Part shown: positions 1 through 38,304 of the stretch, one piece after another | Numbering within the stretch: position 1 is the first letter of the stretch | Layout: each line of letters opens with the position of its first letter | NCBI GenBank assembly: GCA_017624955.1 | Contig: JAGAMA010000016.1 | Coordinates: 1 to 38,304, forward strand | Reading direction: 5' to 3' | DNA length: 38,304 nt | DNA from: Alistipes sp. | GTDB lineage: Bacteria > Bacteroidota > Bacteroidia > Bacteroidales > Rikenellaceae | Made by a program: the position numbers and the translations under genes | Notes under the pieces: generated by a model | What the model saw: only the letters and a program-made list of their open reading frames with translations | What the model was told of the DNA's origin: nothing | Databases searched by the model: none

Positions 1-163
1 CGACAATCACGGTGGCACCGATCACGGGCAGTCCGTTGGCATCCTTTACCGTACCCTTCACCTGCGACTGGGCAAATGCGAGGGTCGAGATACCTAAGAA
101 ACAAATCGCCAAAGCGATCTTTCTTACGAACGCCGAAAACAAATTTTGGTTGTTTTGCTTCAT
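1..163 (-). CDS. SusC/RagA-type TonB-linked outer membrane protein, N-terminal fragment
   Basis: Only the first 54 codons are inside the window; the gene runs off the left edge. Read leftward from the ATG at 163, the product has a short polar start, a hydrophobic signal segment (about residues 16-32) ending at an AFAQ-type cleavage site, and then VKGTVKDANGLPVIGATV. That stretch is the opening strand pattern of the carboxypeptidase-regulatory-like domain found at the N-terminus of SusC/RagA outer membrane receptors, which import glycans with a SusD partner using TonB energy. The same domain starts some other Bacteroidota surface proteins, so SusC is a family-level inference. A -7 promoter box lies about 110 bases upstream. 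Confidence 0.72.
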   Translation of the reverse strand, partial: MKQNNQNLFSAFVRKIALAICFLGISTLAFAQSQVKGTVKDANGLPVIGATVIV

Positions 164-273
164 GTTTTCGTTTGTTTAGTTAGACTTAATGTTTGGTTAA
201 TATTAGTAAGATTTTTTGTATGTTTTTTTCTCATTGTTCACAGAACTCATACGCAGGGCACCCTTTTGTTACA

Positions 274-281
274 CAAAATTA
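274..281 (-). promoter_or_regulatory. Candidate -7 box for the leftward SusC-like gene
   Basis: The minus strand reads TAATTTTG, an exact match to the Bacteroidota TAnnTTTG -7 element. It would give a leader of roughly 100 nt before the ATG at 163. No clear TTTG -33 box is seen at 19-21 bp. Confidence 0.45.
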
Positions 282-461
282 CGCGATAGGAGGAGTGGAT
301 AGGTGGAATTTTAGACGGAAATGGTGGACAACTACCCAAAGCAGGCTGCAAGAATGTCCGTTAGTGCACTTTTGCATCAGCGATTATTTCCACCCTTCTA
401 TCCAATCAGTCATCGAGTAAAGAAAATAGCTTCCAACAGGCGAATATTCGGTTTTTTTTCG

Positions 462-469
462 TATCTTCG
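462..469 (+). promoter_or_regulatory. Possible -7 box for galK
   Basis: TATCTTCG differs from TAnnTTTG at one position and lies about 35 bases before the galK ATG. No good -33 element is visible. Confidence 0.35.
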
Positions 470-503
470 TCATACATTAACCTAAAAACAATCAACCTTC
501 GAT

Positions 504-1640
504 ATGCAACAAATGCAGGAAAAAGTCGGCCGCGCCTTTTTGGAGCGTTTCGGCGAGGGTGCAACGCTCTTTGCCTCGCCCGGCCGTATCAATCTGATCG
601 GAGAGCACACCGACTACAACGGCGGCTACGTCTTCCCGGGTGCCGTCGATAAGGGGGTCGTGGCAGCGATCCGTCCCAACAAGACGAATCAAATCCGTGT
701 CGTGGCACTCGACCTCGACGAAGAGGCCGAGTTCGGACTCCGCGAGGAGGATAAACCCGCCGCTTCGTGGGCGCACTACATCTTTGGCGTAGCGCGCGAA
801 GTCCAAAAGCGTGGCTACACGATCGGCGGTTTTGATGCCGTCTTCTCGGGCAACGTGCCGCTTGGCGCCGGCATGTCGTCATCGGCCGCCCTGGAATCGA
901 CCTTCGCCTACGCCCTGAGCGAGCTTTTCGGTTGCGCGATCGACCGCTTCGAGCTGGCCCGCATCGGCCAATCGACCGAGCACAACTACTGCGGCGTAAA
1001 GTGCGGCATCATGGATCAGTTCGCCTCCGTATTTGGCAAGCAGGGATGCCTGATGCGCCTCGACTGCCGCTCGATGGAGTTTGAGTACTACCCCTTCGAC
1101 CCGCAGGGCTATAAGCTCGTCCTGTTGGACTCGCGCGTGAAGCACCAACTGACCGGTTCGCCCTACAACGATCGTCGTCTTTCGTGCGAGCGCGTAGCCA
1201 AGACGCTCGGCCAGGAGTTCCTGCGCGGGGCTACGATGGAGCAGCTGGAGGCGATCCGCGATCAGATCTCGGAGGAGGACTTCAAGCGCGCCCGCTACAT
1301 CATCGGCGAGGAGCGCCGCGTGCTGACCGTCTGCGAGGCGCTCGAAAAGGGCGACTACGAAACGGTCGGCAAGATGATGTACGAGACGCACTGGGGCATG
1401 TCGAAGGACTACGAGGTGTCGTGCGAGGAGCTGGACTTCCTGGCCGAGGTAGCCGAGCAGGCCGGCGTGACCGGATCGCGCATCATGGGCGGCGGCTTCG
1501 GCGGTTGCACGATCAACCTCGTGAAAGAGGAGCTCTACGAAGGCTTCATTGCGCGCGCCAAGGAGGAGTTCAACGCCCGCTACGGCCATGAGCCGATGGT
1601 CTATGAGGTGATCATCTCCGACGGCTCACGCCGCTTATAA
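504..1640 (+). CDS. galK: Galactokinase
   Basis: Phosphorylates alpha-D-galactose to galactose-1-phosphate with ATP, the entry step of the cytoplasmic Leloir pathway. At 378 aa it has the normal family length. The three GHMP-kinase signatures are present: the galactokinase motif GRINLIGEHTDYNGG (residues 27-41, including R28, E34 and D37), the ATP loop NVPLGAGMSSSAALE (117-131), and GSRIMGGGFGGC (324-335). The expected catalytic aspartate is D171 in GIMDQF. The ATG at 504 leaves 23 residues before the first motif, which is normal; a second in-frame ATG at 513 is possible. The arabinofuranosidase gene follows after 24 bp on the same strand, so the two may be co-transcribed for use of plant arabinan and galactan sugars (inference). 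Confidence 0.97.
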   Translation: MQQMQEKVGRAFLERFGEGATLFASPGRINLIGEHTDYNGGYVFPGAVDKGVVAAIRPNKTNQIRVVALDLDEEAEFGLREEDKPAASWAHYIFGVAREVQKRGYTIGGFDAVFSGNVPLGAGMSSSAALESTFAYALSELFGCAIDRFELARIGQSTEHNYCGVKCGIMDQFASVFGKQGCLMRLDCRSMEFEYYPFDPQGYKLVLLDSRVKHQLTGSPYNDRRLSCERVAKTLGQEFLRGATMEQLEAIRDQISEEDFKRARYIIGEERRVLTVCEALEKGDYETVGKMMYETHWGMSKDYEVSCEELDFLAEVAEQAGVTGSRIMGGGFGGCTINLVKEELYEGFIARAKEEFNARYGHEPMVYEVIISDGSRRL

Positions 1641-1664
1641 CGTAACTATCTAACACTCAAACAC

Positions 1665-3203
1665 ATGAAACGAATCTTATTGGCGCTTGTGGCGCTCCTG
1701 GGCTACTGCACGGCCTCGGCCCAGCCGATCGAGGTACATGTAGCGGATCGGGCCACCAACCAGCCCACGATTGCCCCCGAAATCTACGGTCAATTCTCCG
1801 AGCACCTCGGCACCTGCATCTATGGTGGCCTGTGGGTCGGCGAGGATAGCAACATCCCGAACGAGGATGGTTACCGCACCGATGTCCTGGAAGCCCTCAA
1901 GGCGTTGCAGGTTCCCGTGCTGCGCTGGCCGGGTGGCTGCTTTGCCGACGAATACCATTGGCGCGACGGCATCGGCCCGAAGGAGAACCGTCCCCGCATG
2001 GTCAATTCGAACTGGGGCGGCACGGTGGAGGACAACTCGTTCGGCACGCACGAATTCCTGAACCTCTGCGAGAAGCTCGGTTGCGAGCCCTATATCAGCG
2101 GTAATGTCGGTTCGGGCTCGGTCGAGGAGCTGGCCAAGTGGGTCGAGTACATGACCGCCGACAGCGGCCCGATGGCCGAAGAGCGCAAGAAGAACGGCCG
2201 CGAGAAGCCCTGGAAGGTAAAGTACCTCGGCGTAGGTAACGAGAGCTGGGGATGCGGTGGCAATATGCGCCCCGAGTACTACTCGGATCTCTACCGTCGC
2301 TACGCCACCTACTGCCGCAACTTTAACGGCAACCGCCTCTACAAGATTGCCAGCGGTGCTTCGGACTACGACTTCAACTGGACGGAGGTGCTGCTCAAGC
2401 AGATCGGCCACCAGATGCACGGCCTCTCGCTCCACTACTACACCGTGAAGGGTTGGACGGGCAGCAAGGGTTCGGCCCTCGACTTCACGACCGACGATTA
2501 CTACTGGACACTGGGCAAGGCGCTCGAGATCGAGCCCGTAATTCGCCGCCACATCGCCCTGATGGATTCGGTCGATCCCGAGAAGCGCATCGGTCTTTTG
2601 GTCGATGAGTGGGGCACCTGGTTTGATGAGGAGCCCGGCACGGTACGCGGCCACCTCTACCAGCAAAACACGATGCGTGATGCGATGGTGGCAGCCCTCA
2701 CGTTCCATGTCTTCCACCGCTACGCCGACCGTATCACGATGGCCAACATCGCACAGATTGCCAACGTACTGCAGGCGATGGTCTTAACGCGCGACGACGA
2801 GATGGTGCTCACCCCCACCTACCACGCCTTCTGGCTCTATCGTCCGCACCAGGGCGCCAAGTTCGTGCCGACGACCTGCACGGCTCCGGCACGCAAGGTA
2901 ACCCCCACGCGTTCGGTGCCTGAGGTGAGCGTAACGGCCTCGCGCGACAAGGCGGGCAAGATCCACCTTTCGATCGTCAATCCCGAGTTGGAGAAGGAGC
3001 CGACCGTTGTGATTGCCTTCGACGAGTTGAAGCCCACGACCGTAACAGGTACGATGTTGCGCGGCGATTCGATTGATGCCTACAACGATTTCGGCGCTAC
3101 GAATCGTGTCGGCGTGAAGCCCTTCAAGGGGGCGAAGATCACCAAGGCGGGCATCGAGCTGAAACTCCCCTCGGCTTCGATTCTGACACTCGAGATCGAG
3201 TAG
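1665..3203 (+). CDS. GH51 alpha-L-arabinofuranosidase, exported
   Basis: Removes terminal alpha-L-arabinofuranosyl residues from arabinan, arabinoxylan or arabinogalactan. The 512-aa product has a signal peptide (hydrophobic 4-18, cleavage near ASAQ at 17-20), so it acts in the periplasm or beyond. The GH51 barrel follows: [10 protein letters not shown] near 40-49, [19 protein letters not shown] near 86-104, the acid/base glutamate E193 in GVGNESWG, and the nucleophile E315 in LLVDEWGTW. The C-terminal part (about 390-512) is the usual beta-sandwich. Length and motif order match secreted Bacteroidota GH51 enzymes. The gene ends just before a strong hairpin terminator. No transporter or regulator for arabinose is in the window. 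The exact substrate linkage cannot be told from the sequence. Confidence 0.95.
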
Positions 3204-3219
3204 GCGGAGAGTCCGACAC

Positions 3220-3258
3220 AATTAAAAAAGGAGCTTTAACAAGCTCCTTTTTTTAATT
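3220..3258. terminator. Bidirectional intrinsic terminator between converging genes
   Basis: A long perfect hairpin: the left arm AATTAAAAAAGGAGCTT (3220-3236) pairs with AAGCTCC plus the following T-run and AATT, with a TAAC loop. The A-run and T-run flanks make it work in both directions, for the arabinofuranosidase gene and the leftward flippase gene. The flippase TAA stop codon (3236-3238) lies at the loop. Confidence 0.9.
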
Positions 3259-4696
3259 GTTGTTGCATCAGGGCGACAATCTCGCGCAAGGCCTCGAGCC
3301 TAAAGATCCACGAAAGCCCCAAATAAATCGTTGCTCCGATAGCAATCTGCAACCCGAAGCGAAGCCACGACGGGTCGGTCAGATACCACGCAACGGCCTT
3401 CACGCCCGCGAACATCACACCGGCCACCGTAGCCACAGGCAACAAAGCACCCAGCGCCTTGCGCCACGACAGCTCGGCCAGGGGCAACGCGGCCACCATA
3501 TTCACCAGCCAATCGAAGGCCGCCGAGGCGACCAACGCCCACACCACCGCCTCGACCGAATGGGGAATCGAGAGGGCAAACGCAAGGGTCATAAAGCCCT
3601 TTTTGAGGATCTCCAAACGAAGAATCAGCCTCCCCTCGGCCTTCACCTTCAAGACATTGTAGGCCATCATCGCCAGCGGGGTAAAGAGACCCGCCAGGCA
3701 GACCACCTCGAAGAGGGGCACGGTCGGCATCCACTGTTCGCCCAAAAGCAGCGCAAAGAGATCATTCGCAACGGCCGCCATGCCGAGCATCACGGGGAAG
3801 ATGGCATAGGCCACAACGGAGAGCACCTGACGGAAGCTCTCCGAAAATTTCGGCTGCTCGTGGGCAATCTTCGCCATCGCCGGGAAGGTTACCTGCTGCA
3901 CGGACTGCATGGCCGACTGCACGGGCAGGTCTTTGAGCTTAATGGCCTGATCGTAATAGCCGAGTGTCGCATCGAGGTAGATTTTACCGAGCATAAGCTG
4001 CGGTACCTTATTATATATAGCCGTCACCAGGTCCGTAGTCATCAGGCTCAAACTATAGGGAGCCATCGCACCCAGCGCCTGCACCGAGCCTCGGCCTGCG
4101 GGCTTCCAGCCACCCCACCACCAGAGGAGCAGCGTGCGCACCCCGATCAGGAGCACCTGCTGCCAAACGAGCGCCCAAACGCCCATACCGGCATAGGCCA
4201 GTGCCACGGCGGCAGCGCCACTTGCCACTTGTGCCATAAAGATCAGCTTCGAGAGGCGGGCAAAGTGGAATCCGCGCGTGAGGATCGTATGCTGAATAAC
4301 GCCCAGCGCATTGAGCGGAATCATCAGAAAGAAGACGGGAGCCGTCGTGCGAAGAATCGGCATGGCGTAGTACTCTGCCAGGAAGGGGGTCACAGCCACC
4401 AGCAAGCCGTACAGCACACACGAACTGATCACATTGAAGCAGAAGACCGACTTAAAATCGCGTTGCGAGGCATCGCGCTTACGCACCAGCATCTGCGAAA
4501 AGCCGCTATCGACCACCACCAGGGCGAAGGAGGAGATGGCCAGCAGAATCGCCACCACCTTCAAATCGTCGGGCATCAAGAGTCGCAAAACGAGGATGCG
4601 CACCACAAACTGCACGAGGGCCGTCAGGATCTTCTCTCCCAACGTCCACTGCGTGCCGATGGCGACACGGCTCTTCAGCTCACTCTTTCCCGACAT
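3236..4696 (-). CDS. Lipopolysaccharide/polysaccharide flippase, MOP superfamily (WzxC-like)
   Basis: An integral inner-membrane protein of 486 aa with about 12-14 hydrophobic segments. It begins with the KSRVAIGTQWTLGEKI amphipathic start typical of Polysacc_synt oligosaccharide exporters, followed by a VLRLLMPDDLKVVAILLAI helix pair and FSQMLVRKRD. Members flip undecaprenyl-linked oligosaccharides, or in some lineages teichuronic-type polymers, across the inner membrane. The protein ends in a charged QQQLKKGAC tail whose codons run into the terminator hairpin. It lies 11 bp downstream of aroQ on the same strand and is probably co-transcribed with it, although the functions look unrelated. 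No glycosyltransferase cluster surrounds it, so the substrate is unknown. Confidence 0.88.
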   Translation of the reverse strand: MSGKSELKSRVAIGTQWTLGEKILTALVQFVVRILVLRLLMPDDLKVVAILLAISSFALVVVDSGFSQMLVRKRDASQRDFKSVFCFNVISSCVLYGLLVAVTPFLAEYYAMPILRTTAPVFFLMIPLNALGVIQHTILTRGFHFARLSKLIFMAQVASGAAAVALAYAGMGVWALVWQQVLLIGVRTLLLWWWGGWKPAGRGSVQALGAMAPYSLSLMTTDLVTAIYNKVPQLMLGKIYLDATLGYYDQAIKLKDLPVQSAMQSVQQVTFPAMAKIAHEQPKFSESFRQVLSVVAYAIFPVMLGMAAVANDLFALLLGEQWMPTVPLFEVVCLAGLFTPLAMMAYNVLKVKAEGRLILRLEILKKGFMTLAFALSIPHSVEAVVWALVASAAFDWLVNMVAALPLAELSWRKALGALLPVATVAGVMFAGVKAVAWYLTDPSWLRFGLQIAIGATIYLGLSWIFRLEALREIVALMQQQLKKGAC

Positions 4697-4707
4697 AGAC
4701 TCTCCGA

Positions 4708-5127
4708 CTAACGCATTTTCAGGGCCTCGATACCCAGCTTATAGGAGTCGAGCCCGAAGCCCATGATCGAACCCACGGCCACAGGAGCCAGCATCGAAAC
4801 ATGGCGGAACTCCTCGCGGGCCAGGATTGATGAGATGTGCACCTCGACCACGGGGGGCGAGATGGCCGAAATGGCATCGCGCAGCGCCACCGAGGTATGG
4901 GTATAGCCACCCGCATTGAAGACCACGCCGTCATATACGCCCACCGAGTTGTGCAGGGCGTTGATCAGCTCCCCCTCGACATTCGATTGCAGGTAGTCGA
5001 GCGCATCCTCCGCATAGCGGACGCGCAACTCCTCCAGAAACTCCTCAAAGGTTTTCGTGCCGTAGACATCCGTATCGCGCCGTCCCTGCAAATTGAGGTT
5101 CGGGCCGTTGAGAATCAGAATTTTCAT
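4708..5127 (-). CDS. aroQ: Type II 3-dehydroquinate dehydratase
   Basis: Converts 3-dehydroquinate to 3-dehydroshikimate, the third step of the shikimate pathway; the enzyme is a cytoplasmic dodecamer. The frame stays open upstream to 5211, but the chosen ATG at 5127 gives MKILILNGPNLNLQGRRD, the canonical type II N-terminus, and a normal length of 139 aa. Key residues are Y22 in the lid tyrosine position, the FNAGGYTHTSVALRDAI substrate loop and the catalytic histidine in VEVHISSI. A start at 5139 is possible. Transcription probably begins at the palindromic divergent promoter 5145-5179, giving a leader of about 18 nt. The other shikimate genes in the window, aroA and aroC, are about 28 kb away in a separate operon. 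Confidence 0.96.
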   Translation of the reverse strand: MKILILNGPNLNLQGRRDTDVYGTKTFEEFLEELRVRYAEDALDYLQSNVEGELINALHNSVGVYDGVVFNAGGYTHTSVALRDAISAISPPVVEVHISSILAREEFRHVSMLAPVAVGSIMGFGLDSYKLGIEALKMR

Positions 5128-5144
5128 AAGCGTTTGCATTAACA

Positions 5145-5179
5145 AGGACAAAGATAATAAAATTTTGTATCTTTGTCCT
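5145..5179. promoter_or_regulatory. Palindromic back-to-back promoter for aroQ (left) and thiL (right)
   Basis: A perfect 12-bp inverted repeat, AGGACAAAGATA (5145-5156) and TATCTTTGTCCT (5168-5179), around an 11-bp AT spacer. Each arm carries an exact TAnnTTTG -7 box, one leftward (5149-5156, minus) and one rightward (5168-5175). Neither has an obvious -33 TTTG at the usual distance. Confidence 0.75.
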
Positions 5180-5182
5180 ATC

Positions 5183-6121
5183 ATGGGTGAATTTGAACTC
5201 ATAGCAGCCATTCAGGCGATGGCCAACGGACTCCCTGCGAACGGTTTTGAGGGGATCGGCGACGATTGCGCCGTCCTCGAGATCGGCGGTGGCGAGGCGT
5301 TGGTTTTCACCTCGGATGCCTTGTGCGAGGGGGTACACTTCCTGCGTGAGGCGATCTCGGCACGGCAGTTGGGCGACAAGGCGTTAGCGGTCAATCTGAG
5401 CGATGTGGCCTCGATGGGTGTTCGCCCCGTGGCGGTGCTGCTATCGCTCTCCATTCCCCAAGAGCTACCGACCGAGTGGGTCGTGGAGCTGATGGAGGGT
5501 TTTACCGCCTTAGCCAACCTGCATGGTGTAGCGCTCATAGGCGGCGACACGACCCGCTCGCAAAGCGGCCTTGTCATCAACATTACCGCCATCGGGCGCG
5601 GAAAAACCATCCACCTCAAGCGGCGCAATGCGGCCCGCGTGGGGGATTGGATTTTGGTCAGCGACCGATTGGGGGCATCGGCCGCCGGATTAAAGGATGT
5701 ATTGCAGGGCCGCTACGACACGCCTTTAGCCGCCATTCACCACCACCCCACAGCCGAGATCGAGGCCGGAGCATGGCTGGGAAGTCGGACGGAGGTACAC
5801 GCCATGATGGACCTCTCGGACGGATTGGCCTCCGACCTAAAGCACATCCTGAAGGCCTCCGCCGTGGGTGCCGAGGTGGAGCTGTGCGACATCCCCGTAG
5901 CCGAGGGAGCTACACGCCTCGATGCCCTCACGGGGGGCGAGGATTACAAACTCCTGCTGACGGTCGATGCCGTGCACGGAGAGGCCCTGATGGCGGATTT
6001 TGAGCAAACCTTCCACCGCCCGCTCTACCGCCTTGGCCGCATTACCGATACCCGTGAGCTCGTCTGGCTCGAAAAAGGGAGAGCTTCGGCGCAAGAACTT
6101 AGCGGTTTTCGCCATTTCTAA
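5183..6121 (+). CDS. thiL: Thiamine-monophosphate kinase
   Basis: Phosphorylates thiamine monophosphate to the active cofactor thiamine pyrophosphate. The family hallmarks are in order: GIGDDCAVLEI (24-34), FTSDALCEGVHF (42-53), NLSDVASMG (71-79), the GGDTTRS loop, MDLSDGLASDL and TGGEDYKLLLTV near the C-terminus, all matching the AIRS/PurM-like fold. From the ATG at 5183 the protein is 312 aa, slightly shorter than the usual 320-350. The frame extends upstream to 5093, but that part overlaps the divergent promoter and aroQ, and the family start fits MGEFELI. The -7 box ends at 5175, so the transcript would have a leader of only a few bases or none. The downstream hpt has its own promoter. 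Confidence 0.96.
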   Translation: MGEFELIAAIQAMANGLPANGFEGIGDDCAVLEIGGGEALVFTSDALCEGVHFLREAISARQLGDKALAVNLSDVASMGVRPVAVLLSLSIPQELPTEWVVELMEGFTALANLHGVALIGGDTTRSQSGLVINITAIGRGKTIHLKRRNAARVGDWILVSDRLGASAAGLKDVLQGRYDTPLAAIHHHPTAEIEAGAWLGSRTEVHAMMDLSDGLASDLKHILKASAVGAEVELCDIPVAEGATRLDALTGGEDYKLLLTVDAVHGEALMADFEQTFHRPLYRLGRITDTRELVWLEKGRASAQELSGFRHF

Positions 6122-6133
6122 CCAAGAAAATTG

Positions 6134-6141
6134 TATATTTG
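6134..6141 (+). promoter_or_regulatory. -7 box of the hpt-queE-divIC operon
   Basis: TATATTTG matches TAnnTTTG exactly and lies 24 bases before the hpt ATG at 6166, in the short thiL-hpt gap. It also decides the hpt start: an in-frame start at 6139 would lie inside the promoter. Confidence 0.75.
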
Positions 6142-6165
6142 CAGAATACTAACGCAACACCTGTC

Positions 6166-6708
6166 ATGAAGGATATTATCCAACTGCATGATCGTCGCTT
6201 CAAAGTGATGATTTCGGCCGAGGAGATCGACCGCGCCGTCGAGGCGGTAGCTACGCGCATCAATGCCGATTATTCGGACTGCGATACGCCGGTTTTCCTG
6301 GCCGTATTGAACGGCTCGTTCATGTTCCTGAGCGACCTGATCAAGAAGATCGATTTCACGAACGAGATCTCGTTCGTCAAGCTCGCCTCGTATGAGGGTA
6401 CGGAGTCTACGGGCGCGGTGAAGAACCTCATCGGCCTCAACGGCTCGCTCGAGGGTCGCCACATCGTCATCGTGGAGGACATCGTCGATACGGGCAAGAG
6501 CATCGAACACATGGTCGAGCTGTTGCAGGCGCAGCACCCCGCCTCGGTCGAGGTCTGCACCCTCTTCTTTAAGCCCGCCTCCTACCAGAAGCAGATTCCG
6601 ATTAAGTACCGTGCCATGGAGATCGGCAACGAATTCATCGTGGGTTACGGCCTCGACTACGACCAGCTGGGTCGCTCGTTGAAGGATATTTATGTAGTGA
6701 CCGAGTAA
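6166..6708 (+). CDS. hpt: Hypoxanthine phosphoribosyltransferase
   Basis: Salvages hypoxanthine (and often guanine) with PRPP to make IMP or GMP. The 180-aa product carries the type I phosphoribosyltransferase PRPP loop VIVEDIVDTGKSI (101-113), the LNGSFMFLSDL segment (48-58) and the FKPASYQKQ and GYGLDYDQLGRSL motifs typical of HPRT. The start at 6166 is chosen over one at 6139 because the latter falls in the -7 box. The stop overlaps the queE start as TAATG (the final A of TAA is the first base of ATG), which points to translational coupling. Confidence 0.95.
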   Translation: MKDIIQLHDRRFKVMISAEEIDRAVEAVATRINADYSDCDTPVFLAVLNGSFMFLSDLIKKIDFTNEISFVKLASYEGTESTGAVKNLIGLNGSLEGRHIVIVEDIVDTGKSIEHMVELLQAQHPASVEVCTLFFKPASYQKQIPIKYRAMEIGNEFIVGYGLDYDQLGRSLKDIYVVTE

Positions 6709-7343
6709 TGGCGCTTGATCCCCATATCGAACTCTTGGACGAGGGGCGTAAGTTGCCCCTGGTAGAGGACTTCTACACGATTCAGGGCGAGGGCTTCCAC
6801 AGTGGCAAGCCCGCCTACTTCATCCGCCTCGGCGGTTGTGATGTGGGTTGCCGCTGGTGCGATGCGAAATACACCTGGAATCCGAAGCTCTATCCCCCGA
6901 CCGGGATCGAGACGGTCGTCGAGCGTGCCGCCTCTTACCCTGCCCGCGCCATTGTGCTGACGGGTGGCGAGCCGCTGCTCTATCCGCTCGATCCGCTGTG
7001 CGATGCCCTGCACGAGCGCGGGCTGGAGATCTTCCTCGAGACCTCGGGGTCGCACCCCTTCTCGGGACGCTTCGACTGGGTCTGCCTCTCGCCCAAACGC
7101 CAACAGCCCCCTTTGAAAGAGGCCTATCGTCAGGCCGATGAGCTGAAGGTGATCATCGAGCAGGAGGAGGACTTCGCCTGGGCCGAAAAGAACGCCCGCG
7201 AGGTGTCGAAGAAGTGCCGCCTCTACCTCCAACCCGAGTGGAGCCGCGCCGTGGAGATGATGCCCCTGATTGTCGAGTACGCCAAGGCGCACCCCGAGTG
7301 GAGCATCTCGATCCAGAGCCACAAATACATGCACATTCCCTAA
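6708..7343 (+). CDS. queE: 7-carboxy-7-deazaguanine synthase (radical SAM)
   Basis: Radical-SAM enzyme that contracts 6-carboxytetrahydropterin to 7-carboxy-7-deazaguanine on the way to preQ0 and queuosine in tRNA. At 211 aa it has the family length. The N-terminus has FYTIQGEGFHSGKPAYFIRLGG, then the CxxxCxxC cluster-binding motif at C44, C48 and C51 (the first three cysteines bind the [4Fe-4S]). VLTGGEPLLY follows as the SAM-binding GGE segment. The C-terminal SIQSHKYMHIP closely matches the typical QueE end. It is coupled to hpt by the TAATG overlap. No queC, queD or queF is in the window. Confidence 0.94.
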   Translation: MALDPHIELLDEGRKLPLVEDFYTIQGEGFHSGKPAYFIRLGGCDVGCRWCDAKYTWNPKLYPPTGIETVVERAASYPARAIVLTGGEPLLYPLDPLCDALHERGLEIFLETSGSHPFSGRFDWVCLSPKRQQPPLKEAYRQADELKVIIEQEEDFAWAEKNAREVSKKCRLYLQPEWSRAVEMMPLIVEYAKAHPEWSISIQSHKYMHIP

Positions 7344-7349
7344 CCGAAG

Positions 7350-7622
7350 ATGAAAATCGAACTCTCGCGTCGCTTTTGGTGGATTACGACCGGCATTGTC
7401 GGGCTCTTTATGCTCGTCTTCGTCGGCCAAAATCTGCTGCATGTATGGGAGCTTAAACGCGACATTGCCCGTCTCGAGGAGGAAGAGGAGCTGTACCTGG
7501 AGCGCATCGCCAAAGATAGCACTCTGGTCGAGCAACTCAGCCACGACGACTACCTCGAAGAGTATGCCCGCGAACAGTTCGGCATGCAACGCGCCGACGA
7601 GGAGGTCTTCATCATGAAGTAA
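7350..7622 (+). CDS. DivIC/FtsB-type septum formation protein
   Basis: A 90-aa single-pass membrane protein: a short basic cytoplasmic start (MKIELSRRFWW), one transmembrane helix (about 11-30), then a heptad-rich coiled coil (about 35-62, with ELKRDIARLEEEEELYLE) and the short EEYAREQFGMQRADEEVFIMK tail. AREQFGM followed by an E-V-F motif is the DivIC/FtsB signature. The family bridges FtsL to the septal peptidoglycan machinery at the division site. It starts 6 bp after queE and ends the operon ahead of a strong terminator. Confidence 0.88.
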   Translation: MKIELSRRFWWITTGIVGLFMLVFVGQNLLHVWELKRDIARLEEEEELYLERIAKDSTLVEQLSHDDYLEEYAREQFGMQRADEEVFIMK

Positions 7623-7644
7623 CACCTAATTCTAACTATACAGC

Positions 7645-7682
7645 GAAGGCTGTGATCCGTCAGGGATCACAGCCTTCTTTTT
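7645..7682 (+). terminator. Intrinsic terminator of the hpt-queE-divIC operon
   Basis: A 14-bp perfect stem, GAAGGCTGTGATCC (7645-7658) with GGATCACAGCCTTC (7664-7677), a 5-nt loop, then a T-run at 7678-7682. Confidence 0.93.
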
Positions 7683-7725
7683 AATTCAAAATGTGGGCAT
7701 CAGTTGATGCTACATTTTGAATTAA
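7681..7725. repeat. Long near-perfect hairpin directly after the divIC terminator
   Basis: The arms TTAATTCAAAATGT (7681-7694) and ACATTTTGAATTAA (7712-7725) are perfect inverted repeats. Inside them, GCATCA (7697-7702) and TGATGC (7705-7710) form a second stem. The left arm begins in the T-run of the preceding terminator. No gene is seen from 7683 to 7996. Confidence 0.7.
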
Positions 7726-7755
7726 ATAATAATATATATAGACAATCCCTCCAAA

Positions 7756-7775
7756 CCTCCCTTTGATAAGGGAGG
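7756..7775. repeat. Small GC-rich hairpin in the 7683-7996 gene-free stretch
   Basis: CCTCCCTT (7756-7763) and AAGGGAGG (7768-7775) with a TGAT loop. The surrounding 7741-7810 sequence has the look of a dispersed Bacteroidota intergenic repeat remnant, but no second copy is in the window. The rest of 7683-7996 holds no open frame or RNA that I recognise. Confidence 0.5.
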
Positions 7776-7997
7776 CTTAGTCGCTAAAGCTCCTTGGGTG
7801 TTACTAACAGCCGTTGTGGATTTCCGTTGAAATCAAAACAGCATTAAGGATTCAAGTATCACGAATACACACTTTCCACGCTTTTTATCTCATCAGTAGT
7901 AATTTAGGATTCAAAATGAGTAGGGTGCAAAAGGCGTACAAGGAACTCTCGACTTTCAACTTCCGAGTGGAGGTCGCGTAGCTATTTTTAGGCACCC

Positions 7998-8028
7998 AAA
8001 AAGGGGCGCTCCGAAACGGAACGCCCCT
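7998..8028 (-). terminator. Intrinsic terminator of the rnf operon
   Basis: On the minus strand, AGGGGCGTTCCG pairs with CGGAGCGCCCCT (one mismatch) around a TTT loop and is followed by TTTTTGG. It lies about 42 bp past the rnfA stop. Confidence 0.85.
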
Positions 8029-8069
8029 CTATCCAACTATTAGGAATTACCGTGTAATACGCTTCCTGT

Positions 8070-8648
8070 TTATACCAGACCCGAGAAGCCCATGAAGGCC
8101 ATAGCCAGGATACCGGCCGTAATCAGCGCGATGGGCACACCCTTGAAGGCAGCGGGAACATCCTCGAACTCAAGGCGCTCACGGATACCGGCAAAGAGTA
8201 CAAGAGCCAGGGCAAAACCGAGGGCCGTAGCCACCGAGTAAGCCACGCTCTGCATCAGCGTAAACTCCTTCTGGATCATCAGAATAGCCACACCCAGCAC
8301 GGCGCAGTTGGTCGTAATCAGCGGCAGGAAGATACCCAGCGCCTGATACAGCGAGGGCGACACCTTCTTCAGGATAATCTCCACCATCTGTACCAGCGCA
8401 GCGATCACCAGAATAAAGACGATCGTCTGCATGTAACCGATGTTGAGCGGGTTGAGCACATACTCCTGCAGCGGCCAGCAAACCAGCGCCGTCAGGGCCA
8501 TTACGAAGGTTACGGCAGCACCCATACCCAGCGAGGTCTCCACCTTCGACGATACGCCCAGGAAGGGGCAAATACCGAGGAACTGTGCCAATACAACATT
8601 ATTTACGAAGATGGCACCAATGATGATTGCGAAATATGAAATCTCCAT
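8070..8648 (-). CDS. rnfA: Rnf complex membrane subunit RnfA
   Basis: One of two homologous six-helix membrane subunits of the Rnf complex, which couples reduced ferredoxin:NAD+ electron transfer to Na+ or H+ pumping. The 192-aa product starts [20 protein letters not shown] and carries two conserved intramembrane cysteines, C27 in GICPFLG and C115 in TTNCAVLG. With the matching pair in RnfE these are expected to hold a [2Fe-2S] cluster in the membrane. It is the last gene of the operon, starts 2 bp after rnfE and is followed by a hairpin terminator. Confidence 0.96.
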
Positions 8649-8650
8649 AA

Positions 8651-9235
8651 CTACTTCTTGGCTAATTTGTTAAACAATACCATCAGGTAACCCAGCGTAA
8701 GGAAGCCACCCGGAGCGAGGACGAATACCAACGGCATCACATCGGCAATACCGAGCGAAACGCCGAAGATAGCACCGCTACCCAGGATCTCACGAACAGC
8801 ACCAATCACGGTCAGTGCGAGCGTAAAGCCCAAACCGATACCGATACCGTCGAAGATCGAATCCACGGGCGAGTTCTTCGAGGCGAAGGCCTCGGCACGA
8901 CCCAGGATGATGCAGTTTACCACGATCAGCGGGATGAACACACCCAGCGAAGCGTAGAGAGCAGGCACGAAGGCCTCCATCAACATCTGGATAATCGTCA
9001 CGAACGAAGCGATCACCACGATAAAGGCGGGAATGCGCACCTTATCCGGAATGAGGTTCTTGATGAGCGAGATCACGAGATTCGACATCACGAGTACGGC
9101 CATCGTAGCCAGGCCCATACCCATACCGTTCGAGGCCGAAGTGGTTGTACCCAGCGTGGGGCACATACCGAGCACCAGCACAAAGACGGGGTTGCTCTTC
9201 AAAATGCCATTCAAGGCGATTTGCAGCTTATTCAT
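8651..9235 (-). CDS. rnfE: Rnf complex membrane subunit RnfE
   Basis: Paralogue of RnfA with the same six-helix fold; 194 aa from the ATG at 9235. The frame is open further upstream, but [16 protein letters not shown] is the normal RnfE/NqrD start and is preceded by an excellent Shine-Dalgarno (9240-9246). Conserved cysteines are C25 in LGMCPTLG and C107 in [14 protein letters not shown]. The start overlaps the end of rnfG by 8 bp. There are no sequence oddities. Confidence 0.96.
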
Positions 9236-9875
9236 TTTGACCTCCTTCCTGAGCCGCAGGCTCCGTTTGTTCGTTATTCTCGGCCGTGGCCGTAGCACCC
9301 GAAACACCGTCAGGAGCATCCTGACCCGTCATGTTCATCATCGCTACGCAAGCACGATTCACAGCATCCAGATAGGCACGCGACGAGATCGTAGCTGCCG
9401 TCAGGGCATCTACCTCACCGCCATCCTTCTTCACACGGAACGTAGCCGTACCCTCCTTGCCCTTCACACCGGCAAGCAGCGGGTTACCCTCGTCGCACAT
9501 CTTCGTACCCAGACCCGGAGTCTCGGCCTGTTGCAACACATTCACATTGTTGATCGTGCCATCGTTGAGGAAACCAACCATCAGCTTCACCACACCGCTG
9601 AAACCGCTCTTGGTCATCGTCTCCACAGCATAACCTACAACCTCCTCGCCCTGCTTGGCCGTATAGACCTTGATCGGCATGTCGTCGATCGTCAGCTCGG
9701 TCGTCTCGGTGGCCTCAAAAGCGGGAAGCACCTCACCCAGGGCAGCCTCCGTAGCGGCAGCCTTGGCAGCGGCAATCGGCTCTACGGTGATCATGTTCAC
9801 GGCACCGACACCGGCCGATGCAATGAGCGTGATCGTGAAGAGCACGGCTACCATATTAATAAGTGTACTTTTCAT
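9228..9875 (-). CDS. rnfG: Rnf complex subunit RnfG, covalent-FMN electron carrier
   Basis: A 215-aa membrane-anchored subunit with one N-terminal transmembrane helix (about 6-28) and a periplasm-facing FMN-binding domain. FMN is normally attached by the transferase ApbE to a threonine in a D-x-x-[ST]-x-A-T-x-[ST] motif; here that is DALTAATIS, with T162 as the acceptor. A second motif-like stretch, DGVSGATAT (189-197), lies in the acidic C-terminal tail, with T195 as a possible extra acceptor. GLGTKMCDEG (121-130) is the usual pre-motif segment. The gene lies 11 bp after rnfD and overlaps rnfE by 8 bp. No apbE gene is in the window. Confidence 0.95.
   Translation of the reverse strand: MKSTLINMVAVLFTITLIASAGVGAVNMITVEPIAAAKAAATEAALGEVLPAFEATETTELTIDDMPIKVYTAKQGEEVVGYAVETMTKSGFSGVVKLMVGFLNDGTINNVNVLQQAETPGLGTKMCDEGNPLLAGVKGKEGTATFRVKKDGGEVDALTAATISSRAYLDAVNRACVAMMNMTGQDAPDGVSGATATAENNEQTEPAAQEGGQNE
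9240..9246 (-). promoter_or_regulatory. Strong Shine-Dalgarno for rnfE, inside the end of rnfG
   Basis: The minus strand reads AGGAGGT, 4 nt before the rnfE ATG, formed from the rnfG codons for E-G-G. Such consensus SDs are uncommon in Bacteroidota and this one supports the downstream rnfE start. Confidence 0.75.
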
Positions 9876-9886
9876 CTCTTCATCCG

Positions 9887-10852
9887 TTATTTCACGCCGA
9901 AGCGCTTGGGTTTAATATACTTGTTAATCAGGGGCACGCAGGCGTTCATGATCAGGATCGCGAACGACATACCCTCGGGATAAGCACCCCAGAGGCGGAT
10001 GCACATCGTAATCAGACCGATACCTACGGCAAAGATCACGCAACCCTTCGTCGTCATAGGCGAGGTAGCATAATCGGTTGCCATGAAGATAGCACCGAGC
10101 ATGGCACCACCGGCCAGCACATGGAAGAGCGGGAACTGCCACAGCTGGGCCGCATCACCACCGCGCGTCAGGGCCACCACGAAGGCAAATACGGCCATCG
10201 TGCCCAAAACCGTTACGGGGATGTGCCAGGTGATCACCTTGCGCCACAGGAGGTAAACAAAACCTACCAGGAGGGCAATGGCGGCCACCTCACCGAGCGA
10301 ACCGGGCATGTTACCCAGCAACAGGTCGGTCATCGGATGCTGACCAACATCGGCACCGAACTTCACGGCAGCCAGCGGCGTAGCACCCGAGAGGGCGTCC
10401 AGGCCGGGGTTATCCACCATGGGGAACGAGGTCATCTGCACGGGATAGGCAATCAGCAGGAATACACGACCTACCAGGGCGGGGTTGAAGGGGTTCTTAC
10501 CCAGACCGCCGAAGGTCATCTTAGCCACTGCAATAGCGACAAAGGCACCAATCACCACGATCCACCAGGGAATCGTAGCGGGCAGGTTGAAGGCCAGAAG
10601 GACACCCGTAACAACGGCCGACCAGTTCGAGATCGTGCAGGCACCCTTGACCACAAATTTCTGAATCAGGTACTCGAACAGCACGCACGAAGCAACCGAA
10701 AGTGCCGTTACGAAGAGTACATTCAGGCCGAAGACCACCACCGAGACAACCAGCGCGGGGATCAGGGCGATGACAACATCGCGCATGATCGAGGCCGTAG
10801 ACTGGCTCGACTGCACATGAGGCGACGGCGAGACAATAAGTTTGTTAGCCAT
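9887..10852 (-). CDS. rnfD: Rnf complex membrane subunit RnfD, covalent-FMN
   Basis: A 321-aa polytopic subunit of the NqrB/RnfD family. It begins with LIVSPSPHVQSSQSTASIM, the characteristic start for this subunit, followed by about ten hydrophobic helices. The flavinylation motif LSGATPLA is at 154-161, with T158 expected to carry FMN on the periplasmic side. FGGLGKNPFNPALVGRVFLL (114-133) is also typical. It is separated by 22 bp from rnfC and 11 bp from rnfG. Confidence 0.96.
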   Translation of the reverse strand: MANKLIVSPSPHVQSSQSTASIMRDVVIALIPALVVSVVVFGLNVLFVTALSVASCVLFEYLIQKFVVKGACTISNWSAVVTGVLLAFNLPATIPWWIVVIGAFVAIAVAKMTFGGLGKNPFNPALVGRVFLLIAYPVQMTSFPMVDNPGLDALSGATPLAAVKFGADVGQHPMTDLLLGNMPGSLGEVAAIALLVGFVYLLWRKVITWHIPVTVLGTMAVFAFVVALTRGGDAAQLWQFPLFHVLAGGAMLGAIFMATDYATSPMTTKGCVIFAVGIGLITMCIRLWGAYPEGMSFAILIMNACVPLINKYIKPKRFGVK

Positions 10853-10874
10853 AGTTTATCTTTCTTTTTTTCGT

Positions 10875-12224
10875 TTACTTTTTAGGTGCCTGTGCGGCCA
10901 TACGGGCGCGAATCAGACCCATCACGGTCTGCTTACCCAGACGTACCCAATCCAACAGGGGCAGGTAAGCGGGGCAGGTCGATTGGCAGCAACCACACTC
11001 GATACACGAGGTGATCATCTCAGCCTCCACAGCCTCCCACTGACGCTTCTTCGAGAGCTTCGACAGCAGGTAGGGCTCCAGACCCATCGGACAAGCCGAC
11101 ACGCACTTGGCGCACTTCATACACTGACCGGCCTCCTTGCGCTCGGCATCCTGACCGCTCATGATCGTAATACCCGAGCAGCCCTTCGTAACGGGCGATG
11201 CGAGGTTGATCATCGCGCGACCCATCATCGGACCACCGTTGATTACCTTACCTGCATCCTCCGGCAGACCACCGGCAGCATCGATCAGCGTCTGAATGGG
11301 GGTACCCATACGCGTCAGGAGGTTCTTCGGCTCCTTCACGCCCTTACCCGTCAGGGTTACAACGCGCTCGATGAGCGGCATGTTCTTCTGTACGGCACGG
11401 TATACGGCGTAGGTCGTCGAGGCGTTGCACACCACAGCACCCACATCGATCGGCAGTGCGGGAGGAGGCGGCACCTGACGGCCCGTCACGGCAGCGATCA
11501 GCTGCTTCTCACCACCCTGCGGATACATCACCTTCAGCGGCTGAATCTCCACACCCTTGAACTTCTTTGCCAGCTCCGTGAGGTGGGCAATGGCATCGGG
11601 CTTGTTGTTCTCGATACCGACGATCGCCTTATCGACACCGATGGCCTTCATCAGGATCTCGACACCGACGAGCATCTCCTCACCCAGCTCCAGCATCGTG
11701 CGGTGGTCCGAGGTGAGGTAAGGCTCACACTCCACACCGTTGATAATCAGGCACTCGGCCTTCTTTCCGGGAGGGATCGAGAGCTTAACGTGCGTGGGGA
11801 AGGTAGCACCGCCCATACCGACGATACCGGCATCCTTAATCTTGGCAATGATGGCAGCGGGCTCGAGCGTGCACTCGCGCTTGAGCTCCGTCGAGCGGTC
11901 GATCGTCTCAACCCACTCGTCGCCCTCACGCTTGATCGTAATCATCATCTGGCGCAAACCCTGGCCATTCTCGACCATATCGACCGACTGCACCGTACCC
12001 GAGATGGGGCTGTGGATGTTGGCCGACATGAAGCCCGTAGCCTCAGCGATGAGCTGGCCCGTGAGGACCTTGTCACCCTTGGCTACCTTGGCCGTTGCGG
12101 GAGCACCGATATGTTGGCCGAGCGGGATCTGCACCACCTCGGGAAGTGGCAGCACCTCGATCGCCTTCGCGCGGCTCAGCTTATTTTCCTGCGGATGAAC
12201 TCCGCCCATGGGAAATGTCTTCAT
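10875..12224 (-). CDS. rnfC: Rnf complex subunit RnfC, NADH/FMN and Fe-S subunit
   Basis: The peripheral subunit that exchanges electrons with NAD(H). The 449-aa product starts with the family hallmark FPMGGVHPQENK (4-15; the usual form is FxGGxHPxxxK). A barrel-sandwich/biotinyl-like domain and an FMN/NADH Rossmann-like domain (GMGGATFPTHVKL) follow. Two [4Fe-4S] motifs lie near the C-terminus: C368, C371, C374, C378 and C407, C410, C413, C417. The protein stops soon after the second cluster, without the long alanine/lysine repeat tail of some proteobacterial RnfC. The gap from rnfB is 33 bp. Confidence 0.96.
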   Translation of the reverse strand: MKTFPMGGVHPQENKLSRAKAIEVLPLPEVVQIPLGQHIGAPATAKVAKGDKVLTGQLIAEATGFMSANIHSPISGTVQSVDMVENGQGLRQMMITIKREGDEWVETIDRSTELKRECTLEPAAIIAKIKDAGIVGMGGATFPTHVKLSIPPGKKAECLIINGVECEPYLTSDHRTMLELGEEMLVGVEILMKAIGVDKAIVGIENNKPDAIAHLTELAKKFKGVEIQPLKVMYPQGGEKQLIAAVTGRQVPPPPALPIDVGAVVCNASTTYAVYRAVQKNMPLIERVVTLTGKGVKEPKNLLTRMGTPIQTLIDAAGGLPEDAGKVINGGPMMGRAMINLASPVTKGCSGITIMSGQDAERKEAGQCMKCAKCVSACPMGLEPYLLSKLSKKRQWEAVEAEMITSCIECGCCQSTCPAYLPLLDWVRLGKQTVMGLIRARMAAQAPKK

Positions 12225-12257
12225 ATCTTGCGTTTTTCGTTTATTGACAACTTTGGG

Positions 12258-13295
12258 TTAGCGCATGTATTTCAGCGGCTTGAGACCCGACTCCTTCAGG
12301 GCTACAACCGTACCCTCCACCGACTTGTCAGCCTTCGAATCCATCACGGCCTTCTTGGCATTGAGGAGCGAGAGGGGGTTCGTACCCGAAGCCTTCAGTG
12401 CGATCGTGGCGGGACCCTCCACAGCCTTCGGAGCAGCAGCCGGAGCAGCAGCCGGAGCGGCCTTCGGAGCCTTCGGCAGCGGATCCATGCCTACGAGCTT
12501 AATGGCACCCGTCGGGCACTCGTTCACGCACTTGCGGCACAATTTACACTTCTGGGGATCGATGTAGGCCAGGTTACCCTCCACGGTGATAGCACCGAAC
12601 GGGCAGACCTTCTCACACTTACCGCAACCGATACAGCCGGCCTTGCAAGCCTTCATCACGGCAGCACCCTTGTCCTTCGATACGCAAGAAACGTATACGG
12701 CACGGTTCTTCGGCCATTTCTTGCGCAGCTCAATGATGTGCTTCGGACAAGCCTTCACGCAAGCACCGCAAGCGGTACACTTGTCGGGATCGACCTCCGG
12801 AAGACCGGTCGTCGGGTTGATCGTGATGGCACCAAACGTACAAACGTCGGCGCAATCGCCATAGCCCAAGCAACCAAACGAACATCCCGTCTCGCCCACA
12901 TAGAGCGAAGCAGCCACGGCGCACGACTTGGCACCGTCGAACTTGTTCGTGCGGGGACGCTTCTCACACGTTCCGCCGCAACGAATCGTTGCCGTCTGCG
13001 GTTCCTTCTCGGCAGCAGCCTTACCCAGGTATGCGGCCACGGCTTTCATCGTGTCGCCACCACCTACGGGGCAGAACAGTGCGGAGATGTCATCGCGCTT
13101 CACAAGAGCCTCCGAAAGACCACGGCAACCTGCGAAACCGCAACCACCGCAGTTAGCTCCGGGGAGCATCTTCTCCACCTCGTCGATACGCGGATCTTCC
13201 TCCACCTTGAACTTCTGAGCCACAAAGTAGAGAATTACCGCCGCGAGGACTCCCAACACACACAGTGTCAGGATCGTGTAAAATAATACCTCCAT
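12258..13295 (-). CDS. rnfB: Rnf complex ferredoxin-like subunit RnfB with an extended tail
   Basis: Takes electrons from ferredoxin into the Rnf complex. The 345-aa product has an N-terminal transmembrane helix (about 5-26), the four-cysteine Fes domain (C49, C52, C57, C75, in GANCGGCGFAGCRGL), then an array of CxxCxxCxxxC ferredoxin motifs up to about residue 265 (CTACGACVKAC, CIGCGKCEKVC, CKLCRKCVNEC among them). After an Ala/Pro linker (about 275-291) comes an unusual tail with a duplicated motif, VEGxxxALKxSGxxPL (292-311 and 326-344). Its ATG directly abuts the stop of rseC (TAA then ATG, no gap), so the two are likely coupled. Confidence 0.95.
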   Translation of the reverse strand: MEVLFYTILTLCVLGVLAAVILYFVAQKFKVEEDPRIDEVEKMLPGANCGGCGFAGCRGLSEALVKRDDISALFCPVGGGDTMKAVAAYLGKAAAEKEPQTATIRCGGTCEKRPRTNKFDGAKSCAVAASLYVGETGCSFGCLGYGDCADVCTFGAITINPTTGLPEVDPDKCTACGACVKACPKHIIELRKKWPKNRAVYVSCVSKDKGAAVMKACKAGCIGCGKCEKVCPFGAITVEGNLAYIDPQKCKLCRKCVNECPTGAIKLVGMDPLPKAPKAAPAAAPAAAPKAVEGPATIALKASGTNPLSLLNAKKAVMDSKADKSVEGTVVALKESGLKPLKYMR

Positions 13296-13718
13296 TTAAT
13301 TGTTTGTTGTTATTGTGAAATGAATTGATTGTTCGATCTTATCTCTAAAGAGCCAAAGAGCTCCGTAATAGAGCGCCAAAGCGGCCACGGCACAGAGGAT
13401 GGCCATCCCCTCGCTCACCCGCAGCACCTCGATCGCCAATACCAGCACCGCCAGCAAGACCACCAGAGCACCTCCGTAGGCCAAGCCGACGGCCCTCATG
13501 CCGACGCGCTGTTTTACACCCACCAGCACCGAGTCGCCCGCCTTGTACTGCTCCCACTGCACCGTATAGACCTCCACGAGTTTATCCTCGGCCTCGGCCA
13601 GGCCACAAGCCTGCTTCGCGGCACACGAGCCACACGCACTGCGCGAAGTGATGCGCACCACCACCTTGCCCTGCTCGATTCGCTCTACCGTACCGCTATG
13701 TTGAATCTCCTTGGCCAT
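13296..13718 (-). CDS. rseC: RseC/MucC-like membrane protein (SoxR-reducing system type)
   Basis: A 140-aa protein with a cytoplasmic N-terminal half carrying the cysteine cluster SACGSCAAKQACG (C29, C32, C38), a conserved D-x-V-x-V-G segment (62-67) and two transmembrane helices (about 78-97 and 104-121). This is the RseC/MucC layout. In Escherichia coli RseC works with the Rsx (Rnf-like) complex to reset SoxR and affects sigma-E signalling. The conserved position at the head of rnf in Bacteroidota suggests a link to Rnf assembly or redox function rather than sigma-E (inference). The stop codon abuts the rnfB start codon. No TAnnTTTG box is seen just upstream, where a repeat tract lies. Confidence 0.88.
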   Translation of the reverse strand: MAKEIQHSGTVERIEQGKVVVRITSRSACGSCAAKQACGLAEAEDKLVEVYTVQWEQYKAGDSVLVGVKQRVGMRAVGLAYGGALVVLLAVLVLAIEVLRVSEGMAILCAVAALALYYGALWLFRDKIEQSIHFTITTNN

Positions 13719-13725
13719 TTTTGCC

Positions 13726-13844
13726 GTTGAAAGTTGAAAGTTGAAAATTGAAAATTGGAAATTGAAAGTTAAAAGTTTCTTCTCTTATCCTCTCTCCTCT
13801 TTGCTCTCTCCTCTTCGCTCTTTCCTCTTCGCTCTTTCCTCTTC
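13726..13844. repeat. Heptamer tract plus purine-rich tail between nadE and rseC
   Basis: Two low-complexity blocks. From 13726 to about 13772 there are roughly six 7-bp units, GTTGAAA/ATTGAAA. From 13773 to 13844 the minus strand is almost pure purine (GAAGAGCGAAGAGGAAAGAG-like), directly after the nadE stop. Related purine-rich tails occur at 23432-23476 and 38239-38296. No promoter or hairpin terminator is visible, so nadE could read through into rseC-rnf. Confidence 0.75.
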
Positions 13845-15422
13845 TTAATCGCCGTACTTATTCGTCAGGGGCATCAGGCGCTCATGGCCGAAGGCGCAGG
13901 TCGAGAGGCGCAACACGGGCGGGAACTGATAGCGCTTCTTCTCGTTGCGCATGATCATCGCGTGGATCTTCTCCACCACCTCCGAGTCAAAGCCGGCATT
14001 GATGATCTCCTCGCGGTGCTGACTCTCCTCGATCATGCGGTAGAGAATGGCATCCACCACCTCGTAGGGGGGCAGGATATCACTATCCTTCTGACCGATA
14101 TGCAGCTCCGACGAGGGCTCCTTGGCCAGGATATTCTCCGGAATCACATCGTTATGCAGTGTATTGATGTAGCGGGCAATGTCGTACATCTCGCTCTTGT
14201 AGATGTCACCCGTCGGGCTGAAAGCACCTGCCGTATCGCCATAGAGGGTGCAGAGACCCAGCGCATTCTCACTCTTATTCGAGGAGTTGAGCAGCATGTA
14301 CCCCGTCTTATTCTGCAAAGCCATGAGCAGCACGGTGCGGATACGGGTCTGGATGTTCTCCTCCGTAAAGTCGAACTCCGTACCACCGATGACGGGCTTC
14401 AAGGTATCGAGCACCGAGTTGTAGATGGCCGAAATCGGAATCACGTTGTAGCTGATCCCCAACCCCTCGGCCAACGCCTTGGCATCCTCGACCGACATAT
14501 CGGGCGAGAAGGGCGAGGGCATCAATAGGGCATGTACGTTCTCCTTACCGAGGGCCTCGACCGCCATGCAGGCCACCACTGCCGAGTCGATACCGCCCGA
14601 AAGACCCACGCAGGCCTTCGTGTAGCCGTTCTTGTGGTAGTAATCCTTCAGGCCCATGCAGGCAGCGCGATAAACGAGCGAGGTGCGGTTCATCGAGGCG
14701 GGGAGCTCAATCACAGCGTGCTCAACCTCGGTATCGTAGACAGCAAAATCCTCCTCGAAGCTCTTCAACAGAAGCACCGGCTCGCCCTTGTGGTTGATCA
14801 CACCCGACGAACCGTCATAAACGATCTCCGTAGCACCACCCACCTGGTTGATCAACGCAATGGGACGACCCTCGACAAAGGCGAGGTTACGCATCGTCTC
14901 ATAACGGTAGCGGAGGCTGCCACGGCTATACTTGCGGGCATTGATCGAGAGGATCACCTCGGCCGAGCGGTCGAACTCCGAAGCGCGGCGCAGATCGTCG
15001 CCTACGACGATGATGCACTTATGACCGCGGATGGTCACGCACTCAAAGCCCTTGGCCGGATTCAGGAAACCCATCTCACGGCGCGCCGAGATGTGGGCTT
15101 TGCCGACATAGTGGGTAATCTCGCCCTGCTCGATGACAACGGCGGCACTGATCGTACCCTCGGCCGTCAGGATCGGCGAGCCGACCACGGCAGCGATGCC
15201 GAAGCAATGCGAGGCGATCGTCTCCAGGGCCTCTTCGCACAACTCAAGGAAGGTGGTTTTACGCAACAGATCGAAGGCGGGGGTACCACTCACTGCCTGC
15301 TCGGCAAAGAGGACCACATCGGCACCTTCGTTTTTGGCTTTTTGGATGGCATCAACGATCTTGCGGGTGTTGCCCTCAATATCGCCAGTGGTATAGTTTA
15401 ACTGGGCCAGCGCAATTTTCAT
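13845..15422 (-). CDS. nadE: NAD synthetase with N-terminal glutaminase-like (nitrilase) domain
   Basis: Final step of NAD+ synthesis: ATP-dependent amidation of nicotinic acid adenine dinucleotide. In the 525-aa product, residues 1-240 are a nitrilase-fold domain that in glutamine-dependent NadE releases ammonia. Residues 255-525 are the synthetase, with the PP-loop SGGIDS (275-280), LNSSNKSE and GAFSPTGDIYKSE. The synthetase half looks intact. In the nitrilase half, E41 and K108 of the E-K-C triad are present. The nucleophile site, normally ICED, reads VVGDD, so glycine 141 stands where cysteine is expected. The usual NASP segment is also altered (INARKYSRG). The enzyme may therefore depend on free ammonia or another donor (inference). 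A -7 box lies at 15460-15467. Confidence 0.93.
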   Translation of the reverse strand: MKIALAQLNYTTGDIEGNTRKIVDAIQKAKNEGADVVLFAEQAVSGTPAFDLLRKTTFLELCEEALETIASHCFGIAAVVGSPILTAEGTISAAVVIEQGEITHYVGKAHISARREMGFLNPAKGFECVTIRGHKCIIVVGDDLRRASEFDRSAEVILSINARKYSRGSLRYRYETMRNLAFVEGRPIALINQVGGATEIVYDGSSGVINHKGEPVLLLKSFEEDFAVYDTEVEHAVIELPASMNRTSLVYRAACMGLKDYYHKNGYTKACVGLSGGIDSAVVACMAVEALGKENVHALLMPSPFSPDMSVEDAKALAEGLGISYNVIPISAIYNSVLDTLKPVIGGTEFDFTEENIQTRIRTVLLMALQNKTGYMLLNSSNKSENALGLCTLYGDTAGAFSPTGDIYKSEMYDIARYINTLHNDVIPENILAKEPSSELHIGQKDSDILPPYEVVDAILYRMIEESQHREEIINAGFDSEVVEKIHAMIMRNEKKRYQFPPVLRLSTCAFGHERLMPLTNKYGD

Positions 15423-15459
15423 GGTGGAAGCAGTTTATGAGGTTCGGTTGATAACTTCG

Positions 15460-15467
15460 CAAAGTTA
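15460..15467 (-). promoter_or_regulatory. -7 box of nadE
   Basis: The minus strand reads TAACTTTG, an exact TAnnTTTG match, 37 bases before the nadE ATG. A small AT-rich inverted repeat (15501-15520) lies just upstream. Confidence 0.65.
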
Positions 15468-15545
15468 GCGTTTTATTTGCAAAGTAGGAAATAAAACGCC
15501 CTTTAATCTACGATTAAAAGCGCTTTTTCCGCCCCATCACTCCAC

Positions 15546-15584
15546 AAAAAGCACACGAGCCGAAGCAAAACTGCTCCGGCTCGT
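15546..15584 (-). terminator. Intrinsic terminator after the CT398-like gene
   Basis: On the minus strand, ACGAGCCGGAGC pairs with GCTTCGGCTCGT (one mismatch) around a 6-nt loop; GTGC and TTTTT follow. It lies 23 bp beyond the stop at 15608. Confidence 0.87.
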
Positions 15585-15607
15585 CTCTTTACAGCGGTAA
15601 AACGCGC

Positions 15608-16369
15608 CTACTCGATCGTCCCCTCGGGATCCGATACGAGGATGCGACCGCAATACTCGCAGATGATAATCTTCTTGCCCTGGCGGATATCGGCCTGGCG
15701 CTGGGGCGGGATGTGGTTGAAGCAACCGCCGCAGGCATCACGCTTCACCGTAACGACAGCCATGCCGTTACGCACGTTGCTGCGGATGCGGTTGTAAGCC
15801 ACCAGCAGACGCTCGTCGATCTTCACCTTAGCCTCCTCGGCCTGTGCCTCGTACTCGGCCACCTGGGGTGCCGTCTCGGCCTCGATGCCGTCGAGCTCCT
15901 CGCGCTTCACCTTCAGGTCGGCACCGCGCTCTGCAGCTACGGCCTCGGCCTCCTCCAGCTGGAGTTTCTTGCCCTTCATGGCACCGGCATACTCACGCAG
16001 ACGCTTCTCGGCCAGCTCGATCTCAAGCTCCTGATACTCAATCTCCTTCGTAATAGCATCGAACTCGCGGTTGTTGCGCACGTTGTTCTGTTGCTCCTTG
16101 TAGTTGCCGATCATTATCTTCGCCTGATCCACCTCGCGCTTGCGCTGCTTGGTGAGGGCGTTGAGCTCCTCGATCTCGGCATTGATGTTGTCGATACGGG
16201 TCTGCAGGCCGGCCATCTCGTCTTCGAGGTCCTGCACCTCCAGGGGCAGCTCGCCCTTCACTTTGTTGATCGCGTCGATCTTGCTGTCGATCTTCTGCAA
16301 CTCATAGAGAGCCATGATCTTCTCCTGCATCGAATAATCCACTTCGGCAGTCTTCTTCTGTGTAGCCAT
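15608..16369 (-). CDS. CT398-like coiled-coil protein with C4 zinc ribbon
   Basis: A cytoplasmic 253-aa protein. Residues 14-190 are almost continuous charged heptads forming a long coiled-coil hairpin. The C-terminal zinc ribbon has cysteines C213 and C216 (CGGC) and C237 and C240 (CEYC), with the FNHIPPQ segment between them. This is the zf-RING_7/CT398 family. Chlamydial and Helicobacter members have been linked to sigma-54 or flagellar functions, but the role in Bacteroidota is not established. It follows nif3 by 22 bp; this pairing is a common neighbourhood and suggests a shared function. Confidence 0.88.
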   Translation of the reverse strand: MATQKKTAEVDYSMQEKIMALYELQKIDSKIDAINKVKGELPLEVQDLEDEMAGLQTRIDNINAEIEELNALTKQRKREVDQAKIMIGNYKEQQNNVRNNREFDAITKEIEYQELEIELAEKRLREYAGAMKGKKLQLEEAEAVAAERGADLKVKREELDGIEAETAPQVAEYEAQAEEAKVKIDERLLVAYNRIRSNVRNGMAVVTVKRDACGGCFNHIPPQRQADIRQGKKIIICEYCGRILVSDPEGTIE

Positions 16370-16391
16370 TATGTCGTGTTTTTATTGTTGT

Positions 16392-17177
16392 CTAAACCAG
16401 GTATTGGATCGGATTACGCGTAGCGTTGCTCCTCAAGACCGCAAAGGTACATAATTTTTTTGATAAAATATCAAATAAAATTTCAATTGCGCAGTATTCG
16501 CTCTCAAAATGGCCTACATCGGCCACCGTAAGCCCCCCTTCGGGGGCCATAAAGTCGTTGTATTTGAGGTCGGCCGTGATGTAGAGATCGGCTCCGGCAC
16601 GCTGCGCCAGGGGGATCATCGAACCACCCGATCCGGTGCAGATTGCCACGCGGCGCACCTCCGCGGAGGCGATGCGGCTGTGACGAATGCAGGCGCACCC
16701 CAACACTTCGCGCACCCGTTGCAGATACTCCTCGGACGGCATCGGCTCGGGCAACTCGCCCACTACGCCGAAACCTACCCCCTCGATGCGCTCGTTAGGT
16801 TCGAGCAACGAGCAGTTCTTCACGCCCAACATCGCGGCCAGACGGAAGCTCATCCCTTCGGGGGCGCTGTCGAGGTTCGTATGGCAGGCATAGAGGGCAA
16901 TACCGCGACGGATTGCCTCTTCGACACACCGTTCGACCTGCGAGGCGGAGTTTAGGCGCTTGAGGGGGTGGAAGATGATCGGATGGTGGGTCACGATCAG
17001 TCCGCAACCGCGCTCGACGGCCTCACGGATGACCTCCTCGGTGACATCGACGGCCAACAGGATGGCCTCCACCTCGTCATCGGGACGACCTACGATGAGG
17101 CCGGCGTTATCGTACGAGGCCTGCCAACCCAGCGGTGCGAAGGACTCGATAAGGGAGGTTATTTCTTTGATTTTCAT
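16392..17177 (-). CDS. Nif3-like dinuclear metal-centre protein (DUF34)
   Basis: A 261-aa protein of the Nif3/YbgI family, which binds two metal ions in a toroidal hexamer. The metal-site motifs are THHPIIF (63-69, with H64 and H65), CHTNLDSAP (98-106, with H99 and D103) and ADVGHFESE (219-227, with H223 and E227). NPIQYLV at the end is also typical. It lacks the inserted PII-like domain of longer family members. It is often labelled GTP cyclohydrolase I type 2, but that activity is unproven for most members. A 10-bp phased repeat array sits directly upstream of its ATG, and the CT398-like gene follows by 22 bp. Confidence 0.92.
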   Translation of the reverse strand: MKIKEITSLIESFAPLGWQASYDNAGLIVGRPDDEVEAILLAVDVTEEVIREAVERGCGLIVTHHPIIFHPLKRLNSASQVERCVEEAIRRGIALYACHTNLDSAPEGMSFRLAAMLGVKNCSLLEPNERIEGVGFGVVGELPEPMPSEEYLQRVREVLGCACIRHSRIASAEVRRVAICTGSGGSMIPLAQRAGADLYITADLKYNDFMAPEGGLTVADVGHFESEYCAIEILFDILSKKLCTFAVLRSNATRNPIQYLV

Positions 17178-17190
17178 GGTTTTTGTTTAA

Positions 17191-17254
17191 GGGTAGCTAA
17201 AGGGGGGGGCTAAAAGAGACTAAAGGCTACTAAGGGCAGCTAAAGGTCCCTAAG
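17191..17254. repeat. 10-bp phased CTAARGG repeat array upstream of nif3
   Basis: CTAA-containing units start at 17197, 17210, 17220, 17230, 17240 and 17250; the last five are exactly 10 bp apart (CTAAAGG, CTAAGGG variants). A run of eight G (17202-17209) expands the first unit. Similar arrays lie at 22868-22906 and, degenerate, at 27616-27659. Confidence 0.75.
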
Positions 17255-17315
17255 CACCAACACCGTTTTTCGATTTTAGAGGAGCCGATTTTTCACTTCG
17301 ATCATTCCTTCACCC

Positions 17316-17442
17316 GATTTTTCATTTTAGGCAAGGAGATTTTGCGCTGACCGCCGTTCGGCTTGGATGGGCTGTACTGAAGCGTACTGCCCATTCAAGA
17401 CGGACAAGGAAGTGCGAAATATCCCGCATAAAATGGAAAATC
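17316..17442. repeat. 127-bp imperfect palindrome abutting the merR stop codon
   Basis: Terminal arms GATTTTTCATTTTA (17316-17329) and TAAAATGGAAAATC (17429-17442) enclose nested arms, including CTTGGATGGGCTGTAC (17362-17376) against GTACTGCCCATTCAAG (17384-17399). The whole unit folds as one long hairpin. Its right end overlaps the merR TGA codon (17441-17443). It resembles a miniature mobile or REP-type element, but no second copy is in the window. Confidence 0.7.
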
Positions 17443-17992
17443 AGAAGAGGGATTGTTCGTAGAAGGCAAATAACTCCTTTGTCTCGCCCTCCCCCTTCTT
17501 CTTGCGGGGACGACGGGTCTTGGGCTTCTCGGCTTTGGGTTCGGCGGGTTGCTCGGCAGGCTGCTCGGTGAACTTCACCACCACGGGCTGCTCCTTCTCG
17601 GGGGCGGGAGTGGCCACCTCGGCAGGAAGCTCAGCAGCCTCCTCGATGGCGATATCGTCGCCCTCGATCTTCAGGTCCTCGCGCACCTCAACAAGCAGAG
17701 AACGAATCTTTTGCAGGCGCTCCATGAGCTGCGCATTACGCGCCACGGTGCCCTCCTTGCGCTGCTCACGCAGGGCCTTTTTAGCACCATCGATCGTCAT
17801 GCCGCGCTCCTTGACGAGGTGATAAATCGTCTTGAGCTGCTCGACATCCTGGGGCGAATAGAGGCGGTTGCCCTTCTTGTTTCGCTTGGGTTTCAGGGTC
17901 GGGAATTGCTCCTCCCAATAACGCAGCAGCGAGGGTTTCACATCGAACATCTCGCTCACCTCGCCCATCGAGTATAAGAGTTTTTCTGCCAT
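17441..17992 (-). CDS. MerR-family DNA-binding protein
   Basis: The 183-aa protein starts with a MerR winged helix-turn-helix (about 5-75): YSMGEVSEMFDVKPSLLRYW, then the wing NRLYSPQDVEQLKTIYHLVKE. It continues into a helix and a low-complexity acidic/proline region, and ends with a basic KTRRPRKKKGEG stretch and FAFYEQSLF. No metal or drug-binding domain is visible, so the signal is unknown. It is the last gene of the trkA-GH3-dNK-rsmF-merR series (14-bp gap). It is a common core gene in Bacteroidales; its targets cannot be read from the sequence. Confidence 0.85.
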   Translation of the reverse strand: MAEKLLYSMGEVSEMFDVKPSLLRYWEEQFPTLKPKRNKKGNRLYSPQDVEQLKTIYHLVKERGMTIDGAKKALREQRKEGTVARNAQLMERLQKIRSLLVEVREDLKIEGDDIAIEEAAELPAEVATPAPEKEQPVVVKFTEQPAEQPAEPKAEKPKTRRPRKKKGEGETKELFAFYEQSLF

Positions 17993-18006
17993 AACTTATT
18001 GCGTCT

Positions 18007-19371
18007 TTAATCGTTCTTCAATATGCGTAACACGTTCGGATAGAGGTTGTTCACACGAGCACCTATGCGCTTGGCAAAGCCCAGCGGAAGCTCCTCGCAC
18101 ACCACCAGATTCATCCCCTCCGAGAATCGTTCCACCGCCACCTCCTGACGGCGCAGGTAGCCAAGCGCCTCCTCGCGCGAAAGCGCAGCCACGGATACCG
18201 CCTCACGGTTCAATCCCACGAAGTGGGCCAGCGCCTGGTCGGGTTTGAGCTTTCCCTTGAAGAGTTGCCCCATGGCGACCCCCGAATAGATCACCGAGAC
18301 CTGCTCGGAGAGCCGTTTCACGGCCTCGGCCTGCTCCTTATACCAGGCATAACAGGTCTCTCCGGCCATGCCCAGCTGCATCCGTTCGGGCTCTTGGAGC
18401 CATCGTTTCAGCTCCGTTGCACCCACCTTATCGACCGCTCCGATGATCGAGCGTTTGGCCTTCGGCAGGCGACCCTTTGCCGCCTCCTCGCTCTTTCGGG
18501 CCACGGCGGCAAAGAAGCCCTCGCCCTTGGCTCGATGGGGCATAAAGCGGAAGGTTTGAAAAGCCCCCACGCGCCCCGTCACAATCCCACAGGCGGGCTC
18601 TACGGCCACCTCATCGGCTGCCTCAACCTCCTCGGAGAATTGCTCCAGAAAACGCTCCAGCGTTCCCTCATCCTCCTCGCGGTTGAAGGTGCAGGTGTTA
18701 TATATTAAGGTACCGCCCGCGCGTAAGGCACGCCAGGCATCCTCCAAAATCGCATCCTGGCGCTCGGCGCAGAGGCGCACATGCTGCTCACTCCACTCCC
18801 CTCGCGCCTCGTCATCCTTGCGAAACATCCCCTCGCCCGAGCAGGGGGCATCGACCGCCACAACATCGTACCACCCCTCCATGCGGGCAGCCATCGCGGC
18901 ATCGCCACAGGTCACGGCTACATTGCCAAGACCCCACTTGCGGACATTGTCGGCCAACACCTGAACACGCTTGCGGTCGATCTCATTGGCCACGACCAAC
19001 CCCGCAGCACCCACACGGGAGGCGTAGAGGGTTGTCTTGCCACCCGGAGCGGCACACAGGTCGAGGATGCGCATCCCCGTACAATCCGCAGGCAACAGCC
19101 GGCCGACAAATTGCGACGAGGCCTCCTGCACATAGTACGCGCCACCGTGGAAGGCGGGATCGAGCGTAAAGGACGGACGAGCCGTCAGGTAGCGACCCGC
19201 CTCACTCCAGGGGATCGGCTCGGCTTCGCTCCATCCGCTCAGCGCACCACGCAACGGATGCAGGCGCACCGAGGTAGGCTGCTCGCCCTCCAGGGCTTCG
19301 CAGAGCCGCTCGGCCTCCTCCGCACCCAGCTGTTCACGGATTCGCTCGACAAAACGTGGTGGCAGCTGCAT
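18007..19371 (-). CDS. rRNA cytosine-C5 methyltransferase, NOL1/NOP2/Sun family (RsmF-like)
   Basis: SAM-dependent m5C methyltransferase, probably acting on 16S rRNA. The 454-aa product has the SAM-binding ILDLCAAPGGKT (102-113), motif IV DAPCSGEGMF (174-183, C177 is the release cysteine) and motif VI NTCTFN (225-230, C227 is the nucleophile). The C-terminal third (about 290-454) has the PUA-like layout of RsmF/YebU rather than the shorter RsmB. The start at 19371 lies 2 bp after the kinase gene stop, so translation is probably coupled. Confidence 0.92.
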   Translation of the reverse strand: MQLPPRFVERIREQLGAEEAERLCEALEGEQPTSVRLHPLRGALSGWSEAEPIPWSEAGRYLTARPSFTLDPAFHGGAYYVQEASSQFVGRLLPADCTGMRILDLCAAPGGKTTLYASRVGAAGLVVANEIDRKRVQVLADNVRKWGLGNVAVTCGDAAMAARMEGWYDVVAVDAPCSGEGMFRKDDEARGEWSEQHVRLCAERQDAILEDAWRALRAGGTLIYNTCTFNREEDEGTLERFLEQFSEEVEAADEVAVEPACGIVTGRVGAFQTFRFMPHRAKGEGFFAAVARKSEEAAKGRLPKAKRSIIGAVDKVGATELKRWLQEPERMQLGMAGETCYAWYKEQAEAVKRLSEQVSVIYSGVAMGQLFKGKLKPDQALAHFVGLNREAVSVAALSREEALGYLRRQEVAVERFSEGMNLVVCEELPLGFAKRIGARVNNLYPNVLRILKND

Positions 19372-19373
19372 CG

Positions 19374-19997
19374 TTAGAAGAGTTTCTTCTGTACATCCAG
19401 GCGATCCACCTCGGCGCAGATGCGCTCGAAGACCGACGGATCGGCCACAAAGTCCTCCGTATCCTTCTCCACAACCAGCACGCGCCCCTCGTAGAGCTCC
19501 TCAATCCACTGGTTGTACTTCTTATTCAGGCGCTCGAGGTAGGCCACGTCGATATTCATCTCGTAGTCACGACCGCGCTTGTGAATCTGCTTCACGAGGG
19601 TCGGCACACTCGCCTTGAGGTAGATCAGCAGGTCGGGCTTCTGCACCAGGTTTGTCACCAGGCGGAAGATCTGCATGTAGGTCTCGATGTCGCGCGAGGA
19701 CATGAGCCCCATCTCATGCAGGTTGCCTGCGAAGATGTGGGCATCCTCGTAGATCGTGCGGTCCTGGATGATGTGCAGGTCGGTATTCTCGGCCAGCATG
19801 GCCATCGTCTGCTCGATGCGACTGGCCAAAAAGCGCGTCTGAAGGTTGAACGACCAGCGGTGCATATCCTCGTAGAAATCGCCCAGATAGGGGTTGTCGA
19901 TATTCTCCAGGTAGGCCTTCGCGCCGTAGCGTTCGGTCAGCATCTCGGTCAGGGTTGTCTTTCCGCTACCGATGTTACCAGCAATTGCAATATACAT
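19374..19997 (-). CDS. Deoxynucleoside kinase
   Basis: A P-loop kinase of the dNK/dGK-dAK family that salvages deoxynucleosides to their 5'-monophosphates. The 207-aa product begins with the Walker A GNIGSGKTT (7-15), then the substrate region near LENIDNPYLGDFYEDMHRW and the QDRTIYEDAHIF segment (78-89; the DR pair is the family's ERS-like motif). The lid IHKRGRDYE has the expected arginines. Whether it prefers deoxyadenosine, deoxyguanosine or cytidine cannot be told from these motifs. It sits between the GH3 gene (11-bp gap) and the methyltransferase gene (2-bp gap). Confidence 0.92.
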   Translation of the reverse strand: MYIAIAGNIGSGKTTLTEMLTERYGAKAYLENIDNPYLGDFYEDMHRWSFNLQTRFLASRIEQTMAMLAENTDLHIIQDRTIYEDAHIFAGNLHEMGLMSSRDIETYMQIFRLVTNLVQKPDLLIYLKASVPTLVKQIHKRGRDYEMNIDVAYLERLNKKYNQWIEELYEGRVLVVEKDTEDFVADPSVFERICAEVDRLDVQKKLF

Positions 19998-20008
19998 GGT
20001 TCTATCTA

Positions 20009-21487
20009 TTATTTTTTCTTGGCTTGGTTCAGGCGCTCGTGCAATTCGTCGGCGATCCGGCGATCCGGCACGAGGCGGGGTACTTTATTTTTGCGGCGGC
20101 TCTTGAGCCAATCGAGGAAGAAGCCGCGCTCGACAAGCGTCAGGTGCTGGCGCTCGATGGTCGAGCGGCGCTTGGCATCGTAATCCGAGTTGGCGGCACG
20201 CAGTGCCTCATCCAACACCTCCGCGAAGTGCTCCACCGAGTCGGGCTCAACATCGAACTCCACGATCCACTCATGGGCACCCTGCCGATCGATCGACATG
20301 TAGCAGGGGGCTACGGTATATTCATTGACCACGGCACCCGTCTTTTGGCACGCCTCGACCAGCGCGCGGTCGGCATTTTCGACAATGAGCTCCTCGCCAA
20401 AGGCGTTGATGTATTGGCGCGTGCGACCCGCAAAGCGGATGCGGTAAGGATCGGTCGAGGTGAAGGTTACCGTATCGCCGATTTCGTAGCGCCACAGGCC
20501 GTTATCCGAGGTGATGAGCATGGCGTAGGTCTTGCCGCACTCCACCCCCTCGAGGGGCACGATCTGCTCCCCATCGCGGAATTCGAAGTAGGTGCCGTAG
20601 TCGAGCATCAGGAGCATATCATCCCGTGCGGGGTCATCTGCCGCCGCAAAGAAGCCCTCCGAGGCGTTGTAGGTCTCCATGTAGTGCATCCCGTTCGAGG
20701 GGATCAACTCGCGGTAGGCACGGCGGTAGGGGGTAAACTCCACGCCACCATGCAGGAACAGCTCCATGTCGGGCCACACCTCCAGGAGGTTTTGTTTGCC
20801 CGTGCGCTCCAGCACACGACGCATCAGCTCCAGGTTCCACGACGGCACACCGGCAAAGGCCGTGATGCGCTGCGAGGCACACTCGTCGGCAATGCGGTCG
20901 ATCTTCTGTTCGAAGTCCGAAAGGAGCGCCGTCTCTATTTTCGGGGCACGCATCGACATACCCCAGCGTGCCGTCTCGTGCAGCAGGATGGCCGAGAGGT
21001 CACCCACCCGGTTTCCCTCCTCCTCAAAGCAGGTACCGCCCAGCGTCAGGGTGCGCCCCGTGAGGAGCTTCGACGCAGGGAAGGCATCGAGGTAGAGCGC
21101 CACCACATCGCGCATACCGAGCGTGTGGTTCCACAGGATCGAGTGGCGCGTGATGGGGATATACTTGCTACGATCGGAGGTCGTACCCGACGAGCGGGCA
21201 TAGAAAGCGACCCGACCGGGGCTTGTCACCGACCTCTCGCCGGCGAACATCCGCTCGACATAGGGTTTGAAGTGTTCGTAGTCGAAGGTCGGCACGCAGC
21301 GCGCAAACTCCTCGGCACTCTTCACCCTTTCCAGCCCGAAGTCACGGCCAAAGGCGGTCTTGCGACCCGCCGCGAGGCGCGCTTGGAGCTGGGCCTGCTG
21401 CACCGCATGCGGATAACGACGAAAACGGTCGATCCGGCGCAGGCGGTAGTCCAGGTAGAGACGGAATATCTTGCTTGTCAATGACAT
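20009..21487 (-). CDS. GH3-family acyl-acid amido synthetase-like protein
   Basis: A 492-aa protein of the plant auxin-responsive GH3 family, part of the adenylate-forming ANL superfamily. In plants GH3 enzymes adenylate a carboxylic acid and join it to an amino acid. The key motifs are present: ATP loop SSGTTSDRSKYIP (99-111), YNASEGFF (273-280, in place of the plant YxxSE) and LWRYEIGDTV (331-340). The C-terminal subdomain has RQYINAFGEELIVENAD, the ANL hinge region. The substrate in Bacteroidota is unknown. There is no signal peptide. It sits 12 bp after trkA and 11 bp before the deoxynucleoside kinase gene. Confidence 0.9.
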   Translation of the reverse strand: MSLTSKIFRLYLDYRLRRIDRFRRYPHAVQQAQLQARLAAGRKTAFGRDFGLERVKSAEEFARCVPTFDYEHFKPYVERMFAGERSVTSPGRVAFYARSSGTTSDRSKYIPITRHSILWNHTLGMRDVVALYLDAFPASKLLTGRTLTLGGTCFEEEGNRVGDLSAILLHETARWGMSMRAPKIETALLSDFEQKIDRIADECASQRITAFAGVPSWNLELMRRVLERTGKQNLLEVWPDMELFLHGGVEFTPYRRAYRELIPSNGMHYMETYNASEGFFAAADDPARDDMLLMLDYGTYFEFRDGEQIVPLEGVECGKTYAMLITSDNGLWRYEIGDTVTFTSTDPYRIRFAGRTRQYINAFGEELIVENADRALVEACQKTGAVVNEYTVAPCYMSIDRQGAHEWIVEFDVEPDSVEHFAEVLDEALRAANSDYDAKRRSTIERQHLTLVERGFFLDWLKSRRKNKVPRLVPDRRIADELHERLNQAKKK

Positions 21488-21499
21488 CTTTTGCGTTGG

Positions 21500-22837
21500 T
21501 TAGTTAAAGTAGTAGCCCACCTTACCGACCGAGGCCGGCATCGAGAAGACCACCACGCGGTCGTAGGGGTTGATCTCCATGCCTCCCTCGGCGATGAAGA
21601 CCTTGTCGCCACGCACGATACCGCCCAGGATGACATCCTTCGGCAAATCGAGGTCGCGGATACGCGCCTTCGTGGCGGGCGAGTTGGGTTTGACGATAAA
21701 CTCCAGCACCTCGGCATCGCTACCCGTGAGGCATTTGATGGCCTGCACGTCGGTGGACATCGTGAAGCGGAAGATGTTGGAGGCCGTGACGAGCTTCTTG
21801 TTGATGATCGTGTCGATACCCATCGACTCGGCGAGGTTGATGTAGTTCAGGTTCTCGACCTCGGCGATGACCTTCTTTACACCCATGCGCTTGGCCAGCA
21901 TGGCGGCCAGGATGTTGGTCTCGCTACGCCCCGTCACGGCGACAAAGGCATCCATATTCGAGAGACCCTCCTCAAGCATCGCCTCCGTGTTGCGGCCATC
22001 CTCGTTGATGATGAGCGTGCGATCCAGCAACTCGGCCAGACGATAGGCCTTCTCGGCGTTGTAGTCAATGAGTTTGATGTTGATCTCATCCTGCAACTCC
22101 ATGGCCACGCGCACACCGATACGCGAACCGCCCAGGATCATCATATTCTTCACGGCAATACTCTTCTGGCCCGAAAGCTCCATCACCTGCTGAATGGCAT
22201 CGTGGCGCGCGATGATATAGGCCACATCGCCCTCGATGAAGCGCTCCTCGTCGTCGGGAATGATCGTCTGCCCGTCGCGGGCAATGGCCACCGTGCGGTA
22301 GGTCAGGTGCTCGCCCTCGGTGCGACCCGTGGGGGGCTGACCGACCAGGGGCGAGGTCGCCTCCAGGTGGAAGACGGCCAGCGAGAGCTTACCGCTCGAG
22401 AAATCGACATACTCGGTCGTCGAGGTGTGGCCCAGGAGGTTGATCACCTCGCGGGCAGCGATCTTCTCGGGATAGAAGAGGTAGTCGATACCCATGTCGA
22501 TAAACATCTCCTTGTTGTTGGGCTCAAGGTATTCGTTGTTGTCGATGCGGGCGATGGACTTCTTGGCTCCGAGCTTCTTGGCCAACATCGCCGCTACGAT
22601 GTTGTCGTTCTCCTCGTGGTTCACGGCAATAAAGAGGTCCGAGCGACGTACCGCGGCACGACGCAGGGTGGCGAGCGTGGTCGAGTCACCTTCGACGGTG
22701 ATCACATCGGCCAGCGAAGCCACCTCCGAGAGGAGCTTCGGATCACTGTCCACGACGGTAATATCGTGACCGTTTCCGCTCAACATCTTCGCAAGATGGC
22801 TACCCATCTCGCCTGCACCAGCAATGACGATTTTCAT
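21500..22837 (-). CDS. trkA: Trk potassium system NAD-binding regulatory subunit TrkA
   Basis: Peripheral cytoplasmic regulator of the TrkH/KtrB K+ channel. From the ATG at 22837 (445 aa) the protein opens with MKIVIAGAGEMGSHLAKML, the usual TrkA start; the frame extends 7 codons further to 22858, but those codons are not family-like. There are two full RCK units, each an NAD-binding Rossmann fold plus TrkA_C. The first has GAGEMG (7-12); the second has GGSRIG (236-241) with D-Y-N ending its second strand. No trkH is next to it. A 10-bp repeat array lies just upstream (22868-22906). It heads the run trkA-GH3-dNK-rsmF-merR. Confidence 0.94.
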   Translation of the reverse strand: MKIVIAGAGEMGSHLAKMLSGNGHDITVVDSDPKLLSEVASLADVITVEGDSTTLATLRRAAVRRSDLFIAVNHEENDNIVAAMLAKKLGAKKSIARIDNNEYLEPNNKEMFIDMGIDYLFYPEKIAAREVINLLGHTSTTEYVDFSSGKLSLAVFHLEATSPLVGQPPTGRTEGEHLTYRTVAIARDGQTIIPDDEERFIEGDVAYIIARHDAIQQVMELSGQKSIAVKNMMILGGSRIGVRVAMELQDEINIKLIDYNAEKAYRLAELLDRTLIINEDGRNTEAMLEEGLSNMDAFVAVTGRSETNILAAMLAKRMGVKKVIAEVENLNYINLAESMGIDTIINKKLVTASNIFRFTMSTDVQAIKCLTGSDAEVLEFIVKPNSPATKARIRDLDLPKDVILGGIVRGDKVFIAEGGMEINPYDRVVVFSMPASVGKVGYYFN

Positions 22838-22867
22838 GGTTTTTCGGTTTTTCTGCAAAAAAGGTTT

Positions 22868-22906
22868 TTAAGGGTGGCTAAAGGATGCTAAAGGCAACTA
22901 AAGGCC
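22868..22906. repeat. 10-bp phased CTAAAGG repeat array upstream of trkA
   Basis: CTAAAGG units start exactly 10 bp apart at 22878, 22888 and 22898, with a TTAAGGG-like unit at 22868. They match the array upstream of nif3 in both motif and placement. Confidence 0.7.
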
Positions 22907-22969
22907 GAAAGCAGCACTACCTTTCAGAACCCGATTGCGAGCGGCTTTTCAAGGCTTGTACTCCCTTCC

Positions 22970-23089
22970 GAAAGTCGATAACGGCGGGGATTTCAAGGCT
23001 TGCGCAGTCTTCGAAACCGCAGCATACTTGGCGTATGTGAGGATTTCGAAGGCAAGCGTAACGCAGAAATCACCCCGTTTGCGACTTTC
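22970..23089. repeat. 120-bp nested palindromic intergenic element
   Basis: Outer arms GAAAGTCG (22970-22977) and CGACTTTC (23082-23089), inner arms CGGGGATTTC (22985-22994) and GAAATCACCCCG (23066-23077), then TCTTCGAAACC against GGATTTCGAAGG, and a centre GCATAC-ttggc-GTATG. The core (GGCTTGCG, GCATAC, GTATGTGAGGATTT, AAGCGTAAC) is shared with 29423-29512. The remaining 22838-23110 spacer holds no gene that I can support. Confidence 0.75.
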
Positions 23090-23110
23090 CGCCCTCCCTC
23101 AAAGGCAACA

Positions 23111-23144
23111 TTTTTGCATTTTAACCTACAAATGTATAAATTTG
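23111..23144 (+). promoter_or_regulatory. Promoter of the small cysteine-rich membrane protein
   Basis: TTTTTG (23111-23116) as the -33 box, a 20-bp spacer and TAAATTTG (23137-23144) as an exact -7 box. The ATG is at 23186, giving a leader near 38 nt. Confidence 0.82.
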
Positions 23145-23185
23145 CAGCGGAAAGCACAAATTTATACTTATAAAAAATTTAAAAG

Positions 23186-23452
23186 ATGCCGAGTTGGTTG
23201 ATGGTAATAGGTATTTCGATTTTGGCGATCGGATTTTTCGTGGTCGGGTTGTCGCTTACGCTGATGATTAAGGGACATCATATCGACTCGGAAATCTCGA
23301 CCAATAAGGATATGCAAAGACTGGGCATTAAGTGCGCGGTGCAGGAGACCCGAGAGATGGACGGCTCGGCCGCCTGCTCGGAGGAGGCATCGCCCTTGCA
23401 GGGGTGCTCCGGCAACTGCGGCGCATGCGATATTGAAGAGAAAAGAGGATAG
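23186..23452 (+). CDS. Small membrane-anchored cysteine-rich protein of unknown function
   Basis: I do not recognise a named family with confidence. The 88-aa product has one N-terminal transmembrane helix (about 5-28), a short basic boundary (KGHH) and a soluble tail with five cysteines: C50, C64, and CSGNCGAC giving C74, C78 and C81 in a CxxxCxxC pattern suited to metal or Fe-S binding. One TM helix followed by clustered cysteines recalls NqrM/DUF539, the iron-delivery factor of Na+-NQR, but the cysteine spacing differs, so this is only an analogy. A good promoter precedes it, which supports a real gene. The last codons (EEKRG, stop) are made from a purine-rich repeat tract that continues past the stop. 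Confidence 0.72.
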   Translation: MPSWLMVIGISILAIGFFVVGLSLTLMIKGHHIDSEISTNKDMQRLGIKCAVQETREMDGSAACSEEASPLQGCSGNCGACDIEEKRG

Positions 23453-23481
23453 AGAAGAGCAAAGAGAGAAGAGAGATTTTT

Positions 23482-23535
23482 CAGTGGGATCAGTGGGATC
23501 AGTGGGCTCAGTAGGCCCAGCCGGCTCAGCATACT
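23482..23535. repeat. Six 9-bp tandem repeats (CAGTGGGAT type)
   Basis: Units start at 23482, 23491, 23500, 23509, 23518 and 23527 and decay from CAGTGGGAT to CAGCATACT from left to right. The purine-rich tract 23432-23476 precedes them. Confidence 0.85.
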
Positions 23536-23550
23536 CAACCAAATAAATCA

Positions 23551-23579
23551 GAGGGGGTTACCGCAGTGGTAACCCCCTC
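23551..23579. terminator. Hairpin terminator between converging genes
   Basis: A perfect 12-bp stem, GAGGGGGTTACC with GGTAACCCCCTC, and a 5-nt loop. The plus side is followed by GTTATTTTAT and the minus side by TGATTTATTT. It serves cysQ and probably the 23186 gene. Confidence 0.75.
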
Positions 23580-23590
23580 GTTATTTTATC

Positions 23591-24448
23591 CTATAGGCCA
23601 TACCGCGAACGGCAATAGAACCAAGGGTTGTGCAGGTTCTCCTCGTTGTATTTCAAAGCCCTCTCATCGGGCAGGGTACGGGTCATACCGCCCGCCTCCG
23701 AGAGAATCAACTCACCGGCCGCCGTATCCCACTCGTAGGTGTGGGTCGTGCGCACATAGTAGTCGGCCGTACCCTCGGCCAACATGCAGAACTTATAGGA
23801 CGAGCCCTGCTCGACAATCTCCAAATCGGGATGCTCGGCGCGCAGATTATCGATGTGGGCATAGGTCTCCTCGGTGCGGTGACGGCGCGAAAGAGCCACG
23901 CGGAAGTTACGCTCGGGGCGCTCGGCAGCAAGGGGCAACGGAGTCCAATCGGCAACAATCTGCATATAGGTATAGTCCGCCTCGGAGGTAGGGGCCACGC
24001 CTCGCTTAAGGAAAGCGCCTCGGCCCTCGCCCGCCAGGTACATCTTCTCAAAATAGGGAACATAGATCACCGCCGCTATACAGCGATTGTTCTCCATAAG
24101 GGCAATATTGACCGTAAATTCGTTATACCCCTCGATAAATTCGGCCGTACCGTCGAGCGGGTCCACCAGCCAATACAGTTCCCAATTTCGACGCTCGTCA
24201 TAGCGCATTTCGCGGCCCTCCTCGCTCAAAATCGGAATGCGGGTATGGCCCAACGCCTCACGAATGGTACGATGCGCCGTGCGGTCGGCCAATGTAATGG
24301 GTGTTTTATCGCTTTTGAGCGAGATGTCATAGTCATCCTTGTTGCCGTGTATCTTCATGATGGCCGCTCCGGCACGGACGGCAGCGTTGAACATAGCAGG
24401 CAGCAGGTAGGTATTGACCTGGGTATCAATCATGGTTTCAGGGTTCAT
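23591..24448 (-). CDS. cysQ: 3'(2'),5'-bisphosphate nucleotidase, CysQ-like
   Basis: Inositol-monophosphatase-fold enzyme that hydrolyses 3'-phosphoadenosine 5'-phosphate to AMP, clearing the by-product of sulfate activation and sulfotransfer. The 285-aa product has LSEEG (74-78) for the metal-binding glutamate, VDPLDGTAEFI (95-105) as the family signature and YEWDTAAGE (238-246) with the third metal aspartate at D241. FIEGYNEFTVNIAL fits CysQ better than SuhB. A second in-frame ATG lies at 24433. A near-consensus TAACTTTA on the minus strand at 24464-24471 may be its -7 box. No other sulfate-assimilation gene is in view. Confidence 0.92.
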   Translation of the reverse strand: MNPETMIDTQVNTYLLPAMFNAAVRAGAAIMKIHGNKDDYDISLKSDKTPITLADRTAHRTIREALGHTRIPILSEEGREMRYDERRNWELYWLVDPLDGTAEFIEGYNEFTVNIALMENNRCIAAVIYVPYFEKMYLAGEGRGAFLKRGVAPTSEADYTYMQIVADWTPLPLAAERPERNFRVALSRRHRTEETYAHIDNLRAEHPDLEIVEQGSSYKFCMLAEGTADYYVRTTHTYEWDTAAGELILSEAGGMTRTLPDERALKYNEENLHNPWFYCRSRYGL

Positions 24449-24553
24449 CGGATTATGGTGTAGTAAAGTTATATATTTTTTTAGAAAATAACGAGAAAAA
24501 AGTAACTAAATTTCAAAAAACTCCCTTTTAAACCAGAAAAGTTTCATTTTAGC

Positions 24554-25420
24554 CTATAATGGCTGCAACTCCCCGTCCAATTGGCGAAGACGCAACCAAA
24601 CAAGCGCGAGCCATCCGAGCGTGGCAAGGCCGACTACGAGGGGATACCATTGCCCCACCTGCAGACTCCGCGCCACAAGCAGCACCGCCACCGCGCCCAC
24701 CACCGACCACCTCATGCGCACCTTCCGTCGTCCGCCCCGACTTAAGGGCGACTCCCAAAGCAGGATGCGATGGGGTGCGGCAACCACCGAGAGAGGCCGG
24801 CAGGAAAAACCGCCGACCCGCACAAGGGCGGTGCGTCGCCACACGAGGGTGGTGAAGGTCGGTAACAGGCAGATTTGGTCCACGCTATCCAACGGTCGCA
24901 AAGCCAACTCGGTCACCAGCCGCTCCACTGCACCCTTCAGTGGCTCACGTCCTCCGACCAACGGCATCAGGTAGTCGTAGGAGGCCACATCGGCCGCAGC
25001 ATCGAGTCGTGCGGCAGGCTGTTCCGCCCGACAATCCAGCACGACAAGACGACGAAAACGACGTTTGCGCGAACGATACAGCCCCCGCACACCGCGCACC
25101 GCGAATTCCTCCGAGGGGTGCCAGTTGACCTGAATCAGGTGGTAGCGGGCCATCAGTCGTTCGATAAGCAACGCTTCGCATCCACCATCCACCACGGCCA
25201 CCACCTCGAGGTGGTCATACTCCACCCCCAGCAGACGCACCAACCGCTCCTCATCCACCCCGTCGGCCACGAGGAGCGAAAGCCCCAACCCGAAGGTGCC
25301 GTTACGAGCCCCGTGCATACGGTCGAGCCATCGACGACGCTGGCGGGCCTCCTCGCGCTTTCGCCATCCATACAGCACAGCCACGGCCATCAGCCACAAA
25401 AGCAACCAAATCAAGACCAT
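24554..25420 (-). CDS. Degenerate GT2-like membrane protein (pseudo-glycosyltransferase)
   Basis: A 288-aa protein with one N-terminal transmembrane helix (about 2-18), a cytoplasmic domain and two C-terminal helices (about 238-252 and 258-277). The middle resembles the family-2 glycosyltransferase GT-A fold: LSLLVADGVDEERLVRLL (47-64), LEVVAVVDGG (71-80, for the usual V-V-D-D-G-S), and RRTALVRVGGF (195-205, for the usual F-R-R-x-x-x-x-x-V-G-G-F). At the DxD position it reads DYLMPLVGG (149-157), with no aspartate pair, and no QxxRW is seen. It may therefore not transfer sugars. Its start overlaps the preceding gene by 10 bp. Function unknown; the fold call is by pattern only. Confidence 0.65.
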   Translation of the reverse strand: MVLIWLLLWLMAVAVLYGWRKREEARQRRRWLDRMHGARNGTFGLGLSLLVADGVDEERLVRLLGVEYDHLEVVAVVDGGCEALLIERLMARYHLIQVNWHPSEEFAVRGVRGLYRSRKRRFRRLVVLDCRAEQPAARLDAAADVASYDYLMPLVGGREPLKGAVERLVTELALRPLDSVDQICLLPTFTTLVWRRTALVRVGGFSCRPLSVVAAPHRILLWESPLSRGGRRKVRMRWSVVGAVAVLLVARSLQVGQWYPLVVGLATLGWLALVWLRLRQLDGELQPL

Positions 25421-26352
25421 ACGAGCGTAGTTTTATAGGTTTCGACCAACGCTTCATAGCGCACTCGCTGCCGTTCGCTCCACAGCCTTTTCACCTGCGC
25501 AGGGGCGTAGCCCTCACGGGCCATGTGTCGCATCAATACACCCCGCTCGGCCGCAGTGAGCCGTTCGATACACTGCCTGATTGCCTTGCCACGCAACGGA
25601 CGGTGGAGGGCGCAAAGGGTGTAGAGGGCCGCCAGCGAGAGTTCGGCATCCTCCGTCGAGGCGATTAGGCGGAGCAGCCCTTCATCGGCCTCCTCGATGC
25701 TGAACTCATGCACAATCAACAATCCAAGGCGTTGCAAATTGCGGTTTCGGGACTCCAAAAGCGGTTGGTAGGCGATGGGGAGCAGGCGACGACGCAACAG
25801 ATGCAGCACCTCGCTCACCTCGCAGAGTGTCATCGGTTTATCGCACGATGCCACCAGGCGCAACGCATCCTGCGGATAGGCCGAGAGGCGGACGAGCAGG
25901 GCCGAGAGCCGCACCTCGGGCGAGGGGTCAAGCAGCCACTCCTCACACGCCGGCTCCACACGGGGCATCGGGGGCAAATCGCCCCACAATTTCAAGGCCC
26001 AGGCTCGTTTTAGTCCCCGACTGCGTTTCACCTGCCAAACGAGCCACCTATCGACGCCCCTCTGCTCCAATTTGCGGGTCAAGGGGGCGGGTGCGCACCC
26101 ATAGAGGGAGGCATGAACAGACGCCACCAACTCGGCCAAAAGTTGTTGCGCATGAACGGTATGCTCCACCGAGAGGGGACGCGGAGACTCCTCCAAAAGC
26201 CCCTGCACCAACTCTCCGGCCGACCGTTGCAACAGCAACTGCTGGCGTGGCCGACGACGCTGCTGCATCCACCCCGCAACGAGGTTCACCGTCAGCCACA
26301 CTCCGCTTCCGGCAAGAAGCATCATATAGCCCCAAAAACACCATTCGTTCAT
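25411..26352 (-). CDS. Membrane-anchored helical-repeat (HEAT-like) protein, function unknown
   Basis: A 313-aa protein starting at the ATG at 26352, which overlaps the previous stop as ATGA. One transmembrane helix (about 7-27) is followed by a basic stop-transfer (QQRRRPRQQ) and then about 270 residues of leucine-rich paired helices. LLDPSPEVRLSALLVRLSAYPQ (D-P-S-P-E-V-R-L-S-A-L is a classic HEAT-type turn) and TEDAELSLAALYTLCAL are the clearest repeats. Such scaffolds usually bind partner proteins. The frame is open upstream to 26469, but that part overlaps the receiver-like gene. Its place between the receiver-like and GT2-like genes suggests an adaptor joining the two (inference). Confidence 0.65.
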   Translation of the reverse strand: MNEWCFWGYMMLLAGSGVWLTVNLVAGWMQQRRRPRQQLLLQRSAGELVQGLLEESPRPLSVEHTVHAQQLLAELVASVHASLYGCAPAPLTRKLEQRGVDRWLVWQVKRSRGLKRAWALKLWGDLPPMPRVEPACEEWLLDPSPEVRLSALLVRLSAYPQDALRLVASCDKPMTLCEVSEVLHLLRRRLLPIAYQPLLESRNRNLQRLGLLIVHEFSIEEADEGLLRLIASTEDAELSLAALYTLCALHRPLRGKAIRQCIERLTAAERGVLMRHMAREGYAPAQVKRLWSERQRVRYEALVETYKTTLVWS

Positions 26353-26711
26353 CGCTCCAACGCCGTTATCACCTTCCCTCGCAGTCGTGCCAGATTGAGC
26401 GGAAAGGTCATGTATTGGTCCACCCCGCTCTCCAGCAAGCCGAGTACCGTTTCGTCGGCCTGATGCCACGCCAGGACATAGATTTCGGGCTTGTGCAAGG
26501 GGCGCGGACGGACCCTTCGAAACAGTTCGCGGCCACTCCAGAAGGGGGCCACGCCTACGACCAACACCAAATCAAACACCATCCGTGCGGCAAGTTGCTC
26601 GAACCGCTCGTAATTCTCCGCCGAGCGAATCTCTGCACCCAGCCCCTGCAAAGCCACCCGTACCAGCTCCGTGAGGAGCCTGTCGGCCGAATAGATTAAC
26701 ACACGCGCCAT
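26349..26711 (-). CDS. Degenerate receiver-domain protein (pseudo-response regulator)
   Basis: A stand-alone CheY-like domain of 120 aa from the ATG at 26711 (a TTG one codon upstream is also possible). The fold pattern is clear: RVLIYSADRLLTELVRVAL, then FDLVLVVGVAP, then a VLGLLESGVDQYMTFPLNLARL end matching the usual L-x-x-G-A-D-D-Y-L-x-K-P-F. The phospho-acceptor aspartate is replaced (V52 in DLVLVVG), the acidic pair is reduced to one D, and the conserved lysine before the proline is F103. It therefore cannot be phosphorylated in the standard way. It has no output domain. It is the first gene of a three-gene coupled unit, divergent from rplU. Confidence 0.7.
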   Translation of the reverse strand: MARVLIYSADRLLTELVRVALQGLGAEIRSAENYERFEQLAARMVFDLVLVVGVAPFWSGRELFRRVRPRPLHKPEIYVLAWHQADETVLGLLESGVDQYMTFPLNLARLRGKVITALER

Positions 26712-26845
26712 CAAAAGGTCTGTTCAAGGAGCAGAACAACGGTCGAAAAGCGTGCCAAAAACCGATGCAGGGCGGCCGTCGGCAGGCGAAAAGGCGTTCC
26801 GACCCACCCAACGGCCCAAAAGAGGCGAAAAAAGTTTGCGGATTG

Positions 26846-26877
26846 TTTGTTTATGAAATAAAAAGCCTCTATATTTG
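26846..26877 (+). promoter_or_regulatory. rplU-rpmA promoter
   Basis: TTTG (26846-26849) as the -33 box, a 20-bp spacer and TATATTTG (26870-26877) as an exact -7 box, 40 bp before the rplU ATG. This is one of the clearest promoters in the window. Confidence 0.88.
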
Positions 26878-26916
26878 CAGTCCAAATTGTGTTTTTAACA
26901 CGAACTTTTTAATTCA

Positions 26917-27228
26917 ATGTACGTTATCGTAGAAATCGCAGGTCAGCAATTTAAGGCTGAGAAAGGTCGCAAGCTCTATGTTCACCGTCTCCAGGGCGAG
27001 GTAGATTCGTCCGTTAGCTTCGACAAGGTCCTGCTCGCAGACAACGACGGTCAGGTTAAAGTAGGTGCACCTGTAGTAGAAGGCGCCTCGGTTAAGTGCA
27101 AAATCCTGAAGCACCTGAAGGACGACAAGGTCCTGGTCTTCAAGAAGAAGCGTAGAACTGGTTATCAGAAGTGCAACGGTCACCGTCAGTACCTGACCCA
27201 GATTCTCGTGGAGGAGATTGTTGCGTAA
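26917..27228 (+). CDS. rplU: 50S ribosomal protein L21
   Basis: A 103-aa large-subunit protein that binds 23S rRNA with L20. The N-terminus [17 protein letters not shown] and the C-terminal [19 protein letters not shown] (R-x-G-Y/H-R-Q motif) are diagnostic. It starts 27 bp before rpmA, in the near-universal rplU-rpmA pairing. Codon use and GC are close to those of neighbouring genes. Confidence 0.99.
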
Positions 27229-27255
27229 GTTAAACCTTAAAAAACTGAAGAAAAC

Positions 27256-27516
27256 ATGGCACACAAGAAGGGTGTAGGTAGTTCGAAGAACGGCCGTGAG
27301 TCGGAGAGCAAGCGACTCGGTATCAAGTTGTTCGGCGGTCAGTTCGCTAAGGCCGGCAACATCATCGTCCGCCAGCGTGGTACGGTTCACAACGCCGGTG
27401 AGAATGTAGGTATGGGTAAGGACCACACGTTGTTTGCCCTCGTTGACGGAACGGTTTCGTTCTGCAAGAAGGGTGAGAACAAGTCCTATGTAAGCGTACT
27501 GCCCCTGGCAGAGTAA
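27256..27516 (+). CDS. rpmA: 50S ribosomal protein L27
   Basis: An 86-aa large-subunit protein whose N-terminus reaches the peptidyl-transferase centre. It starts directly as [16 protein letters not shown], followed by [24 protein letters not shown], so there is no Firmicutes-type cleavable N-terminal extension. It is co-transcribed with rplU and followed by a strong terminator. Confidence 0.99.
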
Positions 27517-27535
27517 GCGCGGAAGCACTGAAAAG

Positions 27536-27569
27536 AAAAAAGGAGTTCAGTTTTGAACTCCTTTTTTTT
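27536..27569 (+). terminator. Intrinsic terminator of rplU-rpmA
   Basis: The stem AGGAGTTCA (27541-27549) and TGAACTCCT (27554-27562) with a 4-nt loop, extended by flanking A-run and T-run. Confidence 0.93.
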
Positions 27570-27615
27570 GTGCTTTCGCGTTCAATTGCAAGGCTCTTTC
27601 GCTGTCGAGCGTGAT

Positions 27616-27659
27616 GTAAGGTTTCTTAAGGTGGCTGAAAGTACCTTAAGGTATCGCTA
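27616..27659. repeat. Degenerate 10-bp phased TTAAGG repeats after rpmA
   Basis: TAAGG or GAAAG units recur at 27617, 27627, 27637 and 27647, in 10-bp register, then CTAA at 27657. It is a weaker relative of the CTAAAGG arrays at 17191 and 22868. Confidence 0.5.
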
Positions 27660-27702
27660 ACTTAAACTCCCTTTTGTCCCTGCAAATACTCTTATAGAAA
27701 AA

Positions 27703-28326
27703 CTACTCCTGAATAGTCGGCAAATTCATTTGCTGATTTTTTAAACTTTCGTTTTCAGCTTTTAGTCGTTCGATTTCTTCTTGCATATTTTGAATTTCCT
27801 CATTAGGGGCTTCTATCTTTTTTACTGGAGTTTTCAATAAGTATTCATTTTTTTGCCACTCCGCATTTGTCACAGACATCAATTCTTTCCGTAAGCATAT
27901 TTTTATCATTCTGGTGCATGCTTTCCAATATGCATTAAATCCAGTGAACTCATGAGCTCTACCCACAGTTTTAGAACCTACCCATAATACTTTCCCGTCA
28001 ACGGTACTAACCGCGGGTTGTATAAACATACGCGCTCCGTATGAAATGGAGAAGCCTGGTCCTTTCTTTTCCACTTCTACGTGCAACACAAAATCCGCTT
28101 CTTCAATATTAGGAACCAATTCCCATCTACCCCAAATCTCACCATTTGTCAAAGCGCGAACTAAAGGTTCATCTTTTTCCTTAATATTGCCTCGGACATC
28201 CACGAAATCCAAATACGCCTTTTTACCGGGAGCCGTTAGCTCTCGCAATAAATCATTTTGGCACAGAGCCACTTGCGAGAGTACGCACATCAATACAACT
28301 AAAAAACAAGTCCGTAACTTAACCAT
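27703..28326 (-). CDS. Exported protein with C-terminal coiled coil, function unknown
   Basis: I do not recognise a family. The 207-aa product has a signal peptide (hydrophobic about 7-20, ending near ALCQ at 20-23), a compact middle region (about 35-155; FVDVRGNIKEKDEPLVRAL, ADFVLHVEVEKKG, SYGARMFIQPAVSTVDGKVLW) and a charged coiled-coil tail (about 173-199, EEIQNMQEEIERLKAENESL). The middle has the strand pattern of small periplasmic lipoprotein-like beta domains, and the cysteine at 22 could be lipidated, though the lipobox is poor. Its base composition is visibly more AT-rich than its neighbours. It starts 12 bp after the rsmA stop, so it may be read with rsmA. Codon use suggests recent acquisition. 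Confidence 0.72.
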   Translation of the reverse strand: MVKLRTCFLVVLMCVLSQVALCQNDLLRELTAPGKKAYLDFVDVRGNIKEKDEPLVRALTNGEIWGRWELVPNIEEADFVLHVEVEKKGPGFSISYGARMFIQPAVSTVDGKVLWVGSKTVGRAHEFTGFNAYWKACTRMIKICLRKELMSVTNAEWQKNEYLLKTPVKKIEAPNEEIQNMQEEIERLKAENESLKNQQMNLPTIQE

Positions 28327-28338
28327 AATATTACATTA

Positions 28339-29139
28339 TTACACATTCGAACATGATACGTGTGCTGCCACCCACTGCGTGAGGGCAACGAAGTCGGCCA
28401 CCGAAAGTTGCTCGGCACGTTTTGAGAAGAATGCGTGTTCCTCGCCACCAAAGTTGCCGAAGACCGCACGCAGGGAGTTGCGAATCATCTTGCGACGCTG
28501 GCCGAACGAGGCCTTCACCACCTTTATAAATAAAGTCTCGTCGCAATCGAGCCGCTCGACCCCGTTGCGCTTTAAGCGAATCACGGCACTCTTGACCTTC
28601 GGGGGCGGATTAAAGACCGTCTCATTGACGGTGAAGAGGTAGTCGATATCGTACCACGCCTGCAATAGAACCGACAGGATGCCGTACTCGCGCGACCCGG
28701 GAGGCTCGGCAATGCGCACGGCCACCTCCTTTTGAATCATGCCGACACACTCGGGGATGAGGTGGCGGTTTTCGAGCAGCTTGAAGAAGATTTGCGAGGA
28801 AATATTATAGGGGAAGTTGCCGATAAGCTGCAACCCCTCGGGGAAACGCTCCGCAAGGTTCATCTTCAGGAAGTCACCCTCGATAAGGCGGGGCGCAAAG
28901 TCGGGATAGTGGGCATGGAGATAGGCCACGCTCTCGGTGTCGATCTCGGCACCCCAGGTGCGGATATCGTCACGCCGCAGCAGGAATTGGGTCAAAACAC
29001 CCATGCCACACCCCACCTCCAGCACCTCGCAGGGGTTCTCTTGCGACCCACCCGAGAGCGAATCACAAATCTTGCGGGCGATATTCAAATCGGTCAGAAA
29101 GTGCTGACCCAATGCTTTTTTGGCTCTTACTTCGGCCAT
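28339..29139 (-). CDS. rsmA: 16S rRNA adenine-N6,N6 dimethyltransferase
   Basis: KsgA: dimethylates two adjacent adenosines in helix 45 of 16S rRNA using SAM, a late 30S assembly checkpoint. The 266-aa product has KKALGQHFLTD (7-17), the SAM-binding LEVGCGMGVLT (40-50) and the catalytic GNFPYNISS (107-115), a normal variant of NLPY. NPPPKVKSAVIRL and FGQRRKMIRNSL near the C-terminus are also standard. It is preceded by the 29211-29512 repeat cluster; no clear promoter is seen. Confidence 0.97.
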   Translation of the reverse strand: MAEVRAKKALGQHFLTDLNIARKICDSLSGGSQENPCEVLEVGCGMGVLTQFLLRRDDIRTWGAEIDTESVAYLHAHYPDFAPRLIEGDFLKMNLAERFPEGLQLIGNFPYNISSQIFFKLLENRHLIPECVGMIQKEVAVRIAEPPGSREYGILSVLLQAWYDIDYLFTVNETVFNPPPKVKSAVIRLKRNGVERLDCDETLFIKVVKASFGQRRKMIRNSLRAVFGNFGGEEHAFFSKRAEQLSVADFVALTQWVAAHVSCSNV

Positions 29140-29210
29140 AGTCAGTTCCTTGGTTATAAATTATGTGGCAGCCCGTCTTACGACTTCGCTACCACATATA
29201 ATAGTTATCA

Positions 29211-29512
29211 TAAAATTCGTATGGTGGTGGAATTGCAAGGCTTGCGATGAAACGAAATGCGGAGCATCCCACCTTAAAATTCGTATAATGAGCCGATTTT
29301 CAGGCTTGCGAAGAGTTCAAAACCGGAGCATTACCACTCAATTAAAATTCGTATGGTGGTGGAATTGCAAGGCTTGCGATGAAACGAAATGCGGAGCATC
29401 CCACCTTAAAATTCGTATAATGAGCCGATTTTTAGGCTTGCGAAGTGTTCAAAACCGGAGCATACTAAACGTATGTGAGGATTTTGAACGCGAGCGTAAC
29501 ACCAAAATCGGC
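29211..29512. repeat. Cluster of alternating half-elements ending in a full palindrome
   Basis: TAAAATTCGTAT recurs at 29211, 29275, 29343 and 29407, each time followed by GGCTTGCGAwG and CGGAGCAT. Units 1 and 3 and units 2 and 4 pair up, so 29211-29332 is repeated at 29343-29464 with only two or three differences (132-bp period). The last unit continues as a palindrome: GCCGATTTT (29423-29431), GCATAC, GTATG, AAAATCGGC (29504-29512). It is related to 22970-23089. I see no gene in the 29140-29525 gap. Confidence 0.85.
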
Positions 29513-29525
29513 CATTAGACGGATT

Positions 29526-31718
29526 TTAATTTCCTTGTTCGCACATAAACTTAATTCGCACCAAACGAATCTCCTCCTCCGTGTACTCGGCTCCCAACTC
29601 CTCGATGGCGGCATCGAGGGAGTCGCTCTCGGCATCCTCCTTGAAGTAGAGGTAGATATCCTCCACCTTGTCCTCATCCATGAAGTTGCGGATGTAGTAG
29701 GAGATATCGAGGCGCGTACCCGAATTCACGATACCCTCAATCTCGGTCAAAAGTTCGTCAAATTCGAGGTTCTTGGCGCGGGCAATATCCTCGAAATCCA
29801 TCTTGCGGTCGATCGACTGGATGATGAAGATCTTGTTGCCCGACTTCGAACCTACGGACTTCACGACCATATCCTGCGGACGGATGATCTCCTTCTCCTC
29901 GACATAGGCTTTGATGAGGCGGATAAACTCCTCGCCAAACTTGCGGGCTTTACCCACACCGACACCCGTGATGTTCTGCATCTCCTCCACGGTAATGGGG
30001 TACTGCACCGACATATCCTCCAATGAGGGATCCTGGAAGATGACAAACGGAGGCAGTCCGTGCTGCTTGGCCACCTTCTTGCGCAGGTCCTTGAGCATGG
30101 CAAAGAGCTCCTCATCGGCTGCACCGCCACGCCCCTGCGGACCGCCGTGCTCATCGGGCTGCTGCTCCTCGTCGTAGTCGTGGTCGAGGGTGATGGTCAC
30201 GGCAAAGGGTTTATCAATGAACTTTTCGCCCTTCTCGTTCACCGAGATCAGGCCGTAGTTTTCGATGTTCTTATCAATCAGTCCCAGGATCTGCGCCTGG
30301 CGCATCACGGCACCCCAGAAGCGGGCATCGTGCTCCTCACCGGCTCCGAACCACTTCGATTTGTGGTGGTTATAGCTCTTGATGAGCGCCGTCACCTTGC
30401 CCGTCAGGACGGCAATCAGGTAATCGACCTTGAACTTATCGCCCAGATCGCTCAACGCCTCGAGGGCGAGCTTAAGCTGCTTCTTGACATCGACCTTGGG
30501 TTTCGGGTGGCGGCAGTTGTCGCAGTTGCCGCAGTTGCCCTCGGTGTACTCCTCGCCAAAGTAGTGCAGCAGCGTCTTGCGGCGGCACATCGAACTCTCG
30601 GCATAGGATACCGTCTCCAGGAGGAGCAGTTTACCGATCTCCTGCTCGGCAATGGGTTTGCCGTGCATGAATTTTTCGAGCTTCTGGATATCCTTGTAGC
30701 TGTAGAAGGTAAGGCAGTGACCCTCGCCACCATCACGACCGGCACGGCCCGTCTCCTGGTAGTAACCTTCGAGCGACTTGGGAATGTCGTAGTGAATCAC
30801 ATAGCGCACATCGGGCTTGTCGATACCCATACCGAAGGCGATCGTTGCCACGATCACATCTACCCGCTCCATGAGGAAGTCATCCTGGTTCGCCGCACGC
30901 GTGGCGGCATCCATACCGGCATGGTAGGCACGGGCTTTGATGCCGTTGGCCACCAGCAACTCGGCCAACTCCTCGACCTTCTTGCGGCTCAGGCAGTAGA
31001 TAATACCGCTCTTACCCTCGTTCTGCTTGATGTAGAGGATAATATCGTGGTCCACGTTGCGCTTGGGGCGGATTTCGTAGTAGAGGTTCGGACGGTTGAA
31101 CGAGGAGCGGAAGACCGCCGCATCGTTCATGCCGAGGTTCTTCTGGATATCCATCTGCACCTTGGGGGTAGCCGTCGCGGTCAGGGCGATGAGCGGTGCA
31201 TTGCCGATCTCGTTGATGATCGGGCGGATACGACGATACTCCGGACGGAAGTCGTGACCCCACTCCGAGATACAGTGTGCCTCGTCGATGGCGTAGAACG
31301 AAACCTTGATTTTACGCAGAAAGGCGACATTGTCCTCCTTCGTGAGCGACTCGGGGGCGAAGTAGAGCAGCTTGGTCTTGCCGTCCAGGACATCCTGGCG
31401 CACCTGCTGCACGGCCGACTTGTTGAGCGACGAATTCAGGAAGTGGGCAATGCCCGGATTCTCGGAGAAGGCGCGCATCGAATCGACCTGGTTCTTCATT
31501 AGGGCAATCAGCGGAGATATGACGATCGCCACACCCTCCATGATGAGGGCGGGCAGCTGGTAGCAGAGCGATTTACCACCACCGGTCGGCATAAGGACAA
31601 AGGTGTCTCGACCGGCAAGCACATTGCTGATGACAGCCTCCTGATTACCTTTGAAGGCCGAAAACCCGAAGTATTCCTTCAGGCGAGCGTGCAACAGGGC
31701 AGAATCGTAGCGTTCCAT
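29526..31718 (-). CDS. recQ: ATP-dependent DNA helicase RecQ
   Basis: A 3'-5' DNA helicase of the RecF recombination and fork-repair pathways. From the ATG at 31718 it is 730 aa; the frame runs 13 codons further upstream, but MERYDSALLHARLKEYFG is the family-like start. Motifs are Walker A MPTGGGKS (43-50), DEAH (145-148) within the RecQ hallmark AIDEAHCISEWGHDFRPEY, and QETGRAGRDG (321-330). The RQC zinc site is C378, C396, C399 and C402. An HRDC domain lies near 530-610, and a further C-terminal winged-helix-like extension (about 620-730) is normal for Bacteroidota RecQ. A near-consensus TATCTTTA on the minus strand at 31766-31773 may be its -7 box; lptB diverges from the same gap. Confidence 0.97.
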   Translation of the reverse strand: MERYDSALLHARLKEYFGFSAFKGNQEAVISNVLAGRDTFVLMPTGGGKSLCYQLPALIMEGVAIVISPLIALMKNQVDSMRAFSENPGIAHFLNSSLNKSAVQQVRQDVLDGKTKLLYFAPESLTKEDNVAFLRKIKVSFYAIDEAHCISEWGHDFRPEYRRIRPIINEIGNAPLIALTATATPKVQMDIQKNLGMNDAAVFRSSFNRPNLYYEIRPKRNVDHDIILYIKQNEGKSGIIYCLSRKKVEELAELLVANGIKARAYHAGMDAATRAANQDDFLMERVDVIVATIAFGMGIDKPDVRYVIHYDIPKSLEGYYQETGRAGRDGGEGHCLTFYSYKDIQKLEKFMHGKPIAEQEIGKLLLLETVSYAESSMCRRKTLLHYFGEEYTEGNCGNCDNCRHPKPKVDVKKQLKLALEALSDLGDKFKVDYLIAVLTGKVTALIKSYNHHKSKWFGAGEEHDARFWGAVMRQAQILGLIDKNIENYGLISVNEKGEKFIDKPFAVTITLDHDYDEEQQPDEHGGPQGRGGAADEELFAMLKDLRKKVAKQHGLPPFVIFQDPSLEDMSVQYPITVEEMQNITGVGVGKARKFGEEFIRLIKAYVEEKEIIRPQDMVVKSVGSKSGNKIFIIQSIDRKMDFEDIARAKNLEFDELLTEIEGIVNSGTRLDISYYIRNFMDEDKVEDIYLYFKEDAESDSLDAAIEELGAEYTEEEIRLVRIKFMCEQGN

Positions 31719-31797
31719 TTTGGCGTTATCTCTCCGTACTAAATGCGTAAAACACAAATTTCAATGTAAAGATAAAAATTTTTTCTAAAAAAAAGTA

Positions 31798-31805
31798 TAA
31801 CTTTG
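31798..31805 (+). promoter_or_regulatory. -7 box of the lptB-aroA-aroC-prmC-recX-M23 operon
   Basis: TAACTTTG matches TAnnTTTG exactly, 26 bp before the lptB ATG at 31832. A GTG at 31817 in the same frame is too close to the expected transcription start. The -33 region is a T-run without clear TTTG. Confidence 0.7.
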
Positions 31806-31831
31806 TAGAAAATTTAGTGAAAAAAGTCAGC

Positions 31832-32707
31832 ATGCGCCTCTACACAAGCGAACTGGTCAAGAAGTATAAGTCCCGCACGGTCGTCAACCACGTTTCGATC
31901 GACGTAAAGCAGGGCGAGATTGTGGGTCTGCTGGGCCCGAACGGAGCCGGCAAGACCACTACCTTTTATATGATAGTGGGTCTGATCAAGCCCAACGAGG
32001 GTCAGATCTTCCTCGAGAACGACGAAGGCGAGATTTCGGAGCTCACGGGGCTGCCCGTCTACAAGCGTGCCCAGCTCGGCGTGGGCTACCTGGCTCAGGA
32101 GGCTTCGGTGTTCCGCAACCTCTCGGTCGAGGATAACATCCGCGCCGTATTGCAGATGACCTCCTACTCGAAGGAGTATCAGCGCGACCGCGTGGAGGCA
32201 CTCATCGAGGAGTTTCGCCTGCAGAAGGTGCGTAAGAGCTACGGTAATCAGCTCTCGGGTGGCGAGCGTCGTCGCACGGAGATTGCCCGTGCCGTGGCCA
32301 TCAACCCCTCGTTCATCCTCTTGGATGAGCCTTTTGCCGGTGTGGACCCGATTGCCGTGGAGGATATCCAGTCGATCGTGGCTACGCTGAAGCATAAGAA
32401 TATCGGTGTGATCATCACCGACCACAACGTGGACGAGACGCTGGCCATCACCGACCGTACCTACCTCCTGTACGAGGGCAAGATCCTCAAGACGGGTTCG
32501 GCCGAGGAGCTGGCCGCCGACCCGATGGTAAGAAAGGTATACCTGGGTCAGAACTTCGAGCTTAAGAAGAGCCACCGCCTCACGCAGGAGATGATCCGCA
32601 CGGGTGTCAAGACGACCGAAAACGGGTCGGAGGAGGCTCCCAAGGCGGCAGAGACGACCGAGCAGACTCCTACCGAGCCGGCAACCCCCACCGAAGAGAA
32701 CAAATAG
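31832..32707 (+). CDS. lptB: LPS export ABC transporter ATPase LptB
   Basis: Cytoplasmic ATPase that powers extraction of lipopolysaccharide from the inner membrane with LptFG. The 291-aa product has Walker A GPNGAGKT (35-42), the Q-loop YLAQE (86-90), signature LSGGERRR (141-148), Walker [11 protein letters not shown] (161-170) and [10 protein letters not shown] with the H-loop. The core ends at [11 protein letters not shown], the usual LptB C-terminus. About 45 extra residues follow, rich in E, T and P ([17 protein letters not shown]), which most LptB proteins lack. The start at 31832 is chosen over GTG at 31817 for promoter spacing and family fit. It heads a six-gene operon; aroA begins 3 bp after its stop. 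Confidence 0.95.
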
Positions 32708-32710
32708 CCT

Positions 32711-33958
32711 ATGGATCGATCCGTCCCGCGCGGGCGTGTCCAAGGCACGCTCACTCCCCCCTCATCGAAAAGCTATGCGCAACGCGCCCTGGCCGTGTCA
32801 CTTCTGGCCCAGGAGCCTACCGTATTGCGCAAACTCGACTTTTGCCAAGATACCCTCTCGGCCTTAGGGTGCATCCACACGCTGGGTGCCGAGGTGATCG
32901 AGGTGGATGAATCCACCCTCTCGATCGGAGGCGGCCTGTCGCCCCGCGAGTACTCGCTGCATGTCGGCGAATCGGGGCTCGCTTCGCGCCTTTTTACCCC
33001 CATTGCTTCGCTCTCGGATCGTCCGATTCGGATTATCGGCCGCGGATCGTTGCTCGAACGCCCGATGCAGATGATGATCGAGCCATTGCGCCGGCTCGGT
33101 GTCACGGTCAAGGACAACAAGGGCTACCTCCCCTTTGAGGTGTGCGGCCCGTTGCGTGGTGGCGAGACGGAGGTCGATGGATCGGTATCGTCGCAATTCA
33201 TCACAGGTCTGTTGCTGGCACTGCCGATGGCAGCCATCGACACCACGCTGCATGTCTCGAAGGCGGTCTCGACCCCCTACCTCGATATGACCATCGACAC
33301 GGCGGCCCGTTTCGGGGTCGATATCTTCCACCGCGACTACGAGGAGTTCTACATCCCGGGCGGACAACGCTACCGCGGACTCGACCTGACGATCGAGGGC
33401 GACTGGAGCGCCGCCGCGATGTTGCTCGTGGCGGGTGCCGTAGCGGGCGAGGTGTGTGTCGAGAATATCTCGGCCCTCTCGAAGCAGGCCGACACGGCGA
33501 TTCTCGACGCATTGGCCCGTGCCGGTGCGGAGGTAATCATCGAGGGTGACTCGATCACCGCCTCGCAACGCGAGTTGCAGGGCTTTGAGTTCGATGCCAC
33601 GCAGTGCCCCGACCTCTTCCCCGCGTTGGCCGTCCTGGCTGCTGCGGCCGAGGGCGAAACGGTGCTCTACGGCACTTCGCGCCTGACCCACAAGGAGAGC
33701 AACCGCGCCGAGACGATCGCCGAGGAGTTCCGCAAGATCGGCATCGCGGTCGATATCTCCGAGGAGAATGTGATGCGCATCCGCGGTGGCAAGATTCACG
33801 CCACGAAGGTCGAGAGTCACAACGATCACCGTATCGCCATGGCGCTGGCCGTGGCCGGACTGCTCTCGGACGGCGTGATGCAGATCCACGGTGCCGAGTG
33901 TGTAGCGAAGAGCTACCCCGATTTTTTTGAAAAACTGGAGTCGATCCGCGAAAAATAG
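32711..33958 (+). CDS. aroA: 3-phosphoshikimate 1-carboxyvinyltransferase (EPSP synthase)
   Basis: Sixth step of the shikimate pathway: joins PEP and shikimate-3-phosphate. The 415-aa product has the PPSSKSYAQRAL N-terminal motif (16-27, for the common PGSKSxSNRAL), SVSSQFITGLLLALP and the C-terminal THKESNRAE and ESHNDHRIAMALAVAGL. The PEP-binding loop, GNAGTAMR in Escherichia coli, reads GESGLASR here (86-93); this E-S-G-L form is one I associate with Bacteroidota AroA. It starts 3 bp after lptB, and aroC follows after 6 bp. Confidence 0.96.
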   Translation: MDRSVPRGRVQGTLTPPSSKSYAQRALAVSLLAQEPTVLRKLDFCQDTLSALGCIHTLGAEVIEVDESTLSIGGGLSPREYSLHVGESGLASRLFTPIASLSDRPIRIIGRGSLLERPMQMMIEPLRRLGVTVKDNKGYLPFEVCGPLRGGETEVDGSVSSQFITGLLLALPMAAIDTTLHVSKAVSTPYLDMTIDTAARFGVDIFHRDYEEFYIPGGQRYRGLDLTIEGDWSAAAMLLVAGAVAGEVCVENISALSKQADTAILDALARAGAEVIIEGDSITASQRELQGFEFDATQCPDLFPALAVLAAAAEGETVLYGTSRLTHKESNRAETIAEEFRKIGIAVDISEENVMRIRGGKIHATKVESHNDHRIAMALAVAGLLSDGVMQIHGAECVAKSYPDFFEKLESIREK

Positions 33959-33964
33959 TTCGTT

Positions 33965-34945
33965 ATGAATCAGTTTGGAAATTCGTTCCGCCTCTCGATT
34001 TGGGGCGAGTCGCACGGCGAGTCGGTCGGCATTACGATCGACGGAGTACCGCCCGGCATTCCGCTGTCGGAGGCCGATCTGGAGGCCGATCTAAAGCGTC
34101 GTCGCGCCGGAGCCGCAGGCACTACACCACGCCGCGAGAGGGATCTGCCGCACATCTTGTCGGGCCTTTACGAAGGCTACACGACGGGGGCACCGCTGAC
34201 GATTCTCTTTGCGAACGAGAATACCCAATCGAAGGATTATTCGAGCTTCACGCACCACTTCCGCCCCTCGCATGCCGATCGGGTGGCGCGCGTGAAATAC
34301 AACGGCTACAACGATCCGCGCGGTGGTGGTCACTTCTCGGCCCGCCTCACGGTGGCGCTGGTTGCTGCCGGAGCTGTCGCCAAACGCATTCTCCCCACGA
34401 CGGTACAATTCTCGACCCGCCTCGTCTCGGTGGGTGGCGAGCAAGACCCGACACGCTTCGAGGAGGTAATCCACACGGCCCGGGCGGAGGGCGACTCCGT
34501 AGGTGGCGTAGTGGAGTGCCGCATCGAGGGCATTCGGACGGGGCTGGGCGAGCCGCTCTTCGACTCGGTCGAGAGCATCGCTTCGCACCTTTTGTTCTCG
34601 ATTCCCGCCGTCAAAGGGGTCGAGTTCGGGGATGGCTTTGCCGTAGCCGAACGCCGAGGCTCGGAGAACAACGATCCGATTATCGATGCGGAGGGCCGCA
34701 CCGCCACGAACCATGCAGGTGGCATTGACGGAGGGATTACCAACGGTAACCCGATTGTGGTGCGTGTCGCCTTCAAGCCTACGCCCAGCATCCACCGCGA
34801 GCAGCAGACCTTCGACACCGAAACGGGAGCGATCGAAACGCTCCAAATCCCGGGTCGTCACGATGCCTGCATCGCCCTGCGCGGAGCGGTGGTCGTGGAG
34901 GCAATGATGGCCATTGCACTTACGGAACTCTTTTTACGCGCCTAA
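33965..34945 (+). CDS. aroC: Chorismate synthase
   Basis: Last step of the shikimate pathway: FMNH2-dependent elimination of phosphate from EPSP to give chorismate. The 326-aa product begins with FGNSFRLSIWGESHGESVG (the GESHG signature) and has the R-R-R-A-G-x-x-G-T-T-P-R-R segment near 45-57. GGGHFSARLTVALVAAGAVAK replaces the common G-R-S-S-A-R-E-T form. It ends with the GRHDACIALRGAVVVEAMMA region. It is somewhat shorter than the 350-390 aa of many family members but complete in its motifs. prmC starts 4 bp after its stop. Confidence 0.96.
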   Translation: MNQFGNSFRLSIWGESHGESVGITIDGVPPGIPLSEADLEADLKRRRAGAAGTTPRRERDLPHILSGLYEGYTTGAPLTILFANENTQSKDYSSFTHHFRPSHADRVARVKYNGYNDPRGGGHFSARLTVALVAAGAVAKRILPTTVQFSTRLVSVGGEQDPTRFEEVIHTARAEGDSVGGVVECRIEGIRTGLGEPLFDSVESIASHLLFSIPAVKGVEFGDGFAVAERRGSENNDPIIDAEGRTATNHAGGIDGGITNGNPIVVRVAFKPTPSIHREQQTFDTETGAIETLQIPGRHDACIALRGAVVVEAMMAIALTELFLRA

Positions 34946-34949
34946 GATC

Positions 34950-35810
34950 ATGCAGGCGCAGCAGCTGATTCAAACCCTGAAAAAGGCCTCCCTGGCACTC
35001 TACGATGAGCGCGAGGCGGAGCAGATTGCGCTCCTCACGGCCGCCCACCTCGCAGGTCTTGGCGACAACACCGCCCCCCTAAGGGTCGATCCCGTGCGCG
35101 AATGGCCGATCGACGAGGAGCTGCTGCAAACAACGACCCAACGCCTCGCCTCGAGCGAACCGATGCAGTACATCCTCGGTCAGACCGACTTCTTCGGGCG
35201 CATCTTCGAGGTCGATCCCCGAGTGCTGATTCCCCGCCCCGAGACCGAGGAATTGGTGGATCGCATCCGTCGTGCGGAGCGTGGCGCGAAACGCATCCTC
35301 GACATCGGCACGGGTAGCGGCTGCATCGCCATTTCGCTGGCGTTGGAGCTTCCGACGGCTGCGGTGACGGCGCTCGACCTTTCGCCCGAAGCGTTGGAGG
35401 TGGCGCGCCGAAATGCCGAGCGTCTGCAGGCCCGAATCGATTTTCGGCAGGGGGATGCCCTGCAGGAGTTGGAGCAGCTGTTCGAGCCCGCCTCGTTCGA
35501 TGTCATCGTATCGAATCCCCCCTATGTGCCTGCAAGCGACCGGAAACAGATGCACCGCAACGTCTTGGAGCACGAACCCGCCCTGGCGCTCTTTGTGCCC
35601 GATGAAGACCCCCTGCGTTTCTACCGTGCCATTGCCCAAGCGGGACAACGCCTGCTGACGAACGGGGGCATGCTCTACTTTGAAATTTACCACGCCCTCG
35701 CGGATGAGATGATTCGTCTCGTCGAGAGCTTGGGTTATAGGGAGGTGGTCGTACACCACGACCTGCAAGATAAACCGCGCATGTTATGTGGCAGAAAAGC
35801 AACCCGATAA
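34950..35810 (+). CDS. prmC: Release factor glutamine methyltransferase
   Basis: Methylates the glutamine of the GGQ motif in release factors RF1 and RF2. The 286-aa product has an N-terminal helical domain, LIPRPETEELVDRI (93-106), the SAM motif DIGTGSGCIA (118-127) and the catalytic SNPPYVP (188-194), which fix the family. The ATG at 34950 is preferred to a TTG upstream because the latter lies inside aroC. Its last 25 bases overlap the start of recX. Confidence 0.96.
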   Translation: MQAQQLIQTLKKASLALYDEREAEQIALLTAAHLAGLGDNTAPLRVDPVREWPIDEELLQTTTQRLASSEPMQYILGQTDFFGRIFEVDPRVLIPRPETEELVDRIRRAERGAKRILDIGTGSGCIAISLALELPTAAVTALDLSPEALEVARRNAERLQARIDFRQGDALQELEQLFEPASFDVIVSNPPYVPASDRKQMHRNVLEHEPALALFVPDEDPLRFYRAIAQAGQRLLTNGGMLYFEIYHALADEMIRLVESLGYREVVVHHDLQDKPRMLCGRKATR

Positions 35811-36319
35811 AGGAGAATAAGCCCCGCACGAAAAGCCCCGAGGAGGCCCTCGCCTCGCTCATGCGCCTTTGTGCCCGCGCGGAGAAGTGCGAGGGGGATG
35901 CCCGCCGATTGATGCGCCGCTGGGGAGTCGATCAGAAGGCTGCCGAGGAGGTGCTGGCACGGTTGGTGCGTGACCGATTTATCGACGACAGGCGCTACGC
36001 GACCCTCTTTGTGCGCGAAAAGCTCAACCTGAGCGGCTGGGGAGCCTACAAGATTCGCACGGCCCTGAAACGCAAGGAGGTGAGCGAGGAGATCATCCGC
36101 GAGGCGCTGGCCGAGCTCGATAGCGGGAAGCTCCGCGCGCGGCTCGATGAGCAGCTCAAGCGCAAACTGCGCACCCTGAAAGCCAAAACGCCCTACGAGC
36201 TGAAGACGAAGCTGATCCGCTACGGTCTTTCGCTCGGTTACGACTATGAGGCGGTGATGGATGCCGCCTCCGAAACACTCAACCAAGCCGATACACCATG
36301 CGACGAATACTCTTTTTAA
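35786..36319 (+). CDS. recX: RecX-family regulatory protein
   Basis: RecX modulates RecA filaments. The 177-aa product shows the family's repeated three-helix units: EALASLMRLCARAEKCEGDARRLMRRWGV, then the diagnostic LVRDRFIDDRRYATLFVREKLNLSGWGAYKIRTALKRKEV (written here as its order of motifs RFIDDRRYA, LSGWG and I-R-x-x-L-K-R-K-x-V), and a third unit ending LIRYGLSLGYDYE. The start at 35786 overlaps prmC by 25 bp; the next in-frame ATG (residue 26) would cut into the first unit. The end overlaps the M23 gene by 22 bp. recA is not in the window. Confidence 0.88.
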   Translation: MWQKSNPIKENKPRTKSPEEALASLMRLCARAEKCEGDARRLMRRWGVDQKAAEEVLARLVRDRFIDDRRYATLFVREKLNLSGWGAYKIRTALKRKEVSEEIIREALAELDSGKLRARLDEQLKRKLRTLKAKTPYELKTKLIRYGLSLGYDYEAVMDAASETLNQADTPCDEYSF

Positions 36320-38031
36320 CGATAGCTCTCCTCTGCACCCCGTGGGTGCTGGAGGCACAAACCCGACTCAACCCCGCAGACTACATCTACCCCGTGCAGG
36401 AGGTGGCCCGTCTCTACTCGGCCAACTTCGGCGAGATGCGCCCGGGGCACTTTCACGCCGGCATCGATATCAAGACCGACGGTGTGGAGGGCAAACCACT
36501 TGTGGCCGTGGCCGATGGCTATGTGTCGCGCATCGTGGTGCAGGCCGGTGGCTATGGGCGCGCCATCTACCTCACGCTCCGCAACGGTCAGACGGCCGTC
36601 TATGGCCACCTGCAACGCTTCCGCCCCGATATTGAGCAGCGCATGCAGCGTGAGCGTTACGCCCGTAAGTCAAACAGCGTTGATCGCTGGTTCTCGGCCG
36701 AGGAGTTTCCCGTCAAGCAGGGCGACCTGATCGGCTATTCGGGTAACAGTGGCTCGTCGGGTGGTCCGCACCTACACTTCGAGTTGCGCGACACAAAGGA
36801 TCAGCGCTTGCGTAATGTCGTGAGCGAGGGGATCATCAACCCTACCGACTCGCTCCCGCCCCGCTTCATGAAACTGCACTATGTCGAGATCGACTCGCTC
36901 CCCTCGGGTGTCTGCATCCATCGCCCCATGGAGAGCTACGCCGTGGTACGCGAGAGCGAGGGGCGTTACCGCCTGACACGCGAAGAGCCGATCCCCGTGG
37001 GTCGCAAGGGCTACTTCATCGCCGAGGTGACGGATCGTCGCAACGGCGTACACAACACCTTTGCCGTGCACCAAATCAAGGCCGAGCTGGACGGGAAGAC
37101 GATCTTCGAATTCCGCATCGACCACTTCACACACGCCTTCTCGCGCTCATGCGATGCCGTGAGCCACTACCCCTTGCAGCTCACCTCGCGCAACGAGGCC
37201 ATCCGCCTGGCGCAGCTGGAGGGAGCTCCCTCGTTCTGCTACCCCACCCTTGTTGAGCGCGGCCTGGTGCGCACGCTCCCGACCGAGCAACGCGCCATGC
37301 GCCTGACCACGACCGACGACTGCGGCAACCGCTCCACGCTCGAATTCCGCATCGAGGGGCGCAGTGAGCTCTTCCTGGCCGAAGAGCCGAGCGAGGAGGT
37401 GGAGCTGATCCGCATGACGCAACCCAAGCGCTTCCGCATCGGCAGCGAGTTTTCGATCGACCTGCCTGCCGAGGCGCTCTATGAGTCGTGCTACGCCAAG
37501 GCCGAGCCGGGCACGGTGCCGAAGGTTGATTCGGGTTTGCTGGTCCTCTCGCCCGCCTATCGTCTGCTCGATCCGACAACCCCGATGCGCAAAGCGGCCA
37601 CGGTCACGATTCGCACCTACGTCCCCGACTCGCTCCGCACGAAGACCCTCCTGGGTGTTCGCAACCGCCTGGGGCGCGCCGCTGCGGCAGGTGGAAGCTA
37701 TAAGGAGGGCGAGGTGAGCGTTGCCACGCGCACGATGGGCGACTGGTTTGTCGTAGCCGACCTGCTGCCGCCGCGTGTAGAGCCGATCTTTACGAATGGC
37801 GCGGAGCTTCGCAAGCAGCTCACCTTCAAGGTATCGGACAACTTCTCGGGCATCGCCTCGTGGCGCTTGGAGATCGACGGCGAGTGGCGACCCTGCGACC
37901 GCTACCCGAGCCGTGGCCGACTGATTTTCCACTTCGATCGTCCGGCCGAAAACCGCACCCACACCTACCGCCTGGTGGTGCGTGACGGCGTGGGCAACGA
38001 AACCGTACGAAAGGGAACATTCCGCCATTAA
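36298..38031 (+). CDS. Exported M23-family (LytM-like) peptidase
   Basis: A zinc metallopeptidase-like protein, 577 aa, with a signal peptide (hydrophobic about 3-18, cleavage near LEAQ at 18-21). The LytM domain spans about 45-170: HFHAGIDI gives H53 and D57, YGHL gives H104, and GGPHLHFELR gives H158 and H160, so the metal and catalytic residues of an active M23 enzyme are present. The remaining roughly 400 residues show beta-rich, Ig-like patterning without a named domain that I can support; SDNFSGIASWRLEIDGEW near the end resembles bacterial Ig-like repeats. It probably cuts or binds peptidoglycan in the periplasm. It is the last gene of the lptB operon and overlaps recX by 22 bp. Confidence 0.93.
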   Translation: MRRILFLTIALLCTPWVLEAQTRLNPADYIYPVQEVARLYSANFGEMRPGHFHAGIDIKTDGVEGKPLVAVADGYVSRIVVQAGGYGRAIYLTLRNGQTAVYGHLQRFRPDIEQRMQRERYARKSNSVDRWFSAEEFPVKQGDLIGYSGNSGSSGGPHLHFELRDTKDQRLRNVVSEGIINPTDSLPPRFMKLHYVEIDSLPSGVCIHRPMESYAVVRESEGRYRLTREEPIPVGRKGYFIAEVTDRRNGVHNTFAVHQIKAELDGKTIFEFRIDHFTHAFSRSCDAVSHYPLQLTSRNEAIRLAQLEGAPSFCYPTLVERGLVRTLPTEQRAMRLTTTDDCGNRSTLEFRIEGRSELFLAEEPSEEVELIRMTQPKRFRIGSEFSIDLPAEALYESCYAKAEPGTVPKVDSGLLVLSPAYRLLDPTTPMRKAATVTIRTYVPDSLRTKTLLGVRNRLGRAAAAGGSYKEGEVSVATRTMGDWFVVADLLPPRVEPIFTNGAELRKQLTFKVSDNFSGIASWRLEIDGEWRPCDRYPSRGRLIFHFDRPAENRTHTYRLVVRDGVGNETVRKGTFRH

Positions 38032-38052
38032 ACCGCTTTTTCGCCTCAAAAG

Positions 38053-38083
38053 TTTGCTTTTGGCGTGAAAATGCGTAATTTTG
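38053..38083 (+). promoter_or_regulatory. tRNA-Arg promoter
   Basis: TTTG (38053-38056), a 19-bp spacer and TAATTTTG (38076-38083), an exact -7 box, ahead of the tRNA at 38136. Confidence 0.83.
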
Positions 38084-38135
38084 CACCCGAAAATAAGGCA
38101 GACAACTTTTTAGTAAATGTAACCGCCTCCGCCTT

Positions 38136-38209
38136 GGTCGCGTAGCTCAGTTGGATAGAGCAGCAGCCTTCTAAGCTGCCGGTCGAGCGTTCGAGCCGCT
38201 CCGCGATCA
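38136..38209 (+). tRNA. tRNA-Arg (anticodon UCU)
   Basis: A full cloverleaf: acceptor GGTCGCG with CGCGATC (one G-T pair), D-arm GCTC...GAGC, anticodon stem GCAGC/GCTGC with loop CTTCTAA giving anticodon TCT, variable loop CGGTC, T-arm GAGCG-TTCGAGC-CGCTC, discriminator A. It reads AGA and AGG codons. CCA is not encoded and must be added after transcription. Confidence 0.97.
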
Positions 38210-38213
38210 CAAG

Positions 38214-38238
38214 AAGCACTCCGCAAGGGGTGCTTTTT
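38214..38238 (+). terminator. Intrinsic terminator of tRNA-Arg
   Basis: AAGCACTCC (38214-38222) pairs with GGGGTGCTT (38227-38235), including one T-G wobble, around a GCAA loop; a T-run follows to 38238. Confidence 0.88.
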
Positions 38239-38296
38239 GTGTAAGAGGGAAGAGCGAAGAGGAAAGAGAAGAGAGCAAAGAGGAGAGAGGAAAAGT
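38239..38296 (+). repeat. Purine-rich tail after the tRNA terminator
   Basis: An almost pure A/G tract sharing long identical words, such as AGAGCAAAGAGGAGAGAGGA, with the minus strand of 13773-13844, and related to 23432-23476. The copy may continue beyond the window edge. Confidence 0.75.
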
Positions 38297-38304
38297 TCCT
38301 TAAA

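Follow-up and report, generated by a model that had tools for sequence, protein, structure and literature searches.

We have analysed a coupled module of three genes in a 38,304-nucleotide stretch of DNA from Alistipes sp. (contig JAGAMA010000016.1; the window), encoding a receiver-like protein, a HEAT-like protein and a glycosyltransferase-like protein. Judged by sequence, the trio is a disarmed copy of the receiver, transmembrane (TM)-HEAT and family 2 glycosyltransferase (GT2) core of other Bacteroidota operons. Computation across related genomes establishes its descent, the loss of both active sites, the inheritance of the three genes together, their loss as a unit and the purifying selection acting on them. 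As an explanation of the whole, we consider it probable that the products form a vertically inherited, non-catalytic inner-membrane complex that acts by binding.

Gene layout and loss of both active sites

All three genes lie on the minus strand. The receiver-like gene (26349..26711, 120 aa; an alternative TTG start is possible 3 bases upstream) encodes a single-domain pseudo-receiver, and its stop overlaps the start of the HEAT-like gene (25411..26352, 313 aa) in an ATGA at 26349..26352. The end of the HEAT-like gene in turn overlaps the start of the pseudo-glycosyltransferase (pseudo-GT) gene (24554..25420, 288 aa) by 10 bp at 25411..25420. The overlapping, leftward arrangement described in the initial annotation agrees with the sequence. 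Related loci were collected in a named set of 43 (Alistipes, Rikenellaceae and, once, Bacteroidales); in 40 of these, with start codons picked by script, the receiver-HEAT junction overlaps in 30 and the HEAT-GT junction in 34. Upstream, the module is flanked by divergent plus-strand genes at 26917..27516, which the initial annotation named and we also take to be rplU-rpmA and which serve as a locus marker. The minus-strand gene downstream, at 23591..24448, is presumably CysQ/inositol-monophosphatase-like. rplU is matched alongside the module in 42 of the 43 named loci and the CysQ-like gene in 39. Within window 26712-26930, a TAnnTTTG motif, which corresponds to the -7 consensus of Bacteroidota, is directed towards rplU at 26870; upstream of the module, the minus strand of this interval has no such motif. 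Elsewhere in the window, a minus-strand frame at 27703-28326 has a signal-peptide-like start and a coiled-coil-like C-terminus with sub-threshold Pfam matches only (e.g. DivIC, ZapB), and the sole Rfam match at gathering threshold is a plus-strand tRNA at 38136-38209.

The window receiver matches Pfam Response_reg above the cut-off (6.6e-8). Five residues constitute the canonical receiver active site, an acidic pair, Asp, Thr/Ser and Lys, and at these positions the window protein has S, A, V, A and F. None of 65 Rikenellaceae receivers keeps all five residues and none keeps more than two; the phospho-Asp is present in one (L049) and the Lys in none, bearing out the earlier suggestion that the phospho-site had been lost. 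Pseudo-receivers (PsRs) have been defined as receivers by profile in which at least one of the five residues is missing, and ALRs as those without the Asp (PMC12632262). By sequence, the window protein falls within both classes and outside the canonical receivers, sharing with PsRs and aspartate-less receivers a fold recognised by profile and the absence of the phospho-Asp and further active-site residues. According to the same review, the Asp is commonly replaced by Glu (PMC12632262); the module receivers differ in having Leu, Val, Ile or Ala, which are small or hydrophobic, at this site in 54 of 65, in consisting of a single domain and in sharing an operon with a dead GT. Conservation is 3.03 bits over residues 73-104 versus 1.64 bits over residues 1-60, and the second half of receivers bears the alpha4-beta5-alpha5 surface (PMC12632262). 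The PHROGs match of the window receiver is a family of unknown function, which fits a generic receiver. A fully supported branch (100/100; long branches) sets the pseudo-receivers (20 rows) apart from the other receivers, which are poorly resolved, so that one origin is visible and the nearest donor is not.

The HEAT-like protein of the window matches Pfam HEAT only below threshold (0.018), and HEAT_2 is matched by four of 43 family members. Across 272 columns (98.7%), N-terminal hydrophobic stretch included, the family profile aligns with the Pfam-positive HEAT proteins of active operons; the putative HEAT identity derives from these relatives. Short matches to designed Armadillo chains were also obtained. 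The TM segment was judged by eye only, and a scaffold role is proposed for the protein.

For the window GT-like protein, Pfam gives no glycosyltransferase match. Its identity comes from relatives and from the family profile: Glycos_transf_2 is matched by seven of 41 aligned members (best 2e-5), and the profile matches both active GT2 proteins (98.6%, 129 columns) and the solved family-2 GT 6yv7 (6.1e-5). DxD, ED and QxxRW are all present in 17 of 17 active relatives, whereas none of 67 pseudo-GTs keeps any of them at the aligned positions, so that the absence of DxD noted initially holds throughout. Short forms have lost most of the region in which ED and QxxRW would lie, and a QRRRW string near the N-terminus, found in the window and L003 only, lies off the aligned QxxRW column. 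The third protein thus appears to have a GT2-derived fold and falls outside the motif definition of GT2 processive synthases. The Asp of the first motif (D78 in the window) is kept in 59 of 67 pseudo-GTs and the second Asp (D129) in 61, and only the pseudo-GTs have near-invariant arginines at positions 116, 123 and 124 (window numbering). GT2 membrane synthases of the PgaC/BcsA type have a GT-A N-terminal half, an N-terminal TM and C-terminal hydrophobic segments. The pseudo-GT shares these features and differs in being shorter (258-435 aa in pseudo-GTs versus 468-644 aa in active GT2s) and in lacking DxD, ED and QxxRW. A simple hydropathy scan of the window protein gives segments at 1-19, 238-256 and 258-276, the number of TM segments originally assigned. 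C-terminal segments number four in active L035 and none in L031, L046, L049 and L050; a general loss of membrane segments in pseudo-GTs was rejected, as the window protein has two at its C-terminus but so have active L096 and L101. As with the receivers, the pseudo-GTs (21 rows) are separated from the rest by a branch with full support (100/100; long branches), and among the three module genes the pseudo-GT diverges fastest.

Related operons with an active core

The HEAT profile matches 13 of 295 genomes at the level of the order (the window's own and 12 others) and 5 of 296 at that of the phylum (its own and four others), counts that are low partly because the profile was built from Rikenellaceae. 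Eleven of the 12 order-level loci (L096-L106) were examined and a GT2 stands beside the HEAT gene in 11 of 11, matching the active profile at 1e-119 or better. A receiver is present in the same stretch in 10 of the 11, the contig of the eleventh (L102) ending there, and in L101 the receiver, HEAT and GT2 genes follow one another with nothing between. Of the four phylum-level loci, three were examined, all outside the order (L231-L233; two of the same class and one of another), and the three genes stand in a row in 3 of 3. A CHASE3 hybrid kinase with Hpt adjoins the trio in L231, and the order in L232 is hybrid kinase, a further gene, receiver, HEAT, GT2, sulfatase-family and YaiO genes. In Pfam searches, neighbours in L098 gave YaiO, TPR and a weak Hpt match below the cut-off, and L103 gave a sulfatase-family gene.

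These operons (L096-L106, L231-L233) contain the same three families as the module, consecutively in L101 and L231-L233, and their homology to it spans the HEAT protein and the GT's N-terminal half. In contrast to the module, the GT2 motifs are intact in all tested and the receiver has all five active-site residues in nine of ten, a count from which L107 and L108 are excluded. Extra YaiO/TPR, Hpt-like, kinase and sulfatase-family genes are often present, none of which is in the window module. No YaiO-like gene was seen in the window between rplU and the CysQ-like gene, and with its dead GT the trio falls outside the YaiO/TPR synthase-dependent exopolysaccharide operons. The core operons are kinase-linked and exopolysaccharide-synthase-like, and from gene content only their ancestral product would be an exopolysaccharide. 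The initial annotation knew of no described function for the combination. This stands insofar as no published description or name for a receiver/TM-HEAT/GT2 operon core was found in the open-access literature, itself weak evidence of absence, but the combination is not confined to the module, being the core of other Bacteroidota operons.

The exceptional receiver, at L101:5494-5850, has Glu for the phospho-Asp and Asn in the acidic pair, yet adjoins an active GT2. A receiver change is therefore possible without GT loss, and this receiver may represent a half-way state. A receiver match was rejected as a pointer to the operon, since L107-L109, chosen by receiver match alone, have no HEAT or GT2.

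A second HEAT-GT2 arrangement, this one active, is found in a small number of Rikenellaceae genomes (L035, L037, L038, L039, L040); a TPR gene that weakly matches YaiO follows it in L035 and a DUF4838 gene in L037. Descent of the module from same-family active GT2 operons (L035, L037-L040, L047) is not favoured, the HEAT profile missing all four loci counted (L035, L037, L038 and L040); it matches 11 of 11 order-level HEAT proteins. An earlier profile hit the L035 HEAT weakly (0.0033), and the GT tree leaves this descent unsettled. The family active GT2 profile matches seven of 150 family genomes, six of them sources of its rows, and has no match in the window genome (93.5% complete). Three genomes, G127, G032 and G101, combine an active GT2 with all or part of the module, which is decaying in G101.

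Distribution, loss and selection

Receiver, HEAT and GT are matched side by side in 42 of the 43 named loci, one of which (L154) has its GT cut by a contig end, and this gene order is beyond chance. In the sole exception, L171, a contig ends inside the module, the receiver is absent and the GT reads as two ORFs. Carriers of the module include A. montrealensis and A. muris. Twenty larger family stretches comprise 14 with the module and six with an active GT2; synteny is kept in 14 of the 14, with rplU in 13 and the CysQ-like gene in 13. The conserved synteny predicted for a module in the initial annotation is thus observed, and the three genes were not found singly and scattered in relatives.

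A search with the GT-like protein matches 64 of 150 same-family genomes at E 0.01 or better, a count that takes in active GTs and a few weak matches. The HEAT profile at 1e-6 matches 106 of 180 same-genus genomes (46 of 70 among good assemblies), with open frames in most and no stop inside any match listed. Among the other genomes of the genus, 39 of 39 that the GT search hit at 1.6e-5 or better were also hit by the HEAT profile, the GT hit in G101 coming from an active GT, and there are no HEAT matches in the 20 listed same-genus genomes without a GT match. rplU was sought in these 20 genomes and in G129 and G142, which have weak GT hits with stops only, and was found in 20 of the 22. Fifteen module-less rplU stretches contain no trio protein at 1e-3, indicating that the three genes are lost together. 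Fourteen of the 15 retain the CysQ-like gene, at 242-676 bp from rplU between aligned parts; beyond rplU, L213 has a TrkA-like gene only.

Presence and absence placed on a quick tree of 59 CysQ-like proteins give nine changes, at least four of them forced by well supported branches, and such repeated loss indicates that the module is dispensable. Reduced copies are also seen: G101 has an open receiver, a truncated HEAT and no GT match at the module, G447 a receiver and, next to masked bases, part of the HEAT gene, and G468 receiver and GT matches together with a HEAT frame that is shortened. In eight of ten inspected other-genus Rikenellaceae loci, a GH31-like protein is encoded between the pseudo-GT and the CysQ-like gene (L048:4863-6431, the one examined by Pfam; similar ORFs in L032, L034, L036, L041, L042, L043 and L044). 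A small DUF4286-like ORF also lies there in L036, L043 and L048. Neither is in the window.

Over 33 loci, the distances of the module genes correlate with those of the CysQ-like gene (Mantel r 0.82-0.85), a sign of vertical descent. Correlations within the module (0.82-0.88) are hardly above these, and a residual correlation of 0.39-0.60 is seen among the three genes when the CysQ-like gene and rplU are controlled. dN/dS (Nei-Gojobori) was computed for the 22 pairs with the most similar HEAT proteins. It was undefined in one pair; in the other 21, 63 of 63 ratios over all three genes lie at 0.02-0.54. These ratios are rough, as dS often approaches or exceeds 1. The closest pairs, with dS up to 0.36, agree (0.02-0.43). 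Thus, the trio is not simply decaying. A mobile or defence origin was rejected: the HEAT protein has no match in plasmid and phage collections and none of the three proteins in PADLOC.

A probable non-catalytic membrane complex and its alternatives

From these relationships we infer a complex, its interfaces, an ancestral mechanism and a regulated target. In the ancestor, receiver phosphorylation would have been passed via the HEAT protein and so have switched the synthase. Rikenellaceae have lost the phospho-site, the catalytic residues of the GT and the ED/QxxRW stretch, but the genes stayed coupled and under purifying selection. The pseudo-receiver would dock on the HEAT scaffold through its conserved C-terminal half, and the scaffold would hold the pseudo-GT in a standing inner-membrane complex, which would act not by chemistry but by binding, its partner being a nucleotide or a further envelope-glycan enzyme. 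This appears the best reading because the genes are kept by selection and lost together while switch and catalyst are both dead; binding roles are suggested by retention of one receiver half and of the nucleotide-side half of the GT. The adaptor-like, non-enzymatic role originally put forward is likewise the best fit to co-inherited genes that have lost both active sites. A dead signalling protein, the tyrosine pseudokinase EcpK of Myxococcus xanthus, is a proposed scaffold in polysaccharide biosynthesis (PMC12004946). EcpK differs in being kinase-like and acting on a Wzz-type copolymerase, the trio having a dead regulator and a dead GT.

It is conceivable, if rather unlikely, that the relay has become a nucleotide-sugar sensor, in which the pseudo-GT would report UDP-sugar supply via the HEAT protein and pseudo-receiver to envelope-glycan enzymes, ligand binding replacing phosphorylation. 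This would follow from the retained first-motif Asp (59 of 67), second Asp (61 of 67) and lineage-conserved arginines, which belong to the nucleotide-side half of the pocket. The same two Asp residues, and the existence of GT-A enzymes without DxD, would also suit a protein that is still a transferase through other, metal-independent chemistry. We regard this as very improbable, as none of the 67 has DxD, ED or QxxRW where the alignment places them, the ED/QxxRW region is largely deleted in short forms, and the QRRRW of the window and L003 only is N-terminal and not in the aligned column.

A slowly decaying remnant, whose operon function was lost in the Rikenellaceae ancestor and whose genes are drifting away, would account for the repeated losses, the reduced or partial copies in G101, G447 and G468, the split GT of L171 and the spread of pseudo-GT lengths (258-435 aa). 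It is improbable, however, given dN/dS below 1 in 63 of 63 ratios, frames open in most of the 106 same-genus matches with no stop inside those listed, conserved gene overlaps and a clade of single origin that extends through the genus into further genera of Rikenellaceae. Least likely of all is that the trio serves its CysQ-like neighbour in nucleotide or sulfur metabolism, e.g. surface sulfation. That gene is nearby in 39 of 43 named loci and in 13 of 14 other module-bearing stretches, and sulfatase-family genes occur in two tested active loci (L103, L232), but it persists in 14 of 15 module-less stretches and is separated from the module by a GH31-like gene in eight of ten inspected other-genus loci.

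A 2025 review calls the on/off switching of pseudo-receivers a mystery (PMC12632262). The module belongs to a natural matched pair, in which a related HEAT partner occurs with an intact receiver and an active GT2 in some operons and, in a common gut genus, with both dead. With such matched natural versions, what the receiver and GT still do without chemistry becomes testable.
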